A stretch of 44,641 bases of DNA from Collinsella sp. An268 (GTDB lineage Bacteria; Actinomycetota; Coriobacteriia; Coriobacteriales; Coriobacteriaceae): positions 1 to 44,641 of the forward strand of contig NZ_NFJH01000015.1 in assembly GCF_002159765.1 (NCBI RefSeq). Reading direction: 5' to 3'. Positions 1-44,641 of the stretch are shown here, one piece after another; the first letter of the stretch is position 1, and every line of letters starts with the position of its first letter. The notes below the pieces were generated by a model that worked only from the letters and a program-made list of their open reading frames with translations, did not search any database and was not told where the DNA came from. The translations under genes were made by a program, and so were the position numbers.

Positions 1-799
1 CGCGCCCCTCCTCGCCGGCGTAGGAGCTGTAGCGCCGGCGGCGGGGCCTCGCGGCCTCGAGCCCCTCCTCGCGCATGACGCGCCTCACGCGCTTCTCGGA
101 GGCGACGACGCCGCGGGCCCGCAGCGCGGCGTGCACGCGCCGGTAGCCGTAGCGGCCCCCGGAGGCCCGGAACTCCTCGGCGACGAGGGCCCTGATGCCG
201 GCGTCGCGGTCCGCCGCGGCGCGCGAGAGCCGGTGGTAGAAGGTGCTCCTGGGCAGCGAGAGCGCCGCGAGGACGCGCGGCAGCCCGAAGCGGCCTCTGA
301 GCGACTCAGCCAGCGCCGCCCGCTCCGCCGCCGTCAGGTCGGCCGGGTCGGCGCCGGGGTCTTTTTTTAGTATCTCGACCGTGCCGGCCAGTATCGCGTT
401 CTCCAGCTCCAGCTCCTCGCAGCGGGCCCTGAGGGCCTCCAGCTCCGAGGGCGGCTCGGCGGGCTCCGGGGCCAGCGCCATCGCCTCGTCGTCGGTCATC
501 AGCGCCAGCGCCCCCTCCTCGCGGAGCCTGCGCGCCCACCAGGTCACCGCCGGCCCGGTCACGCCGGCCTCGGCGGCGAGGTCGGCGGCGCGCTCGCCCG
601 CCTCGTAGCGGGCGACGAGCCCCATCTTCTCCTCGAAGGGCAAGTATACCCGAGGTTTGGACTTGGGCCGCAGGCCGGCGGACCTGCACCAGGCCGACAC
701 GGCGCTCGCCGAGCAGCCGGCGAGCTCCGCGGCCTCCCTCATGGTGAACCCGGCGCCGACGGCCTCGACGGCCAGCGCCCTCGTATCGTCGTCGTACAT
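1..799 (-). CDS. IS3-family transposase, N-terminal part (runs off left edge)
   Basis: I translated this frame by hand from the ATG at 799; it stays open to the window edge (266 codons). It begins MYDDDTRALAVEAV. A first helix-turn-helix (about residues 10-45) and a second (about 50-95) fit the OrfA region. A charged, leucine-rich stretch (about 115-142) fits the OrfA coiled coil, and then comes ILKKDPGADP. After this the OrfB-like part begins, with a helical domain ending in GGRYGYRRVHAALRARG, typical of the HTH_21 region ahead of the IS3 integrase core. The DDE catalytic core lies outside the window. OrfA and OrfB are in one frame here. A run of seven A at the junction (362-368 on the plus strand) is an A-AAA-AAA slippery site. 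A -1 slip there would reach a stop at 306 and give a short OrfA-like product. Family assignment is confident; whether the element is intact cannot be judged. Confidence 0.85.
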   Translation of the reverse strand, partial: MYDDDTRALAVEAVGAGFTMREAAELAGCSASAVSAWCRSAGLRPKSKPRVYLPFEEKMGLVARYEAGERAADLAAEAGVTGPAVTWWARRLREEGALALMTDDEAMALAPEPAEPPSELEALRARCEELELENAILAGTVEILKKDPGADPADLTAAERAALAESLRGRFGLPRVLAALSLPRSTFYHRLSRAAADRDAGIRALVAEEFRASGGRYGYRRVHAALRARGVVASEKRVRRVMREEGLEAARPRRRRYSSYAGEEGR

Positions 800-847
800 G
801 CGGACCTCCGATCCGGACACCCGCGGGCGTCCAACCTTTTGTCCGCA
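800..847 (-). mobile_element. Probable left terminal region of the IS3-like element
   Basis: Read on the minus strand, the 48 bp ahead of the transposase ATG begin TGCGGACAAAAGGTTGGACG. This resembles the terminal inverted repeats of IS150-group IS3 elements, which start with TG and carry an AAA-GTTGGAC core. The tip is placed at 847 because of the TG, but the exact end is a guess: the other terminus and any target duplication are not visible. GCGGAC (846-841) and GTCCGC (805-800) frame this segment, so it could also fold at the RNA level. Confidence 0.5.
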
Positions 848-862
848 TCCCCTTGGGAGGGG

Positions 863-889
863 CAAAAGTGGCATTCCCGCACACGGGAA
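863..889 (+). repeat. Half-copy of a palindromic repeat (full copy at 38138-38207)
   Basis: The segment CAAAAGTGGCA followed by a short spacer and CCGCACACGGGAA (877-889) matches the right arm of the complete palindrome at 38138-38207: AAAAGTGGCA at 38182-38191 and CCGCACACGGGAA at 38195-38207. The left arm is missing here. The putative IS tip at about 847 lies where the left arm or loop would be, so the IS may have landed in or replaced it. Confidence 0.65.
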
Positions 890-921
890 TTCTCGGAGAG
901 GCGGGTAGCGGGGGCCGCCCG

Positions 922-1638
922 TTAGCGGGAAGGCCGCAGGCTGGCGCAGGCCGGGAAAAGCGTGCGGAAACGCTGTGGCGCCGGCGAGGTGATCTGCACG
1001 GGGGACCCGGCAACCGGGTCGATAAACGAGAGCTCGGCGGCGTGGAGCATGAGGCCGGCCTTACCGCCGCGCCCGTAGAGGGCGTCACCGAGAAGGGGCA
1101 GGCCCGCGTGCGCAAGGTGGACGCGAATCTGGTGCTTGCGCCCCGTCTCGATCTCGACGGCGAGCAGCGTGACGGGGCCGCCCTGCCAGCGCGCGCGGGC
1201 GAGCACCCGGGCACGGGTGAGGGCGGGCTTGCCCGTCTTGCTGACGCGCATGCGCCGAGCGTCGTGACGATCGCGACCGATGGGCCAAGTGAAGACGCGT
1301 TCCTCCCACGGCGCGCGCCCCGTAGCGATGGCGAGATAGCGCTTGGTCAGGCGGTGCTCGGCGATGAGGCGGTCGTAGGAGGGCTGCGTCTGCTTTGAGA
1401 GCGAGAACAGCACGATGCCCGAGGTGTCGCGGTCGAGTCTCTGGAGCGCCTGGAGATCGCACGCGGCGCCCTCAGGGAACGAGTGCCCGCCAGCGACGAG
1501 GGCCCGCACCGCGTCGGTGAGGGTCGCGATGCCGGTGCCGTCGCCGTGGACGATGATGCCCGCAGGCTTATCGACGGCGAGAAGCGTATCGCTTTGGAAG
1601 AGAACGGGGAGCGGTGAGGCTCCAGAAGGGGATGACAC
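922..1638 (-). CDS. RluA-family RNA pseudouridine synthase
   Basis: The 238-residue protein should isomerise uridine to pseudouridine in ribosomal or transfer RNA in the cytoplasm. The RluA core is clear. VDKPAGIIVHG lies at about residues 22-32. The catalytic motif RLDRDTSG is at 67-74, with Asp69 as the expected nucleophile. ETGRKHQIRVHLAH near residue 170 and LLGDALYG follow. There is no N-terminal S4 domain, so it is of the short RluA/RluE-like kind rather than RluC/RluD; the exact target base cannot be told. Its ATG at 1638 lies 2 nt after the stop of the upstream U32 gene, so the two are almost certainly co-transcribed. That pairs an rRNA modifier with a U32 protein, a family that includes an rRNA hydroxylase. 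Confidence 0.88.
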   Translation of the reverse strand: MSSPSGASPLPVLFQSDTLLAVDKPAGIIVHGDGTGIATLTDAVRALVAGGHSFPEGAACDLQALQRLDRDTSGIVLFSLSKQTQPSYDRLIAEHRLTKRYLAIATGRAPWEERVFTWPIGRDRHDARRMRVSKTGKPALTRARVLARARWQGGPVTLLAVEIETGRKHQIRVHLAHAGLPLLGDALYGRGGKAGLMLHAAELSFIDPVAGSPVQITSPAPQRFRTLFPACASLRPSR

Positions 1639-1640
1639 GG

Positions 1641-4172
1641 TCAGTCGACCCCCACAAAGAGGCAGCCGGCAAACGAGCCCGGCTCACGGGGGCCCGGGCG
1701 CTGGCCGCGACGGGGGGCGTCGAGTGCGCGTCGCACGCGGGCGACCTCTCCGCCGAGCTCCTCGGCAGAGAGAAGGGTGCCGTCGACGAGGAGGCGCTCG
1801 ACACCGACGCCGATGAGCTGCGGCAGCTGCGGAGTGAGGTCGACGGGGCGGTCGGTGTAGAGCCGTGAGCGCCCGTGCGCGTCGGTCCGCACCGGGAAGC
1901 GCTTGCCGTCGATGTTGCGGAGGGAGAGTTCGTGGCGGCGCAGGGCGCAGCGGGCGCAGTTGTGGCAGCATGCGTCGGCGACCTGCAGGATGCAGTGCTC
2001 GCTCGTCATGACGCGGGGGCGGCCGTACACCATGATGCCCGGCACCAAGGGGGATGCGGGCAGTATCTCCTCCAGCTCGGCGAGGGTGAGCTCGGGCGAG
2101 AGCCAGGCGCCGCGCGCCCCCTGAGCGGCGAGGAAGTCGCGCGCAAGCGTGTTGTGAACAGGGATGCAGGAGCGGAGCTCAGCCGCGGCGCCGCGCTCAG
2201 CCGCGAGGGCGAGCTCGGAGATCGTGCCGACGGCGACGGGAGCGCCGGGCAGCACCCAGCGGTCGAGTCGGGGGAGGTCGCAGGCGCGTGACACCTCGTC
2301 GAGCACGGGGATAAGCCCGCGCCGTTGCGCCTCATCGGGTGTGACACCCGCCTCGTCCAGCACGTCGGTGGGGAGGTACAGGCGGGTCGCACCGGCGGCA
2401 CGTGCGGCCTCGGCCGCCTCGAGGGTGGTTGCGAGCGCGCAGATGACGGGGTCCGTGCCGCCTACGGTACAGGCGCCGGGGCGCTGTGCGAGACGCATGG
2501 CCGCGAGCCCCCCATCGATGTCGAGCCCGTCGAGAGCCGCGGCGCGCGCGCGATGCGGCGCGAGGACGGCCTCCTCGAGGGCGGCACAGGCGTCGGCGCG
2601 CACACGGTGGACGGCGGAGAATCCCATGCCCGCGCCCTCGTCGAGCGCGATGTCGAACGACGCCGCCTCAAAGGGGGAGCTGCCCATGCGGCCCACATGC
2701 TCGACAAGGTCGTCGGCGGTGACGGCGCGGCTGCGGGCGGCCTCGACCACAAAGCCCGTGGCAGTGGCTGTCAGCGCGGGATCGTCGGCACACGTGAGCG
2801 TAACGGTAAAGGGCTTGCCCAGACGGGCGGTAACCGTCACGTCGACCGCGCGTTTGCGCGCGACGGGACGCTTGAGCGCGGCCGCCGCCACGTCAAGCGC
2901 GTGCTGGCTGCGGATGAGGCGGACGGTGCAGCCGACGGGCATCGGACGCGCGACCTCCACCTCGATGGTCGAGCCGGCGGGCGCGTCGGCGCGCACCAGG
3001 CCGGTGAGGAAGCGGTCGGGTTCGCGGTCGTGCCTGAGTTCCAGCAGGTCGCCTGCGCCAACGGGCTCGTCAAGCCGAATGCGGGCAAGGCCCTTGGCCC
3101 CGCGGGCGGCGTCGCGCATCGACTCGCCCTTGGTACGGGCGCGGCGCGGTGCGAAGCCCATGACCTCGCCGACCGTCTGCCCGCGGTTGTTGGAGCGCTC
3201 GTAGCTCATCATGTCGTCATCCGAGCGACCATCTTGATAGGCGTGGGTGAAGTCACGGTTAAAGCAGCGCTTGAGCTGCCGCGCCCGCGCGGCGCGCTCG
3301 GTGGCGGCGGGTTGGCGCCCCGCTTCGGCGTCATCGAGCGAGCGGCGGTAGGCGTCGGTAACGGCAAAGACGTAATCGGGCGCCTTCATGCGGCCCTCGA
3401 GCTTGAGTGCGTGGGCACCGGCGCCCAGCAGCGCCTCCAGCATCTCGGAGGTATTGGTGTCGCGCGGGCAGAGGGCGCGCTCGCGGCCCGCAGGGGTGAG
3501 CACCCGGCCCGTGTTCTCGTCTACCAGCTCATAGGGAAGCCGGCACGGCTGCGCGCACATGCCGCGGTTGGCGGAGCGCCCCGCGCAGGCGAAGCTCGAG
3601 AGCAGGCAGATGCCCGAGTAGGAGAAGCAGATGGAGCCGTGGGCGAAGACCTCGAGGTCCACGTCGGGCACCGCCTCGTGGATCTGGGCGATCTCGGCTA
3701 CCGAGAGCTCGCGGGAGAGCGTCACGCGGTCGGCGCCGGCGTCGCGGCACCAGCGCGTTCCGCGGGCATCGTGGATGTTCGCTTGGGTGGAGATATGCGT
3801 CTCGACCGTGGGCATGAGCGCGCGCACGGCGGCGAAGAGCCCCCAGTCCTGGATGATGAAGGCGTCAGCGCCGAGGACGGTGCAGCGCTCGATGAGGGCG
3901 AGCGCGCGGGGAAGCTCGGATTCCTTGATAACGATGTTGACGGTGACGTAGACGCGCGCGCCGGCGAGGTGGGCTTCGCGGCAGGCGGTCTCAAAGGCGT
4001 CGTCGGTGAAGTTAGTCGCTTTGCGGCGGGCGTTGAAGGAGCCCATGCCGCAATAGATGGCGTCGGCGCCGGCGGCGAGGGCGGCCCGGAACGCCTCAGG
4101 GCCCCCGGCGGGGGAGAGAAGCTCATGGGTGGGACGTGCGTCGAGCAGGGTGGCTGAAGACAGTATGGTCAA
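1641..4172 (-). CDS. U32-family protein (RlhA/YhbU-like), long form
   Basis: 843 residues. The N-terminal barrel starts ELLSPAGGPEAF and carries the complete U32 signature EVFAHGSICFSYSGICLLS at about 174-192. Cysteines at about 182, 189, 196, 206, 210 and 235 probably include iron-sulfur ligands. A DUF3656-like middle region follows. A C-terminal module repeats the barrel theme and ends in a Cys-rich segment (SEHC, then ACCHNCARC) followed by GRSRLY. U32 proteins were named as peptidases, but characterised members (RlhA, TrhP, UbiU/V) are O2-independent hydroxylases of RNA or quinone precursors; rRNA or tRNA hydroxylation is the likely role. The start is TTG at 4172, preceded by AGGA about 8 nt upstream; no ATG fits. 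It lies 2 nt ahead of the pseudouridine synthase gene. A paralogue lies at 23.6 kb. Confidence 0.85.
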   Translation of the reverse strand: MTILSSATLLDARPTHELLSPAGGPEAFRAALAAGADAIYCGMGSFNARRKATNFTDDAFETACREAHLAGARVYVTVNIVIKESELPRALALIERCTVLGADAFIIQDWGLFAAVRALMPTVETHISTQANIHDARGTRWCRDAGADRVTLSRELSVAEIAQIHEAVPDVDLEVFAHGSICFSYSGICLLSSFACAGRSANRGMCAQPCRLPYELVDENTGRVLTPAGRERALCPRDTNTSEMLEALLGAGAHALKLEGRMKAPDYVFAVTDAYRRSLDDAEAGRQPAATERAARARQLKRCFNRDFTHAYQDGRSDDDMMSYERSNNRGQTVGEVMGFAPRRARTKGESMRDAARGAKGLARIRLDEPVGAGDLLELRHDREPDRFLTGLVRADAPAGSTIEVEVARPMPVGCTVRLIRSQHALDVAAAALKRPVARKRAVDVTVTARLGKPFTVTLTCADDPALTATATGFVVEAARSRAVTADDLVEHVGRMGSSPFEAASFDIALDEGAGMGFSAVHRVRADACAALEEAVLAPHRARAAALDGLDIDGGLAAMRLAQRPGACTVGGTDPVICALATTLEAAEAARAAGATRLYLPTDVLDEAGVTPDEAQRRGLIPVLDEVSRACDLPRLDRWVLPGAPVAVGTISELALAAERGAAAELRSCIPVHNTLARDFLAAQGARGAWLSPELTLAELEEILPASPLVPGIMVYGRPRVMTSEHCILQVADACCHNCARCALRRHELSLRNIDGKRFPVRTDAHGRSRLYTDRPVDLTPQLPQLIGVGVERLLVDGTLLSAEELGGEVARVRRALDAPRRGQRPGPREPGSFAGCLFVGVD

Positions 4173-4304
4173 TGCGGTTTCCTAACGGTTGCAACGTTCA
4201 GGCCCATGCTACCAGCTTCGTAGCGTTTTGTAGCGCAAGGGGAGGTCGGCTGCCGGAAACCACAGATGGCGGACGCCTCCCCATGGGTTGACCGAGCATA
4301 AAAA

Positions 4305-4329
4305 CGCCTCCCCGGCAGGAGGGGAGGCG
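4305..4329 (-). terminator. Rho-independent terminator of crr
   Basis: Inverted repeat CGCCTCCCC (4305-4313) / GGGGAGGCG (4321-4329) with a 7-nt loop. On the minus strand it is followed by TTTTTA, so it ends transcription of the EIIA gene. Confidence 0.85.
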
Positions 4330-4355
4330 CTTTTAGGCTCCGTTGGGGAGAAGCG

Positions 4356-4889
4356 TTACTTGCGGACGACCTTCACCACGGGGGTGCCGGCCGAGACGGT
4401 GGACTCGGCATCGGCCACGAGCTCGATGTCGGCGAACTCGGCGGTGTTGGACACGGCGAGCACGACGCAGTCGGGGTAGCCGCCCTCCTTGATGGCGGCG
4501 CGGTCCATCTTGATGACGGGATCGCCGGCCTTGACCGTATCGCCCTGCTTGACATAGCCGGTGAAGCCCTTGCCCTGCATGTTGACCGTGTCGACGCCGA
4601 TGTGCACGAGCACCTCGATGCCGTCGTCGGTGGAGAGACCCACGGCGTGGCCCATGGTGACGGTGACGGTACCGGAAACGGGCGCGTAGACGATCTCGCC
4701 CTCGGGCCAGACGGCGCAGCCCTTACCGAGCACCTCGCCGGAGAAGACCGGATCGGGCACGTCCTTCATGGCGATGACGCGGCCGTTCACCGGGGCGCAG
4801 AGGGTGTCTGCGGCCTCCTGGGCGGCAACGCCGGACGGCGTGGCGGGAGCGGCCGGCTCCTTCTTCTTGAACAGGTCGAACAGGCCCAT
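4356..4889 (-). CDS. crr: PTS glucose-type EIIA component
   Basis: 177 residues, soluble. It receives phosphate from HPr and passes it to an EIIB/EIIC partner. The EIIA-Glc fold is recognised by APVNGRVIAMKDVPDPVFSG, by GEIVYAPVSGTV, and by the phospho-acceptor segment VLVHIGVDTV with His96 (His81 is the second active-site His). The C-terminus has the typical DPVIKMD. A short hydrophobic/Lys start (MGLFDLFKKK) precedes a linker, as in EIIA-Glc proteins. The ATG at 4889 has GGAGATC about 5 nt upstream. No sugar permease is nearby, so it may serve several EIIBC proteins and may regulate by inducer exclusion, as in other bacteria; that is inference. It stands alone, divergent from rplE, with its own terminator. 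Confidence 0.92.
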   Translation of the reverse strand: MGLFDLFKKKEPAAPATPSGVAAQEAADTLCAPVNGRVIAMKDVPDPVFSGEVLGKGCAVWPEGEIVYAPVSGTVTVTMGHAVGLSTDDGIEVLVHIGVDTVNMQGKGFTGYVKQGDTVKAGDPVIKMDRAAIKEGGYPDCVVLAVSNTAEFADIELVADAESTVSAGTPVVKVVRK

Positions 4890-4945
4890 GGGGATCTCCT
4901 TTACAAAACGATGCGACGGGGCATTGTCCCAACTGATGGTTCGCT

Positions 4946-4976
4946 ATTATATCCCGTTTGTCAAAGTGGATTCCAA
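4946..4976 (-). promoter_or_regulatory. Probable promoter of crr
   Basis: On the minus strand there is a perfect TATAAT (4951-4946) with TTGGAA 19 nt upstream (4976-4971). A TTGACA (4964-4959) in between is too close to serve this -10. It could pair with a weaker AACCAT further down. Confidence 0.5.
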
Positions 4977-5106
4977 AGGGCAGGGCCGGCGATGCGAGAC
5001 TCTCGGCGGACGGTGGCCTTGTGCCGATGCGCGGCCCGCCGGCGCGGACACAGCGGGAACCCTCAGGCAGCGAAATTATGGAAATCGGCCACAAATGGGC
5101 TTTTTC

Positions 5107-5135
5107 TGGCAAATGGCGCCGGATGCGCGTATCAT
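5107..5135 (+). promoter_or_regulatory. Candidate promoter for the rplE-led ribosomal cluster
   Basis: TGGCAA (5107-5112), 17 nt, then TATCAT (5130-5135). The same TATCAT preceded by TGCGC occurs ahead of infA (12310). The 418-bp gap 4890-5307 otherwise holds the crr promoter and the leader structure listed separately. Confidence 0.4.
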
Positions 5136-5154
5136 ACCGACTCGTATTGCCCGG

Positions 5155-5232
5155 CTCCTGCCGGCCATTCGGCGTGCCGCGAGTGACTCCTCGCGTGCCC
5201 GTTGAGGCAGGAGGCACGAGGACAACCCGTGC
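5155..5232 (+). promoter_or_regulatory. Structured leader upstream of rplE
   Basis: CTCCTGCC (5155-5162) pairs with GGCAGGAG (5206-5213). Inside this, CGCGAG (5178-5183) pairs with CTCGCG (5190-5195). Just outside, GCACG (5214-5218) can pair with CGTGC (5228-5232). Together these form a two-level hairpin about 95 nt ahead of the rplE start codon. Autoregulation by a ribosomal protein is an inference from position; no Rfam family was recognised. Confidence 0.45.
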
Positions 5233-5307
5233 TGAGCGGCAGGATGGGCCTGCAGTCTCGGCAATGTGGCCAAGCCCCGTGCGTAAAACCCCAGAAGGAG
5301 TTTAAAG

Positions 5308-5865
5308 ATGGCTGAAGAGAAGTACGTTCCGCGCCTGAAGACGAAGTACCTCAACGAGGTAAAGCCGCTCATGCAGGAGAAGTTCCAGTACAAGAACGTC
5401 ATGGAGATCCCCAAGTTCGAGAAGATCGTCGTGAACATGGGCGTCGGCGAGGCCGCCACGGACTCCAAGGCTATCGACGGTGCCGTGCGCGACCTGCGCG
5501 CCATCACCGGTCAGCAGCCCATGGTGACCCGCGCCCGCAAGTCCATCGCGTCCTTCCGCCTGCGTGCCGGTATGCCCATCGGCGCCAAGGTGACCCTGCG
5601 CGGCGACCGCATGTGGGAGTTCTTCGACCGCCTCACCGCCGTCGCCATCCCCCGTATCCGCGACTTCCGCGGCATCTCCCCCAAGAGCTTCGACGGCCGT
5701 GGCAACTTCTCCATGGGCGTGACCGAGCAGCTCATCTTCCCGGAGATCGACTTTGACTCCGTCGACCACACCCGTGGTATGGACATCACCATCGTCACCA
5801 CCGCGAAGACCGACGAAGAGGCTAAGGCCCTCCTCGACGCCTTCGGTTTCCCGTTCAAGAAGTAG
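5308..5865 (+). CDS. rplE: 50S ribosomal protein L5
   Basis: 185 residues, normal for L5, which binds 5S rRNA and contacts the P-site tRNA. Recognised by [11 protein letters not shown] (about 40-50), [18 protein letters not shown], the RDFRGI segment and the C-terminal [20 protein letters not shown]. The ATG has AGAAGGAG about 8 nt upstream. L14 and L24, which normally precede L5, are absent. The gene is led instead by its own 400-bp upstream region and faces away from crr. Confidence 0.98.
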
Positions 5866-5937
5866 TCAAACGCAACCGGTCCCGTCGCTTCGCGCGGCGG
5901 GGCCGGATGCATGGTATACACCGTTAGGAGGTAATCA

Positions 5938-6123
5938 GTGGCTAAGACATCGATGATCGTCAAGCAGCAGCGTAAGCAGAAGTTCTCGACGCGCGAGTAC
6001 ACGCGTTGCCAGCGTTGCGGCCGTCCGCACTCCGTCTACCGTAAGTTCGGCCTGTGCCGTGTCTGCTTCCGCGAGCTTGCGCTCAAGGGCGAGCTTCCCG
6101 GCATCAAGAAGGCCAGCTGGTAG
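5938..6123 (+). CDS. rpsN: 30S ribosomal protein S14, zinc type (type Z)
   Basis: 61 residues, the short zinc-binding form. The ligands are Cys24, Cys27, Cys40 and Cys43 (CQRC and CRVC), and it ends in the typical GIKKASW. The start is GTG at 5938, preceded by TAGGAGGT. It follows rplE after 72 nt, longer than most gaps in this cluster. S14 helps assemble the 30S head. Confidence 0.97.
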
Positions 6124-6173
6124 GTCACGTGCCAGCGCCTGTGTGCGACCATGAGCACGGCAGGCAGGGAAGA

Positions 6174-6224
6174 GCGCGCGTCATTCAGGCTCTGAGGTCA
6201 TGGGCTTCAGAGAACCGTGCGCGC
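6174..6224 (+). promoter_or_regulatory. Nested hairpin between rpsN and rpsH
   Basis: In the unusually long 130-nt gap, GCGCGC (6174-6179) pairs with GCGCGC (6219-6224). Inside it CTCTGA (6190-6195) pairs with TCAGAG (6207-6212). It ends about 30 nt ahead of the rpsH start. S8 represses the spc operon in enterobacteria by binding mRNA, so a regulatory role is possible. The sequence itself shows only the fold, with no recognisable S8 site. Confidence 0.4.
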
Positions 6225-6253
6225 GAGTTCATCAAGAACGAAGGAGAATCTGC

Positions 6254-6652
6254 ATGAACCTCACTGACCCGATCGCAGACATGCTCACGCGTATTCGTAA
6301 CGCGAACTCTGCGAACAAGGCCACGGTCTCGATGCCGAGCAGCAAGAAGCTCGTCGAGATCGCCCGCGTCATCTACGAGGAGGGTTACATCGAGGGCTAC
6401 ACGGTTGAGGATACCGAGCCCGCCAAGACCCTCACCATCACCCTTAAGTACGGTCCCAAGAAGCAGAAGGTCATCAACGGCATCCGTCGTATCTCCAAGC
6501 CGGGTCTGCGCAAGTACGCCGGTGTGGCCGACCTTCCCCGCGTCCGCGGCGGTCTTGGTACTGCCATCGTTTCCACCTCGAGCGGCGTCATGTGCGATCG
6601 TGACTGCCGTAAGAAGGGCGTGGGCGGCGAGATCGTCGCTTACGTCTGGTAA
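6254..6652 (+). CDS. rpsH: 30S ribosomal protein S8
   Basis: 132 residues, the usual size. It starts [18 protein letters not shown] and ends with [26 protein letters not shown] matches the C-terminal rRNA-binding loop. The ATG at 6254 is chosen because AAGGAG lies 8 nt upstream and upstream in-frame codons encode nothing S8-like. S8 is a primary binder of the 16S central domain. Confidence 0.97.
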
Positions 6653-6684
6653 ACGATTCGGCGCGTAGAAGGAAAGGAGACACC

Positions 6685-7221
6685 GTGTCCCGTATCGGTA
6701 AGAAGCCTGTCCAGATTCCCGCCGGAGTCGAAGTGGCAGTCGACGGTAACCACATCACCGTCAAGGGCTCGAAGGGCACCCTCGAGCTCGATGTGTACGA
6801 GAAGCTCACCATTGAGATCGAGGACAACGTCCTCACCGTGGTGCGCCCCGATGACGAGCGCGAGACCCGCGCCCGCCACGGCCTCACCCGCGCCCTCATC
6901 CAGAACATGGTGACGGGCGTGTCCGAGGGCTACACCCGCGGTCTCGAGCTCGCGGGCGTCGGCTACCGTGTCCAGCTCAAGGGCAAGGACCTCGAGCTTT
7001 CCCTCGGTTACTCGCACCCCGTGATCTACAACGCCCCCGAGGGCATCACCTTCGAGGTGCCCGACAACACGCACATCAACGTCAAGGGCATCGACAAGCA
7101 GCAGGTCGGCCAGGTCGCCGCTGAGATTCGCGGTAAGCGTCCCCCCGAGCCCTACAAGGGCAAGGGCATCCACTACGTGGGTGAGCACATCCGCCGCAAG
7201 CTCGGTAAGGCTGCCAAGTAG
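6685..7221 (+). CDS. rplF: 50S ribosomal protein L6
   Basis: 178 residues with both L6 repeats. It starts [16 protein letters not shown] and carries RYxVQLKGK-like and GYSHPV segments, then [16 protein letters not shown], the C-terminal rRNA-binding motif. The start is GTG at 6685 with GAAAGGAG upstream. L6 sits near the GTPase-associated centre. Confidence 0.97.
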
Positions 7222-7293
7222 CCTCCGCGCGCTATCAGATAAGACCGGTACCCCGTCAGGTGCCGGCACGATCCTGTTGAAGGAGATTGAACG

Positions 7294-7656
7294 ATGGATA
7301 AGAACAAAGCGAAGCTCGCGGGCCTTAAGCGCCGTCAGCGTCGCGTGCGCGGCAAGATCTTCGGCACGCCCGAGCGTCCGCGTCTGCGCGTGGTGCGCAC
7401 CAACGCCAACATCTATGCCATGATCGTCGACGACACCAAGGGCAACACCCTCGTCTCCGCCTCCACGCTCGAGGCTGAGTTCAAGGGCACCCACACCTCC
7501 AACAAGGAGGCCGCCCAGAAGGTCGGCGAGCTCGTTGGCAAGCGCGCCATCGAGGCCGGCATCAAGCAGGTCCGTTTCGACCGCGGTGGCCGCATCTACC
7601 ACGGCCGCGTGAAGGCTCTCGCCGACGGTGCCCGCGCCGCCGGTCTCGAGTTCTAG
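7294..7656 (+). CDS. rplR: 50S ribosomal protein L18
   Basis: 120 residues. A basic N-terminus ([20 protein letters not shown]) is followed by TLVSAST and [24 protein letters not shown], all typical of L18. It carries 5S rRNA into the large subunit. The ATG at 7294 follows AAGGAG. The next gene starts 14 nt downstream. Confidence 0.98.
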
Positions 7657-7670
7657 GAGGTTAGTAGCAC

Positions 7671-8201
7671 ATGGCTCGTAATCGAGATAACAAGCAGCGC
7701 GAGGCCTCCGAGTTCGAGGAGCGCGTCGTTTTCATCAACCGTGTTTCCAAGACCGTCAAGGGCGGCCGTCGCATGTCGCTCGTCGCGCTCGTCGTCGTCG
7801 GTGACGGCAAGGGCAACGTCGGCCTGGGCATGGGCAAGTCGGCCGAGGTGCCGCTGGCCATCTCCAAGGCCTCGCTCGACGCCAAGAAGCACATGTTCCA
7901 CGTGCCCGTGACCGAGACCGGCACCATCCCGCACGAGGTCGAGGGTCACTTTGGCGCTGGCAAGATCATCATCAAGCCCGCTATCGAGGGTACCGGCGTG
8001 ATCGCCGGCGGCGCTGTGCGCCCCCTCTTCGAGCTCGCCGGCATCAAGAACGTCCTCTCCAAGTCGCTCGGCACCGACAACGGCCTCAACATCATCAAGG
8101 CCGCTGCCGAGGGCCTGAAGGAGCTCTCGAGCCCCGAGGAGGTTGCGGAGCGCCGCGGCCTCACCGTCGCTCAGATGTTCGTCGGTGGTAAGGAGCAGTA
8201 A
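7671..8201 (+). CDS. rpsE: 30S ribosomal protein S5
   Basis: 176 residues. The N-terminal double-stranded RNA-binding fold has [33 protein letters not shown] and [19 protein letters not shown] follow, and the C-terminal half has [18 protein letters not shown]5 contributes to decoding accuracy. The ATG has AGGAGG about 8 nt upstream. The stop is 2 nt from rpmD. Confidence 0.98.
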
Positions 8202-8203
8202 CG

Positions 8204-8386
8204 ATGGCTGACACCATTAAGATCAAGCAGGTCCGCAGCACCAACGGCTGCAAGAAGGACCAGGTTAGGACCGTTCACGCGCTCGGCCTCAAGAAGATCA
8301 ACCATACGCGCGAGATCGCCGACAACGAGTCGGTGCGCGGCATGATCTTCAAGGTCAAGCACCTTGTCGAGATTGTAGAGGAGTAG
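8204..8386 (+). CDS. rpmD: 50S ribosomal protein L30
   Basis: 60 residues, the normal size. [18 protein letters not shown] and [15 protein letters not shown] are typical of bacterial L30. It is packed between rpsE (2-nt gap) and rplO (2-nt gap), with ribosome binding sites inside the upstream genes (GGTAAGGAG, then GAGGAG). Confidence 0.97.
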
Positions 8387-8388
8387 CA

Positions 8389-8838
8389 ATGCAGCTTCAC
8401 GATCTTACTCCCGCACCGGGTTCCACCCATCGCCGTAAGCGCATCGGCCGCGGTAACTCCTCCGGTCACGGCACCACCGCTGGTCGCGGCCAGAAGGGCC
8501 AGCTCTCCCGCTCCGGTGGCGGCAAGGGCGCCGGTTTCGAGGGTGGCCAGACCCCGCTTGCGATGCGCCTGCCCAAGCTCCCCGGTTTCCGCAACCCCCG
8601 TCGCATCGAGTACAAGGGCGTCAACATCGCTCGTCTCGATGAGAAGTTCGAGGACGGTGCGGTGATCGATGGTGCCGCGCTCAAGGCAGCCGGCATCATC
8701 AAGAAGGAGTTCGAGCCCGTTAAGGTTCTTGGTGAGGGCGAGACCACCAAGAAGTTCACCGTCAAGGTCGACAAGGTTTCGGCTGCGGCCAAGGCCAAGA
8801 TCGAGGCGGCTGGAGGGTCGGTCGAGCTCCCGTGCTAA
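8389..8838 (+). CDS. rplO: 50S ribosomal protein L15
   Basis: 149 residues. It has the glycine-rich N-terminal tail ([39 protein letters not shown]) that threads into the 23S rRNA, and a C-terminal globular domain ending in [14 protein letters not shown]. The last codons overlap the secY start by 7 nt, which suggests translational coupling. Confidence 0.98.
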
Positions 8839-10115
8839 CTGGCCTGAAGAACGCTTTCCGCATTAAAGATCTGCGCGAAAAGATTCTCTTCACCATAGCG
8901 ATGCTCGTGGTGTACCGCATCGGTGCCCACGTGCCTGTGCCCGGCATCCCCTTCGGGGAGATGGTGGACTTGTTCAGCGGCGACAACTCTGTCGCCGCTG
9001 GCGCTATGTCGCTCCTGAATCTTTTCTCGGGCGGCGCGCTCAGCTATGTGTCGGTGTTCTCGCTTGGCATCATGCCCTACATCACGAGCTCGATCATCCT
9101 TCAGATGCTCCAGAGCGTGGTGCCGAGTCTGCACGAGCTTGCCCGTGAGGGCGAGGTCGGTCAGACCAAGATCACCCAGTATTCTCGCTATCTGACGCTG
9201 GCGCTTGCGCTGCTCAACTCGATCGGCTATCTCTTCCTCTTCAAGGGGTACGGCATCAACTTCAACGGGGCCGGCGCTCCGGAGATCATCTTCGATATCC
9301 TGATCGTCGGTACGCTCACCGCCGGTGCCATGCTCATCATGTGGATCGGTGAGCTCATCACCCAGCGCGGTATCGGCAACGGCATGTCGCTCATCATCTT
9401 CGCCAACATCATGGCGGGGCTGCCGGCGGCCATCGTTTCCTCCGCGGCCGAGGGCACGGTGGGCATCGTCATCACCGCGGTGATCTTCGTGGTCATCCTC
9501 TGCGTGATTCCGCTTATCGTCTATCTCGAGCGCGGTCAGCGCCGCATCCCGGTCCAGTACGCCAAGCGCGTTGTGGGCCGCCGCATGATGGGCGGTCAGT
9601 CCACCTACCTGCCCATCAAGGTCAACACCGCGGGCGTCGTGCCGATCATCTTCGCGAGTGCGCTTCTGTACTTCCCGGCTCAGCTCGCCGTGTTCTTCCC
9701 GGGCATCGGCTGGGTCCAGGCGGTCGCGGGCGCGCTGGCGAGCGGTTGGATCAACTGGATCTTGAACGTCGTTCTCATCGTGTTCTTCGCCTACTTCTAT
9801 ACGAGCATGGTGTTCAACCCCGATGAGACGGCTGACAACCTGAAGAAGCAGGGCGGCTTCATCCCGGGCGTGCGCCCCGGCAAGGCCACGGCCGCCTACA
9901 TCAAGAACGCCCTCAACAAGATCACCCTGCCCAGCGCGATCTTCCTGGCGCTTATCGCCATCGTGCCGTCCATCGTGTTCTCGTTCACGGGCAACCAGCT
10001 CATCCAGTCGTTTGGCGGCACCTCGGTCCTCATCATGGTCGGCGTGGTTCTCGATACGCTTGCCAAGGTCGAGAGCCAGCTCAAGATGTATGATTATGAC
10101 GGGTTCTTCAAGTAG
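8832..10115 (+). CDS. secY: SecY, channel subunit of the Sec translocase
   Basis: 427 residues with ten predicted membrane helices. It forms the protein-conducting channel with SecE and is driven by SecA or the ribosome. Landmarks are [12 protein letters not shown] near the N-terminus, the plug region [29 protein letters not shown], the cytoplasmic loop [11 protein letters not shown] and the late [24 protein letters not shown]. The start is GTG at 8832 inside the end of rplO. No other start places the conserved N-terminal helix correctly. Confidence 0.98.
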
Positions 10116-10140
10116 GCATCAGGCTTGAGAGGAGTCAGCC

Positions 10141-10767
10141 ATGAACATCGTTTTGCTCGGGGCTCCGGGCGCCGGTAAGGGCACCGTAGCTCAAGAACTC
10201 GTAGAGGACTTTGGCTTTGCCCACATCTCTACGGGCGACCTGCTCCGCGCTGCCGTAAAGAGCGGCAGTGAGCTCGGCGTCAAGGCCAAAAGCTACATGG
10301 ACGCCGGCGAGCTCGTTCCCGACCAGCTCGTTATCGACCTGGTGAAGGAGCGCCTGGCCGCCGATGATGCTCAGAAGGGCTTCATCCTCGATGGCTTCCC
10401 GCGCAACACCATGCAGGCGGTCACGCTCGATTCTGAGCTCGGTGCGATGGGCAACCCGCTCGATGCGGCGCTGCTGATCGATGTCGAGCCCAAGGTGATC
10501 ATCGAGCGCCTGTCCAACCGTCGCACCTGCCGCGCCTGCGGCTACACCGGCACTGCTGCCGACGAGGTGTGCCCCAAGTGCGCCGGCGAGATGTATCAGC
10601 GCGACGATGACAAGCCGGAGACGATTGCCAACCGTCTCGATGTGTACGAGAAGAACACCAGCCCGCTCGTCGAGTACTACCGCGGGCAAGGGCGTCTCGA
10701 CGTCGTCAACGGCGTCGGTACGATCGCTGAGGTGCATGAGCGCGTTAAGGAAGCGCTTGGTCTATGA
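10141..10767 (+). CDS. adk: Adenylate kinase, zinc-binding LID type
   Basis: 208 residues; it interconverts ATP + AMP and 2 ADP. The P-loop GAPGAGKGT is at 7-15 and FILDGFPRN is near 81. The long LID domain carries Cys130, Cys133, Cys144 and Cys147, a structural zinc site found in many Gram-positives. The ATG follows AGAGGAG. The last bases overlap the map start (ATGA), so the pair is translationally coupled, as in the standard secY-adk-map order. Confidence 0.98.
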   Translation: MNIVLLGAPGAGKGTVAQELVEDFGFAHISTGDLLRAAVKSGSELGVKAKSYMDAGELVPDQLVIDLVKERLAADDAQKGFILDGFPRNTMQAVTLDSELGAMGNPLDAALLIDVEPKVIIERLSNRRTCRACGYTGTAADEVCPKCAGEMYQRDDDKPETIANRLDVYEKNTSPLVEYYRGQGRLDVVNGVGTIAEVHERVKEALGL

Positions 10768-11552
10768 TCAAAATTAAGTCTGCACAAGAGATCGAGCAGA
10801 TGAAGAAAGCCGGGGCGCTGTCTAAGATGGCGCTCCGGCACGTTGGTGCCATGGTGCGCCCTGGCGTCTCGACGTTCGAGCTCGATCAGCTCGCTGAGCA
10901 AATCATCCGCATGCATGGCGGTATTCCCACGTTTAAGGGGTACGGCGGATTCCCGGGTTCCATCTGCGCGTCCTTGAACGACGCTGTGGTGCACGGTATA
11001 CCCAACCCCGATATCATCCTGCGCGACGGCGACATCATCTCGATCGACACCGGGGCCACCGTTGACGGCTGGGTGGGGGATAACGCTTGGACGTTCTACG
11101 TCGGCAACCCCTCGCAGGAAGTCAAGGCCCTGTGCGAGGTCACGCTCGACTGTCTGAAGGAGGGCATTGCCCAGGCTGTTCCGGGTAACCGCATCGGCGA
11201 CATCGGCCATGCCATCCAGAGCCTGGCCGAGCGTCACGGCTATGGCGTGCTCCGCGAGTACGTGGGTCACGGGGTAGGACGTGTCATGCACGAGGACCCC
11301 AACGTTCCCAACTGGGGCAAGAAAGGTCGCGGCGTGAAGCTCGAGGCCGGTATGGTCATTGCCATCGAGCCCATGATCACGCTCGGTACCTACCATGTGA
11401 GCGTGGGGCCGGACGGCTGGCTTGTCACCACCGACGACGGTCTGCCCGCCGCGCACTACGAGAACACCATTGCTATCACCAATGACGGCCCGGTCATCCT
11501 CACGCAGGACGCCCAGGGCGCCTGGTGCTCCATGCAGGGCGGTGTGATGTAA
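10764..11552 (+). CDS. map: Methionine aminopeptidase, type I
   Basis: 262 residues; it removes the initiator methionine from nascent proteins. The five metal ligands can be placed: Asp in SIDTGATVDG, Asp in GDNAWT, His in GHGVGRVMHEDP, Glu in AIEPMIT and Glu in YENTIAIT. There is no N-terminal zinc-finger or SH3 extension, so this is the short type Ia form. It starts inside the adk stop. In most relatives infA follows at once; here a terminator-like hairpin and an antisense gene intervene. Confidence 0.97.
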   Translation: MIKIKSAQEIEQMKKAGALSKMALRHVGAMVRPGVSTFELDQLAEQIIRMHGGIPTFKGYGGFPGSICASLNDAVVHGIPNPDIILRDGDIISIDTGATVDGWVGDNAWTFYVGNPSQEVKALCEVTLDCLKEGIAQAVPGNRIGDIGHAIQSLAERHGYGVLREYVGHGVGRVMHEDPNVPNWGKKGRGVKLEAGMVIAIEPMITLGTYHVSVGPDGWLVTTDDGLPAAHYENTIAITNDGPVILTQDAQGAWCSMQGGVM

Positions 11553-11625
11553 CGCCATCGCTTGGCTTGGCCGGCGGGTAACGGTGAATATCCGTAAGCG
11601 CTGAGGCTTATATGGCTCAATCTGA

Positions 11626-11649
11626 AAGGAGGCCCTGCTGGGCCTCCTT
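11626..11649 (+). terminator. Terminator-like hairpin after map
   Basis: AAGGAGGCCC (11626-11635), loop TGCT, GGGCCTCCTT (11640-11649): a perfect 10-bp stem followed by only a short, interrupted T tract. It separates the rplE-to-map block from infA. It could also serve the antisense gene on the other strand. Confidence 0.65.
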
Positions 11650-11716
11650 CGCTTATGCGAGGTTTTAGCAATGTGCAATATATTTCACATTGCCCGAAAG
11701 AAGAACGCCCATTAGA

Positions 11717-12178
11717 TCATCGTCCGTTGTCGCGAAGAATTCCTATCCCGCTTTCGTCGTAATGTTCCCTATACCATTTCTTACAACATTGATAGTCAAG
11801 GTATAACAGCGTGCGCTTCTGCACATCGTGCTCATCTACTCCAAGGAGCAGACGAGCCTCCAGATAGAGGCGGTTGCAGTTAGAGGCGATGTAACACGTG
11901 TTGGCCTCCACAATGAGAAAAACCTTCTGAAGGTCTCCGGAACTTGTGTCACGGTAGATTGCTGAATTCCTCTCAGAGTGGGAGAAAACAAATAGATGCA
12001 GCTTCATGTCGGCTATGGATAGATGGTGCGCATCGTTGCTGACAGCATACAAGGCATTCTGCCTGTACATGTTTAAGGAGCAGGCTGTTAGAGCGGCGTC
12101 TTCCGGGTCGCTCGTTTCGAAGAAGTCGTAGAGATTGGCCAGCTGACGCGTGAGCTCGTCGAAGTCCAGTCGGTGCAT
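11717..12178 (-). CDS. Low-GC orphan protein between map and infA
   Basis: 153 residues; I do not recognise the family. It is predicted soluble and rather acidic at the start (MHRLDFDELTRQLANLY, FETSDPED), with several cysteines (CCKKWYREHY near the end) and no signal peptide or clear motif. Its GC content is near 45-50 % by eye, against well above 60 % on both sides, and codon choice follows the low GC, so it looks acquired. It is antisense to the ribosomal cluster and separates map from infA. The ATG at 12178 is the first in frame, with only a weak ribosome binding site. Length, open frame and composition favour a real gene, but expression is unproven. Confidence 0.55.
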   Translation of the reverse strand: MHRLDFDELTRQLANLYDFFETSDPEDAALTACSLNMYRQNALYAVSNDAHHLSIADMKLHLFVFSHSERNSAIYRDTSSGDLQKVFLIVEANTCYIASNCNRLYLEARLLLGVDEHDVQKRTLLYLDYQCCKKWYREHYDESGIGILRDNGR

Positions 12179-12309
12179 TGTGGTCCAATCGACACAGATG
12201 AAGCGGCTTCCAGTGTTCTTCGGGAACGCCTATCAGTATAGGAGACGTTGCGAGCGAAGAAAATTGTGGAGTCGATACGAAAAATCCACGATAGCGTGCA
12301 GTAGTGCGC

Positions 12310-12315
12310 TATCAT
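12310..12315 (+). promoter_or_regulatory. Candidate -10 element for infA and the alpha block
   Basis: TATCAT preceded by TGCGC, matching the element ahead of rplE (5130). No good -35 is visible 16-18 nt upstream. A promoter somewhere in 12179-12354 is needed because the hairpin and antisense gene isolate infA from map. Confidence 0.3.
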
Positions 12316-12354
12316 ACGCTGTTGCTGTATGTTTCGCGAGAGAAAGATGTGCTT

Positions 12355-12573
12355 GTGAAGAAGGAAGATGCCATCGAGCTTGAGGGCACGGTAACCGAGC
12401 CGCTCCCCAATGCCATGTTCCGCGTCGAGCTTGAGAACGGGGCCTCGGTCCTGTGCTCCATCTCGGGCAAGATTCGCATGAACTACATCCGCATCCTTCC
12501 CGGCGACCGTGTGGTTGTGGAGATCTCTCCCTACGACCTCACGCGCGGGCGCATCACCTATCGCTACAAATAG
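12355..12573 (+). CDS. infA: Translation initiation factor IF-1
   Basis: 72 residues, exactly the usual length when started at GTG 12355 ([12 protein letters not shown]...). The frame is open further upstream, and a GTG at 12349 would add two residues. But AGAGAAAG ends about 8 nt ahead of 12355 and only 2 nt ahead of 12349. The single OB-fold is clear: [33 protein letters not shown], and the end [10 protein letters not shown]-1 blocks the A site during initiation. The next gene, rpmJ, lies 134 nt downstream. Confidence 0.95.
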
Positions 12574-12707
12574 CAGCCCGTATCGGATGGGGAGGGGAGC
12601 GCTCAAGCCCCGAGCCGTTCGGTGCGCTCATCAGCCGGTTATTCACGTCTGCGGCTGGACGAGTAGATAGTAGGTATACGTTTGAGCACAACTGAGAGGA
12701 TCGCATC

Positions 12708-12821
12708 ATGAAGGTACGTCCTTCCGTCAAGAAGATGTGCGACAAGTGCAAGATCATTAGGCGCCACGGCAAGGTGCTCGTTATCTGCGAGAACCCGCGC
12801 CACAAGCAGCGTCAGGGTTAA
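12708..12821 (+). CDS. rpmJ: 50S ribosomal protein L36
   Basis: 37 residues, hand-translated: [18 protein letters not shown], then [19 protein letters not shown]. Cys11, Cys14, Cys27 and His32 form the zinc site of the C+ form of L36. The ATG at 12708 follows GAGAGGA. It sits in its standard place between infA and rpsM. Confidence 0.97.
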
Positions 12822-12836
12822 AGAGAGGAGACTACG

Positions 12837-13211
12837 TTGGCCCGTATTAGCGGTGTCGATCTCCCGCGCGAGAAGCGCATCGAGATCGGTCTGACCTACA
12901 TTTACGGCATCGGCCGCACCACCGCCAGCAAGATCTGCGCGGAGACGAAGATCAACCCGGATACGCGTGTCAAGGACCTCACCGAGGAGGAAGTTGACAC
13001 CATCCGTAAGTACATCGATGAGGCCGGTCTCATGATCGAGGGCGACCTGCGTCGTGAGCACAACCAGAACATCAAGCGCCTCATGGACATCGGCTGCAAC
13101 CGTGGCCTGCGTCACCGCAAGGGCCTGCCGGTCCGCGGTCAGCGCACCCACACCAACGCTCGTACCCGCAAGGGTCCGAAGCGTCAGATCGGTGCCAAGA
13201 AGAAGAAATAA
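12837..13211 (+). CDS. rpsM: 30S ribosomal protein S13
   Basis: 124 residues. It starts [25 protein letters not shown], has the helix-two-turn-helix region (GRTTASKIC), and ends in the basic tail [28 protein letters not shown]13 forms the intersubunit bridge to L5 and contacts the P-site tRNA. The start is TTG at 12837, which has GAGAGGAG 7-8 nt upstream and gives the exact conserved N-terminus. Confidence 0.97.
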
Positions 13212-13224
13212 GGAGAGCGCTTAG

Positions 13225-13632
13225 ATGGCTACTGCAAAGAACAAGCGCGCCGCGCAGACCCGCATCAAGCGCGCCGACCGCAAGAACATCTCGGTGGGGC
13301 AGGCTCACATCCGTTCCACCTTCAACAACACGATCGTTTCGATCACCGATCCCCAGGGCAACGTCATTGCCTGGAAGTCCGCTGGTCAGGTTGGCTTCAA
13401 GGGCTCGCGCAAGAGCACCCCGTTTGCCGCCCAGATGGCTGCCGAGGCCTGCGCCAAGGCCGCTATGGAGCACGGTATGCACAAGGTCGCCGTGTTCGTG
13501 AAGGGCCCCGGCTCGGGTCGCGAGACCGCCATCCGCTCGCTTCAGGCCGCCGGCCTCGAGGTTTCGAGCATTCAGGACAAGACGCCCATTCCGCACAACG
13601 GCTGCCGCCCCAAGAAGCGTCGCCGCGTGTAA
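13225..13632 (+). CDS. rpsK: 30S ribosomal protein S11
   Basis: 135 residues. A basic Lys/Arg/Ala N-terminus is followed by [39 protein letters not shown] and the C-terminal [18 protein letters not shown]. It lines the platform and contacts mRNA upstream of the E site. The ATG follows AAGGAGAG; the gap to rpsM is 13 nt. Confidence 0.98.
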
Positions 13633-13653
13633 CTCTGAAAGGATCGCTTTACC

Positions 13654-14250
13654 ATGGCAATTGACAGGACTCCTGTTATCAAGCGCTGCCGCCAGCTCGG
13701 GATCGATCCCGTTGAGCTCGGTTACAGCAGCAAGAAGGAATCGATTCGCCAGCCCAAGCGCCGTCGCAAGGAATCCGAGTACGGCATGCAGCTGCGCGAG
13801 AAGCAGAAGGCTAAGTTCATCTACGGTGTGCTCGAGAAGCAGTTCCACCACTACTACGAGCGCGCTCTGCGTATGGAGGGCGTCACGGGTGAGAACCTCA
13901 TGACGCTGCTCGAGCGTCGCCTCGACAACGTGGTGTTCCGTCTCGGCTTCGCCCGCACCCGCAAGGAGGCTCGCCAGACCGTCCGTCACGGCCACTTCAC
14001 CGTGAACGGCCGTCGTGTCGACATCCCGTCCTTCCTCGTCAAGCCCGGCGACGTCGTGGCCGTGGGCGAGAAGTACCGCGACCTGCTTCCCATCAAGGAG
14101 GCTCTCATCCAGTCCGAGCGCTTCGAGGTGCCCGGCTGGCTCGAGGTTGATATCGAGAAGCTCTCTGGCAATGTGCTCTCCCTGCCCACGCGTGAGCAGA
14201 TCAGCACCGATATCCAAGAGCAGCTCATCGTCGAGCTCTACTCTAAGTAG
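13654..14250 (+). CDS. rpsD: 30S ribosomal protein S4
   Basis: 198 residues, without the N-terminal cysteine cluster of some S4 proteins. [27 protein letters not shown] is followed by the S4 RNA-binding domain ([40 protein letters not shown]). It nucleates 30S assembly and often represses its own operon. The ATG follows GAAAGGA. Confidence 0.98.
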
Positions 14251-14294
14251 TCTAGTCCCGTATCGATTAGGCTGCTGAGGCTGGAGGTTAGTAC

Positions 14295-15236
14295 ATGTCA
14301 GAATTCATTAGGCCTCAGGTTCAGGTCGAGGAGATCAACGAGACCTCCGCGCGCGTTTCCGTCGAGCCGCTCGAGCGCGGCTACGGTGACACGCTCGGTA
14401 ACTCGCTGCGTCGTGTGCTTCTGTCGTCGCTCGAGGGCGCTGCGGTGGAGGCCATCCAGATCGATGGCGCTCAGCACGAGTTTACGACCATCCCCAACAT
14501 GGTCGAGGATGTCACCGATATCGTCCTGAACGTGAAGGGCCTGGTGTTCGAGGCTCTCGGCACCACCGAGGAGGGCACCGCGACCATCTCGGTCGACGGT
14601 CCCTGCGAGGTCGTCGGCGGCGATTTTGCCCTGCCTTCTGACTTCGAGCTCGTGAACCCCGACCATCACATCGCCACCCTCACCGAGGGCGGTCACCTGA
14701 CGATGAGCATGCGCATCGGCTACGGCCGCGGCTACGTGTCCTACGAGAACAACAAGCGTGACAACGACCCCATCGGCGTTATTCACGTTGATTCCCTGTT
14801 CTCGCCGGTTCGTCGCTGCGCCAAGCTTGTCGAGGCGTGCCGCGTCGGTCAGCACACCGACTACGACCGTCTGGTCTTGGAGATCGAGACCAACGGCGCG
14901 ATCAGCCCGCGTGACGCGGTGGTGCAGGCCGCCAACATCATCAACCAGCATATGACCGCCTTCATGAACCTTGCCGAGACCCCTGAGGTCGAGGAGGAGG
15001 TTTCGATTTTCGCCCCCGAGGTGACCAGCGATAACGCTGAGCTTGATAAGCAGATCGAGGACCTGGACCTCTCCGTCCGCTCCTACAACTGCCTCAAGCG
15101 CGCGAGCATCCATTCGGTGCGCCAGCTCGTCGAGTTCTCCGAGAACGACCTGCTGAACATCCGTAACTTCGGTGTGAAGTCGATTGAGGAAGTTAAGGAC
15201 AAGCTTCAGTCCATGGGGCTCAGCCTCAAGGACTAA
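14295..15236 (+). CDS. rpoA: RNA polymerase alpha subunit
   Basis: 313 residues. The N-terminal dimerisation domain has LERGYGDTLGNSLRRVLLSSLEGAAV; the C-terminal DNA-binding domain begins LDLSVRSYNCLKRASI and ends NIRNFGVKSIEEVKDKL. A short acidic linker joins them. It assembles the polymerase core and contacts UP elements and activators. Upstream is GGAGGTTAGTAC before the ATG, and rplQ follows after 30 nt. Confidence 0.98.
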   Translation: MSEFIRPQVQVEEINETSARVSVEPLERGYGDTLGNSLRRVLLSSLEGAAVEAIQIDGAQHEFTTIPNMVEDVTDIVLNVKGLVFEALGTTEEGTATISVDGPCEVVGGDFALPSDFELVNPDHHIATLTEGGHLTMSMRIGYGRGYVSYENNKRDNDPIGVIHVDSLFSPVRRCAKLVEACRVGQHTDYDRLVLEIETNGAISPRDAVVQAANIINQHMTAFMNLAETPEVEEEVSIFAPEVTSDNAELDKQIEDLDLSVRSYNCLKRASIHSVRQLVEFSENDLLNIRNFGVKSIEEVKDKLQSMGLSLKD

Positions 15237-15266
15237 CGCTATCGCGTATCAGAGGAGAAACGGACC

Positions 15267-15761
15267 ATGCGTCACAACAAGAAGAAGGGTCTGAAGCTCG
15301 GCACCGACGCCGCGCACACCCGTGCGATGAAGAAGAGCCTCGCCAAGGCGCTCTTCGAGAACGATCGCATCAAGACCACCGAGACGCGCGCCAAGGCGCT
15401 GCGCGGCTACGTGGAGCCGATCATCACCTGGGCGAAGAAGGGCGACCTTCACTCCCGTCGTCTCGCCATCGCCAAGCTCGGCGATAAGAACCTCGTTGCC
15501 GAGCTCTTCGACAAGGCCGCGCAGGGCATGTGGGCCGACCGCAACGGCGGTTACACCCGCATCATGAAGCTCGGCCCCCGCAAGGGCGACAACGCGCCGA
15601 TGGTCATCATCGAGATCGTGTCGGAGCCCGTGGTGAAGAAGGCCCCCAAGGCCGCTCCCGCCAAGAAGGCCGCGCCGGCCAAGGTCGAGAAGGCCGAGGA
15701 GGCTCCGGTTGAGGAGCCCGCGGCTGCCGAGGCTGCGACGGAGGAGAACGCCGCCGAGTAA
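15267..15761 (+). CDS. rplQ: 50S ribosomal protein L17 with Ala/Lys/Glu-rich tail
   Basis: 164 residues. The first about 118 are canonical L17 (MRHNKKKGLKLGTDAAHTRAMKKSL, then GGYTRIMKLGPRKGDNAPM). The last about 45 are a low-complexity tail with repeated APAKKAAPAK and then EEP/EEA, a Lys-rich part followed by an acidic part. L17 sits near the peptide exit tunnel, so the tail may lie on the ribosome surface; its role is unknown. Similar tails occur in some Actinobacteria. The gene ends the alpha block and is followed by a strong terminator. Confidence 0.95.
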   Translation: MRHNKKKGLKLGTDAAHTRAMKKSLAKALFENDRIKTTETRAKALRGYVEPIITWAKKGDLHSRRLAIAKLGDKNLVAELFDKAAQGMWADRNGGYTRIMKLGPRKGDNAPMVIIEIVSEPVVKKAPKAAPAKKAAPAKVEKAEEAPVEEPAAAEAATEENAAE

Positions 15762-15788
15762 CTGCTCGGAAGCCATATGCTCTGTTTG

Positions 15789-15817
15789 AGAGGGGTGCCT
15801 GCGGGCGCCCCTCTTTT
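15789..15817 (+). terminator. Terminator after rplQ
   Basis: GAGGGG-T-GCC (ending about 15799), loop, GGC-G-CCCCTC (to 15813), then TTTT. It closes the ribosomal cluster. A TATCAT at 15820-15825 just downstream could be a new -10 for the ECF gene. Confidence 0.8.
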
Positions 15818-15885
15818 GTGTATCATGCACGGGTGGATACGCTCTGTGTTTGATGCGGAGCACGCATGATGGCAGGGAGGGGGAG

Positions 15886-18414
15886 ATGATGCTTCAGCTG
15901 GACCAGGTGTGCTTTGGGTATGAGGGGCAAGGGCCCGCCGTGGCAGACGTCTCCCTAACGGTCGCGCCCGGCGAGATCGTCGCCCTCATTGGCGGTAACG
16001 GGTCGGGGAAGTCCACGGTGGGACGTCTGGCTGCCGGCGCGCTGATGCCCGATGCGGGTACGGTGCGCGTTGACGGAATCGACCCGCATGACGTGGGCGC
16101 CCGCGACGAGGTGCGCCGTCGGGTCGGCCTCATCATGCAGAACCCTGTGGACCAGATCGTGTCGACTGTGGTGGCGGATGAGGTGGCTTTTGGACCGCAG
16201 AACCTCGGCGTTCGCGGCGATGAGTTGAGGCGTCGCGTGCACACGGCTCTCGCCGCCGTCGGGCTCGCGGGTTATGAGGACCGCGATGTCAACGCGCTGT
16301 CAGGCGGGGAGCAGCAGCGCTTGGCCATCGCGGGCGTCCTTGCGATGGAGCCGTCCTACCTGGTGCTCGATGAGGCGTCCTCGATGGTCGACAGCGCTGA
16401 GCGGCCGGCCCTGCGGCGCCTTATGCGTCACTTGGTTGCCAAGAGAAACATGGGCCTCATGACCATCACGCACGACCCGCTCGAGGCGTTGGCGGCAACA
16501 CGGGTGGTGGTGCTCGAGGCGGGCCGTACGGTGTGGACCGGCACGCCGGATGAGCTTGTGGGCAGGGAGCGCGCGCGGTTCCAGGCGCTGATGCTCGAGA
16601 GCGGCTATGCACGGGGGCTCGCTGCCGCCTTTGACGCCGGATACCGGCTTTCGTCCGGGGTGGAGCCCGAAGCGGTGGCCGCGTGGCTCAGGACCGCGGG
16701 GGTGGCGGCGCAGCAAGCGGTCGAGCGTGCGCTTGCGCCCGAACATGCGGCGGAAGCGCCGTGCGCGGATGCACCCGTGCGCCTTCGCGCTGAGGGCGTT
16801 TTGGCGAGCTATGACGCGCGTCCGGTGCTGCGCGGGGCCGACGTCATCCTGAGGGAGGGCCGGGTCGCGCTTCTCGCTGGCGCTTCCGGGTCGGGCAAGT
16901 CAACGCTCGCCACCGTGCTCGCGGGCTTGCGCGAGCCGCAGGAGGGCGCGGTTGCGCTCCTCCAGCCAGATGAGGCGCCCTGCGGTGCGCATGAGGGGCC
17001 GGTTGCCCCGGGCGACGTGGCCCTGGCGTTTCAGCACCCCGAGGGGCAGCTGTTTTTGGATAGCGTCGAGGCGGAGCTGCGGTTTGGTCCGGAGCACCTG
17101 GGTTGTGCGGCGGAGGAGGTCGACCGGCGCGCGGCGCTTGCGGCCGAGGCATTGGGGATCGACACCTCGCTTCTTGCGCGCGACCCGTTCTCGCTCTCGG
17201 GCGGGCAGGCGCGCCGCGCGGCGCTTGCGGCCGTGCTGGCGCTCGATGCGCCGGTGGTGATTCTCGACGAGCCGACGGCGGGCCTCGACGCGGCCTCGCG
17301 CCGCCGTCTGCATGCGGTGGTGCGCGGGCTCGCCCGGGAAGGGCGCGCCGTGCTCGTCATAAGCCATGACTTGGAGGAATGGCTCGAGGTGGCCGACGAG
17401 CTCCTTCTGATGGAGGGCGGTGGCGTGCGGGCGGTTCCAAGAGGAGGCCCCGTGCATCTCGATGAGGCGTTTGCGCGCGCGGGGCTGGCCGCGCCCGAGG
17501 CCTGGCGCCTGAGAGCGCTCATGTCGGCTCCGCCTGCAGGGGAGGAGCCCGTCGCGGAGATGTCGGGAGAGGGAGCTTCCAGCCATGCGACGAGGGGCCC
17601 TGAGAAGCCCTCTGGGGCCCCGCAGCGCGAGCAGCGGGACCTGATGCCCGAAGAGCCTCGCGGGAGGCTCGATGCGCGCGTGAAGATCATCTTGCTCCTG
17701 GTGGGTATCGCGGGCGTCTTCCTGACGGGGAATCTCGCGGTACTCGCCCTCTGGGCGGTCGCAGCGGGCGCCCTCGCCCTGCGCGCGGGCATGGGCGCGC
17801 GGGCCCTCTTGCGCGCGGTGCGGCGCGCGGCGGTCCTCATGGCGATTATCGTGGCCGCCAACCTCGTCTCGTGCGACGGGACGGCGGACGTGGCGCTTGC
17901 GGGCACATGGGGCCTGTCGATCGCGGGTGGCCTGCGCGCCGCGGTGGCGGTTGCGCGCATCGCGCTCATGCTCGTCTCATCGCTGATGGTCACGGCGACA
18001 ACCACACCGGTGGCGGTGGCGGATGCCGTCGTGCGGCTGGGCGCGCCGCTCGCCCGGTGGGGCGTGCCCGTGGAGGAGCTGGGCATGGTGCTGTCCCTCG
18101 CCCTGCGCTTCATACCGCTGGTTACCGAGGAGGTGCATCGGGTGGAGCTCGCCCAGCGCTCGCGCGGCGTGCGGTTTGACGAGGGAGGGCTCGTCGCTCG
18201 CATACAGGTGTGGAAGACGGTCCTCGTGCCCGTGATGGTGGGCCTCTTCCGCCGCGCCGACCGTCTGGGGGCCGCCATGGATGCGCGCTGCTATCACGAG
18301 AGCCGCCGCGCCCCGCGCGACCCGCGGCCGCTTGCGTGCCTCGACCGGCTGGCGCTCGCCGGGGGACTTGCCGGCATAGCGGCGCTCGTTGCGGTATCGT
18401 ATCTTTGCTCGTAG
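15886..18414 (+). CDS. Fused ECF energising module: EcfA1-EcfA2-EcfT in one polypeptide
   Basis: 842 residues from ATG 15886, chosen for the AGGGAGGGGGAG just upstream. The first ATPase (about 1-285) has Walker A GGNGSGKST (36-44), signature LSGGEQQ (138-144), Walker B VLDEASSMVD (160-169) and His196. The second (about 298-545) has GASGSGKST (332-340), LSGGQ (437-441), DEPTAGLD (461-468) and His494. The DEA-type against DEPT-type Walker B fits EcfA1 then EcfA2. After a linker, the EcfT part (about 594-842) has five or so membrane helices and the two coupling-helix motifs AQRSRG (756-761) and AMDARCY (797-803). It should energise substrate-binding S components for vitamins or metals encoded elsewhere. 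In many Gram-positives the order is rplQ-ecfA1-ecfA2-ecfT-truA as separate genes; here the order is kept but the three are fused. Confidence 0.93.
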   Translation: MMLQLDQVCFGYEGQGPAVADVSLTVAPGEIVALIGGNGSGKSTVGRLAAGALMPDAGTVRVDGIDPHDVGARDEVRRRVGLIMQNPVDQIVSTVVADEVAFGPQNLGVRGDELRRRVHTALAAVGLAGYEDRDVNALSGGEQQRLAIAGVLAMEPSYLVLDEASSMVDSAERPALRRLMRHLVAKRNMGLMTITHDPLEALAATRVVVLEAGRTVWTGTPDELVGRERARFQALMLESGYARGLAAAFDAGYRLSSGVEPEAVAAWLRTAGVAAQQAVERALAPEHAAEAPCADAPVRLRAEGVLASYDARPVLRGADVILREGRVALLAGASGSGKSTLATVLAGLREPQEGAVALLQPDEAPCGAHEGPVAPGDVALAFQHPEGQLFLDSVEAELRFGPEHLGCAAEEVDRRAALAAEALGIDTSLLARDPFSLSGGQARRAALAAVLALDAPVVILDEPTAGLDAASRRRLHAVVRGLAREGRAVLVISHDLEEWLEVADELLLMEGGGVRAVPRGGPVHLDEAFARAGLAAPEAWRLRALMSAPPAGEEPVAEMSGEGASSHATRGPEKPSGAPQREQRDLMPEEPRGRLDARVKIILLLVGIAGVFLTGNLAVLALWAVAAGALALRAGMGARALLRAVRRAAVLMAIIVAANLVSCDGTADVALAGTWGLSIAGGLRAAVAVARIALMLVSSLMVTATTTPVAVADAVVRLGAPLARWGVPVEELGMVLSLALRFIPLVTEEVHRVELAQRSRGVRFDEGGLVARIQVWKTVLVPVMVGLFRRADRLGAAMDARCYHESRRAPRDPRPLACLDRLALAGGLAGIAALVAVSYLCS

Positions 18415-18431
18415 CAGATAGAAGGGACCCT

Positions 18432-19310
18432 ATGGACAGGATGCAGGATGCGGCGCAGGCCGGGCAGTCCCGCCTTACGCATGACGGGGGAGCGCACGGG
18501 ATGCGGGCGGCAGACGGGGCGCTCGGCACGCTGGTGCTGCGCGTCGCCTACGACGGGGCCGCTTACGCCGGGTTTGCCGAGCAGCGCGACCAGGTGACGG
18601 TTGCCGGCGAGCTGCGGCGGGCGGTGGAGACGTTGCTCCGCCGCGAGGTCGACCTGACGTGCGCCGGCCGCACCGACGCCGGCGTGCATGCGCTCAGCCA
18701 GTACGTGAGCTTTCCGGTGGAGGACCCTTCCGAGCTCGCGCTCACCCAGCGGCGCTGGCTGCGCGCTATGGATGCCCTGTTGCCGCGCGACATCGCCGTG
18801 CGCGCCGTCTACACCGCTCCGGCGGGCTTCTCGGCACGTTTCGATGCGCGCGCCCGCACCTACATCTATCGTATCGCCGACCGTCCGGACCGTCCGGTGC
18901 TCACCCGACCGCATGTGTGGTGGCACCGCTATCCGCTCGATGAGGAGGCGATGGCCGCAGGTGCGGCCCATCTCATCGGTGAGCACGATTTCAAGAGCTT
19001 CTGCAAGGTCGCCTCTGCTGTGGGCAAACCTACGTGCCGCAACGTCATGCACACCTCGTTTGCGCGCGCGTCCGAGCTGGGTGAGGAGGTGCTCGCCTTC
19101 ACCATCACCGGCAACGCGTTTCTCCACTCTATGGTGCGCACCATTGTGGGCACGCTGGTGGAGGTGGGCGCTCACCGGCGGGACCCGGCGTGGGTGGGCG
19201 AGGTGCTCGCTCGCTGCGACCGCACGGCGGCCGGCCCCACGGCGCCCGCCGACGGTCTCGTGTTTTCCGATGTGGTGTATGACGCCGGGCAGCTCACGCC
19301 CGTGGTGTAA
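18432..19310 (+). CDS. truA: tRNA pseudouridine(38-40) synthase
   Basis: 292 residues from ATG 18432 (AGAAGGGA 5 nt upstream, 17 nt after the ECF gene). The first 30 residues are an unconserved extension; a start nearer LVLRVAYDG is conceivable. TruA modifies the anticodon stem-loop. The catalytic motif GRTDAGVHA has Asp82. YIYRI follows, then HDFKSFCK, and the C-terminal GNAFLHSMVRTIVGTLVEVG. The position after the ECF module is the standard one. Confidence 0.95.
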   Translation: MDRMQDAAQAGQSRLTHDGGAHGMRAADGALGTLVLRVAYDGAAYAGFAEQRDQVTVAGELRRAVETLLRREVDLTCAGRTDAGVHALSQYVSFPVEDPSELALTQRRWLRAMDALLPRDIAVRAVYTAPAGFSARFDARARTYIYRIADRPDRPVLTRPHVWWHRYPLDEEAMAAGAAHLIGEHDFKSFCKVASAVGKPTCRNVMHTSFARASELGEEVLAFTITGNAFLHSMVRTIVGTLVEVGAHRRDPAWVGEVLARCDRTAAGPTAPADGLVFSDVVYDAGQLTPVV

Positions 19311-19462
19311 GACCTGCCAGCCGCTCCGATACCGAAGTGTGGTGTCGGCGTGATGAACATTTGTGCGCGGCGTGCAGGAGAGCGGGGTTAAATTGCGTGT
19401 CCGCCCCCGGTGATACCATAAGCCAAAGTATGGAAGGCATATGGCAACCGGGAGGCTCAGGC

Positions 19463-20518
19463 GTGGAGATCCGAGCATCACAGCGCGCCCGATTATCGGT
19501 CATACTCGCAGCGCGCGACGGTGAGGAGACGCTCATGCGCGCGCTTGAGAGCGTGCTGGGCCAACGGTTCGATCGCTTGCAGCTCGTTATCGCCCTTATG
19601 CCTTCTGCCGATCGCACACGAGCCATCGCCGAGCGAGCCGCGGAGCGCAACATTCGCATCGAGCTCGTCGATGTGGACGATGTACACGCGGCAGCCGCTT
19701 TCGATGCGGGGCTTGCCGTGGCTCGCGGCGATTACGTGCTGTTCATGCATGCGGATGACTGGTTTGGCCCCCGAGCCTTGGAGACATTGCTTAAGGTGAC
19801 GGAGGAGGGTGACCTCGACTTCGCCCTGCCGCTTTGGGTGGGGGATGCGTTGGGGATGCCGGCCGCGCTTGCCGAAGATACGGACGCGCGGCTGTACCGC
19901 ACCGCGTCAGAGGTGAGCTCCGCCGCTGCCACATGGGTCGAGGCGGGTGCCTTCGATGCGGTGACCGGGCGGCTGCTCAGCCGGTCGCGCATCGAGGATT
20001 TGGCGCTGCGCATGAACCTCAAACCGGATCCGAGCGCCTATATGGCGGCGTATCTCGAGGGGTGCGAGCGCGCCGCCTGGGTGCCCGCCGCACGCTTCCA
20101 TGCAAGCGGCGGTGCGGAGGCGGTTCGAGCCGAACAGGCCGGCATCGAGGCGTGTGGGCGCGAGCGCGCGCTGCTGCTCGACCTCATGCACCGCTGGGGC
20201 GCCGGGGATGAGGCGATGCTTGCCGTCAATCGGCACCATCTTCACCAGGTGATCGCCTGCATCAACGAGGTGTGCGCGCGCCGCGCGATCTCGTCTATCG
20301 AGCGCTGTGCGCGCGTGCGCGACATCCTGAAGGCTCGGGACACCCGCGAGGCGGTTGCCGCTCTCAACGCAGATGGGGAGGCGCGCCGCGCCATGGGCCT
20401 CATGTACGGGCCCATCGTGCGCCAGAACGCGCTCGCCTGCTGCCTCTCGGCACGGGTGGCCGCCTGGATGGGCGCCCCGCAGGAGCTGTTCGCGCGACGG
20501 CGCGCGGCGGTAGCCTAG
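19463..20518 (+). CDS. Family 2 (GT-A) glycosyltransferase
   Basis: 351 residues from GTG 19463, chosen because GGAGG lies 7 nt upstream and the protein then begins at the Rossmann-like strand RLSVILAARDGEETL. An in-frame ATG at 19430 is possible. The nucleotide-sugar domain is visible to about residue 110: MRALESVLGQRF (typical of GT2), AFDAGLAVARGDYVLFMHADDW with the D-x-D-like metal site ADD. The C-terminal 200 residues are helical and unlike known acceptor domains. No membrane helix is seen, so it is probably cytoplasmic or peripheral and acts on a cell-envelope polymer. The substrate is unknown. It stands between truA and argR. Confidence 0.75.
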   Translation: MEIRASQRARLSVILAARDGEETLMRALESVLGQRFDRLQLVIALMPSADRTRAIAERAAERNIRIELVDVDDVHAAAAFDAGLAVARGDYVLFMHADDWFGPRALETLLKVTEEGDLDFALPLWVGDALGMPAALAEDTDARLYRTASEVSSAAATWVEAGAFDAVTGRLLSRSRIEDLALRMNLKPDPSAYMAAYLEGCERAAWVPAARFHASGGAEAVRAEQAGIEACGRERALLLDLMHRWGAGDEAMLAVNRHHLHQVIACINEVCARRAISSIERCARVRDILKARDTREAVAALNADGEARRAMGLMYGPIVRQNALACCLSARVAAWMGAPQELFARRRAAVA

Positions 20519-20552
20519 TCGCTGTGTTGCGATTCGTAAAATATTCAGTAAT

Positions 20553-20590
20553 CTGTTAGTATTACCTCGTTTTATGCATAATATGAGAAT
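20553..20590 (+). promoter_or_regulatory. Probable argR promoter with possible ARG boxes
   Basis: This AT-rich island contains CTGTTA (20553-20558), 18 nt, and CATAAT (20577-20582), a plausible promoter. TTATGCATAAT overlaps the -10 and TTGATGCA follows. Both resemble half-sites of the A/T-rich palindromes bound by arginine repressors, so autoregulation is possible. The match to a full box is imperfect. Confidence 0.4.
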
Positions 20591-20617
20591 GTTGATGCAG
20601 AACGAGGGGAGTTATCT

Positions 20618-21064
20618 ATGGCGAGGACGCGCAACAGCCGCCGCGATGCCATTCGCGAGATCGTGCGCACCGGCTCCGTGCGCACGCAGCGTGCGCTCGT
20701 GACCGAGCTGCGTGCCCGGGATTTTGACTGCACGCAGGCAACCGTCTCGCGCGATGTGGCGGACATGGGACTGAGGAAGATGCCCAACGGCGTGTACGCG
20801 CTGCCGGAGGACCTGCACCTGAAGCGCATGGTGGCCGACATGGTAACCGAGGTGGTGCGGACGGGGAATCTCGTCCTCATCAAGGCGCAGCCGGGGCTCG
20901 CATCGGGTATCGCCGCCGCGGTGGACGCGGCCGACCTGCCCGATATCCTCGGCTCTATTGCGGGTGACGATACCGTGCTTGTGATTGCCGACGGGGAGGA
21001 GGGCGGCGCGCGCGTCGAGACAGCGCTCCGCGAGCTCTTGGTGCGAGGGGAGGATGCCGCATGA
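20618..21064 (+). CDS. argR: Arginine repressor ArgR
   Basis: 148 residues. An N-terminal winged helix (RRDAIREIVRTGSVRTQRALVTEL, then ATVSRDVADMGLRKM) and a C-terminal oligomerisation and arginine-binding domain (NLVLIKAQPGLASGIAAAVDAA and GSIAGDDTVLVIA) give a normal-length ArgR. It should bind operators of arginine metabolism genes with arginine as corepressor; no arg gene lies in the window. The ATG follows GAGGGGAG. Its stop overlaps the next small gene. Confidence 0.95.
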   Translation: MARTRNSRRDAIREIVRTGSVRTQRALVTELRARDFDCTQATVSRDVADMGLRKMPNGVYALPEDLHLKRMVADMVTEVVRTGNLVLIKAQPGLASGIAAAVDAADLPDILGSIAGDDTVLVIADGEEGGARVETALRELLVRGEDAA

Positions 21065-21165
21065 TCGCCGCGCTGCACATAGGGCTCTTTGCCCTGCTGC
21101 TCTTGCTACCCATCGCCTTGGTGGCGCTGCTCGTCTATTACTACCTGCATACGCGCAAGCACTGA
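21061..21165 (+). CDS. 34-residue single-pass membrane microprotein overlapping argR
   Basis: Hand-translated: MIAALHIGLFALLLLLPIAL, then VALLVYYYLHTRKH. One hydrophobic helix (about 4-29) with a short positively charged C-terminus suggests a membrane anchor with the tail inside. The ATG overlaps the argR stop as ATGA and GGGGAGGATGCCGC lies upstream, which favours coupled translation. I do not recognise a family. Short GC-rich hydrophobic frames arise by chance, but the precise overlap and the following termination signal support a gene. Confidence 0.5.
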   Translation: MIAALHIGLFALLLLLPIALVALLVYYYLHTRKH

Positions 21166-21196
21166 GTTCCACGCCGGCCAAACAGAGGTATAGAAA

Positions 21197-21220
21197 AACG
21201 GGGCCCCGCGGGGCCCCGTT
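21197..21220 (-). terminator. Terminator between argR block and PBP gene
   Basis: Perfect palindrome AACGGGGCCCC / GGGGCCCCGTT (21197-21207, 21210-21220). On the minus strand a T run (TTTTTC) follows, so it chiefly ends the PBP transcript. The plus strand lacks a good T run. Confidence 0.8.
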
Positions 21221-21268
21221 GCTGGTAAAAGGTGCGCGCCGGTGCGGCAGAGACGCCCGCGGCCGGCG

Positions 21269-23467
21269 TTACGCCGCAGGTCCCGGGTCGGGCTCCGGTT
21301 CGGGTTCGGGCCCCGGCTCCGGTTCCGGATCGGGGTCGGTGGGTGTGGTTGGGTCGGTGGGCGTCGTGGGGTCAGTCGGGGTGGTAGGCGCCGGCGGCGT
21401 CGAGGGGCTCGTCGGGCTGGAGGGGTCGGTGGGCGTCGTGGGACTGTCGGGGCTCTCGGCCTCGGAGGTGTCCGCCTCGGAGGTGTCCGCCTCCTGCTTG
21501 CGACCGACGAGCGAGTTGCCCTCGACCTCCCAGACAGAGTCGTCCTTATAGCTGATGGACGTGTCGCTCGTGGGGAACTCGGCCCGCGGCACGCCCGCGA
21601 GGATGGCGTTCAGGGTGTTGCGCGCCATGGGCAGCGTGAAGTCGCTGCCGAGAGCCTCGCGACCGTAGACGTAGATGGGGACGGAGCCCTGCGTGTAGCC
21701 CGTCCACACCGACACCGTGTACTGCGGGGTGTAGCCGCAGAACCACAGGTCGGCCGTGTTGTCCGTCGTGCCGGTCTTGCCGGCGAGCGGCTGGTCGACC
21801 GAAAGCTGCGCGGCCGTGCCCGTAGCGCCGCTGTGGTTGATGACGCCCTCGAGCACTTCGGTCAGCGCCTGGGTCACGCTCGTGTCGAGCACCTGCTCGG
21901 GCGCGTCCTGATGCTCGTACACCACCTCGCCCTCGCGGTTCTCGATCTTGGTGATGGCGACGGCCTCGCGGTGGTAGCCGCCCGTGGCGAACGTGGAGTA
22001 CGCCTCGGCCATCTCGAGCGTGGAGATGCTCGGCACGCCGAGCGTGAGGGAGAGCACGGGGTCCATCTGAGCGGAGATGCCGAGGTCGCGCGCCGTGCTG
22101 ATGACGTTATCGATGCCCACGGCCAGCTCGACCTGCACGTAGCCGGTGTTGGAGGAGAGCTCGGTCGCCCGCGCAAGGGAGATGGTGCCGTAGCTCTGGT
22201 TGCCGTAGTTCTCGATGCGCGCCGGCTGGGCCGAGTTCTTGTTGAACGTCATGGGGGAGCCGCAGTTGATGCGGATATTGGGGTTCATACCCTGCTTGAG
22301 CGCCGTGGCGAGCGTGAAGGCCTTGAACGAAGAGCCCACCTGACGCGCCGAGGTCGCATGGTTGGTATGGTCGTCGTCAGCGTAGTAGTTGCGTCCGCCC
22401 ACCATGGCGCGGATGTAGCCCGTGTTGTTCTCGAGCACCGTCATGCCGGCGTCGAGCCCCTCGATGCCGTACTGGTCGAGCTGGCTCACGACGGCGCTTT
22501 CGGCAGCGGACTGAACGGTGGGGTCGATGGTGGTGTAGACGGTGAGGCCGCCGGAGAAGATGGTGTCGTAGCTGAACTGCTCGTTCAAAAGCGCCCGCAC
22601 GTAGTCAACAAAGTAAGGCTGCGCGTACACCTCGACGCCGGTGGAGGAGTTCTCGGTGACGGCGAGGGTGACGGGCTCCGCCTGCGCGGCGTCATGCTCC
22701 TCCTGGGTGATCTTGCCGTTGGAGAGCATGCGGTCGAGGACGGTGTTGCGGCGCTGGGTGGCGAGGTCCATGTTGACGGTGGGGTCGTACATCGACGGCG
22801 AGTTGGGGAGACCGACCAGAAGCGCGGCCTCGGCGAGCGTGAGGTCGGTGGCGTTCTTGGAGAAGTACGTCTCCGCCGCCGCCTGGATGCCGTAGGCGCC
22901 ATGGCCGTAGTAGATGGTGTTGAGATACATCATGAGGATCTCTTCTTTGGAGTAGATCTCCTCCATCTTGAGGGCGAGGTAGGCCTCGCGCACCTTGCGC
23001 TCGAGCGTGTCGTCAAACTGCTCGTCGGAAAGGATCGTGTTGCGCACGAGCTGCTGGGTGATGGTCGAGGCGCCCTCGTGGCCACCGGTGAGCTGCACCA
23101 CCACGGCGCGCGCGATGCCCATGAGGTCGACGCCGTTGTGCTGGTAGAAGCGCTCGTCCTCGGTGGCGACCGTGCCGTCGAGCACGTACGGCGACACCTG
23201 GTCGATGGTGACCGAGGTGCGGTTCTGCGTGTAGAGCGTCGCGATGGTGTTGCCCTGCGCGTCGAGAATCGTGGTGGGCTCGCTCGTGAGGTAGAGGTCG
23301 GTGTTGGTGTAGTCGGGCAGGTCCTCCAGCCAGCGGCTCACGTTGCCGAGCATGCCGATGCCGAAGGCGATGCCCGTGATGAGGAGAAAGCCGAAGAACG
23401 ACGCCACGATGGCAGGGACGAGATGCGTCTTGGCGTTTGCCCGAAGTTGACGCTCGCGTGGACCCAT
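21269..23467 (-). CDS. Class A penicillin-binding protein (glycosyltransferase + transpeptidase)
   Basis: 732 residues from ATG 23467 (GGGAGG upstream). It is anchored by a helix at about 17-40. The glycosyltransferase domain has EDERFYQH (catalytic Glu103), GASTITQQLVRN (132-143), KVREAYLALKME and YLNTIYYGHGAYGIQAAA. The transpeptidase domain has the SxxK motif GSSFK (Ser379-Lys382), SSN (438-440) and KTGT (564-567). It polymerises and cross-links peptidoglycan outside the membrane. The last about 70 residues are a Ser/Thr/Pro and then Pro/Glu-rich tail built of TTPTDP and PEPEP units, a likely wall-spanning or disordered extension. The frame is open upstream of 23467, but those codons overlap the divergent U32 gene and encode nothing PBP-like. 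Confidence 0.96.
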   Translation of the reverse strand: MGPRERQLRANAKTHLVPAIVASFFGFLLITGIAFGIGMLGNVSRWLEDLPDYTNTDLYLTSEPTTILDAQGNTIATLYTQNRTSVTIDQVSPYVLDGTVATEDERFYQHNGVDLMGIARAVVVQLTGGHEGASTITQQLVRNTILSDEQFDDTLERKVREAYLALKMEEIYSKEEILMMYLNTIYYGHGAYGIQAAAETYFSKNATDLTLAEAALLVGLPNSPSMYDPTVNMDLATQRRNTVLDRMLSNGKITQEEHDAAQAEPVTLAVTENSSTGVEVYAQPYFVDYVRALLNEQFSYDTIFSGGLTVYTTIDPTVQSAAESAVVSQLDQYGIEGLDAGMTVLENNTGYIRAMVGGRNYYADDDHTNHATSARQVGSSFKAFTLATALKQGMNPNIRINCGSPMTFNKNSAQPARIENYGNQSYGTISLARATELSSNTGYVQVELAVGIDNVISTARDLGISAQMDPVLSLTLGVPSISTLEMAEAYSTFATGGYHREAVAITKIENREGEVVYEHQDAPEQVLDTSVTQALTEVLEGVINHSGATGTAAQLSVDQPLAGKTGTTDNTADLWFCGYTPQYTVSVWTGYTQGSVPIYVYGREALGSDFTLPMARNTLNAILAGVPRAEFPTSDTSISYKDDSVWEVEGNSLVGRKQEADTSEADTSEAESPDSPTTPTDPSSPTSPSTPPAPTTPTDPTTPTDPTTPTDPDPEPEPGPEPEPEPDPGPAA

Positions 23468-23633
23468 AAGAGACCTCCCGTAGGTTTCCGTCGACGGCCC
23501 GCACGGTGAGCACGGCGTCGAGGATTGCTGCGTGCATATGTACTGAACACAATAGCGCAACGCGCGGACACGTGGTCTCGTGTATTCTTCTGGCAGGTAT
23601 TTTCCAGACCGCGTGCATATGGAGGTGATGTCG

Positions 23634-25730
23634 GTGGCGAGCTGCGAGCATAGGGGACAGGGTGCCGAGTTGCCCGCAGGGCGGCCGCAGGCGCCTTCCG
23701 GCGCGGGGGCCCGTGCCGCCGGGGTCGCGCGCCTGCCGGAGCTCCTGGCCCCGGCGGGCTCCTTCGAGGCGCTGCTCGCGGCGCTTGCCGCGGGAGCCGA
23801 TGCCGTGTATGCGGGCCTCGCCGCGCCCGGCCTTGACGCGCGCGCCGCCGCGCCGGGCCTCACCGCCGCCGAGCTCGCCCGCGCGTGCGCGCTCGCCCAT
23901 GCGCGGGGCGCCCGCGTGTACGTGACGCTGAACGCCCTCGTCTACACCGCCGAGCTCGACCGCGCCGTCGCCTGCGCGCGCGCGGCCATGACCGCCGGGG
24001 CGGACGCCTTCATCGTGGCAGACCTCGGCCTCGCTTCCCGCCTCGCGTGCGACCTCCCCGCCGCCGAGCTCCACCTCTCCACGCAGGCGGGGGCTCAGGC
24101 CGCGCCGGCGGTGGCGTGGGCGGCACAGGAGCTCGGCTGCTCCCGCGTGACGGTGGCGCGCGAGCTCTCGGTGGCAGAGATCGCCCGGGCGTGCGCTACG
24201 GGCGTGGAGGTCGAGGCCTTCTGCCACGGGGCCATCTGCATCTGCTACTCAGGCGCGTGCGGCCTCTCGGCCCATGCCCGCGGCCGCTCGGCGATGCGGG
24301 GCGACTGCACGCAGCCCTGCCGGCAGCCGTGGGCGCTTACGGACGCCTCGGGTGCCCCGTGTGCGCGCACGGCGGGCGATAAGCTCCTCTGCCCAAAGGA
24401 CTACCTCGGCCTGCGCGCGCTGCCCGCGCTCGTGCGGGCGGGGGTGGGCGCCCTCAAGATCGAGGGCCGCATGAAGAACCCGGATTACGTCTACAACGTG
24501 GTGGGCGCCTACCGTGCGGCGCTCGACGCGCTCGCGGCGGGGGAGGAGATCCCCGTCGACGCGCTTATCGAGCGGGTGGGGCGTTCGTTCAACCGCGGGT
24601 TTACGGACGCCTACCCGCGCGGGGACCGGGCGGGCACGGGGCGCGCCCTCATGAGCTTCGAGCGCTCGTGCAACCAGGGCGTGCCGGTGGGAACGGTCGT
24701 CGCGCGCGGGCACCGGCAGGTGACGGTCGAGCTTACGGCGGACGTCGCGGCGGGCGATACGCTCGAGATCCATACGGTGCTCCCCGCAGACGCCGCGGCG
24801 GACGTGCCGCGCCGCTGGCCGCTGGTGCCCTGTACGGTCGACGCCCGGGCGGGCGAGCGGGTCGAGGTCGCCTGCAAGCGTCGCGTTGCGCCGGGAAGCG
24901 CCGTCTACCTGACGGCGAGCGCCGCCGTGCGCGCGCGAAGTGATGCCGCCCTCGCACGTTTGGCGGCCGAGGCCGCGGCTCTCGCCGTGCCCGCCGTTCC
25001 CGAGCTGCCGGAAGCGCCCGCCGCGGCGCCGGAGGGCACGGGCGCTGCCGGTGAGGTGCGCGCGGGCCGCGTGCCGCTGGCGGTGAGTCCCCGCTTTACG
25101 CGAACCGCTGCCGCCGCGGCGCGCCTTCTGGAGGCGGGCACTGCCGAGGTCGCGGTCGAGGCGTGGCGCCTTATGGACGGCGCTTCCGCCTGGGAGCCTA
25201 TGTTGCCGCGGCTGACGGTCCTTCTCGACGCGGTGTTTCGCGAAGGGGACGAGGGGCGTTGCCGGAGCTTGGTGCGCACGGCGCGCCGCGTCATCTGCCG
25301 CAACCTCGGCGAGGTAGCCCTCTGCCGGGCGGAGGGCGTGCGCTTCGACGTGGCGGCGCCCGTGTATGCAGAGAACGAGGCGGCCGTGGGCGTGCTCGTC
25401 CGCGCGGGGGCGGCGCGCATCTGGCTTTCGGACGAGCTCTCCGCGGCGGAGGCGGCGGGCCTCGCCGCCGCGGTCGCCCCGTTGGCGCCCGTGGGCCGCC
25501 TCGCGCTCCCCGCGGCCGAGCTCATGGTGATGGAGCACTGCGTCCTTACGGCAGAGGGCCCGTGCGACCAAGCGTGCGCGACGTGCCGGCGCCGCGCCGA
25601 GGAGCGCTTCCTTGTGGGCGCCGACGGCGCGCGCTATGCCGTTGCGACCGACGCCCTCGGCCGCTCCCGCATCTTCGCGCCCGCCCTACCCGCCGATTCG
25701 CCCCGCCCGCTCGGCCGGCCCGCCCGGTAA
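23634..25730 (+). CDS. U32-family protein (RlhA/YhbU-like), second copy
   Basis: 698 residues from GTG 23634, chosen because GGAGG lies 8 nt upstream; ATGs at 23619 and 23628 or an earlier start cannot be excluded. The barrel starts PELLAPAGSFEALLAAL. The U32 signature EAFCHGAICICYSGACGLS is complete and is followed by CTQPCRQPW and LLCPKDYL. The fold continues with IEGRMKNPDYVYNVVGAYR, a DUF3656-like region and the C-terminal Cys module (EHCVLTAEGPCDQACATC), closing with GRSRIFAP. Motifs and order match the copy at 1641-4172, but the sequence is shorter and Ala-richer. The probable role is O2-independent hydroxylation of RNA; the target is unknown. It diverges from the PBP gene and lies 9 nt ahead of the next gene. 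Confidence 0.85.
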   Translation: MASCEHRGQGAELPAGRPQAPSGAGARAAGVARLPELLAPAGSFEALLAALAAGADAVYAGLAAPGLDARAAAPGLTAAELARACALAHARGARVYVTLNALVYTAELDRAVACARAAMTAGADAFIVADLGLASRLACDLPAAELHLSTQAGAQAAPAVAWAAQELGCSRVTVARELSVAEIARACATGVEVEAFCHGAICICYSGACGLSAHARGRSAMRGDCTQPCRQPWALTDASGAPCARTAGDKLLCPKDYLGLRALPALVRAGVGALKIEGRMKNPDYVYNVVGAYRAALDALAAGEEIPVDALIERVGRSFNRGFTDAYPRGDRAGTGRALMSFERSCNQGVPVGTVVARGHRQVTVELTADVAAGDTLEIHTVLPADAAADVPRRWPLVPCTVDARAGERVEVACKRRVAPGSAVYLTASAAVRARSDAALARLAAEAAALAVPAVPELPEAPAAAPEGTGAAGEVRAGRVPLAVSPRFTRTAAAAARLLEAGTAEVAVEAWRLMDGASAWEPMLPRLTVLLDAVFREGDEGRCRSLVRTARRVICRNLGEVALCRAEGVRFDVAAPVYAENEAAVGVLVRAGAARIWLSDELSAAEAAGLAAAVAPLAPVGRLALPAAELMVMEHCVLTAEGPCDQACATCRRRAEERFLVGADGARYAVATDALGRSRIFAPALPADSPRPLGRPAR

Positions 25731-25739
25731 AGGAGGAAC

Positions 25740-27374
25740 ATGTCCGACCGTCTGCTCTCCTCCGTCCTGCGTCCTCTTGCCGCGCGCACCCTCGCCGCGG
25801 TGCGGCGGCTCGAACGCGTGCGCTCCGAGCGGGTGCTCGCCGTCGCGCTCGTCGCGCTCTTGGCTGCGGCGCTCGTGCCGATGGTCGCCATCTCCGCGTA
25901 CGACCACAGCTACGCGGACGACTGGCACTACAGCGTCAACGTGCACCTCGCGCTCGCGGCGGGCGGTGGCGCCGCCTCGGCGCTCTCCGCCGCGGTCGCC
26001 GAGGTCATCGACGCCTTCTTTACCTGGCAGGGCACCTATTCCGCTATCTTTCTCATGGCGCTGCAGCCGGGCGTGTTCTCCGAGGAGCTCTATGGCGCGG
26101 GCGCCGTCGGCATCATGGCGACACTCATCGCCGCGACGGCCTACGCGGCGAGCGTGCTGGTGCGGGACGTGCTCGGGGCGGGGCGCGCGGTGTGGGTGAG
26201 CGTCACGGCGGGGGTGCTGCTGCTCGAGACGCAGCTCATGCCGAGCCCGGTAGAGGGCATCTGGTGGTATAACTCGGCCATCTACTATACGTTCTACCAT
26301 GCGCTGCTTCTGGTGATGATGGGGCTTGCCGTGCGCATGCTGCGCGGCGGTTCGCGCCGGGGCGCCTACACCCCGGGCGGCACGGCCGTGCGTGCGGTGG
26401 CGCTCGCCGCCCTCGCCGCCGTCGTGGCCGGCGGCAACTTCGTGACCGCGCTCGTGGCCGCCCTCGCGCTTGCGGGCGCGTGGCTGTGCGCGGCGCTGGG
26501 CCCCCAGGGCGCCACGCGGCGCCATCTGCTCATCGTACCGGCCCTCGTCGCCTTCGCGCTGGGGTTCACCGCCTCGGTGGCGGCGCCGGGTAATGCCGCC
26601 CGGCAGGCGACGCAGTTTGCAGGCGATGGCCTCGGCGTGCTGTCCACCTTGCTGCGCAGCGGGTTTGCGGCGGGCGAGTACCTCGTCCTTTGGACCAATG
26701 GGCTTCTCGTCCTCATGCTCGCCCTGGTGCTGCCGCCGCTCGTGCGCGCGGCGGCGCGCTCAAGCCTGTCGTTTCGCCTGCCCGGCGCGGGTATCGTTGC
26801 GGCCTTCGCCCTGTTCGCCGCGAGCTTTACGCCCACGTTCTTCTCGATGGGGACGGTCGGCCCGGGGCGCGTGCAGAACATCCGCTACGACCTCTTCGTG
26901 ACGCTCGTGGTGATCTGCGCCACCTGGGTGGGCGGCTGGTGGGTCCGCCGCCGCGAGGCTGCCGCCGCTCCGCCGGGCGCTCACACGGCACCTGCCGCCG
27001 CGCCGTCTTCGGACGTCTCGCACGCCTGCGCGCCGGCCCCGCGCTGCGCCCTTACGGTGGCGCTGCTCGTCGTGCTCGCGTTCGGGGTGGGCGCGCTCGC
27101 GCTCGACGAGCGCCATGCGGACGACCTCGTGGCGGTGTCGGCGGCGCGCTCGCTTGCGAGCGGCGAGGCGGCGGCCTACGACGCGCAGATTCGCGACCGC
27201 ATCGCGCTCATCGAGGAGTCGGATGCCGCCGAGGTGGAGGTGCCGTTCATCACGACGGCGCCCAAGGTGCTCTTTATGGGCGACATCCGCGACAACATGG
27301 CGAACTACATCAACTTCCGCCTGGCGCAGTGGTATGGCAAGGACTCCATCATCGGGTACCACGCCGCACTGTAG
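25740..27374 (+). CDS. Polytopic membrane protein, DUF6056-like
   Basis: 544 residues with about ten to twelve predicted helices. The first helix (about 32-52) leads into an extracytoplasmic loop with DHSYADDWHYSVN; an acidic ADD/DD pair just after the first helix is typical of lipid-linked-sugar (GT-C type) glycosyltransferases and of DUF6056 proteins. Further on are GIWWYNSAIYYTFYH and GGNFVTA. The C-terminal about 100 residues are soluble and end with RLAQWYGKDSIIGYHAAL. I infer a GT-C-like envelope glycosyltransferase or a relative; the assignment to DUF6056 is from memory. It follows the U32 gene by 9 nt (AAAGGAGG before the ATG) and is probably co-transcribed. Confidence 0.6.
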   Translation: MSDRLLSSVLRPLAARTLAAVRRLERVRSERVLAVALVALLAAALVPMVAISAYDHSYADDWHYSVNVHLALAAGGGAASALSAAVAEVIDAFFTWQGTYSAIFLMALQPGVFSEELYGAGAVGIMATLIAATAYAASVLVRDVLGAGRAVWVSVTAGVLLLETQLMPSPVEGIWWYNSAIYYTFYHALLLVMMGLAVRMLRGGSRRGAYTPGGTAVRAVALAALAAVVAGGNFVTALVAALALAGAWLCAALGPQGATRRHLLIVPALVAFALGFTASVAAPGNAARQATQFAGDGLGVLSTLLRSGFAAGEYLVLWTNGLLVLMLALVLPPLVRAAARSSLSFRLPGAGIVAAFALFAASFTPTFFSMGTVGPGRVQNIRYDLFVTLVVICATWVGGWWVRRREAAAAPPGAHTAPAAAPSSDVSHACAPAPRCALTVALLVVLAFGVGALALDERHADDLVAVSAARSLASGEAAAYDAQIRDRIALIEESDAAEVEVPFITTAPKVLFMGDIRDNMANYINFRLAQWYGKDSIIGYHAAL

Positions 27375-27452
27375 CGGCGGGCCACGCCGGTGGAACGCCC
27401 GCCGCGCCCGCGCCCGAGCCGCCGCGCTCGCGCCCGCGGTACCTTTTCGCCG

Positions 27453-27581
27453 GCAATGAACCCGATAATGTACTCGGAAATCTACGCGCAGAAGAACCCC
27501 AGCTAGATGGCGTTACAAAAACGCTTGTAATGAACCCGGGGCTAGAAAAACACCCTGTTTGTACAATATCGGGTTCATTGC
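27453..27581. repeat. 129-bp inverted-repeat element upstream of tyrS (MITE-like)
   Basis: GCAATGAACCCGATA (27453-27467) is repeated perfectly in inverse at 27567-27581. The match continues as W-TGTAC, so each arm is 21 bp with one mismatch. A third, partial copy (TAATGAACCCG) lies inside at 27528-27538, and GCGTT-ACAAA-AACGC forms a central hairpin. The element is more AT-rich than its surroundings. No target duplication is obvious. It lies in the 510-bp gap between the DUF6056-like gene and tyrS. The remainder of that gap shows a possible -10 (TACACT, 27777-27782) but no T-box. Confidence 0.6.
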
Positions 27582-27884
27582 ACGCGATTATGTACCGAGC
27601 ACTTGGCAAATTGCTTGGTAGTGTGCAGCGCATGGTCCGGTGCGGCACATAGTTCGCGACGCGCACCCCCGGCATGCGAAAGCGACCGCAACGAGAGGGG
27701 CGGCGCCGCCTGCGGGCACCGCGCCCGCGCGTTGGAAATACCCGTGCTTTTTCTGCCCCACGCGCCAGACCTCCGCTACACTAGAAACGTTGTACGCAAA
27801 GACCCAGCACCGCCCCGGGCGCCCGCGCGTGATGCCGCCGGCCGCCCCTGCGAGGGCGAGGGTGCTAGAACGCAGGAGGAACCT

Positions 27885-29099
27885 ATGCTCTCTGTCGACG
27901 AGCAGATGCGTATCATCACCTCGGGCGCCGCGCAGATCGTGCCCGAGGCCGATCTCAAAAAGAAGCTGGAGCGCGGTGTCCCGCTGAACATCAAGCTCGG
28001 CGTCGATCCCACCTCGCCCGACCTGCACCTGGGTCACGCGGTGCCGCTGCGCAAGATGCGCCAGTTCCAGGACCTCGGCCACAAGGTCACCCTCATCATC
28101 GGCAACGGCACGGCGATGATCGGCGACCCCTCGGGTAAGAACACCACGCGCCCGCAGCTCACGCAGGAGGAGGTCGAGGCCAACGCCGCCACCTACGTGG
28201 CGCAGGCCATGAAGATTCTCGATCCCGAGAAGACCACCATCGTGCACAACGGCGACTGGATCCTCTCGCTCGACCTGAAGGGCATGCTCGAGCTCTGCAG
28301 CAAGTTCACCGTGGCGCGCATCCTGGAGCGCGACGACTTCACCAAGCGCTACCAGAGCCAGACCCCCATCGCGCTCCACGAGTTCCTCTACCCCGTGATG
28401 CAGGCCTTCGACTCGGTTCAGATCCGCGCCGATGTGGAGATGGGCGGCACCGACCAGCTCTTCAACCTGCTCGCCGGCCGCGAGCTCATGGAGAAGATGG
28501 GGCTCGAGCCGCAGGTGGCGCTCACGATGCCGCTGCTCGAGGGCACCGACGGCGTGCGAAAGATGAGCAAGTCGTACGGCAACTACATCGGCCTCACTGA
28601 TGAGCCGGCCGACATGTTTGGCAAGACGATGTCCATTCCGGACGAGATGATCGGCAAGTACTACCGTCTCGCGAGCTCCAAGACCCCGGACGAGGTCGAC
28701 GCGATCGAGGCGGCGCTCGCCGACGGTTCTGCCGACCCTTACGAGCTCAAGCGCGCGCTCGGCCGCGACCTGTGCGACACCTACCACGGTGCCGGCGCGG
28801 GCGAGGAGGCCGAGGCGGCGTTCGACCGCGTCTTCAAGGAGAGCCAGCTGCCCGAGGACATCGCTGAGGTCGAGGTCGACCTCACGCCCAACGACGAGGG
28901 CCTCGTGTACCTGGCGGGCGTTCTGCACGCGGCGGGGCTCGCCTCGAGCATGGGCGAGGCGCGTCGTCTCATCGACGGCGGCGGCGTGAAGATCGACCAG
29001 AAGGCCGTCGCCCCCAAGAGCTACAACGTCGATCCGGCGCTGCTGCATGCAGGCGCCGTGCTCCAGGTGGGAAAGCGCAAGTTCGCGCGCCTGGCGTAG
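27885..29099 (+). CDS. tyrS: Tyrosyl-tRNA synthetase
   Basis: 404 residues from ATG 27885 (AGGAGG 5-6 nt upstream); the frame is open further upstream but encodes nothing conserved. The class I signatures are HLGH (48-51) and KMSKS (226-230), with GGTDQLFNLLAGRE between them. A C-terminal S4 RNA-binding domain (about 340-404) ends in QVGKRKFARLA. The HLGH/KMSKS combination and length fit the TyrZ-type branch of bacterial enzymes. It charges tRNA-Tyr with tyrosine. It is a single-gene unit with a strong terminator, flanked by two inverted-repeat elements. Confidence 0.96.
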   Translation: MLSVDEQMRIITSGAAQIVPEADLKKKLERGVPLNIKLGVDPTSPDLHLGHAVPLRKMRQFQDLGHKVTLIIGNGTAMIGDPSGKNTTRPQLTQEEVEANAATYVAQAMKILDPEKTTIVHNGDWILSLDLKGMLELCSKFTVARILERDDFTKRYQSQTPIALHEFLYPVMQAFDSVQIRADVEMGGTDQLFNLLAGRELMEKMGLEPQVALTMPLLEGTDGVRKMSKSYGNYIGLTDEPADMFGKTMSIPDEMIGKYYRLASSKTPDEVDAIEAALADGSADPYELKRALGRDLCDTYHGAGAGEEAEAAFDRVFKESQLPEDIAEVEVDLTPNDEGLVYLAGVLHAAGLASSMGEARRLIDGGGVKIDQKAVAPKSYNVDPALLHAGAVLQVGKRKFARLA

Positions 29100-29134
29100 G
29101 ATCTGGCGCGGTTGGCGCCTGACCCGCATCAAGA

Positions 29135-29174
29135 ACGCCCCCGTCCCGCAAATTGGGACGAGGGCGTTTTTTTT
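29135..29174 (+). terminator. Terminator of tyrS
   Basis: ACGCCC-CCGTCCC (29135-29147) pairs with GGGACG-AGGGCGT (29155-29167), followed by eight T (29167-29174). Confidence 0.93.
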
Positions 29175-29281
29175 GGGCAGCGCGAGCGGTCGGGTTCGCG
29201 CATCTCGTCTGTCAGAAGAGGCCGCACGGAGGGTTGTTCGGCGGTGTTGCAGGCGTTTTTTGTCAGGCATCGCTCGGCATT

Positions 29282-29410
29282 GCGCCAAGGTAAGGAATTC
29301 GCGGCGGGTGTGCGGGAAGACGGGGCGATGGTCGCATCAAAAACGCCGGTCAAACCTTGGCGGCAAAAGCGTCTTCAGCGAGGGCGGGCTTGAATTCCTT
29401 ACCTTGGCGC
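29282..29410. repeat. 129-bp inverted-repeat element downstream of tyrS
   Basis: GCGCCAAGGTAAGGAATTC (29282-29300) is repeated perfectly in inverse at 29392-29410 (19 bp). Nested inside, GAAGACG (29316-29322) pairs with CGTCTTC (29370-29376), with exactly 15 nt on each side between the nested arms. A third partial copy of the arm (ACCTTGGCG, 29354-29362) lies inside. It lies in the 418-bp convergent gap 29100-29517 between tyrS and the lipase gene. The rest of the gap holds several GGCGTTTTTT segments (about 29253, 29450), which may be transcript ends. Confidence 0.6.
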
Positions 29411-29517
29411 GTCTGCTGCCGGAGCGAGCACCCGCGGTGAAGGCCGGCCGGCGTTTTTTCGTGGGGGCGTGCTGCGCATCGGCTGTCGCCCTGCTCGCAG
29501 GACCCGGGCAGGCCCGC

Positions 29518-30957
29518 CTACGATGCCGGGGAGAGCTCCGCGGCATCGAGCGCGTACATCCAGGCGATGTAGACGCTCGGGTAGTGACCGTAGAGCACCT
29601 GCAGGGGATTGATCTGAGAAAAGAGGTTGCCCACAGTGGACGCGACGCCGCCCGGGGTGGCGAGATCGTCTGCGGTGGGCACCGCCGCACCGATGTTCTC
29701 GATGAGCGCATCGACCTGCACGCGGTCCTCGGGTACGTAGGGGTTCTCGACGCCGCACAGCTCCTTAAACGCCGCGCGCATGCGTGCGAAGCGCTCGTCG
29801 AACCCCTCGTCGCCAAAGCCGGGGAGCGCAAGGTCGCGCCCGTAGCGAGCATAGCCCCAGCTTGCCAACGGCATGCGCGGCACGATGTCCGACGGGTTCA
29901 GGATATTGAAGATGTTGTCGTACAGCGCGTCGCCTACCGTGTCCATCTGGGTGAGCTCGGGAGTGGCGAAGGTGTAGCAATAGATGCTCTCCAGCGGGGC
30001 GAGGGCGCGCAGGCCCTGCGTCATGTCGTCGGCGTAGCTCGCGGCGAGGTTTGCCGTTGCGGCGCCGCGCGAGTGCCCGCAAAAGAGAAGGGCCACGTCG
30101 CCAGTGCCCGCATCCTGCACGTCGGCGGTGATGCGGCGAGCGAGGTCGTCTACGATCTCGCTCGCCGCGCGCATGAAGCCCTCGTGGTCGATGGCCTGCA
30201 TCTCATAGTGCGCCGCGTCGCCCATATTGAGGTCGCTCAGCCACTCGGCGCCATAGCTGCCGCGCACCGACACGAGGTAGAGGGTCTTTTCCTGTCCGTT
30301 AGGGCCCGTCACGCGCTTGGTGGCGACAGAGTAGGCGACGACGTCGTCCGTGCCGGTGATGAAATCGACCACCTCGTCAAAGATCTCGCTGCGGTAGCGG
30401 TAGGACGCCGTGGAGATGTCATCGAAGCCGAGGGTGGCCAGCGCCTCCTCCAGATAGGCGGGCGCGGTGGAGCCGGCCTGATAGTAGGCGGACTCCGCGT
30501 TGGCCACCGCGGAGAGCACCGCGCATGCGCGGGCGAGATCGTGATTGTAGGCGGTGGGGTCCTCGAAGAACCAGGCGTCGTCCCATCGGACGGGCGTCGT
30601 GACGGTCGCCGCCCCCGTCGCCATGGTGGTGAAGGACACGTCTGCGGTGAAGGCGCCCGTGCGGCCGGATGAGTGCTCGAGTGTGCGGGGAGCCTCGGGC
30701 GCGCTCACCGCGACGAGGCCCAGGCGCTCCTGCTCCTGACGGTGCTGAACGGCGAACGCGAGCGCCGCTGCGGCGACGAGTGCGAGGGCGAGAAGCAGCA
30801 CGAGGACGCGGCGCCGCCATGGGTGGCGCCGCCGGGTGGACGCACGGCCATGGGCGGTTGCCGCGCGCGCCGATGCGGTGTCCGCCTGAGAGCCGGGGTC
30901 GCTCGTAGGGGCGCTGCCTGTTGCGGCGTCTGTTGCAGAGGGCATGGGAGAGGGCAT
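29518..30957 (-). CDS. Membrane-anchored lipase (class 3 / alpha-beta hydrolase)
   Basis: 479 residues. A disordered Ala/Ser/Thr N-terminus and an Arg-rich stop (RRRHPWRRR) precede one membrane helix (about 50-68), so the catalytic domain is probably outside. The nucleophile elbow GHSRGAATANLAAS carries the active Ser; NPSDIVPRM supplies a likely Asp and YGHYPSVYIAWM a likely His. The layout matches lipase_3 / DUF2974 proteins of Gram-positives. The lipid substrate is unknown. The start is uncertain: ATG 30957 and ATG 30945 both lack a strong ribosome binding site. It is the third gene of a minus-strand unit after the CmpB-type protein and the LysR regulator (27-nt gap). Confidence 0.8.
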   Translation of the reverse strand: MPSPMPSATDAATGSAPTSDPGSQADTASARAATAHGRASTRRRHPWRRRVLVLLLALALVAAAALAFAVQHRQEQERLGLVAVSAPEAPRTLEHSSGRTGAFTADVSFTTMATGAATVTTPVRWDDAWFFEDPTAYNHDLARACAVLSAVANAESAYYQAGSTAPAYLEEALATLGFDDISTASYRYRSEIFDEVVDFITGTDDVVAYSVATKRVTGPNGQEKTLYLVSVRGSYGAEWLSDLNMGDAAHYEMQAIDHEGFMRAASEIVDDLARRITADVQDAGTGDVALLFCGHSRGAATANLAASYADDMTQGLRALAPLESIYCYTFATPELTQMDTVGDALYDNIFNILNPSDIVPRMPLASWGYARYGRDLALPGFGDEGFDERFARMRAAFKELCGVENPYVPEDRVQVDALIENIGAAVPTADDLATPGGVASTVGNLFSQINPLQVLYGHYPSVYIAWMYALDAAELSPAS

Positions 30958-30984
30958 GGTCGCTCGTTTCTGTCGGCTCGGGCG

Positions 30985-32049
30985 CTACGCGGCGGGCGGT
31001 ATGGGTGCGGTCGGGTCCTCGATGGAGGAGGGGGCAGGCGAGCCGTCGACTGCGGCGGGCGCGCCGGCGGGCGCCGTGGCGCGCACCGCCTCGTCGGATA
31101 CGTCGCTTCTGCTGAAGGACGCGAGCACCTTGGGGATGCGCTCGGTAAACGCGGTGAGCGCGGGCCCCGGGGCGTCGGTCTTGGCGACAAGGCAGATGGG
31201 TACGGGGATCTGATCGGGCGTCGCGATGGGAAGGGCGCGGCAACCGGGGAAGGGGCGTTTGAGCGCCGGCAGGTACACCATCATGGAGTACGCGCGGGCG
31301 CGCTCCCCCTCATCGATGGCGCGCGACGTGCGACCGCCCGCGCCGACGGCGGGCGTATCGACATGTATCACGGGGGAGGCGAGTCCCTGCGCGAGATAGC
31401 GCGCGAGCACCGATTCCCGGGCGCCGTCGAAGGGCTCGGCCCAGATGACGGGATAGGGGGCGAGGTCGGCGAGGGCGACGGCGCGCTGGCGGGTGAGCGG
31501 GTGGTCGTCGCGCACGGCGATGCCCGTGGGAAGGCTTCCGATGACGGTGCAGGTCGTTTGCGCCGAGCGATGGGTGCCGATGGTGATGACGGCATCGACG
31601 GCACCCGCGTCGAGTGCGGCGAGCGCATCGTCGAGCGGTGACACGAAGAGCTCGAGGCGAACGCCGGTGGCGTGCGAGAGGAACCGCGAGAGCTTCTGCA
31701 TGATGCGCTCGGCGTTGGTGAAGGCGGGCGCGCAGAAGGCGACGAGGAGGCGGCCTGCGGCGTCGCCTGCGACGACGTCGCACATGGCGCCGGGGATGTT
31801 GGCGACAAACGCCTGGAGCGCGCTGAATCCCTCGAGCACGTCGCGCGTGCGCTCGAGAAACGCGCGCTCGAGCGCCGTCGGCCGGACGCCGCGGTTATCG
31901 CGCGTGAGCAGCGGCGTGCCCACCTCGCGCTCGAGGTCGGCGACGCCCTTGGAGACCGCCTGCACCGATACGTGGTGCTCCTTGGCCGCGTGCGTGAGCG
32001 AGCCGGAACGAGCGGCAGAGGAGAGGTAGCGCAGCTGACGAATATCCAT
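30985..32049 (-). CDS. LysR-type transcriptional regulator
   Basis: 354 residues. The N-terminal winged helix (MDIRQLRYLSSAARSGSLTHAAK, then VSVQAVSKGVADLEREVGTPLLTR) is typical of LysR regulators. An effector-binding domain follows (about 95-310). The C-terminal about 40 residues are Pro/Ala-rich and atypical. The ATG at 32049 has GGGAGG 5 nt upstream. It lies between a CmpB-type membrane gene (15-nt gap) and the lipase gene on the same strand, so it may regulate them. LysR regulators usually sit divergent from their target, so this is uncertain. Confidence 0.88.
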   Translation of the reverse strand: MDIRQLRYLSSAARSGSLTHAAKEHHVSVQAVSKGVADLEREVGTPLLTRDNRGVRPTALERAFLERTRDVLEGFSALQAFVANIPGAMCDVVAGDAAGRLLVAFCAPAFTNAERIMQKLSRFLSHATGVRLELFVSPLDDALAALDAGAVDAVITIGTHRSAQTTCTVIGSLPTGIAVRDDHPLTRQRAVALADLAPYPVIWAEPFDGARESVLARYLAQGLASPVIHVDTPAVGAGGRTSRAIDEGERARAYSMMVYLPALKRPFPGCRALPIATPDQIPVPICLVAKTDAPGPALTAFTERIPKVLASFSRSDVSDEAVRATAPAGAPAAVDGSPAPSSIEDPTAPIPPAA

Positions 32050-32064
32050 CGGGCCTCCCGTGCG

Positions 32065-33387
32065 CTAGAGGCTGTCCTCGGCGAGCGCTGCCGCGGCTTG
32101 TTCGGCCGGCCCTTCCGCCTCGATGTCGGCTGCGGCAAGCTCGCCGGCGGTATCGACGCGCGTGGAATCTTCCGGTGTGATGGTCATGCTCTCAAAGCGG
32201 TGCGCCATGTACTCATTATCGAAGTATCGGGCGTAGAACTCCTCCACGGGCGAGGTGGCCGGCACGCCGGAGACGCGCTCGAACCAGCAGTCCAGCGCCT
32301 CGAGCGTCATGACGCCGTTGACGAGCATGAGGACGGCGCAGACCGCGGTGAGCGAGTAGCGGAGCTTCCAAGGGATCAGGTTGACGAGCGCGAGGAGCCG
32401 GGGCAGGCAGAGGCGGATCCAGACGAGCCCGAGCGCGCCCCACATGCACATGAAGAGGGTCGAGGTGCGCCCGCCCATGAGTGCCGCGACGGGGTCGGGG
32501 AAGAGTCCGAGGATCGTCTGGCCGGAGTAGTCCCAGGCCACAGCGCCAAAGCCGGCCTGCATGAACCAGCTCACCGCCGCCTCGAAGAGCCCGCCGATGA
32601 CGGCGGAGACCACAAAGATGATGACCGGGCTCGACTTGTAGAACCGGTTGAGCGCGACGGTCATGAGCACGGCGCCGAACCCGTAGATGGGCGAGAACGG
32701 CCCGAAGAGGAGCCCGGCGCGGTCCTGGTAGACGCCCGGGTCGACGACGAGCATGTGGTAGGCCACCTCGATGAGGAGGCCGAGCACGGAGCACACCGCG
32801 AAGACCCAGAACAGGTTGAAGAAGTTGAGCTCGAGGTAGCCCCGCCCCTCCGGGTCGCGCCCGAGCATGCCGCGCGCCGCGGCCTGGCGGTCTTCCGCAT
32901 CGCGCAGGACCCGCTTCATGTGGCGCTCGTGGCGCAGCGTCGGGTCGACGGTGACGGAGAGGGAGATGAGGATGGCGAGCTGTATGGCGGGGGCGATGAG
33001 GTGGGTGCCGACGCCCTGCAGCATGATGGAGATGATGAGCTGCACGACCGAGGCGGCGATGAGCGCCCAGGACCAGCGGGCGGCGTTGCGGCGCCGGCTC
33101 CTCATGAGCGAGATGCCGAAGACGATGAGCGCGAAGGCGTTCGCAAGGGTGATGACGACGGAGAGCGCCGTCATCACCACGGGGAGCGTGGGGTCGGTGC
33201 CGATGGTGATGAGCGACGGGTCGACGGAGAGCGCCCAGGCTACCATGGCGCCGAACAGGACGACCATGGGGATGGTGACGACGCCGTCGATGAGGCAGAG
33301 GGCGCCGTAGACCTTCAAGATGAACGGGACGTTCCGCCCGCCCGCCTCAGCGGCGGTGGGAGCCGGGTGCGATTCGGTGGCAGCCAT
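32065..33387 (-). CDS. Membrane protein with CmpB-type (putative ABC-transporter type IV) domain
   Basis: 440 residues from ATG 33387 (AGGGGATC about 8 nt upstream). The N-terminal half has four helices in an about 150-residue module (NVPFILKVYGALCLIDGVV to MLQGVGTHLIAPAIQLAILI). The C-terminal half (about 180-385) matches the PF06541-like family: LNFFNLFWVFAVCSVLGLLIE, GPFSPIYGFGAVLM, FFVS-type helices and a GLFEAAVSWFMQ helix, with DYSG and LFPDP-type loops. The tail (about 395-440) is acidic. The function is unknown; despite the family name there is no ATPase. The N-terminal module resembles the small 4-TM proteins at 33523-33924 and 38334-38744. It heads a unit with the LysR and lipase genes. 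Confidence 0.7.
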   Translation of the reverse strand: MAATESHPAPTAAEAGGRNVPFILKVYGALCLIDGVVTIPMVVLFGAMVAWALSVDPSLITIGTDPTLPVVMTALSVVITLANAFALIVFGISLMRSRRRNAARWSWALIAASVVQLIISIMLQGVGTHLIAPAIQLAILISLSVTVDPTLRHERHMKRVLRDAEDRQAAARGMLGRDPEGRGYLELNFFNLFWVFAVCSVLGLLIEVAYHMLVVDPGVYQDRAGLLFGPFSPIYGFGAVLMTVALNRFYKSSPVIIFVVSAVIGGLFEAAVSWFMQAGFGAVAWDYSGQTILGLFPDPVAALMGGRTSTLFMCMWGALGLVWIRLCLPRLLALVNLIPWKLRYSLTAVCAVLMLVNGVMTLEALDCWFERVSGVPATSPVEEFYARYFDNEYMAHRFESMTITPEDSTRVDTAGELAAADIEAEGPAEQAAAALAEDSL

Positions 33388-33473
33388 AATGAGATCCCCT
33401 ACATTCGGTTTCAGGCACGAACGTGCTGGCGAAGATTGAAAACCAACGCCATGGTAGCGCAACGCAGCGCCGC

Positions 33474-33497
33474 GCGATGCCCGGCGTTGCGCATCGC
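33474..33497 (-). terminator. Hairpin between 4-TM gene and CmpB-type gene
   Basis: GCGATGC (33474-33480) / GCATCGC (33491-33497) with a 10-nt loop, just past the stop of the 4-TM gene on the minus strand. No T run follows, so termination is doubtful. Confidence 0.3.
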
Positions 33498-33522
33498 CCC
33501 GTCGGGCCGCGCGGTCGGGATG

Positions 33523-33924
33523 CTAGAGATCGGCCTCCCTGCGCACCGCGCCATCGAGGATGGCGGCGCAGAGCGCGGCGATGCCGATGACGGCGGCCAG
33601 GACGGGAATCTCCCGCCCGAGACCGGCGAAGGCCCCCGTGCCGACGGCGAGAAGAACGATCAGGATCGCGATGAGCCGATGGCTCCCCAGGCGGCTCGGC
33701 TGGTTGGCCCCGTGGACGCCCATGAGCGCGCAGATAAAGGTGAGGAAGGCGCAGGCGAGGTAGAGGATGCCGTCGATGTTCACGACGAGTACGCCGAGGA
33801 TGCCCGCCTCATCTTCGGCGAGCGGGGCTCCGGCGAGCGCGATGGCGCCGAGCGCGGCCGCCGCGATGGCGACGAGGATTTGTACGATGCTCACGACTTT
33901 GAGGACTTTGCGATTGGTCGACAT
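33523..33924 (-). CDS. Small four-helix membrane protein
   Basis: 133 residues from ATG 33924 (GGAAGGTATCTC upstream). It begins MSTNRKVLKVVSIVQ and has four predicted helices, with a short acidic segment after the first (LAEDEAGIL) and a basic loop (GANQPSRLGSHR) before the third. I do not recognise a characterised family. The N-terminus MSTN, the GAP-AE motif after helix 1 and the helix spacing are shared with the protein at 38334-38744. It diverges from the solute-binding protein gene. Its upstream region has CCGTTT/AAACGG arms next to a TATAGA -10-like element, a possible operator shared by both directions. Confidence 0.65.
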   Translation of the reverse strand: MSTNRKVLKVVSIVQILVAIAAAALGAIALAGAPLAEDEAGILGVLVVNIDGILYLACAFLTFICALMGVHGANQPSRLGSHRLIAILIVLLAVGTGAFAGLGREIPVLAAVIGIAALCAAILDGAVRREADL

Positions 33925-34087
33925 GAGATACCTTCCGTTGGATGGGACGCTTCCGCTTCTATACCGTTTCGCGCCCTCAAACGGAATCGGCTTTAACAAA
34001 AAATTGAACCCCATGCGGGTGCAAGGGCTAGCACAGATACTTGATTGGTATGCCATTTTTCCTCATGACATGATAAGGAGATAGGGG

Positions 34088-34951
34088 ATGGAGATGATTT
34101 CCAGGAGACGCTTCGTCTCGCTGGCTGCGCTCGTCGCCGCGATTCCCGCGGGCCTTGCGGGCTGCACGCCCCGGGCGACGAGTGGCGCGGGAAGCGGGTC
34201 GGCCGCGGTGGCCGCTCCGGCGGCGGGGGCCGACACGCTGCGCGTGGGCGTGCGTGCTGATGTGGTGGGCTTCGGGTATCTCAACGAGAGGACCGGTAAG
34301 TATTACGGCCTCGAGATCGATATCGCGAACGAGCTCGCGGAGCGTCTGGGCTACCGGGATGTGGCCTTCACGACCGTTACGCCGGACGACCGCAAGGAGA
34401 TACTGCTCGACGGCCAGGTCGATGCGCTGGTCGCGTGCTACTCCATCGCCGAATCGCGCCTGAAGAACTTCGACTTCTCGCCGGCATATTACGATGACGC
34501 GGTCATCGCGGTGGTGGAGAACTCCTCGCTCATCGCGTCGGTCGAGGACCTGGTGGGCCGCACGTTCGGCACCATGGCGGGGTCCAACGCCGCGCCGCTT
34601 CTGAGCGTCAAGCTCTACGAAGAGGGGTTCACCTCGGGAGAGCCGCTTCAGGCCAACGAGGACAACTCCGACGTCACGTTCGATACCTGGCGCCTCAGGC
34701 AGTACGCCTCCTACCAGGAGCTCTCCGACGCGCTCGAGGTGGGCGAGGTCGACGCCATGGTGCTCGACGGCGCCATCGCCCATACCTACATGAACGACGA
34801 GCGCTCCATCCTCGAGGGCTTCACCGTCGAAGAGGTTTCCTACGGCGTCGCCACCATTAAGGATTCCGAGCTCTCGGCACGTGTCGCCGAGGCCGTCCAG
34901 GCGATGCTCGACGACGGTACGATCGATGCCCTCGTCGACAAGTGGAACTAA
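34088..34951 (+). CDS. Solute-binding lipoprotein (amino-acid type, SBP_bac_3-like)
   Basis: 287 residues; the ATG at 34088 follows AAGGAG by 7 nt. The signal peptide carries SRRRFVS (5-11), a fair Tat motif, and a lipobox LAGC with Cys26. The mature protein is a two-lobe binding protein: LRVGVRADVVGFGYLN, GLEIDIANELAERLGY, DGQVDALVACYSIAESRLKNFDFSPAYYDD (Arg in the place that binds the ligand carboxylate), then LVGRTFGTMAGSNA and VGEVDAMVLDGAIAH. The family usually feeds polar amino acid ABC transporters, but no permease or ATPase follows. The next gene, 15 nt downstream on the same strand, is a Cache-MscS channel. I infer that it delivers a ligand to that sensor; alternatively it serves a transporter encoded elsewhere. 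Confidence 0.88.
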   Translation: MEMISRRRFVSLAALVAAIPAGLAGCTPRATSGAGSGSAAVAAPAAGADTLRVGVRADVVGFGYLNERTGKYYGLEIDIANELAERLGYRDVAFTTVTPDDRKEILLDGQVDALVACYSIAESRLKNFDFSPAYYDDAVIAVVENSSLIASVEDLVGRTFGTMAGSNAAPLLSVKLYEEGFTSGEPLQANEDNSDVTFDTWRLRQYASYQELSDALEVGEVDAMVLDGAIAHTYMNDERSILEGFTVEEVSYGVATIKDSELSARVAEAVQAMLDDGTIDALVDKWN

Positions 34952-34966
34952 CGGGAGGCGATACGC

Positions 34967-37900
34967 ATGAAGATGACCCGCAAGGTGACGGGTAAGATCG
35001 CGGCGCTCGTGGCCGTGGCCCTCGTGAGCGTCGCAATCATGGCTGTGGCGCTAACCGGCATGCAGAACACCCTTTCCCGGTCGGGCTATACCGACGAGAT
35101 CGCCGCCGAGCAAGAGGCGCTTCCCGGGCTTCTGGAGGCCGCGGCGAGCGAGACCGTCGAGAACACCGAGCAGTACGATGCCATTTACCAGTCCAAGGCG
35201 GCGCAGGTTGCCTACGCGGCGCAAAATGGCACGGGCTTTGAGGCGACCGACGCCCAGATGGTCGCGTACCAGGAGCTTCTCGGCGTCGACAACGTGCTCG
35301 TGGTGAACCGCGCGGGCGATGTCATCGCCGCCGCGCAGCCCACGAAGGCCCAGTTCTCCTACGCGCGCTTCAACCAGCTGCGTCAGACGTTCGACACGCA
35401 CGAGCCCTCCCAGGCGGTCGAGATCGAGGTGCCGGAAGAGGAGTGGCTCGACCGGTACTACGCCTGCCGTATCGACGACGACACGATGGTCGTCATCGAG
35501 CAGAACCCGGCGGAGCTCCGCGAGCTCGTCGCGCAGTCCGGGTCCGTGGCGAGCGTCCTTTCCAACATCACCCTCGGCCAGACGGGCTTTGTGTTTGCCG
35601 TGTCCGCGCAGGATTACCTCATCACCTATCACCCGGATGAGAACCTCGTGGGCGCCGACGCCATCGACGCCGGCATCAGCGTGGCGGACCTCGAGGACGG
35701 CGCGTACGCGACGATGAACGTGGCGGGGCAGGAGCTGTACTGCGGGGTGACCCTCATCGACGGAACGTACTATCTGTGCGCCGTGCCCGAGGCGTCCATG
35801 GTCTCCTCGACCGCCATCACCGTGGGCGTCATCCTCTTTGTGTTTGTGGTGGTTGTTGCCGCCGTGACGCTCTACGGCATCTTCGTGCTGCGGAGCGAGG
35901 GACATGACGGCGCGACCGGGGCGGGCGACGGAGCCGCAAAGAAGCCGCAGGGCACGCTCCGCCTGAACCGCCGCATCGCCCCGCGCGCCGCGGTGCTCTG
36001 CGGTGTGGGCTTCCTTGCGGTTCTCGTCATCTCGTTCTACATGCAGACGCTCTTCGCGCTGTCCTCGCAATCGCTGCTCATGAACGAGCGCGTCCTCGAT
36101 ATCGCCGACACCATCGAGCGCACCGAGGCGGCGGCAGACGACCTTACCACGCAGTACAACGAGCGCTATCTGTCGAAAGCCGAGGTCGCGGCTTACATCA
36201 TCGAGCGCAACCCCGAGCTTTCCAACCGGCAGAAGCTGCAGGAGCTCGCCGATGCGCTCGAGGTCCAGTCGGTGTTTGTGTTCGACGCCGCGGGCACCAT
36301 GACCGCCACCAACTCCAGCTACACCAACTTCACCCTCTCCGAGGACCCGCAAGATCAGAGCTACGAGTTCCGCAAGCTTCTCCAGGGCGTGGAGTCGCTC
36401 GTGCAGGAGCCGCAGCCCGATGAGATCTCGGGCGAGTTCAGGCAGTACATCGGCGTCACCACGCATGACGGGACGGGCGAGCTCACCGGCTTCGTGCAGC
36501 TGGGTATCCGCTCCGACCGCCTGGAGAGCATGCTCCAGAGCGTGCAGATCGACCACGTGCTCGACGGCGTCAAGGTGGGCGCAGACGGCTTCGCCTTCGC
36601 CATCAATAAGGCCGACGGCACGTTCGCGTATTATCCCGACGCCAACACCATCGGCAAGAAGGCCGCCGACTGCGGCCTTACCGAGGACCAGCTGCGCGAC
36701 GGGTTCTCCGACTACATTACCGTGAACGGCACGACGTACTACGCCTCCGCGATCGAGACGGCGGACTACTACATCTTTGTCGCCGGCAGCGAGGGGGCCC
36801 TTATGGGCGACCGCATCCCCATGACGCTCACCACCGGCGCCATTGCGTTTGTGTGCCTCGCCGTGATCTTTGGCCTCATGGTGTGGGATACCGCCCAGAC
36901 GGGCGCCGCGCCCGAGGCTGCCCGTGCGCGCGGCGGCGAGTCGCGCCGTATGATCGAGGTCTCGGTCGACGACCGTCGCGTGCGGACCGAGTCCGCCGCG
37001 ACCCGTTGGCTCAGCCGCTCCCTGCACTGGGATGAGATGACGCCCGAGCAGAAGCTCGGCTTCGTGCTCAAGTGCTTTGTGGGGCTCGGCGCCATCTTGG
37101 TGGCCATCGCGGTTATCGGCAAGGACGCCATCTTCGAGCCCGGGACACTGTTCGCCTACATCTTGGGCGGCGGCTGGGCGCATGGCCTCAACATCTTCGC
37201 CATCACCGCGTCGATCATGTTCGCCTGCGTGCTGCTCACGGTCGTCACCATCGTTCAGAAGGTGCTCTCGCTCGTGGGGCGCGTGCTCGACGCGCGCGGC
37301 CTCACCATCTGTCGCCTCGTCTCGAGCGTGGCCAAGTACGGTTCCATGATAGGCATGCTGTACTGGTGTCTCGCGCTGCTCGGCGTGGACACGGCGACGC
37401 TGCTCGCCTCCGCGGGCCTGCTCACCTTTGCGGTGTCGCTCGGTGCCAAGGACATCGTGACCGATATCATCTCCGGCCTCTTCATCATCTTTGAGGGCGA
37501 GTTCCGCGTGGGCGACATCATCCAGGTGGGCGGCAACAAGGGTACCGTCATCGAGATCGGCGTGCGCTCCACCAAGATCAACGACGGCTCGGGCAACATC
37601 TTGGTGCTGCGTAACTCGAGCGTCTCCAACGTGGTCAACATGACAAAGGAGACGAGCTACGCCGCCGTCGAGGTGGGCATCGAGTACGGCGAGAGCCTGG
37701 AGCGCGTGGAGGCGATCCTCTCGCGCGAGCTGCCCGAGATGAAGAAGCGCCTGCCCGCCATCATCGACGGCCCCTTCTACCGCGGTATCTCGATGCTCGC
37801 GGACAACGCCGTCAACATCAAGATCGTGGCGGAGTGCGCCGAGTCCAACCGCGGCGGCCTTACGAGCGACCTGATGCGCGAGATGAAGCTCCTGTTCGAC

Positions 37901-38083
37901 AAGTACGACATCTCCATCCCGTATCCGCAGGTCGTGGTGAACCAGCCCATCGAGTTCAAGAAGGCGACGCTTGCCGACAAGGCGGCGGCGCGCGAGTTCA
38001 ACGCCGAGCAGAAGGAAGCCATCAAGAACATGACGGACGAGAACGAGGACTTCGACGAGTTCAACGACACCCGTCGGCACTAG
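34967..38083 (+). CDS. MscS-family channel with two tandem extracellular Cache-like sensor regions
   Basis: 1038 residues. Helix 10-32, then a first extracytoplasmic region (33-280) with PAS-like lobes (GVDNVLVVNRAGDVIAA; GQTGFVFAVSAQDYLITYHP). Helix 281-306, a short cytoplasmic linker, helix 340-365, then a second such region (366-616: VQSVFVFDAAGTMTATNSS; GADGFAFAINKADGTFAYYP), and helix 617-640. After a charged linker come the channel helices (about 698-718, 740-763, 784-805) and the MscS pore helix and beta domain (about 808-895: ASAGLLTFAVSLGAKDI, GLFIIFEGEFRVGDIIQVGG, GTVIEIGVRSTKI). The C-terminal alpha/beta domain ends near 995, with a charged tail. Both sensor regions look like dCache modules, duplicated within the protein. 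Plain MscS is about 286 residues. This reads as a ligand-controlled channel; gating by ligand is inference. It is co-transcribed with the solute-binding protein gene. Confidence 0.88.
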   Translation: MKMTRKVTGKIAALVAVALVSVAIMAVALTGMQNTLSRSGYTDEIAAEQEALPGLLEAAASETVENTEQYDAIYQSKAAQVAYAAQNGTGFEATDAQMVAYQELLGVDNVLVVNRAGDVIAAAQPTKAQFSYARFNQLRQTFDTHEPSQAVEIEVPEEEWLDRYYACRIDDDTMVVIEQNPAELRELVAQSGSVASVLSNITLGQTGFVFAVSAQDYLITYHPDENLVGADAIDAGISVADLEDGAYATMNVAGQELYCGVTLIDGTYYLCAVPEASMVSSTAITVGVILFVFVVVVAAVTLYGIFVLRSEGHDGATGAGDGAAKKPQGTLRLNRRIAPRAAVLCGVGFLAVLVISFYMQTLFALSSQSLLMNERVLDIADTIERTEAAADDLTTQYNERYLSKAEVAAYIIERNPELSNRQKLQELADALEVQSVFVFDAAGTMTATNSSYTNFTLSEDPQDQSYEFRKLLQGVESLVQEPQPDEISGEFRQYIGVTTHDGTGELTGFVQLGIRSDRLESMLQSVQIDHVLDGVKVGADGFAFAINKADGTFAYYPDANTIGKKAADCGLTEDQLRDGFSDYITVNGTTYYASAIETADYYIFVAGSEGALMGDRIPMTLTTGAIAFVCLAVIFGLMVWDTAQTGAAPEAARARGGESRRMIEVSVDDRRVRTESAATRWLSRSLHWDEMTPEQKLGFVLKCFVGLGAILVAIAVIGKDAIFEPGTLFAYILGGGWAHGLNIFAITASIMFACVLLTVVTIVQKVLSLVGRVLDARGLTICRLVSSVAKYGSMIGMLYWCLALLGVDTATLLASAGLLTFAVSLGAKDIVTDIISGLFIIFEGEFRVGDIIQVGGNKGTVIEIGVRSTKINDGSGNILVLRNSSVSNVVNMTKETSYAAVEVGIEYGESLERVEAILSRELPEMKKRLPAIIDGPFYRGISMLADNAVNIKIVAECAESNRGGLTSDLMREMKLLFDKYDISIPYPQVVVNQPIEFKKATLADKAAAREFNAEQKEAIKNMTDENEDFDEFNDTRRH

Positions 38084-38137
38084 CCGCACCGCGCGGGCGT
38101 CTTGTGGCTGCTGCCCCGCCCGCACCGTCCCCCGGCA

Positions 38138-38207
38138 TTCCCGTGTGCGGTTTTGCCACTTCCCGGCTCCTGCGGGGGATCAAAAGTGGCAGGGCCGCAC
38201 ACGGGAA
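38138..38207. repeat. Complete palindromic repeat
   Basis: TTCCCGTGTGCGG (38138-38150) pairs with CCGCACACGGGAA (38195-38207). Inside this TGCCACTT (38154-38161) pairs with AAGTGGCA (38184-38191). It has 13 + 8 bp arms around a GC-rich loop, 70 bp in all. Half of the same element is at 863-889. It lies between the convergent MscS and 4-TM genes, ahead of the terminator. Confidence 0.75.
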
Positions 38208-38259
38208 CGCGCTCGGGGTCTTACCGTACCCACGGCACTATGGCAGAGGTAAAAGAAAG

Positions 38260-38286
38260 GGGGTCCGCACGTTGCGTGCGGACCCC
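38260..38286. terminator. Bidirectional terminator between MscS and 4-TM genes
   Basis: GGGGTCCGCAC (38260-38270) / GTGCGGACCCC (38276-38286), an 11-bp perfect stem with a 5-nt loop. TTT follows on the plus strand and CTTTCTTTT on the minus strand, so it can serve both converging genes. Confidence 0.82.
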
Positions 38287-38333
38287 TTTGCGGTAACGCT
38301 CTGCCGCCTCGCGCGGCATATATCGGCCGTGGA

Positions 38334-38744
38334 TTACGCGGCGCCGTTCTCCTTGAGGGCGCGGCCGGCAAACACGACGCCGGAGAAGCACACGGCGGCG
38401 TAGATGAGGTAGGGCCACACGGGACCCATCTCCTCGCCGGACGTGAAGGACATGCCGACCTCGGCCAAGCAGACCACGATGATGAAGGCGCACAGATAGG
38501 TGAACGGCTTCAGGAGGTTGTCGCGCTTGGCGGCGCGCATGCCGATGATGCCGGCGATGAGCTGGAAGACGCCCATGACGGCGATGATGATGCCGAACAA
38601 CCGGGCGATGGCGGGACCGTCCTCAATGACGCCCTCGGCAAACGGGGCGCCGAAGAACAGGGCAGCGCCGGCGACGGCGCTGATGATGCCCATGAGCAGA
38701 ATGACGAATCCGATGCTCTGGACACCGCGATGGTTGGTGGACAT
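38334..38744 (-). CDS. Small four-helix membrane protein, possible relative of the 33.5-kb copy
   Basis: 136 residues from ATG 38744 (AAGGGAAGGAA upstream). It begins MSTNHRGVQSIGFVILLMGI and has four predicted helices; GAPFAEG follows helix 1, a basic loop (GMRAAKRDN) follows helix 2, and SGEEMGP comes before helix 4. No known family was recognised; it is broadly like small DUF-type membrane proteins. It shares start, length and helix plan with the protein at 33523-33924, and the two bracket the solute-binding protein/MscS operon. It has a good promoter of its own. Confidence 0.7.
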   Translation of the reverse strand: MSTNHRGVQSIGFVILLMGIISAVAGAALFFGAPFAEGVIEDGPAIARLFGIIIAVMGVFQLIAGIIGMRAAKRDNLLKPFTYLCAFIIVVCLAEVGMSFTSGEEMGPVWPYLIYAAVCFSGVVFAGRALKENGAA

Positions 38745-38852
38745 AGCCGATTCCTTCCCTTCGTGGGGCGGCAAGGGCCGCCCGCAATGCGGACGACGCG
38801 GCCGGGGCATTGCTGGTGCGGCCTCCAACCTCGTCGTTTGTGCCAAACAAGT

Positions 38853-38882
38853 ATTGTATGGGCCGGTTTTGCCGTGCGTCAA
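38853..38882 (-). promoter_or_regulatory. Sigma-70-like promoter of the 38.3-kb 4-TM gene
   Basis: On the minus strand TTGACG (38882-38877), 18 nt, TACAAT (38858-38853), about 110 nt ahead of the ATG. The nearly 300-bp gap 38745-39039 otherwise shows only GC-rich sequence; no purine riboswitch core was found ahead of the adenine deaminase gene. Confidence 0.7.
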
Positions 38883-39039
38883 AGCGCGCGCGCCGCCTCA
38901 ACGAACGGGTGAAGCCGGCGGGGAGCGGGCAGGCGGCGCCCGTCACCGCCGGACCGCGACCCGCCGCGGCGTCCCCGCGCATCGGCCCGCGCCGGGGTGG
39001 GTACACCTCACACAAGGCAACAGGACAAGGAGGCGCTAC

Positions 39040-40872
39040 ATGGCGGAGACGGCGGCTTTGGCGGATACCCTCAAGAACCTCATCGACGTGGCGGAGGGGC
39101 GCGCGCCGGCAGACATGCTCATCACCAACGTGCGCATCGTCGACGTGTACGGCCACCGCGTGGTGGGCGGCCGCGTGGCCGTTGCGGGCGGGTGCATCGC
39201 GAGCGTGCTCTTTGACGACCGTGACGCCGCCGTGCCCGACCCCGCGGCAGCCGAGGTCGTCGACGGCGCGGGCCGCTACCTCACCCCGGGCCTCATCGAC
39301 GGGCACCTCCATATCGAGAGCTCCAACATCCGGCCCGCCGAGTACGCCCGCATGGCGCTCGCGCGGGGTACGACGTGCGCCATCGCCGACAGCCACGAGA
39401 TCGCCAACGTCGCGGGGACGGGCGGCCTCTCGTTTATGATCGAGGACGCCCGCCGCGCGCCGCTCGCCATCAAGTTCATGATGCCCTCCTGCGTGCCGGC
39501 GCTGCCGGACGAGCAGGCGGGCGCCGAGATCTCTGCGGCTGACATGCGCGCGTTCATGGCCGCGCATCCCGGGGAGGTCTTCGGTCTCGGCGAGATGATG
39601 AACACCCCCGGCGTCTTCGCGGCGGACGGGGAGACGCTCGCGCGCATCGCGGCTGCGGGCGACACCGTCTCCGGTCTGGTGGACGGGCACGCGCCGCTCG
39701 TGGCGGGCGCCGACCTCAACGCCTATGCGGCGGCGGGCATCATCGCCGACCATGAGTGCACCGATCCCGCCGAGGCGCTCGACAAGCTCTCCCGCGGCAT
39801 GTACCTCATGCTCCGCGAGGGGACGTGCAGCCACGACCTCGACGTGCTCGCGCCGCTGGTGGTCGAAGACCCCGCGCGGGCGCGCCGCTGCTGCTTTGCG
39901 ACGGACGACCGGGCGCCTTCCGATGCGTTTGCCGAGGGCATGATCGACAACGCCCTCAGGCGCGCCGTCGCGGCGGGGATCGATCCTGTCACGGCGGTCG
40001 CCATGGCAACGCTGTCGCCGGCGGAGCTCTTCGGGTTCGACCATGGGCACGCGCCCGCGTCTGAGCGCCGCGGCGCCGTCGCGCCGGGCAAGCGGGCCGA
40101 CCTCCTGCTGTGGGACGACCTCACGTTTACCGCGCCGCCCGCCGCCGTGTACGCCGCGGGATGCCTGGTGGCCGAGGCCGGGTGCTTTGTGGGCGCCGTC
40201 GCGCCCGAGGACGCGCGGCTGCGTGCGCTGGCAGACGAGCTCCGCGGGTCCGTGAAGCTGCCCGCGCTCTCGCTCGAGGCGTTCTCGTATCCCTTCCGGC
40301 CGGGCGAGGCGGTCATCGACGCCATCCCCGGTAAGGCCATCACCGGATGCGCCCGACCCCGGACCGAGGCGGGTCTCCGCCGCATCATGCTCATCGAGCG
40401 CCACGGCCGCGGCGCGGCGGCGCAGGCGGCGGGCGCCGACGGCGACGGCCCGGCGGGACTCGGCCTTGCGGGCAGGCATATCGGGTGCGGCTGGGTGCGC
40501 GGATACGATATCTCGCGCGGCGCCATCGCCTCGACCATCGGGCACGACTCCCATAACGTCTGCGTGGTGGGCGATAATCCCGCCGACATGCTCGCTGCGG
40601 TGCGCGCCGTGGGCCAGGGCGGGCACGTACTGGTGCGCGACGGCGAGGTGGTGGCCAAGGTCGACCTGCCGCTTGGCGGCCTTATGAGCGATAAGACGGC
40701 GGAGGAGGTCGCCCGCGAGCACGACGCCTTCGTCGCCGCGGCGCGGCAGATGGGCATCCAGCCGCCGCTCGACCCCATCATGGGCGTGATCTTTTTACCG
40801 CTGCCCGTCATCCCCGCGCTCCGCATCCGTCCGGAGGGCGTCTTCGACGTCAGCGCGATGAGCTACGTGTGA
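39040..40872 (+). CDS. ade: Adenine deaminase
   Basis: 610 residues from ATG 39040 (AAGGAGG 6 nt upstream); the frame is open upstream but not conserved. It hydrolyses adenine to hypoxanthine and ammonia, in purine salvage. The amidohydrolase metal site is in GLIDGHLHIESS (His89, His91). DSHEIANVAG, FMMPSCVPA, DGHAPL and the ATDDRAPSD segment (with a metal-site Asp) follow. The C-terminal part has IGHDSHNVCVVG and GGLMSDKTAEEV, both typical of Ade. Length is near the family norm (about 570-600). It stands alone, convergent with the HAD gene. Confidence 0.93.
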   Translation: MAETAALADTLKNLIDVAEGRAPADMLITNVRIVDVYGHRVVGGRVAVAGGCIASVLFDDRDAAVPDPAAAEVVDGAGRYLTPGLIDGHLHIESSNIRPAEYARMALARGTTCAIADSHEIANVAGTGGLSFMIEDARRAPLAIKFMMPSCVPALPDEQAGAEISAADMRAFMAAHPGEVFGLGEMMNTPGVFAADGETLARIAAAGDTVSGLVDGHAPLVAGADLNAYAAAGIIADHECTDPAEALDKLSRGMYLMLREGTCSHDLDVLAPLVVEDPARARRCCFATDDRAPSDAFAEGMIDNALRRAVAAGIDPVTAVAMATLSPAELFGFDHGHAPASERRGAVAPGKRADLLLWDDLTFTAPPAAVYAAGCLVAEAGCFVGAVAPEDARLRALADELRGSVKLPALSLEAFSYPFRPGEAVIDAIPGKAITGCARPRTEAGLRRIMLIERHGRGAAAQAAGADGDGPAGLGLAGRHIGCGWVRGYDISRGAIASTIGHDSHNVCVVGDNPADMLAAVRAVGQGGHVLVRDGEVVAKVDLPLGGLMSDKTAEEVAREHDAFVAAARQMGIQPPLDPIMGVIFLPLPVIPALRIRPEGVFDVSAMSYV

Positions 40873-40875
40873 GGA

Positions 40876-40909
40876 GCACCGCGCCCGAGATGGGCTACGC
40901 GCGGGGTGC
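40876..40909. terminator. GC-rich hairpin between ade and HAD genes
   Basis: GCACC-GCGC (40876-40884) can pair with GCGC-GGGGTGC (40899-40909) with a bulge. There is no T run on either strand, so this is a weak candidate terminator for the convergent pair. Confidence 0.35.
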
Positions 40910-40922
40910 GTGCGCCGGGCCC

Positions 40923-41756
40923 TTACGCGTAGCGCTCTAGGATGAACGCCCCCACGCCCGCCTCGTCGTTGGACGCGCAGACCGCGTCCGCGCTCGAGCG
41001 CACCTCGGCCTCGGCGTTTGCCACCGCCACGCCCGTGCCGGCGGCGAGAATCATCGAGAGGTCGTTCAGGTTGTCGCCAAAGGCCACGGCGTTCTCGACC
41101 GCGATGCCCAGGTGCCCGCACAGCCATGCGAGGGCCGCCCCCTTGGAGGCGCCGGCCTCCATCACCTCGATGTTCATGGGGTAGGAGCGGGTGAGGTCGA
41201 TACCCTCCATGGCGCTGAGCGCCTCCGTGAGCTCGGCCCGGTCGCGCGGGTCGTGCCAGTACATCGAGACGCGCTCGAGCTGGTGCACGCGGGCGATCGT
41301 TGCGGGCGCGTCCTCATCCACCGGTGTGCGCGTGTCGCGCATCGACTGCGCCATGTAGGGGTCGCCCGCAAACTCGTCGATGCGCTCGTAGAGGTCGCGG
41401 CGCAGGTAGCACGTGCCGTCTGCAAAGACGTCAAACGTCACGTCGCGGTTGCGCGCGAGCTCCCAGCAGGCGAGCGCGTGCGCGCGGGTGAGGAGCGCCG
41501 TGTGGAGGGTGCGTGCCGCGGCGGCGCCCGGGTGCGCGGGGTCGAGCTCGGAGACGCAGGCCCCGTTGGCGCTGACGGCGAACCGCACGGCGGGATGGGC
41601 GAGAATCTCATGCGGAATGCCGGCGAGCGGTCGGCCGGAGCACGGAACAAAGAGGTCGCCCGCACGGGCTATGGCGTCGAGCGCCTCCCGGCAGCGCGCG
41701 GGCACGTGCTTCCGGGAGTCCAGAAACGTGCCGTCCAAATCGGAGAAGAAGATCAT
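40923..41756 (-). CDS. HAD-family (Cof-type) phosphatase
   Basis: 277 residues from ATG 41756, which places the catalytic motif DLDGTFLD at once (Asp6 nucleophile, Asp8 acid). Motif II lies in the VPCSGRP segment. A C2-type cap occupies about 85-190. Lys is in GASKGAAL and motif III is VAFGDNLNDLSM. The family dephosphorylates sugar phosphates, nucleotides or flavin precursors; the substrate is unknown. It begins 8 nt after the citrate synthase stop, so the two are co-transcribed. Confidence 0.88.
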   Translation of the reverse strand: MIFFSDLDGTFLDSRKHVPARCREALDAIARAGDLFVPCSGRPLAGIPHEILAHPAVRFAVSANGACVSELDPAHPGAAAARTLHTALLTRAHALACWELARNRDVTFDVFADGTCYLRRDLYERIDEFAGDPYMAQSMRDTRTPVDEDAPATIARVHQLERVSMYWHDPRDRAELTEALSAMEGIDLTRSYPMNIEVMEAGASKGAALAWLCGHLGIAVENAVAFGDNLNDLSMILAAGTGVAVANAEAEVRSSADAVCASNDEAGVGAFILERYA

Positions 41757-41764
41757 GGCGTGCC

Positions 41765-43174
41765 TCAGCGTTTCGCCAGGGGCACGTAGGTGACGTCGTC
41801 CAGAACGGCGTTGTACGCCGGGCGGATGATGCGGTGCGCGCCGTAGAGCTCCTCCATGCGGTGCGCGGCCCAACCGGCCATGCGCGCAACGGCGAAGAGC
41901 GGGGTGAAGAGAATCTCCGGCACGCCGAGGATGCTGTAGATGAAGCCCGTGTAGAGGTCGATGTTGGCGCAGATGGGCTTCGTCATGCCGCGTACGTCGC
42001 GCATGACGCCCGGCGCGATGCGCTCGATGCGCTCTATCAGGGCAAACTCCTCGCCCAGCCCCTTCTTGTCGGCGAGCGAGCGGGCGTAGCGCTTGCAGAT
42101 CTGGGCGCGCGGGTCGGAGATGGTGTAGATGGCGTGACCCATGCCGTAGATGAGGCCGGAGTGGTCGAAGGCGTCGCCCGTGAGGATCTTCGCCAGATAG
42201 GCGGCGACCTCCTCGTCATCGTCCCAATGGGCGACGTGCTCGCGGATGTCGGCGTGCATCTGTGTCACCTTGGCGTTGGCGCCGCCGTGGCGCGGTCCCT
42301 TAAGCGAGCCGATGGCCGCGGCGTAGGCCGAGTAGGCGTCCGTGGCGGACGAGGAGAGCACGCGGCAGGTGAACGTGGAGTTGTTGCCGCCGCCGTGCTC
42401 GGCGTGGAGCATGAGCATGACGTCGAGGAGCATGGCCTCCTCGTGCGTGTAGTCGTCCCCGCCGCGGAGCACCTGCAAGATGGCCTCAGCCATCGATGCC
42501 GAGGCGTTGGGCTCGGGCACCTGTACGCGGATACCGCTCGACTCCGCCTCGTGCGTGATATGGGCGATGGCGGCGATGCGCGGGAGACGCGCGAGGAGCG
42601 AGAGTGCCACGTCCACCTCGTGCGGGGCGGTGATGTCGTCCGGCGTCTCGTCAAAGGCGTACAGCATGAGGACGGCGCGCTGCAGCACGTTCATGATGCT
42701 GTTGGATTTGGTGGCGAGCGGGAACTCGGAGATGTACTCCTCCTCCAGAAGGCGCAGGCTCCCGATGCGCGCGCCGATGCTCTCGAGCTCGTCGGCGCGG
42801 GGGAGGGCGCCCGCGAGCAGCAGATAGGCGAGCTCCTCGTACCCAAAGCGGTCCTCGGCTTGGGCATGGTCGATGATCTCGGCGATGTCGTAACCGCGGA
42901 TGGTGAGCTTGCCCTCGTCCGGGATGAACTTCCCATCCTCCTTGCGGTAGCCGTGCACGTCGGCGATGCGCGTGAGACCCGCGACCACGCCCGAGCCGTC
43001 CGTGTTGCGGAGCCCGCGCTTGACGTCGTGCTCCCGGTAGAGGTCCTCAGGATAGGGGGCCATCGAGGCGCCGGCATAGAGGCGCGTGGAGGCGGTAGAG
43101 AGGCGCCGCGACTTGGCGAAGTTCTGCATATGGCGCTGGGTCGGAGCGATATGGTCGTAATATTGGTCGATCAC
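41765..43174 (-). CDS. Citrate synthase (or 2-methylcitrate synthase)
   Basis: 469 residues from GTG 43174 (GGAGG 4 nt upstream); in-frame codons further upstream are unconserved. It condenses acetyl-CoA with oxaloacetate. The family core is clear: GYDIAEIIDHA and FGYEELAYLLLAGALP, the first catalytic His in HAEHGGGNNSTFTCR, GPRHGGANAKV, the second His in YGMGHAIYTISDPRA, and Asp in NIDLYTGFIY. The N-terminal about 60 residues are an extension seen in Gram-positive anaerobe relatives. In an anaerobe with an incomplete TCA cycle it probably supplies citrate for glutamate synthesis. Specificity cannot be read from the sequence. Confidence 0.92.
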   Translation of the reverse strand: MIDQYYDHIAPTQRHMQNFAKSRRLSTASTRLYAGASMAPYPEDLYREHDVKRGLRNTDGSGVVAGLTRIADVHGYRKEDGKFIPDEGKLTIRGYDIAEIIDHAQAEDRFGYEELAYLLLAGALPRADELESIGARIGSLRLLEEEYISEFPLATKSNSIMNVLQRAVLMLYAFDETPDDITAPHEVDVALSLLARLPRIAAIAHITHEAESSGIRVQVPEPNASASMAEAILQVLRGGDDYTHEEAMLLDVMLMLHAEHGGGNNSTFTCRVLSSSATDAYSAYAAAIGSLKGPRHGGANAKVTQMHADIREHVAHWDDDEEVAAYLAKILTGDAFDHSGLIYGMGHAIYTISDPRAQICKRYARSLADKKGLGEEFALIERIERIAPGVMRDVRGMTKPICANIDLYTGFIYSILGVPEILFTPLFAVARMAGWAAHRMEELYGAHRIIRPAYNAVLDDVTYVPLAKR

Positions 43175-43288
43175 GGTGCCTCCATTCCGATTGGTCGCGG
43201 GAGCCCTAAGGGGGCGATGCGGTTGTCGCAGGATCGTCGCGCCGCCTCCGCCCGGTGCCTTTGGCATCGGCGCGGCGGCAGGGTGCCG

Positions 43289-43576
43289 TTACAGGCGGTA
43301 CATGAAGTTGAAGACGTCCTCGCGCTGCATCTGCACGCTCACGCCGATCTCGTCGCCCGCGGCGGTGAGCTCCTGCTGCAGCCCGGTGAAGTCGAGGGTG
43401 CAGGCGCTCGTATCGGCGAGCATCGTCATGGTGAAGATGTCCTCGATGACGCTCTGGGTGATGTCGCGGATGTCAACGTTGGTCTCGCCGAGCACGGCGG
43501 TGATGGCAGCGAGGATGCCCGGGCGGTTCTTGCCGAGAACGGTGATGACGACGCGGGTGGGGGAGAGCTCTGCCAT
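43289..43576 (-). CDS. ACT-domain protein, UPF0237 type
   Basis: 95 residues from ATG 43576 (AAAGGA upstream). It is one ACT domain: RVVITVLGKNRPGILAAITAVL, NVDIRDITQSVIEDIFTMTML, then the tail QMQREDVFNFMYRL. This closely follows UPF0237 proteins, small stand-alone ACT regulators thought to sense amino acids or similar ligands. In many Firmicutes it precedes a UPF0210 gene; here citrate synthase follows after 114 nt. A link to glutamate-family metabolism is only a guess. Confidence 0.85.
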   Translation of the reverse strand: MAELSPTRVVITVLGKNRPGILAAITAVLGETNVDIRDITQSVIEDIFTMTMLADTSACTLDFTGLQQELTAAGDEIGVSVQMQREDVFNFMYRL

Positions 43577-43735
43577 GAGCGGTCCTTTCTGGTAGCGGCG
43601 CCTTGGCGCGCCGATGCGATATTGGTGCAGTCTACCCATTGTACCTGCCATACATTTCCGTCACGTGTACGCGGGCCGCCGCGTTCATGGAAGTCTCATG
43701 GCGCGCGGTGCCCGGGCGGCGCCGATGGACAGATG

Positions 43736-43744
43736 TGCTATCCT
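43736..43744 (+). promoter_or_regulatory. Extended -10 promoter of rpmE
   Basis: TG-C-TATCCT (43736-43744) is an extended -10; no good -35 is visible. It would start the transcript about 10-15 nt ahead of the leader hairpins. Confidence 0.45.
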
Positions 43745-43760
43745 AGGCGAGTTGTGTTTT

Positions 43761-43810
43761 GCCTTGGTCGGAAACCAAGGCGCCTTATCGTCCGGGCGTC
43801 TGCCCCGGAC
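43761..43810 (+). promoter_or_regulatory. Probable ribosomal-protein leader (L31 type)
   Basis: Two adjacent hairpins: GCCTTGGT/AACCAAGGC (43761-43781) and GTCCGG/CCGGAC (43790-43810), ending about 8 nt before the AAAGGAG of rpmE. Autoregulatory leaders ahead of rpmE are known in several bacterial groups, including Actinobacteria. I recall a Coriobacteria-type L31 leader in Rfam but cannot check the match. Confidence 0.55.
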
Positions 43811-43827
43811 ATGAAAGGAGTCCCCTG

Positions 43828-44271
43828 ATGAAGCCTGGTATTCATCCCGAGTACATGGAGTGCACGGTGCGCTGCTCCTGCGGCAACACCTTTGTGACCC
43901 GTGCGACCGTGCCCGAGATCCGCGTCGAGCTCTGCAACGAGTGCCACCCGTTCTACACGGGCCAGCAGAAGTTCGTCGACACCGGTGGACGCGTTCAGCG
44001 CTTCGCCGACAAGTTCGGCGGCGCCGCCCAGGCCGCCCTCGAGCGCGAAGCCGCCAAGAAGGCCGAGCGCCAGAAGGCCGCCGAGGAGGCCGCTGCCAAG
44101 AAGGCCGCCGAGCGCGAGGCCAAGGCCGCCGAGAAGGCCAAGCGTGCCGCCGAGTTCGAGAAGAAGGCCGCTGCCGAGGCCGCTAAGAAGGCCGCTGAGG
44201 CTCCTGCGGAGGAGGCTGCTGCTGAGGCCCCCGCTGAGGCTGCCACCGAGACCGAGGCCGCTGCCGAGTAG
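43828..44271 (+). CDS. rpmE: 50S ribosomal protein L31 with long Ala/Lys/Glu-rich tail
   Basis: 147 residues from ATG 43828 (AAAGGAG 8 nt upstream). The first about 68 are L31: [20 protein letters not shown], then [21 protein letters not shown]. Cysteines in the CSCG and CNEC segments suggest the zinc-binding (C+) form. The remaining about 80 residues are Ala/Lys/Glu repeats ([22 protein letters not shown] and so on), becoming acidic at the end, and are predicted to form a long single helix. L31 bridges the subunits near the central protuberance, so such a tail would project from the ribosome; its role is unknown. Ordinary L31 is 65-90 residues. Confidence 0.93.
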
Positions 44272-44294
44272 CATGCACCTCTCATAGGTTTGTG

Positions 44295-44329
44295 AAGACC
44301 CCGTCGCATGAGCGGCGGGGTCTTTTTTT
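44295..44329 (+). terminator. Terminator of rpmE
   Basis: AAGACCCCGTCGC, loop ATGA, GCGGCGGGGTCTT, then a seven-T run. One mismatch in the stem. A strong signal. Confidence 0.93.
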
Positions 44330-44457
44330 CTACCGAGGGATGCTTGCTGTGTCGACCGTTTGCGGCCTCATGCGCCCCGCCAAGCCGATTGCCCGTGGAC
44401 AGGGTCATCCCGTGCCCCCTACTATCAATCTGTAGGTTCGTGCCTATGATATGCGGC

Positions 44458-44488
44458 AAAGCGGGTATACCCTTCGCAAGGGCGCTTT
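44458..44488 (+). promoter_or_regulatory. Imperfect hairpin upstream of the PTS EIIA gene
   Basis: AAAGCG (44458-44463) pairs with CGCTTT (44483-44488), and CCCTT (44470-44474) with AAGGG (44478-44482), with a six-nt bulge on the left. It lies about 75 nt ahead of the start codon in the 292-bp gap 44272-44563. It could be an operator or an RNA antiterminator-like site of a PTS operon; no CcpA-type site was seen. Confidence 0.35.
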
Positions 44489-44563
44489 CTACCGCGCCTT
44501 GTCAGTAGGGAATAGTACGCACGCGCGGCAGTTTGCGGTGATCAGCGGAGGGGAGGTAAACAT

Positions 44564-44641
44564 ATGGCAGAGGAGAATGAGAGCATGGAGATGATCTCGT
44601 TCGGCATCGTCGCCTCGGCCGGCCAGGCGCGCAGCTTGGCG
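44564..44641 (+). CDS. PTS lactose/cellobiose-type EIIA, N-terminal fragment
   Basis: 26 codons before the window edge: MAEENESMEMISFGIVASAG, then QARSLA. This matches the start of the LacF/CelC/ChbA family (EEIEMISFEIIAHSGDARSL-like), a three-helix phosphocarrier that passes phosphate from HPr to EIIB. The phospho-His lies downstream, outside the window. The ATG follows GGGGAGG by about 7 nt. It is probably the first gene of a beta-glucoside or lactose PTS operon. Confidence 0.8.
   Translation, partial: MAEENESMEMISFGIVASAGQARSLA

Follow-up and report, generated by a model that had tools for sequence, protein, structure and literature searches.

A palindrome ahead of tyrS in Collinsella sp. 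An268 as a probable worn copy of a genus-restricted family of intergenic repeats

The tyrS locus and its palindrome

The window in this study is the whole stretch of DNA that was analysed, that is, 44,641 nucleotides of one contig of Collinsella sp. An268. The tyrS gene lies on its + strand at 27885-29099 (TIGR00234, 361.8 bits; PF00579). The upstream gene, at 25740-27374, encodes 544 aa and matches DUF6056 of Pfam below the threshold and no NCBIfam model. In the spacer between the two genes lies the element of interest, a core repeat in the form of a 161-bp imperfect palindrome at 27437-27597 on the + strand, delimited by a repeat search and by its gapless homology to other copies in the genus.

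The original prediction, made from the letters of the DNA, was a 129-bp inverted-repeat element at this place. The inverted repeat is real: its arms at 27453-27473 and 27561-27581 pair over 21 bp, of which the first 15 are perfect and one later position is a mismatch, and it is the sole inverted repeat of this length and quality (one mismatch at most) in the whole window when the arm starts are at most 200 bp apart. The size of 129 bp did not hold, and these arms form the inner part of the 161-bp core, whose outer arms at 27437-27473 and 27561-27597 comprise 37 nt each and are 84% complementary. As predicted, the element is more AT-rich than its flanks (51.6% AT in 27437-27597 vs 27.0% and 30.7% in the two adjoining 137-bp stretches).

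The core contains a unit of about 26 bp ending in AATGAACCCG, which occurs three times, twice on the + strand and once on the - strand. Unit U1 (GTACCTTTTCGCCGGCAATGAACCCG) was read from the sequence at 27439-27464 (+). Unit U2 (GTTACAAAAACGCTTGTAATGAACCCG), found in the sequence and by the repeat search at 27511/27512-27538 (+), is the third partial copy that had been noticed inside the element, and U3 (reverse complement GTACATAATCGCGTGCAATGAACCCG), found in the same way, is inverted at 27570-27595 (-). The exact AATGAACCCG occurs in the window at these three unit positions only. When one mismatch is allowed, there are still 3 matches, and shuffled windows give 1.69 on average, with 22 of 100 reaching 3. 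Thus AATGAACCCG alone is insignificant, whereas the palindrome itself is significant. The RNA fold of 27437-27600 is also unusually stable (z = -6.93 for the + strand and -7.55 for the - strand), and none of 200 shuffles on each strand was as stable.

The similarity to other copies extends beyond the core. Our family model R1, a sequence-only model of 248 positions built from 27 copies, matches 27405-27637 on the + strand with its positions 8-246 at 127 bits. To the left of 27437 the homology is weak, with a 6-column gap in alignment A1 (described below). To the right, 27598-27643 (+) is the worn right arm of a longer 250-bp form according to A1, in which TTGGCAAATTGCTTGGTAGTGTGC... stands against CCGGCAAAAGGCCTTGCAATGTAC....

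About 180 bp separate the end of the element from a promoter-like box, TACACTA, at 27777-27783 (+), which is mentioned here as context and is kept in the seven congeneric genomes G001-G007. A leader hairpin AGCACC...GGTGCT follows the box and is kept in our genome and in all 7 congeners with a readable region ahead of tyrS; the remaining genome, G008, is 85% complete and has a cut contig. A strict scan of 27300-27950 for sigma-70 promoters and terminators gave 0 of either, and we therefore regard the box as a presumptive promoter. No family match is present upstream of tyrS in any of the 7 checkable congeners. Since the box and the leader lie downstream of the element and the 7 congeners have no family match there, no role in tyrS is indicated, and the suggestion that the element is a structured tyrS leader did not survive this comparison. 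A tyrS leader or T-box was also rejected by the absence of Rfam covariance-model matches at the gathering score in the window.

The spacer itself differs between relatives. The 353 bp at 27382-27734 correspond to 15 bp in the sister species (G006), which represents an empty or deleted site and not a clean insertion. In another congener, G005, about 200 bp of unrelated sequence lie between the upstream gene and tyrS (L120, about 1245-1480). The spacer ahead of tyrS seems prone to replacement.

A repeat family restricted to one genus

The genus sample comprised nine genomes, G000 to G008, of which G000 is the genome of Collinsella sp. An268 itself. The genus is An7 of GTDB in the Coriobacteriaceae, for which PMC8035907 gives the name Candidatus Coprousia. 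The original prediction had named a single copy without conservation in relatives as the result that would speak against it. This was examined, and the element proved to be multi-copy and conserved as a family. Searching the same genome for 27440-27600 yielded 7 matches outside the element and its own arm; they lie at 6 places, one of which is a full-length copy at C22:49571 that is 72% identical to the window copy. A pattern of two heptamers 12 bp apart had 39 matches in the same genome, and the reversed control had 0.

The R1 search of the genus gave 121 matches, merging to 73 places in 6 of the 9 genomes (18 in G000, 15 in G006, 13 in G005, 10 in G003, 9 in G002 and 8 in G007), and none in G001, G004 and G008. 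The carriers are a small group of chicken-gut bacteria. Outside the genus, no family match was found in 56 genomes of Coriobacteriaceae (65 genomes of this bacterial family were searched with stricter filters, and the six carriers alone had matches). Among GTDB contigs, a scan for an exact pattern hit 10 stretches, of which 9 belong to Candidatus Coprousia avicola and 1 to Collinsella sp. An7, our own genome possibly being left out of that scan. A phage or plasmid origin was rejected: one canonical copy had no blastn match in 50,697 phage and 72,556 plasmid records, and none of the 19 stretches found by an end-motif scan of viral contigs had a family match at E up to 0.01.

Two forms of the element can be distinguished. 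Alignment A1 contains 27 of 28 copies from G000, G006 and G005 (copy L055/L209 was left out, and copies found later by the sequence-only family model are not included), and it presents a gapless element of about 250 bp, which is the length of most copies in G000 and G006. Each of the 27 copies carries 8-12 heptamers within one mismatch of AATGTAC or AATGAAC in either orientation, the window copy having 8, and some columns are invariant across all 27. In G002, G003 and G007, the matches span about model positions 55-203, and the element has a length of about 160 bp. A cross-genus alignment of 20 copies including the window copy is nearly gapless over this core of about 160 bp, and the 161-bp palindrome of the window is therefore the core shared by the genus. 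The long form in G000 and G006 adds further arms to this core. A quick tree joins the window copy to the one at C22:49.5k, with a support of only 0.51.

All 18 copies examined with a rough, home-made gene caller are intergenic. By the same caller, 10 lie between co-directional genes, 4 between divergent and 3 between convergent genes, and 1 was undetermined because no right-hand gene was called. Elsewhere in our genome, at about 68.4k of contig C12 (L257, 2861-2960), GCCGCTACCTGC and AATGTCC resemble the central motif of the element; R1 has no match there.

Many copies occupy the same sites in different species. At ten sites, G000 and G006 carry orthologous copies. The site upstream of rpsL carries an element in G000, G006, G003 and G005, the left flank of one G006 site recurs at a site in G003, G007 and G002, and for each of the 4 clade-2 sites tested, one or more other genomes carry an element at the corresponding position. 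The site comparisons omitted alignments below 70 bp at rpsL and at this G006 site, and below 120 bp at one site of G002, G003 and G007, and another copy comparison omitted those below 150 bp.

Where empty sites were sought in a relative, most proved to be replaced. The site at C1:388.8k has unrelated sequence in G006, and at the G006 sites L105 and L101 it is G000 that has a different sequence. At these three sites and at tyrS the element is replaced and not cleanly missing; only C20:222k is near-clean, with a gap in G006 and CGCGCC on both borders. This shared CGCGCC could be a duplication or deletion micro-homology. No target-site duplication is certain among these sites: none is seen at tyrS or C1:388.8k, and C20:222k is ambiguous.

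The element had also been proposed to be an invertible segment. In 10 of 10 G000-G006 pairs, the two elements point the same way with respect to the flanks that match, which argues against this proposal; no site in these pairs had both orientations, and the tyrS copy has no orthologue for comparison.

From these results, the palindrome ahead of tyrS belongs to a genus-restricted, non-coding, intergenic palindromic family. We consider it probable that it is an old, divergent and worn copy, and this judgement is made jointly with the history proposed below.

Exchange between copies and the origin of the family

We compared elements with their flanks at the shared sites. In all ten G000-G006 pairs, the element identity (81.1-92.8%) is below that of every measured flank (89.4-97.6%; 19 of 20 flanks were measurable). 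At the same time, some copies within one genome share identical tracts of 56-94 bp, and the longest of these are missing from their orthologues. In G000, paralogues L046 and L010 share 88 bp, with 26 differences to the orthologue of L046; L008 and L009 share 94 bp, with 10 and 14 differences to their orthologues; and L045 and L009 share 75 bp, with 13 and 26 differences. In G006, L091 and L103 share 74 bp, with 25 and 8 differences to their orthologues. The element divergence above the flanks, together with the same-genome tracts, is consistent with partial ectopic gene conversion. In the four-way site patterns, 459 sites support the orthologue grouping, 154 the same-genome grouping and 88 the cross-grouping control. 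Because most informative sites still group orthologues, conversion would be only partial, and part of the same-genome excess may be homoplasy. As judged from the sequences, the data fit partial ectopic gene conversion between copies at mostly fixed sites.

The rpsL site gives a further example. There, the elements of G000 and G003 are only 48.4% alike beside one 1.4-kb flank of 90.7% identity, and each element is closer to the copies of its own genome (means 72.0% in G000 and 76.3% in G003). The different element types at this site could instead reflect independent insertions or fast divergence. At one site of G002, G003 and G007, conversion is not seen, since the orthologues are 98.1-98.8% alike and no more divergent than their flanks.

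One pair of copies from G000 and G005 stands apart (L054 at G000:C20:66.4k and L264/L088 at G005:C17:33.4k). The elements are 96.0% alike with flanks of 98.5% (left) and 83.5%, and tyrS is 86.7% identical between the two genomes. A recent transfer or recombination is possible for this pair.

We propose the following account, which taken as a whole (family membership, history and conversion) we judge to be probable. Each copy is an array of a short DNA site, the heptamer AATGWAC, often 12 bp apart and in both orientations, to which a putative protein might bind; the array also allows one strand to fold into hairpins. An enzyme acting in trans, in a MITE-like or REPIN-like manner, may have spread the family before the species split. 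Most copies would now be inherited in place, and the copies within a genome would be partly homogenised by ectopic gene conversion. As for its trigger, the hairpin-forming palindromes perhaps provoke recombination, in which hairpin nucleases may have a part.

Several other explanations were weighed against this account. The first is a true MITE, which would derive by deletion from a DDE-type insertion sequence and in which the heptamers would be transposase sites in long terminal inverted repeats. A MITE was one of the original suggestions, and part of it stood: the element is short, non-coding, multi-copy, intergenic and palindromic. Its length is near-constant, with end motifs 196-197 bp apart among the paired matches listed, and presence or absence differs between close relatives. 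The long imperfect terminal and subterminal repeats contain many short sites, and in the 250-bp form the two outer arms repeat each other imperfectly in inverted orientation; R1 matches both strands. A transposase with the same ends was looked for with the end motif in 297 genomes and at the PF01797 loci, and none was found there. Among the matches listed in these 297 genomes of the order (one mismatch allowed), paired ends occur only in the genus and always as a short element. A clean target-site duplication is lacking at the sites described above, and most copies in G000 and G006 are at shared sites. A MITE-like ancestry of the family is plausible but unproven, and a MITE proper seems to us somewhat unlikely.

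The second explanation is a REPIN-like element moved or copied by a resident RAYT-like Y1/HUH tyrosine transposase. PF01797 is found in 7 of the 9 genomes of the genus, and the genomes whose long ORFs match at 43-48 bits are precisely the six repeat carriers; in G004 the sole match is a strong IS200-like one, and G001 and G008 lack any. Two of the carrier proteins scored 56.2 and 75.6 against REP_Tyr_transpos of NCBIfam, under the cut-off of 80, and above the cut-off of Y1_Tnp. In addition, two gene trees place G008 within the carriers although it has neither the repeats nor the gene, and the hairpin arms show paired changes, as PMC3116915 reports for REPINs. Against this, G008 is incomplete, its placement has SH-aLRT values of only 80 and 93, and the clustering of carriers in the trees is no better than in shuffles (154 and 169 of 500 as low). 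The copy number of 8-18 per genome is far under that of typical REPs.

In addition, no family match at E up to 1 lies in 12 PF01797 loci, and the genes are flanked instead by another repeat, TTTGGGGACGGG, which was found in 9 of 321 loci searched, all of them these gene loci. Its positions, partly inverted, are 1230-1241 in L257, 1594-1605 in L259, 1209-1220, 1370-1381 and 2210-2221 in L260, 1244-1255 and 2323-2334 in L250, and 1001-1012 and 1965-1976 in L253. We regard the transposase gene and TTTGGGGACGGG in the six genomes as a separate RAYT/TIRYT-like system. Because the gene has these other flanking repeats, we did not adopt the RAYT as the mover; for the same reason, and because of the missing family match nearby and the insignificant clustering, the co-occurrence of the repeats and the gene is only suggestive. 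The REPIN-like explanation is unlikely in our opinion. In the genomes compared, we saw neither an enzyme that could have spread the family nor excision, nor a site that was cleanly empty.

The third explanation is a functional cis element, either a binding-site array or a structured RNA, selected at fixed sites and homogenised by co-evolution with its partner. The invariant columns of A1 and the sites common to several species favour it, and so do the short hairpins. In alignment A2 (15 loci, several being orthologues of each other), 5 of 19 pairs of the U2-U3 hairpin changed on both sides, and 96.5% of the cells are paired vs 92.4% in shuffles, with 0 of 500 as high in a control that ignores relatedness. 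In the left hairpin of A1, 7 of 18 pairs changed on both sides (93.4% paired vs 89.0%; 0 of 500 as high in the same kind of control). In contrast, the strong pairing of the long arms in the window copy is not maintained by paired changes in other copies (68.5% vs 67.6% in shuffles), by which a single conserved RNA fold for the long arms was rejected. Taken together, these paired-change tests indicate that short hairpins or symmetric sites are kept, and not one long RNA stem. Copies are also lost or replaced between close relatives, there is no Rfam family, and the gene contexts are mixed (10/4/3/1 of 18). We think that a cis element is unlikely.

It is improbable, in our view, that the repeats are resident landing pads overwritten by a REP-type HUH transposase, in which single-stranded copies would not go to new places but replace the interiors of copies already there, and some 10-20 dispersed arrays would evolve in concert at fixed sites in a species-specific manner. 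A tyrS-specific leader or invertible promoter segment, for which the position upstream of tyrS and the strong fold speak, is hardly credible, because the family lies elsewhere in the genome and is absent at tyrS in all 7 checkable congeners, TACACTA and the leader lie downstream, and the other copies keep one orientation in 10 of 10 pairs.

Comparison with known repeat systems

Our searches of open-licence PMC papers revealed no earlier description of this family, and it seems to be a new family within a known kind, the intergenic palindromic repeats. It adds a family to the repeats of the Coriobacteriaceae. Its main value lies in concerted evolution at fixed sites: with copies at fixed syntenic places, partial conversion between 250-bp repeats can be quantified at each site separately, and one can ask directly whether it is hairpin DNA or a REP-type transposase that drives the homogenisation of bacterial intergenic repeats. 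It also calls for caution, in that a palindrome upstream of a gene should not be taken as the regulator of that gene.

Like MITEs, the elements are short, intergenic and non-autonomous in appearance, with long terminal inverted repeats; unlike MITEs, they have no parent transposon and no target-site duplication in our comparisons. With REPINs and REPs served by a RAYT, they share inverted hairpin units, two-sided stem changes and a REP-type transposase gene in the same genomes. They differ in length (160-250 bp), in the number of units (three or more, against two REPs), in their low copy number, and in a transposase gene flanked by the other repeat. TIRYT genes are described in PMC3733652 as RAYT-like genes flanked by long TIRs. 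The present gene resembles them in being RAYT-like without REP flanks, and moderate repeat families can co-exist with such genes according to the same paper; however, the repeat beside the gene here is TTTGGGGACGGG and not the tyrS-type element.

The likeness to ERIC, BOX and RUP is in general form: roughly 100-250 bp, non-coding, intergenic, palindromic, bound to a lineage and present in tens of copies (ERIC of E. coli is given as 127 bp with 21 known copies in PMC2267715). In agreement with the ERIC/BOX type, our family has multiple dispersed non-coding copies, an intergenic location and inverted repeats capable of forming hairpins. Unlike ERIC, BOX and RUP, to which Rfam detected no sequence relation, the present family is built of heptamer arrays, and it makes what appears to be partial conversion at fixed sites visible.
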